From positions 1 to 8,114 of the forward strand of contig JAKART010000088.1 in assembly GCA_021819255.1 (NCBI GenBank): a stretch of 8,114 nt of DNA. Reading direction: 5' to 3'. The position numbers and the translations under genes are program-made. The stretch is from Acidobacteriota bacterium. Lineage in GTDB: Bacteria > Acidobacteriota > Terriglobia > Terriglobales > Acidobacteriaceae. The stretch's first letter is position 1. Each line of letters opens with the position of its first letter. Below are positions 1 through 8,114 of the stretch, in pieces. The notes under the pieces were generated by a model. The model saw nothing but the letters and a program-made list of their open reading frames with translations. It was not told the origin of the DNA and searched no databases.

Positions 1-55
1 CGATCTAAAGGCGCAGATTATCTCTAATCTTTTGCAGGCGATGGAGAACATGTAA
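1..55 (+). CDS. 3' end of an unidentified phage gene (partial)
   Basis: An open frame enters from the left edge and ends at the TAA at 53-55, giving 17 C-terminal residues that finish in LLQAMENM. The stop is immediately followed by the ATG of the next gene, as in a translationally coupled phage operon. Its position directly upstream of a tail-terminator-like gene suggests a head-tail connector or HK97 gp10-type protein, but the fragment is too short to identify. The reading frame and stop are seen directly; the function is a guess from gene order only. Confidence 0.55.
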   Translation, partial: DLKAQIISNLLQAMENM

Positions 56-580
56 ATGAACAACGGCGTCGTCAACCTTGAGCCGATCTATGCGGCATTC
101 TTCGCGTTGCTGACCGGAAGCGCGAGCAATCCGGCCTGTACCTGGACCGATCCGGTGACCGGCAACCCGACGACGTTTGCCATTGCCTCGCGTGTGCCGC
201 GCGACTGGCAAACGCTCACTCCGGGACAACTTCCGGCGCTGTTTCAGGAAGAGATTGGCTTCGAGATGAAGCCAGCCATCTCTACGGTCCAGGCTCGCAC
301 GAAGTACGAGCTGCGCATCGACGTGGCCGTGATCGTCTCCAGCGCTGGAGCGAAGCAGCCAGCAGGACAGGAAACGCAGATTCCGGCGCAGTCGATCAAC
401 CTGGCGCTGACTGCGGTTCTGAATGCGGTCACGCCGGAGATGCCGGGCGCAAAACAAACTCTCGGTGGCCTCGTGGATTCGGTGGTCGCCACTGGACGCG
501 TCGAGCGCGTCAACGGGCTTCCAGGCGCAGGCTCGCAACTTTCCATCGCGGTCGTACCTTTCACGATCCTCACAATCTAG
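56..580 (+). CDS. Candidate phage tail terminator / head-tail joining protein
   Basis: This 174-residue protein starts at ATG 56, directly after the preceding stop, with GGAG at 43-46 as ribosome binding site. It is soluble, with no signal peptide or membrane helix. The middle (about residues 68-95, FEMKPAISTVQARTKYELR followed by the hydrophobic strand IDVAVIV) and the C-terminal strand SIAVVPFTI suggest a small alpha/beta fold like the tail terminator family (lambda gpU, HK97 gp10/gp11 neighbours), although no diagnostic motif is visible. Tail terminators cap the tube when it reaches the length set by the tape measure and join it to the head. The main argument is position: it lies one gene upstream of the tail tube gene, where the terminator normally sits. 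It could instead be a head-tail adaptor. That it is a real gene is near certain; the specific role is moderate. Confidence 0.6.
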   Translation: MNNGVVNLEPIYAAFFALLTGSASNPACTWTDPVTGNPTTFAIASRVPRDWQTLTPGQLPALFQEEIGFEMKPAISTVQARTKYELRIDVAVIVSSAGAKQPAGQETQIPAQSINLALTAVLNAVTPEMPGAKQTLGGLVDSVVATGRVERVNGLPGAGSQLSIAVVPFTILTI

Positions 581-589
581 GAGAATGCC

Positions 590-1327
590 ATGAATGTATT
601 CAGCTCGGGATTCCTCGCGGGACGCGCAGCAGCTACGACCGCAAACCCCAACCCAACGCCGAGGGTTTTCGGCCAATTGCAGGACGTGAGCCTTCAGGAC
701 ACGTTCACAGAGAAGATGCTATACGGGCACGGTAGCGCTGCTCTCCGTTCCTTCCGTGGTCAGCGCAAGGTCGAGGGCAAAGCGAAGAGCGCCAACATCA
801 ATGGCAGCCTCTTTGCCGAGCTTTTCCACGGAACCAAGGCAACGACCGGATCGGTGCTTCCCGCATTCGGTGAGGCGCACACGGTTCCCGCGGTGACGAC
901 GTACACCATCACGGTGAACAACAGCGCGGAGTTTGCCGAAGACTACGGCGTGAGCTACGCGGCGACCGGCGCTCCGCTGGAGCTGGTCACTACCGCTCCC
1001 ACTCAGGGCCAGTATTCGGTTGCTGCTGGTGTCTACACCTTCGCGGCAGCCGACGCGAGCGCAGCCGTCATCATCAACTACACCTACACCTCGACGACCG
1101 GCCTCACTGTGGCCGTTCCGACCAATCCCCAGCAGGAAGCGCCGTACTTTGAAATTTTCCTGGCCAACCCGACGGATGGCGGCTACGGCAAACGGCTCTA
1201 CAAGTGCGCCAGCTCGAAGCTCAACATGGACTTCAAGCAGGGCGACATCGTCATTCCGGAGTTCGACTTCAGCGTGCTCGATCCGGGGACCGGCGTGCTC
1301 TACAGCGACTACTTCGCCGCCTCGTAA
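590..1327 (+). CDS. Major tail tube protein
   Basis: This 245-residue protein starts at ATG 590; its ribosome binding site AGGAGA (579-584) overlaps the stop of the preceding gene. It is probably the subunit that polymerises as stacked rings to form the tail tube. The N-terminal half has the pattern of siphophage tube proteins: a 'GQLQDVSLQDTF' segment around residues 28-39 (early beta strand), a 'FRGQRKVEGKAKSANINGS' segment around 55-73, then the helix LFAELFHG. Residues about 98-170 form a beta-rich stretch ending in GVYTFAAADASAAVIINYTYT, which recurs in many phage tube proteins as I remember them. The C-terminal part (KRLYKCASSKLNMDFKQGD, then IVIPEFDFSVLD) is typical of tube subunits, where the last strands complete the barrel. 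Position before the chaperone and tape measure agrees. A three-hairpin stretch follows the stop. Confidence 0.85.
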   Translation: MNVFSSGFLAGRAAATTANPNPTPRVFGQLQDVSLQDTFTEKMLYGHGSAALRSFRGQRKVEGKAKSANINGSLFAELFHGTKATTGSVLPAFGEAHTVPAVTTYTITVNNSAEFAEDYGVSYAATGAPLELVTTAPTQGQYSVAAGVYTFAAADASAAVIINYTYTSTTGLTVAVPTNPQQEAPYFEIFLANPTDGGYGKRLYKCASSKLNMDFKQGDIVIPEFDFSVLDPGTGVLYSDYFAAS

Positions 1328-1333
1328 CCCGAT

Positions 1334-1415
1334 GCCGCCAGCAACGGCGGCGCGCTTGCCGGCCAACTCCCCGGCGAGCCTCGACCGGGTGCCGCAGCGA
1401 AGACGGTGCCCGGTC
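1334..1415 (+). other. Three tandem GC-rich hairpins after the tube gene
   Basis: The 106-base gap between the tube stop and the next start holds three consecutive inverted repeats. The first pairs GCCGCC (1334-1339) with GGCGGC (1346-1351) around a 6-base loop. The second pairs GCTTGCCGG (1354-1362) with CCGGCGAGC (1371-1379), nine pairs with one G-U. The third pairs GACCGGGTGCCG (1383-1394) with CGGTGCCCGGTC (1404-1415), twelve pairs with two adjacent G-U wobbles and a 9-base loop. No T-run follows any of them, so they are not ordinary intrinsic terminators. They end seven bases before the next ribosome binding site. The pairing is read directly from the sequence. Likely roles are 3'-end protection of an abundant tube mRNA, partial attenuation or processing; this is inference. 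Confidence 0.6.
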
Positions 1416-1433
1416 AACCCTACGGAGGATGCC

Positions 1434-1661
1434 ATGTATAGCTACCTGCTGGCGCTTTTCGGACGGATCGGCATGAGGCTCCTGCGCCCCGGCGTGGTAG
1501 TGTTCGTTGTCGCCCTTGGCGCGTGGAACTGGTATTTGGCGAACTCCCCCAACGTCCCCGCTCGTTCGGTGATTCAGGGTCTGTCCGTGGTCATTTTGGT
1601 CCTGATCGTGGCGGACGCTGTACTGGTCGAGTGGGAATCTGAAACCAACCAACAGCCATAA
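1434..1661 (+). CDS. Small two-helix membrane protein of unknown function
   Basis: A 75-residue protein starts at ATG 1434 with a strong site, ACGGAGG, at 1422-1428. The same frame is open further upstream, but that part runs through the tube gene and the hairpin stretch and has no matching start signal, so the short start is chosen. Two hydrophobic segments are visible: about residues 20-36 (GVVVFVVALGAWNWYL) and 46-64 (SVIQGLSVVILVLIVADAV). They are joined by a short polar turn, LANSPNVPAR, and followed by an acidic tail, EWESETNQQP. The ribosome binding site of the following chaperone gene overlaps its stop, so it is co-translated with tail genes. I do not recognise the family. A membrane protein at this point is not part of the standard tail set. 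A superinfection-exclusion or holin-like role is possible, but nothing in the sequence decides it. Confidence 0.75.
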   Translation: MYSYLLALFGRIGMRLLRPGVVVFVVALGAWNWYLANSPNVPARSVIQGLSVVILVLIVADAVLVEWESETNQQP

Positions 1662-1671
1662 GGAGGCAACC

Positions 1672-1947
1672 ATGACAACCGAAACCATCACCCTCGACAA
1701 CGGCCAAACCCTCACCGTCGCGCCGCTTACGCTGGCGCAGGTGGACGCTCTCCAAGCAGCGGCGGAAACCGGAGACAGGAAAGCCCTCACCACCGTCTAC
1801 ATGGACGCCGCGAACAACGCGGGAGCAAACTTCGACTACGACAGTTTCTGCGCAATTGTGCCGGCGTGCGACACGTTGAAAATTCAGGCGGCAATCATGC
1901 GCGTGAGCGGCGTGTCTCCGAAGGGGGAAGAGGCGGCGGCGAGCTAG
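1672..1947 (+). CDS. Tail assembly chaperone (gpG-like)
   Basis: This 91-residue protein starts at ATG 1672 behind AAGGAGG (1660-1666). It begins with a beta hairpin, TETITLDNGQTLTVAPLTLAQV, of the kind seen at the start of many small tail assembly chaperones. It continues as a predicted helical protein with an Ala-rich stretch (ALQAAAETGDRKALTTVYMDAANNAG). Chaperones of this class bind the tape measure protein and recruit tube subunits in the cytoplasm; they are absent from the finished virion. The last codons hold a run of five G (1923-1927), after which the -1 frame is open to 2117. This is the layout of the lambda G/GT pair. Position between tube and tape measure genes supports the call, although two unrelated genes intervene before the tape measure. 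Confidence 0.75.
   Translation: MTTETITLDNGQTLTVAPLTLAQVDALQAAAETGDRKALTTVYMDAANNAGANFDYDSFCAIVPACDTLKIQAAIMRVSGVSPKGEEAAAS
1923..1929 (+). promoter_or_regulatory. Candidate -1 ribosomal slippery site
   Basis: The chaperone frame reads AAG GGG GAA, so the heptamer is G GGG GAA. Slipping back one base lets the glycine tRNA re-pair fully on GGG. The glutamate tRNA would re-pair on GGA with a single G-U at the middle position. This is close to the lambda site G GGA AAG, although not a perfect X XXY YYZ. I see only a weak downstream stem (GCGGCG with TGCCGT) as possible stimulator. No other run of this kind is apparent in the part of the overlap nearest the chaperone stop, where such sites usually sit. 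Confidence 0.5.
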
Positions 1948-2117
1948 ACTGCGTGGGTCTGTTCTGCCGTCTGGTCACCGAGGGGGGAATCCCGCCATCC
2001 GAGGCGTGGAGTCTCCCCTTTCCCCACGTGGTTGCGCTGCTCCAGGCGTGGAATGCTCACCCTCCCCTGCGGTGGATGGTCGGGCGCTTTCTGGAGTACC
2101 GCGAGTCCGAATGGTAG
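1923..2117 (+). CDS. Frameshift extension of the tail chaperone (GT-like C-terminal part)
   Basis: This is the -1 frame relative to the chaperone gene, open through its stop and ending at TAG 2115-2117. The encoded segment looks like real protein: ELDCVGLFCRLVTEGG, then IPPSEAWSLPFPHVVALLQ, then a Trp-rich end, WMVGRFLEYRESEW. The PSEAW...PFPHVVALLQAW part resembles the short helical T domains that bind tape measure protein. No good ribosome binding site precedes an in-frame ATG. The nearest alternative start is the GTG at 1953, just after the upstream stop, without a clear Shine-Dalgarno. A single -1 slip at 1923-1929 would give a fusion of about 148 residues. That the frame is coding is likely; that it is reached by frameshifting rather than by reinitiation is inferred from the family. 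Confidence 0.65.
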   Translation, partial: GGRGGGELDCVGLFCRLVTEGGIPPSEAWSLPFPHVVALLQAWNAHPPLRWMVGRFLEYRESEW

Positions 2118-2144
2118 GCCGGTGCCGGATGCCGAAAGGGAATT

Positions 2145-2175
2145 TTGCACTCTTCGGCAAGAACTCTGGTACACT
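2145..2175 (+). promoter_or_regulatory. Candidate extended -10 promoter of the interposed cassette
   Basis: TACACT at 2170-2175 is preceded by TGG (2167-2169), an extended -10 arrangement. TTGCAC at 2145-2150 is a five-of-six match to the consensus -35 box. The spacer is 19 bases, longer than ideal, but the extended -10 would compensate. It lies between the chaperone stop and the first cassette gene, 20 bases upstream of its start codon. Its presence in the middle of an otherwise closely coupled late operon argues that the cassette is transcribed separately. This is motif reading only. Confidence 0.45.
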
Positions 2176-2195
2176 CTGGCACCGGAGGCAAAACC

Positions 2196-2654
2196 ATGCT
2201 GAGCCGTTCTCTACGTCTATTAACATTCCCTTTCTTGCTCCCCGTTTTTGGTGTCTGCGTGGCCGCGCAGGCAGCCACTTCCGACAGCACGCCTGTTCCC
2301 CCCGTTGTTCCTCTTACGGCTGGACTTCGGATTTTTGTAAGAGGGAACAATGAGGTCGCGGTCAACCTTCGACGAAAGCTGATTCCAAGCGAATGTTTTG
2401 TGGTCGTGCAGAACCCGAAGTACGCCGACGCCATTTTGGACGTAGAGCAGGACTTGGAGGCAAGCGGGGCGCAAGGTTCTTGGACCTCCTACGGAAGCGC
2501 AACGCTTACCGACACGGCAGGCGATCTCTTGTGGGCAGACTCAAAGCAAGGTATACCGGGCCTCTTGCACAGTGGAGCGGGGAATGCGGCCGGCGAGTTG
2601 GCTTCTTCCCTGTTTGCAAGTGCAGGGTGCAAGTTGAATGGAAAGAATAAGTAA
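2196..2654 (+). CDS. Secreted protein of unknown function, first cassette (moron) gene
   Basis: The start is ATG 2196, behind GGAGG at 2184-2188 with 7-base spacing; it gives 152 residues. A longer version from TTG 2145 is rejected because it would begin inside the promoter and hide the signal peptide. Residues 1-26 form a signal peptide: positive n-region (MLSRSLR), hydrophobic core (LLTFPFLLPVFGV) and an AQA cleavage motif, so the mature protein probably starts at ATSDST. A Pro-rich linker (about 29-40) leads into a compact domain: GLRIFVRGNNEVAVNLRRKL, then CFVVV, then the ADAILDVE motif (78-85), then GSWTSYGSATLTD. The ADAILDV core resembles secreted alpha/beta domains that I associate with Acidobacteriota. 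Two cysteines (67 and 145) could form a disulfide. It has no resemblance to tail proteins; a lysogen envelope function is inferred. Confidence 0.75.
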   Translation: MLSRSLRLLTFPFLLPVFGVCVAAQAATSDSTPVPPVVPLTAGLRIFVRGNNEVAVNLRRKLIPSECFVVVQNPKYADAILDVEQDLEASGAQGSWTSYGSATLTDTAGDLLWADSKQGIPGLLHSGAGNAAGELASSLFASAGCKLNGKNK

Positions 2655-2681
2655 CCCAGAAGCCATCCCGGAGGCAGCCCC

Positions 2682-3233
2682 ATGTTCAGGCGAGCATTTT
2701 CCATTTTCGTTTTCGCACCGGTGGCAGCCATCGCCTTCATTCTGGTGGGCGCGGTCGCCATGCAGCCCAGCCCGGATGCCGGAGTCGGCATTTTCGGCAC
2801 ACAAGCACAAACCACGCTTCCCCTTGAGCACGAGAAGGTCACGCTCGTTTCGAGCGCCAGCGGATTTTTTTCCTACAAAAGCTCTGGTGCTTGGGTCGTC
2901 CGCGGGGATAAATCCCCGGTGCGATTCCACGCCGGGATGCCCATATCAGTTGTCATACGGTTCGTCAGCGATCCCCACGCGCCCCTTCCAGCCCAAGAGT
3001 TCATCTTGCGTCGGCTAGATGTAAAGCGGAAGAGACGAGAAATTGTGATCGTGACGGGGCACAGTTCCGCCTTCGGATCATCGGTCCAGACAGATGCTAT
3101 GGCTGGTGCGCTCCCGGTCAAATTTACTCAGAACAGTCAGGGATACTCAAGCGACCCCACTCCTTTGCAGCCCGGCGAGTACGCGCTGACGCAGCCCGGA
3201 GGCTCCGACTGGTACTGCTTCGGCGTAGACTGA
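2682..3233 (+). CDS. Membrane-anchored or secreted protein of unknown function, second cassette gene
   Basis: The start is ATG 2682, behind GGAGG at 2670-2674; it gives 183 residues. The N-terminus (MFRR, then AFSIFVFAPVAAIAFILVGA) is an uncleaved anchor or a signal peptide, followed by a Pro/Gly linker to about residue 45. The exported domain has beta-rich segments (HEKVTLVSSASGFFSYK, then SPVRFHAGMPISVVIRF), a basic patch, RRLDVKRKRRE (110-120), then a VIVTGHSSAFGS strand, and ends with PLQPGEYALTQ and DWYCFGVD. The PGEYAL...YCFGVD ending recalls a conserved secreted domain I associate with Terriglobia; this is from memory. The gap from the preceding gene is 27 bases, and both share the GGAGGCA ribosome binding site style, so the two are probably co-transcribed. 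A terminator follows. The function is unknown; the domain lies outside the cytoplasm. Confidence 0.75.
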   Translation: MFRRAFSIFVFAPVAAIAFILVGAVAMQPSPDAGVGIFGTQAQTTLPLEHEKVTLVSSASGFFSYKSSGAWVVRGDKSPVRFHAGMPISVVIRFVSDPHAPLPAQEFILRRLDVKRKRREIVIVTGHSSAFGSSVQTDAMAGALPVKFTQNSQGYSSDPTPLQPGEYALTQPGGSDWYCFGVD

Positions 3234-3265
3234 CCCGTCGCGCAGCACTCCCCTTTCACAACCGC

Positions 3266-3287
3266 AAGCCGCCTACGGGCGGCTTTT
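3266..3287 (+). terminator. Rho-independent terminator closing the cassette
   Basis: The 8-base arm AAGCCGCC (3266-3273) pairs perfectly with GGCGGCTT (3278-3285) around the loop TACG, and the hairpin runs into TTTT (3284-3287). The loop with its C-G closing pair is a UNCG-type tetraloop, an unusually stable RNA fold. It lies 32 bases after the second cassette stop and six bases before the ribosome binding site of the tape measure gene. The short T-run makes it moderately strong. Readthrough or antitermination would be needed if the late tail transcript continues from upstream. Confidence 0.75.
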
Positions 3288-3302
3288 CTATTGGAGGAAA
3301 CC

Positions 3303-5858
3303 GTGGCAGATAACTATCAGATTTCAGTCGGCGTTAAGGCTGACTTTTCGGACCTAAAAGCCGCGCAGGCAGATGCGGCGGCATCCCTGAAGACGGCGCA
3401 GGCGCAGTGGGAAGAAGCCTACGCATCGTTGGGTAAGTCTGCCGAACAGGGCAGCGAGCAGGCCAAGACCGCACTGGCCGAGTATTCCTCTGCGCTGGAG
3501 AAGGCGAAGGAGCGTGTAACCGCGCTTGCGGCTCAACAGCTATCCGCCGCTACCGCAGCCAAAGCATCCGCAGAGGCGCAGAAGGTAGCCGCACGGGCTG
3601 CTGCTGAGGCGGAGCGAGAACTCGCCAACCAGACGCGGATCGCAGCCGAAGAAGCGCGCGCGATGAGCGGGAGCATGATGGGCCTGGCGCGGGTGAGCGC
3701 TGACTTCGGCACCAGGATGCTCGGCCTCGGCCCGATTGCGGAGATGGCATTCCCCGTGATCGGTGCTCTTGCGCTGGCGGACATGCTGGGGCAGCTCATC
3801 GGCAGCGTGGTCGATTTTTCCAATCGAGCCTCGGACCTCGCAACGCGCCTGAATGAAAACTGGCTGGACGGTGCCGTAGCGCAACTGGACGGTCTGGCAA
3901 AGAAGCTGAAGGAAGTGGATGCCGAAACGCTTCAGTTCCAGAGCGACATTGACCGGACCGTGTCTCAGCGATCACAGATTTCCTTTCAGATGATCGGCAT
4001 GAAGGAGGGAAAGAGCGCCGAGGACACCGCCCGCTCTATGGCCCTCCAGCAGGAGACGGACGGCCTGAAGGCGCAGTTGCCACACTTGCGCGAGAAGCTG
4101 TCCGTACTGAATGAACTGGCGCAGCGTCCGAGCTGGATGGACGCATCGGTCATCAGCCTCTTTACGTCCGACGCGACAGAGGAAAAGGCCAGGTCATTCG
4201 GGATCAATCCCAAGACGATGACCGGTCCTGCGGCATCCGTTGCTGCCGACTCTACCACCAAAGAGATCGAATCCTTCCAGCAGAAGATCGCCCTGAACGA
4301 GCAGCGAATGACGCAGCTCGCGCTCGATGCGTCGCAGGCTGGAACGCCGAAGACGAAAGCGGCGTCGAGCAGCCGGACCAACGAAGGGCGCGACGAGATG
4401 CTGGCGGACGAGACGGCGCTCGCCGACCAGAAGCGCGCGCATACAATGTCGCTTCAGGATGAGGAGGATTTCTGGGCAAAGCGTCTGAGCACGTTCAAGC
4501 ATGGCACCCAGCAGTATCTGGAAGTGGAGAACCACCTCAACTCCATCTCGGAGCAGATTCAGCGCCAGAATCAGCAGGTGAGGGATCGACTGGCAGCGCA
4601 GTCCGTTCAGGCAGCGCGGGAGCACCAGCGGCTGATCGAAGAGCAGAATCGCCAACTCGCTGCATCGGCCGCTCAGACGCAGCGCCAGATGGTCCAGGAT
4701 GCGCAAGGACAGGCTCGCGCTGCTCAGACGCAGATCGAGGCCAGCGCCAGAGTGGCCGAGGCGCGGGTGAATTACCAGCTCGCAACCGGAGCAATCAAGG
4801 ACCAGGCTGCGGCGTCAGAGATTGCGAAGATTCACGCGAAGAAGTACGCGGACGAGCTGCGCAGCCTGAACGACGAACTGCTCGCGCTGGAGCGGCTGGC
4901 CGCGCAAGGCATCGACACCACCGTGCAGCAGCAGACCGTGCGCAATCAGATCACGACCACGCAGTCGAATGCGCAGGCCACGGCATATCAGGATGCGACG
5001 AACGCCGCGCAGCAGAACCCCAACGACAGCGCAGCCGCGCAGTGGAAAAAAACTTGGTCCAACGCGCAAAAGAACGTCACGCAAGGCTTCAGCGATTCGA
5101 TGGCGCAATGGCTGCTTATCAGCGACGGCTACAATACGCAGTTCAGCGTTCTTATGGGGCGCATGATGCTCGGAGTAGCCGAGCAGTTCGCGTCATCCCT
5201 TATCAAGATGGGGGTAGACTACGCTGCGCACGAAGCGGAAAAGGTGGCCGCTCATCTCGCGTCCGAGGCCGAGCAGACAGCGGCGACAGCCGCCGGAACG
5301 GCGCAACGGATTGCCATTGGCACCTACCACCTCGGAATCGTCATCGCGCAGGATACTGCCAAACTGGCGATGCACATTGCTACCGAAACAGCGCACACAG
5401 CGGCTGTAATTGCGGGAGCTGCGGTGCGGCTCGCGGTTGAGATCGCCAGCGTCATGAAGACCATCGCGATGTACGCGGCGAGCGCAGCAGTGAAGGCGTG
5501 GGACGCGCTGGCGAGCATCCCGGTTGTCGGCCCCGCTCTTGGGGCTGCGGCAGCCGGTGCGGTTTTTGCCGGTGCGCTGGCATTCGCTGGTGCCTTCGAG
5601 CAAGGCGGCATCATCCCCGGATCGATTGGGTCTGCGGTGCCAATCCTCGGCCACGCAGGCGAGGCTGTGCTCCCTCAGCCGCTGACGGCGATGCTGACGA
5701 ACGCGGCAAGCAGCGGCGGCGGCGCAGGCGTCCACTACCACGACCACACCAACGTCAGCGCGCTCGATGGCCCCAGCGTAGCGGGGATGATGCGCACCCA
5801 TGGTCGCCTAGCGCGCGCGGAGTTCGCTCGCCAGATGCGCGTTGCCAACCATTTGTAA
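3303..5858 (+). CDS. Tail tape measure protein
   Basis: The chosen start is GTG 3303, five bases after GGAGG (3293-3297); an upstream TTG at 3291 would place the ribosome binding site inside the gene. The product has 851 residues. Residues about 15-120 are an Ala/Glu/Lys-rich coiled coil. A hydrophobic stretch follows at about 142-171 (MLGLGPIAEMAFPVIGALAL and following). More helical, Gln-rich coiled coil covers about 195-560, with few Gly or Pro. A conserved-looking segment, WLLISDGYNTQFSVLMGRMM, lies near 603-622. A second hydrophobic block lies at about 736-765, and the protein ends in QGGIIPGSIGSAVPILGHAGEAVLP and a His-rich HYHDH segment, both familiar from tape measure C-termini. The protein sets tail length and is ejected ahead of the DNA. 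At the usual ~0.15 nm per residue, the tail would be roughly 125 nm. Confidence 0.92.
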   Translation: MADNYQISVGVKADFSDLKAAQADAAASLKTAQAQWEEAYASLGKSAEQGSEQAKTALAEYSSALEKAKERVTALAAQQLSAATAAKASAEAQKVAARAAAEAERELANQTRIAAEEARAMSGSMMGLARVSADFGTRMLGLGPIAEMAFPVIGALALADMLGQLIGSVVDFSNRASDLATRLNENWLDGAVAQLDGLAKKLKEVDAETLQFQSDIDRTVSQRSQISFQMIGMKEGKSAEDTARSMALQQETDGLKAQLPHLREKLSVLNELAQRPSWMDASVISLFTSDATEEKARSFGINPKTMTGPAASVAADSTTKEIESFQQKIALNEQRMTQLALDASQAGTPKTKAASSSRTNEGRDEMLADETALADQKRAHTMSLQDEEDFWAKRLSTFKHGTQQYLEVENHLNSISEQIQRQNQQVRDRLAAQSVQAAREHQRLIEEQNRQLAASAAQTQRQMVQDAQGQARAAQTQIEASARVAEARVNYQLATGAIKDQAAASEIAKIHAKKYADELRSLNDELLALERLAAQGIDTTVQQQTVRNQITTTQSNAQATAYQDATNAAQQNPNDSAAAQWKKTWSNAQKNVTQGFSDSMAQWLLISDGYNTQFSVLMGRMMLGVAEQFASSLIKMGVDYAAHEAEKVAAHLASEAEQTAATAAGTAQRIAIGTYHLGIVIAQDTAKLAMHIATETAHTAAVIAGAAVRLAVEIASVMKTIAMYAASAAVKAWDALASIPVVGPALGAAAAGAVFAGALAFAGAFEQGGIIPGSIGSAVPILGHAGEAVLPQPLTAMLTNAASSGGGAGVHYHDHTNVSALDGPSVAGMMRTHGRLARAEFARQMRVANHL

Positions 5859-5873
5859 CCCGGAGTGACAAGC

Positions 5874-6554
5874 ATGGCCGTTACGTTCCCCAATCTTGTG
5901 CTGCCAACCTGCGGGCTGGGGTGGAACTTTGCCCGGCGACCGAAGTTCAACACCATCCATCAGCAGCCGCTCTCCAACCGTCACCCGGCGTCCGCAACGC
6001 TTCAGCAGTCCACCATCTTTGATATCGAGATCAGCTACAACGGGCTGCTCAACAACCCTGGCACATCGTCTAGCTATTCGGACGACGTGGCCTATCTTCA
6101 GGAGTTTTACGAGGCGTGCCGTGGCCCCTACGGCTATTTCACGTTCGATCCTTCGGTGAACCACTTCGCAAACATGGGGACTGCGGAGTCGATGACCGCG
6201 CTGAGCAACGGATACTTTGGGACGGGCAACGGCACGCAGACCGTCTTCCCCCTCTGGCGCTCAACCAGCGCGCTTGGGTGGACAACGCCAACGATGCTGG
6301 AGATGATCCAGAACGTGACAAGTCTGACTGCGGTGTACGCGAGTGGTGCGCCTCTTGCATCGACTGACTACACATTGTCGAACTTCCCGGCGACGCTAAC
6401 CTTTGCAACTGCTCCCCCGAACGGCGCAACGCTGACCTGGACGGGAACCTACAGCTACCTCTGTCACTTCGCGGAGGCGAGCCTGGATTTTAACGAGCTG
6501 ATGTACCAGCTATGGGAACTGAAGAGCCTAAAGCTCGAAACGATCCTCCTCTGA
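5874..6554 (+). CDS. Distal tail protein, DUF2460 family (GTA gp12-like)
   Basis: The start is ATG 5874 with CGGAG at 5861-5865; GTG 5865 in the same frame is rejected because it overlaps that site. The product has 226 residues. The N-terminus MAVTFPNLVLPTCGLGW, then the FNTIHQQPLSNRHPAS segment, then YLQEFYEACRGPYGYFTFDP (about 74-93), match the DUF2460 layout, in which the Rxx..G..GgF.f.DP stretch is characteristic. Residues about 113-198 form a beta-rich insertion (GYFGTGNGTQTVFPL ... ATLTFATAPPNGATLTWTGTY), and the family returns at the end with HFAEASLDFNELMYQLWEL. In the gene transfer agent this protein forms the ring joining the tube to the baseplate hub. It lies 15 bases after the tape measure stop and 7 bases before the hub gene, the family's usual neighbours. 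Confidence 0.88.
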   Translation: MAVTFPNLVLPTCGLGWNFARRPKFNTIHQQPLSNRHPASATLQQSTIFDIEISYNGLLNNPGTSSSYSDDVAYLQEFYEACRGPYGYFTFDPSVNHFANMGTAESMTALSNGYFGTGNGTQTVFPLWRSTSALGWTTPTMLEMIQNVTSLTAVYASGAPLASTDYTLSNFPATLTFATAPPNGATLTWTGTYSYLCHFAEASLDFNELMYQLWELKSLKLETILL

Positions 6555-6561
6555 GGCGCAC

Positions 6562-7515
6562 ATGAAAAACTTTTCGGCTGACTTGCTGGCGCTGCTGGCG
6601 AGCGGCGTTCCCATTGACTATCGCGACCTGATTACCATCGGCCCAACGCTCAACGGGCAGACGATGTACATCACCACCGGCTCGCTGCCGGTGCAGTTTG
6701 GCGCGAACACGTTCCAGCCGACGCAGTTCGGAGTCTGGAAGCGCGGCAAGATCGAGAGCAAGATCGGCCTGGAGTCGAGTGCCTGCGACCTGAAGGTGAT
6801 CGCAGACAACGGCGCTTTCTCAGCGCAGTTTCCAGGCACAAGTGCGCTGCTCATCGATGGAATCAAGTTCGGGCTGCTCGGCAATGCGAATGTCACCATC
6901 GAGCGCCTGTATAACTCGGCTTACCTGAGTGGCTACGCCTTCCCGGCGACAACAGGCCCCACCGGCGGCTCGCTGTTGGAAGTAAAGTTTGCCGGCCAAG
7001 TGGCGGATATCAGCCAGCTCGGACTAACAAAGGCGACCGTGACGGTGCAGGACTACCTCTACCTGCTCAACATTCCTGTTCCACGCCGACTGATTCAGCC
7101 GTCCTGCTCGCACACCCTATACGACGTAGCCTGCACGATGGCGAAGTCCACCTTCACCGTGAGCGGATCGGTGGGTAGCGTAACCACATCGGCGGAGTTT
7201 GTGACGGCTGCGGCGCTGAACGCTGTGACTGCGAAGGGAACCTTTGCGCAGGGGGTGCTGACGTGGAAGACGGGAGCGAATGCGGGTATCTCGTACACAG
7301 TACGAGCGTGGACGCCCGGAAGTTCCAGCGCGACGGTGCAACTAGACGTTGCGCCCATCTTTCCCATCGCCGACGGTGATACGTTTTCGGTCGCGCAGGG
7401 GTGCAACAAGACGGTCACATCGTGCGTGGATTTTCAGGGCGCGACAGCGGCGATGGTTCACTACGGGGGGGAGCCGGATACACCGGTGCCGGAAACCGCC
7501 GTGGGCGGTGCGTAG
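6562..7515 (+). CDS. Tail hub protein, DUF2163 / BR0599 family (GTA gp13-like, gpL-like)
   Basis: The start is ATG 6562 with GAGG (6553-6556) overlapping the preceding stop; the product has 317 residues. The N-terminal part (about 18-170) is the DUF2163-type beta domain, with FGVWKRGKIESKIGLESSACDLKV as a typical stretch and a 'DYLYLLNIPVPRRLIQPSC' junction near 164-182. Cysteines lie at 182 and 191 (CX8C) and at 281 and 288 (CX6C, GCNKTVTSC). These spacings equal those of the iron-sulfur cysteines I recall for lambda gpL (173, 182, 205, 212), and gene transfer agent gp13 also carries an Fe-S cluster. A beta domain of about 90 residues lies between the pairs (192-280). The C-terminus, YGGEPDTPVPETAVGGA, corresponds to the family's conserved end. 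It forms the hub beneath the distal tail ring. The stop overlaps the next start by one base. Confidence 0.88.
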   Translation: MKNFSADLLALLASGVPIDYRDLITIGPTLNGQTMYITTGSLPVQFGANTFQPTQFGVWKRGKIESKIGLESSACDLKVIADNGAFSAQFPGTSALLIDGIKFGLLGNANVTIERLYNSAYLSGYAFPATTGPTGGSLLEVKFAGQVADISQLGLTKATVTVQDYLYLLNIPVPRRLIQPSCSHTLYDVACTMAKSTFTVSGSVGSVTTSAEFVTAAALNAVTAKGTFAQGVLTWKTGANAGISYTVRAWTPGSSSATVQLDVAPIFPIADGDTFSVAQGCNKTVTSCVDFQGATAAMVHYGGEPDTPVPETAVGGA

Positions 7516-7958
7516 TGACATCCCAGGAATCGCGCCAGGCGTTGGTGCAGGAGGCTCTGACGTGGCTGGGCACCCCTTACCATGCCAGCGGCCAGGTTAA
7601 GGGCGCAGGGACGAATTGTGCGCAGTTCATCTACGGGGCAGCGAAGAACGCCGGAGTGTTTCCATCCGGCACCCCGGAGCCGCGCTGGTACACGCCACAG
7701 CTTGCCACGCACACCCGCGACGAGCGACTGATCGGATATCTGCACTCCTACGGCGCGCGCGAGATTGCCGAGGACGCCGTACAGCCGGGCGATGTCGTTG
7801 TCTACCGCAGCGGACAGGCACACGGGCATATCGCCCTCATCGTTTCGTGGCCGACGATCATTCACGCTCTCGCGCCTGCCGGGTGCCAGTTGGGGAACGT
7901 CGCAGACGGACAGCTCGGACGCATGGCGCGAAAATACTTCAGCTTCTGGAGTGACTGA
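7515..7958 (+). CDS. NlpC/P60 family cell wall peptidase (GTA gp14-like tail protein)
   Basis: The start is GTG 7515, overlapping the TAG of the hub gene (TAGTG). The ribosome binding site is weak, so translation is probably coupled. The product is 147 residues. The NlpC/P60 features are: an N-terminal helix and WLGTPYHASG (17-26), nucleophile Cys35 in GTNCAQFIYGAAKNAG, a PGDVVVYRSG strand (91-100), catalytic His in AHGHIALIV (His105, with His103 beside it), and a third polar residue, His117 (TIIHALA). The usual Asp before the cysteine is Asn here, which phage members tolerate. The enzyme would hydrolyse peptide bonds of peptidoglycan stem peptides during tail penetration. There is no signal peptide, as expected for a structural tail enzyme. 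Lambda gpK and gene transfer agent gp14 hold the same position. Confidence 0.88.
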   Translation: MTSQESRQALVQEALTWLGTPYHASGQVKGAGTNCAQFIYGAAKNAGVFPSGTPEPRWYTPQLATHTRDERLIGYLHSYGAREIAEDAVQPGDVVVYRSGQAHGHIALIVSWPTIIHALAPAGCQLGNVADGQLGRMARKYFSFWSD

Positions 7959-8114
7959 TGGGTCTTTTCAGCTCGAACATGGGTGGCGTCCAACGCTACT
8001 CAAACCAGTTACTCGATCTACAGGTCAATCAGGCTGTCTTCGGGACGAGTGTGCCCGTACTCTTCGGCACCCTGCGACTCTCCGCGAAGCTCCTCTTCTA
8101 CGGAGGTTTTCAGG
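7958..8114 (+). CDS. Central tail tip / host specificity protein, gpJ-like (partial, 5' end)
   Basis: ATG 7958 overlaps the preceding stop (TGATG), with TGGAG at 7947-7951 as ribosome binding site. The frame is open to the right edge, giving 52 residues. The visible part, LLDLQVNQAVFGTSVPVLFG, then TLRLSAKLLFYGGFQ, matches the N-terminal pattern of large central tip proteins (Q.SV.GT.IPVVFG..R....L...G.F). These proteins form the needle below the hub and usually carry receptor binding or fibre attachment regions further on. The order hub, peptidase, tip is that of lambda L-K-J and gene transfer agent gp13-14-15. The length and C-terminus are unknown. Confidence 0.75.
   Translation, partial: MGLFSSNMGGVQRYSNQLLDLQVNQAVFGTSVPVLFGTLRLSAKLLFYGGFQ

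Follow-up and report, generated by a model that had tools for sequence, protein, structure and literature searches.

The closest described counterpart of the locus presented here is gp15 of Escherichia phage HK97 (NC_002167), a gene with an annotated moron product. It follows the frameshifted tail gene and precedes the tape measure gene on the same strand, and a putative terminator stands immediately ahead of the latter. The gp15 product is a superinfection-exclusion protein that is predicted to reside in the inner membrane, according to PMC10883804. Other phage-encoded exported exclusion proteins include Ltp of phage TP-J34 and Glo of Vibrio phage K139, which act outside the cytoplasmic membrane, with the tape measure protein as the target of Ltp (PMC10883804 and PMC3952083). 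In Pseudomonas phage JBD26, the late-operon moron Tab recognizes the tape measure protein of invading phages (PMC10884400).

The locus examined herein occupies the same slot as gp15 and likewise closes with a putative terminator ahead of the tape measure gene. However, gp15 is a single protein of 62 aa, whereas this cassette encodes two larger proteins, of 152 and 183 aa, that carry export-type N-termini and look soluble after export. BLASTP of each protein against gp15 revealed no sequence relation (E 14 and 8.8). Ltp and Glo differ from the cassette products, Ltp being a lipoprotein whose gene is located in the lysogeny module and Glo being described as a soluble, periplasmic protein. Tab is encoded between the terminase genes and blocks tail assembly, a step that requires action inside the cell, whereas the cassette products are predicted to be exported. 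In the accessible parts of the literature on acidobacterial prophages, morons, tape measure genes and superinfection exclusion, including PMC11924767, no report seems to describe the cassette. What is new is the two protein families and their recurrent pairing; the kind of slot was already known.

A cassette between tail chaperone and tape measure genes

The analyzed stretch, hereafter the window, is the whole 8114-base contig of a metagenome bin (G000:C410). No integrase is visible within this 8.1-kb contig, and an Rfam scan of the whole window returned no match. The named records containing relatives are Acidobacteria bins and Silvibacterium, which makes an acidobacterium the probable host. 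The features discussed below are as follows, with L009 denoting a contig from an Acidobacteria bin.

56-580: tail terminator, named from placement and size
590-1327: major-tail-like gene, named mainly from position and size
1434-1661: small membrane gene, 75 aa with two hydrophobic stretches, between the major-tail-like gene and the chaperone
1672-2117, plus strand: predicted tail chaperone, occupying 1672-1947, and a second, overlapping frame that extends to 2117, named from position, size and frames
2143-2175, plus strand: likely cassette promoter, TTTTGCAC and TGGTACACT separated by 16 nt, from comparison with L009
2184-2188, plus strand: GGAGG before gene1, from sequence
2196-2654, plus strand: gene1, open frame of 152 aa, predicted exported
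2519-2548, plus strand: stretch of gene1 matching the left-most spacer unit of L009 at 26/30 positions (4 differences)
2682-3233, plus strand: gene2, open frame of 183 aa, predicted exported, predicted Ig-like beta sandwich
3266-3290, plus strand: terminator-like hairpin (3266-3285) with a stem of 8 pairs and a TACG loop, followed by a T-rich run
3303-5858, plus strand: predicted tape measure gene, 851 aa, named from position and length
5874-6554: DUF2460 gene, with Pfam support
6562-7515: baseplate hub, with Pfam support
7515-7958: NlpC/P60 gene, with Pfam support

The predicted chaperone gave one weak PHROG match (phrog_7947, E 0.004, a family of unknown function). The tape measure gene produced no useful PHROG match and no Pfam match, and is related by tblastn to a long gene of contig L026. 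The small membrane gene has a codon z-score of -1.2, like the tail genes, and has neither a Pfam or PHROG match nor a counterpart at that place in the relatives compared.

The initial annotation had placed a two-gene cassette between the tail chaperone and the tape measure gene, and this placement holds, with the chaperone ending at 2117 and the tape measure gene starting at 3303. It had also proposed that related prophages be compared for an allele in which these two genes are directly joined. A search for DUF2460 matched 29 of 300 genomes and, together with a tape measure search, yielded 10 tail regions. Five of these were comparable, having a recognizable homologous major tail gene (29-43% identity) with chaperone and tape measure genes behind it. 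The others were left out: in L070 and L075 different genes precede the tape measure gene, contig ends truncate L027 and L071, and L077 was left unannotated. Gene maps were made with a simple purpose-made gene caller, and the second chaperone frame in the relatives was named by position. In four of the five relatives (L072, L073, L074 and L076) the slot is empty, the ORF placed as the second chaperone frame either overlapping the tape measure gene or stopping 10 nt or less before it. In the fifth, L026, which belongs to the same genus, about 410 nt separate the two genes and hold one gene on the opposite strand (L026:7278-7631, minus strand, 117 aa), with weak likeness to YbjQ_1 and a zinc ribbon, below cut-offs. 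Taken together, the empty alleles and the different gene in L026 demonstrate that gene1 and gene2 are an inserted cassette in a slot able to hold different cargo. The outcome that the initial annotation had named as contradicting its reading, namely that every relative carries both genes as conserved virion components, is thus not what the relatives show. Outside the five, a small gene abuts the tape measure gene in the IMG/VR contigs L029 and L030 and in Acinetobacter phage Effie.

Apparent insertions were also seen elsewhere in the acidobacterial tail modules. These are an exported-looking gene beside the major-tail-like gene (L070:7674-8333, plus strand), a weak zinc-ribbon gene between the tape measure and DUF2460 genes (L072:3131-3676, minus strand), and an HNH-type gene, identified by eye, between the major tail and chaperone genes (L076:7107-7598, plus strand).

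Composition sets the cassette apart from its surroundings. Against a leave-one-out codon table of the tail genes, gene1 and gene2 score z of -7.5 and -5.8, compared with -2.8 to 0.7 for the seven tail genes themselves. The different codon habits noted at the outset are thereby borne out, as is the lower GC content, but the latter is only slight (0.553 for gene1 and 0.583 for gene2, compared with 0.580-0.647 for the other genes of the window); GC3 is clearly lower, at 0.58 and 0.66 relative to 0.70-0.78 elsewhere. Both genes also deviate from a codon table of the bin, built from 102 genes on 20 contigs (z of -6.9 and -4.2, tail genes -1.7 to 0.1). Of 21 host genes similar in length, the lowest scores -7.0 when the host table is used, for which the 5% point is -4.2; the corresponding values for the tail table are -8.7 and -6.9, so that the -5.8 of gene2 alone is not distinct from host genes. 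The cassette is therefore foreign to the phage and, for the host, unusual although not unique, the case being stronger for gene1. On codon usage, the idea that both are ordinary genes of this host was rejected, and the derivation from this host suggested initially is not supported. Instead, because both genes deviate from the bin as well as from the phage, codon usage points to an accessory gene pool.

Given the empty alleles, the other gene in the same-genus slot, the foreign codon usage, and the terminator-like hairpin and conserved promoter-like footprint described below, the cassette is very likely an inserted moron, as had been proposed.

Predicted expression signals of the cassette

The sequence TGGTACACT is present at 2167-2175, and together with the upstream block TTTTGCAC it constitutes a likely promoter of the cassette's own. 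The same two blocks, at the same spacing, precede the gene1 relative of L009 as TTTTGCAC and TGGTAnAnT. Within the blocks, 15 of 17 positions agree between the window and L009, while the intervening stretch agrees at 4 of 16, i.e., at random. Agreement of this degree occurs in random window/L009 stretches with a frequency of 6e-6 for the blocks, a figure that is too favorable since the blocks were picked after inspection, and of 2e-4 for the full 37 nt. The promoter is considered likely because sequence and spacing are kept in L009 despite the reversed order of the two genes there. The candidate promoter of the initial annotation is present as a motif and draws its support solely from the comparison with L009; a sigma-70 consensus scan of the window did not list it. 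For a transcript beginning near 2182, the 5' leader would measure about 14 nt and carry GGAGG close to its end, a tight arrangement. The GGAGG sites reported before each gene are indeed there, yet the chaperone gene is preceded by one too, and such sites were rejected as a hallmark of the cassette.

The hairpin downstream of gene2 (3266-3285) and the T-run behind it form the sole site of this strength on either strand of the window, and a like hairpin appeared on one strand in 3 of 200 dinucleotide shuffles. A laxer terminator scan listed 7 sites against 7.0 expected, with this hairpin at the top. Taken as a whole, the 69-nt stretch has no unusual degree of structure (z -1.1), with 23 of 200 shuffles folding equally well. 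The terminator claimed before the tape measure gene is thus present as a hairpin, and termination there is predicted. From these signals, the cassette is probably transcribed on its own.

Two protein families and their recurrent pairing

Export was called with a simple hydropathy-and-charge rule made for this analysis, which passes 9 of 9 gene1 proteins, 38 of 55 gene2 proteins (including that of the window; the 17 misses include some that seem truncated at the start) and 7 of 8 A2 rows. Within the window, the rule selects gene1, gene2 and the hub protein, the last surely falsely. The export-type N-termini that had been recognized in both products thereby find support as a prediction, and the two proteins are very probably exported.

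Searching 5.8 billion proteins identified 8 relatives besides gene1 itself, and cysteines 67 and 145 are invariant in all 9 aligned sequences. A broader profile matches in 31 of 400 related genomes, a count that includes the genome of the window itself. Between the window and L009, the mature part of gene1 (codons 41-117) has a dN of 0.035 and a dS of 0.615, and the first 40 codons have 0.47 and 1.08, respectively; gene1 is under strong constraint, measurable in this one pair. No entry of Pfam, NCBIfam or PADLOC scored above cut-off with gene1, its profile had no match in the PDB, and a distant relative matched DpdG at 20.8 bits against a cut-off of 80. The fold prediction from nine sequences is unusable (mean pLDDT 48.8), and its structural matches were set aside. 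GenBank phages searched by tblastn with a gene1 relative and gene2, and plasmids searched by tblastn with a gene1 relative, gave no hit, and viral contigs searched with gene1, gene2, A1 and the tape measure protein contained no confirmed relative.

For gene2, a single-sequence protein search found only itself, and a profile found 54 more. This profile matches in 215 of the 400 related genomes, own included, with many weak partial matches to the C-terminal half within larger proteins; the incidence of the two profiles agrees with the initial view of the families as native to the host phylum. The relatives in L078, L079 and L082 appear to lie amid ordinary chromosomal genes. The product is predicted to be an Ig-like beta sandwich, modeled confidently (mean pLDDT 83.0, pTM 0.74). 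Structure searches returned no telling match, and none among viral structures at E 0.001; the profile matched PDB entries only over chance-level stretches, mostly of copper nitrite reductases. Pfam, NCBIfam and PADLOC gave nothing above cut-off.

The two families adjoin in four other loci (L009, G064, G224 and G308), with varying order. In L009 the order is reversed relative to the window, the gene2 relative (37% identity over 154 aa) standing ahead of the gene1 relative (76% over 117 codons). In G064, gene2 is present only as a C-terminal remnant. The stop and start codons of the pair touch in G308, and the frames overlap by 4 nt in G224. Among 13 other genomes with a strong gene1 match, gene2 lies next door in 3, one of which, G224, is not independent as its gene1 entered profile A3 because it had been seen beside gene2; in three of the 13 genomes the scanned stretch was shortened by a contig end. 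A looser vicinity in G301, with weak matches on opposite strands, was left out of this count. The twenty host contigs (125 kb) contained no match to either profile, and when the genome of L009 was searched for further copies of its pair, only the pair itself came up. No hub-type phage gene turned up in the L009 and L010 genomes, but this search was run without a control, and so shows nothing.

The surroundings of the pair include, in G308, ArdC (Pfam) and a recombinase-like ORF and, in G064, an integrase-like ORF, both ORFs being recognized by eye. G258, with gene2 alone, has a phage integrase and a VanY-like endolysin match below its cut-off. About 0.5 kb from the pair in G224 there is a relative with 59% identity to the L026 slot gene (L083:3572-3943), which indicates that the cargo of the slot and that of this region overlap.

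Aside from an 18-column stretch in the signal region, the gene1 and gene2 families have no mutual relation. One unnamed domain, about 60 aa long and N-terminal, occurs in fusion with a gene1-type domain in L148 (L148:4854-5972) and with gene2-type domains in L023, L024, L025 and L152; in L152 an ambiguous base interrupts the frame of the fused protein, which was kept as it stands. Because the families adjoin in four other loci and each is fused to this one shared domain, gene1 and gene2 probably act together and serve one process. Proteins with a gene2-type or gene1-type domain that end in PEGA domains were also observed (L147:7397-8512, minus strand, and L152:6833-8041, plus strand).

In L009 (positions 1-1385), the gene2-gene1 pair leads directly into a type II CRISPR array. 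The gene1 relative breaks off exactly at the first repeat of the array, which consists of six 36-nt repeats at 66 nt spacing and adjoins cas2, cas1 and cas9 of type II. Protein P0002 is, by eye, the same as the L009 gene1 product up to the breakpoint and then continues to the usual C-terminus. The left-most 30-nt unit matches gene1 of the window as listed above; the other six 30-nt units tested match the window at no more than 19/30, i.e., not at all. The left-most unit is best read as a spacer against gene1, at which the assembler crossed over; a spacer equal to a piece of gene1 would mean that ancestors of the L009 bacterium met gene1 as an invader. An overlap of 30 nt is short for assemblers, and the junction may alternatively be a real rearrangement.

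Possible functions of the pair

Together, these observations allow a tentative account in which two genes whose codon usage is foreign, carried as an insert between the predicted chaperone and tape measure genes, would be transcribed during phage dormancy from a promoter of their own, with transcription stopped by the terminator-like hairpin. The two exported proteins would then act jointly in the periplasm and interfere with genome injection by related long-tailed phages, in the manner of HK97 gp15. We give this explanation as a whole, a moron pair that is transcribed in dormancy and blocks related phages at entry, an even chance. Superinfection exclusion at genome entry, taken by itself, has somewhat less than that; its strongest support is that place and layout match those of HK97 gp15. 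On the other side, neither protein is related to gp15 in sequence, the contig shows no integrase, PADLOC has no defense model for either gene, and the widespread gene2 relatives, several apparently chromosomal, would fit a general envelope role. If the account is correct, a little-studied soil phylum has phages in which, as in HK97, cargo is accommodated at the junction of the chaperone and tape measure genes, and two unnamed protein families become candidate phage-exclusion factors. The slot also provides a rule for finding cargo, namely to inspect the DNA between the chaperone and the tape measure gene. A bolder and unlikely version is that the pair represents a new two-protein envelope system of Acidobacteriota, passed among phages, integrative elements and chromosomes, that would shut the cell surface to long-tailed phages and for which the slot would be a trading post.

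Another reading is lysogenic conversion that involves no exclusion, the pair altering the envelope for the benefit of the cell (surface, stress or adhesion) as its chromosomal relatives may. Such a role, which we regard as rather unlikely, would accommodate the 215 of 400 genomes with gene2-type domains, many inside larger proteins and some with PEGA, as well as the fusion partner that gene2-type and gene1-type domains have in common in host proteins. It sits less well with the recurrence of the compact two-gene form beside ArdC or recombinase-like genes, although this is circumstantial; anti-invader and exclusion functions are common in such neighborhoods. The codon usage, foreign to phage and bin alike, and the absence of the pair from four of the five comparable relatives would equally suit a recent hitchhiker, an accessory pair that sits in a tolerated slot and is at present useless to both phage and lysogen. 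The strong constraint on gene1 in the pair measured, the tidy borders, the terminator-like hairpin and the retained upstream footprint make this improbable.

That the exported-looking proteins are instead virion or tail-assembly parts is very improbable: both genes lie within the tail genes on the same strand, but they are missing from four of the five comparable tail modules, have relatives on bacterial chromosomes and other elements, and encode export-type N-termini. An assembly artefact that wrongly joined the two genes into a phage contig has to be considered for a metagenome bin that is 67% complete and in 465 contigs. It is scarcely credible here, as identical proteins are each found on 5 contigs, the longest of 20,922 and 18,415 nt, and the insert ends at gene borders on both sides.
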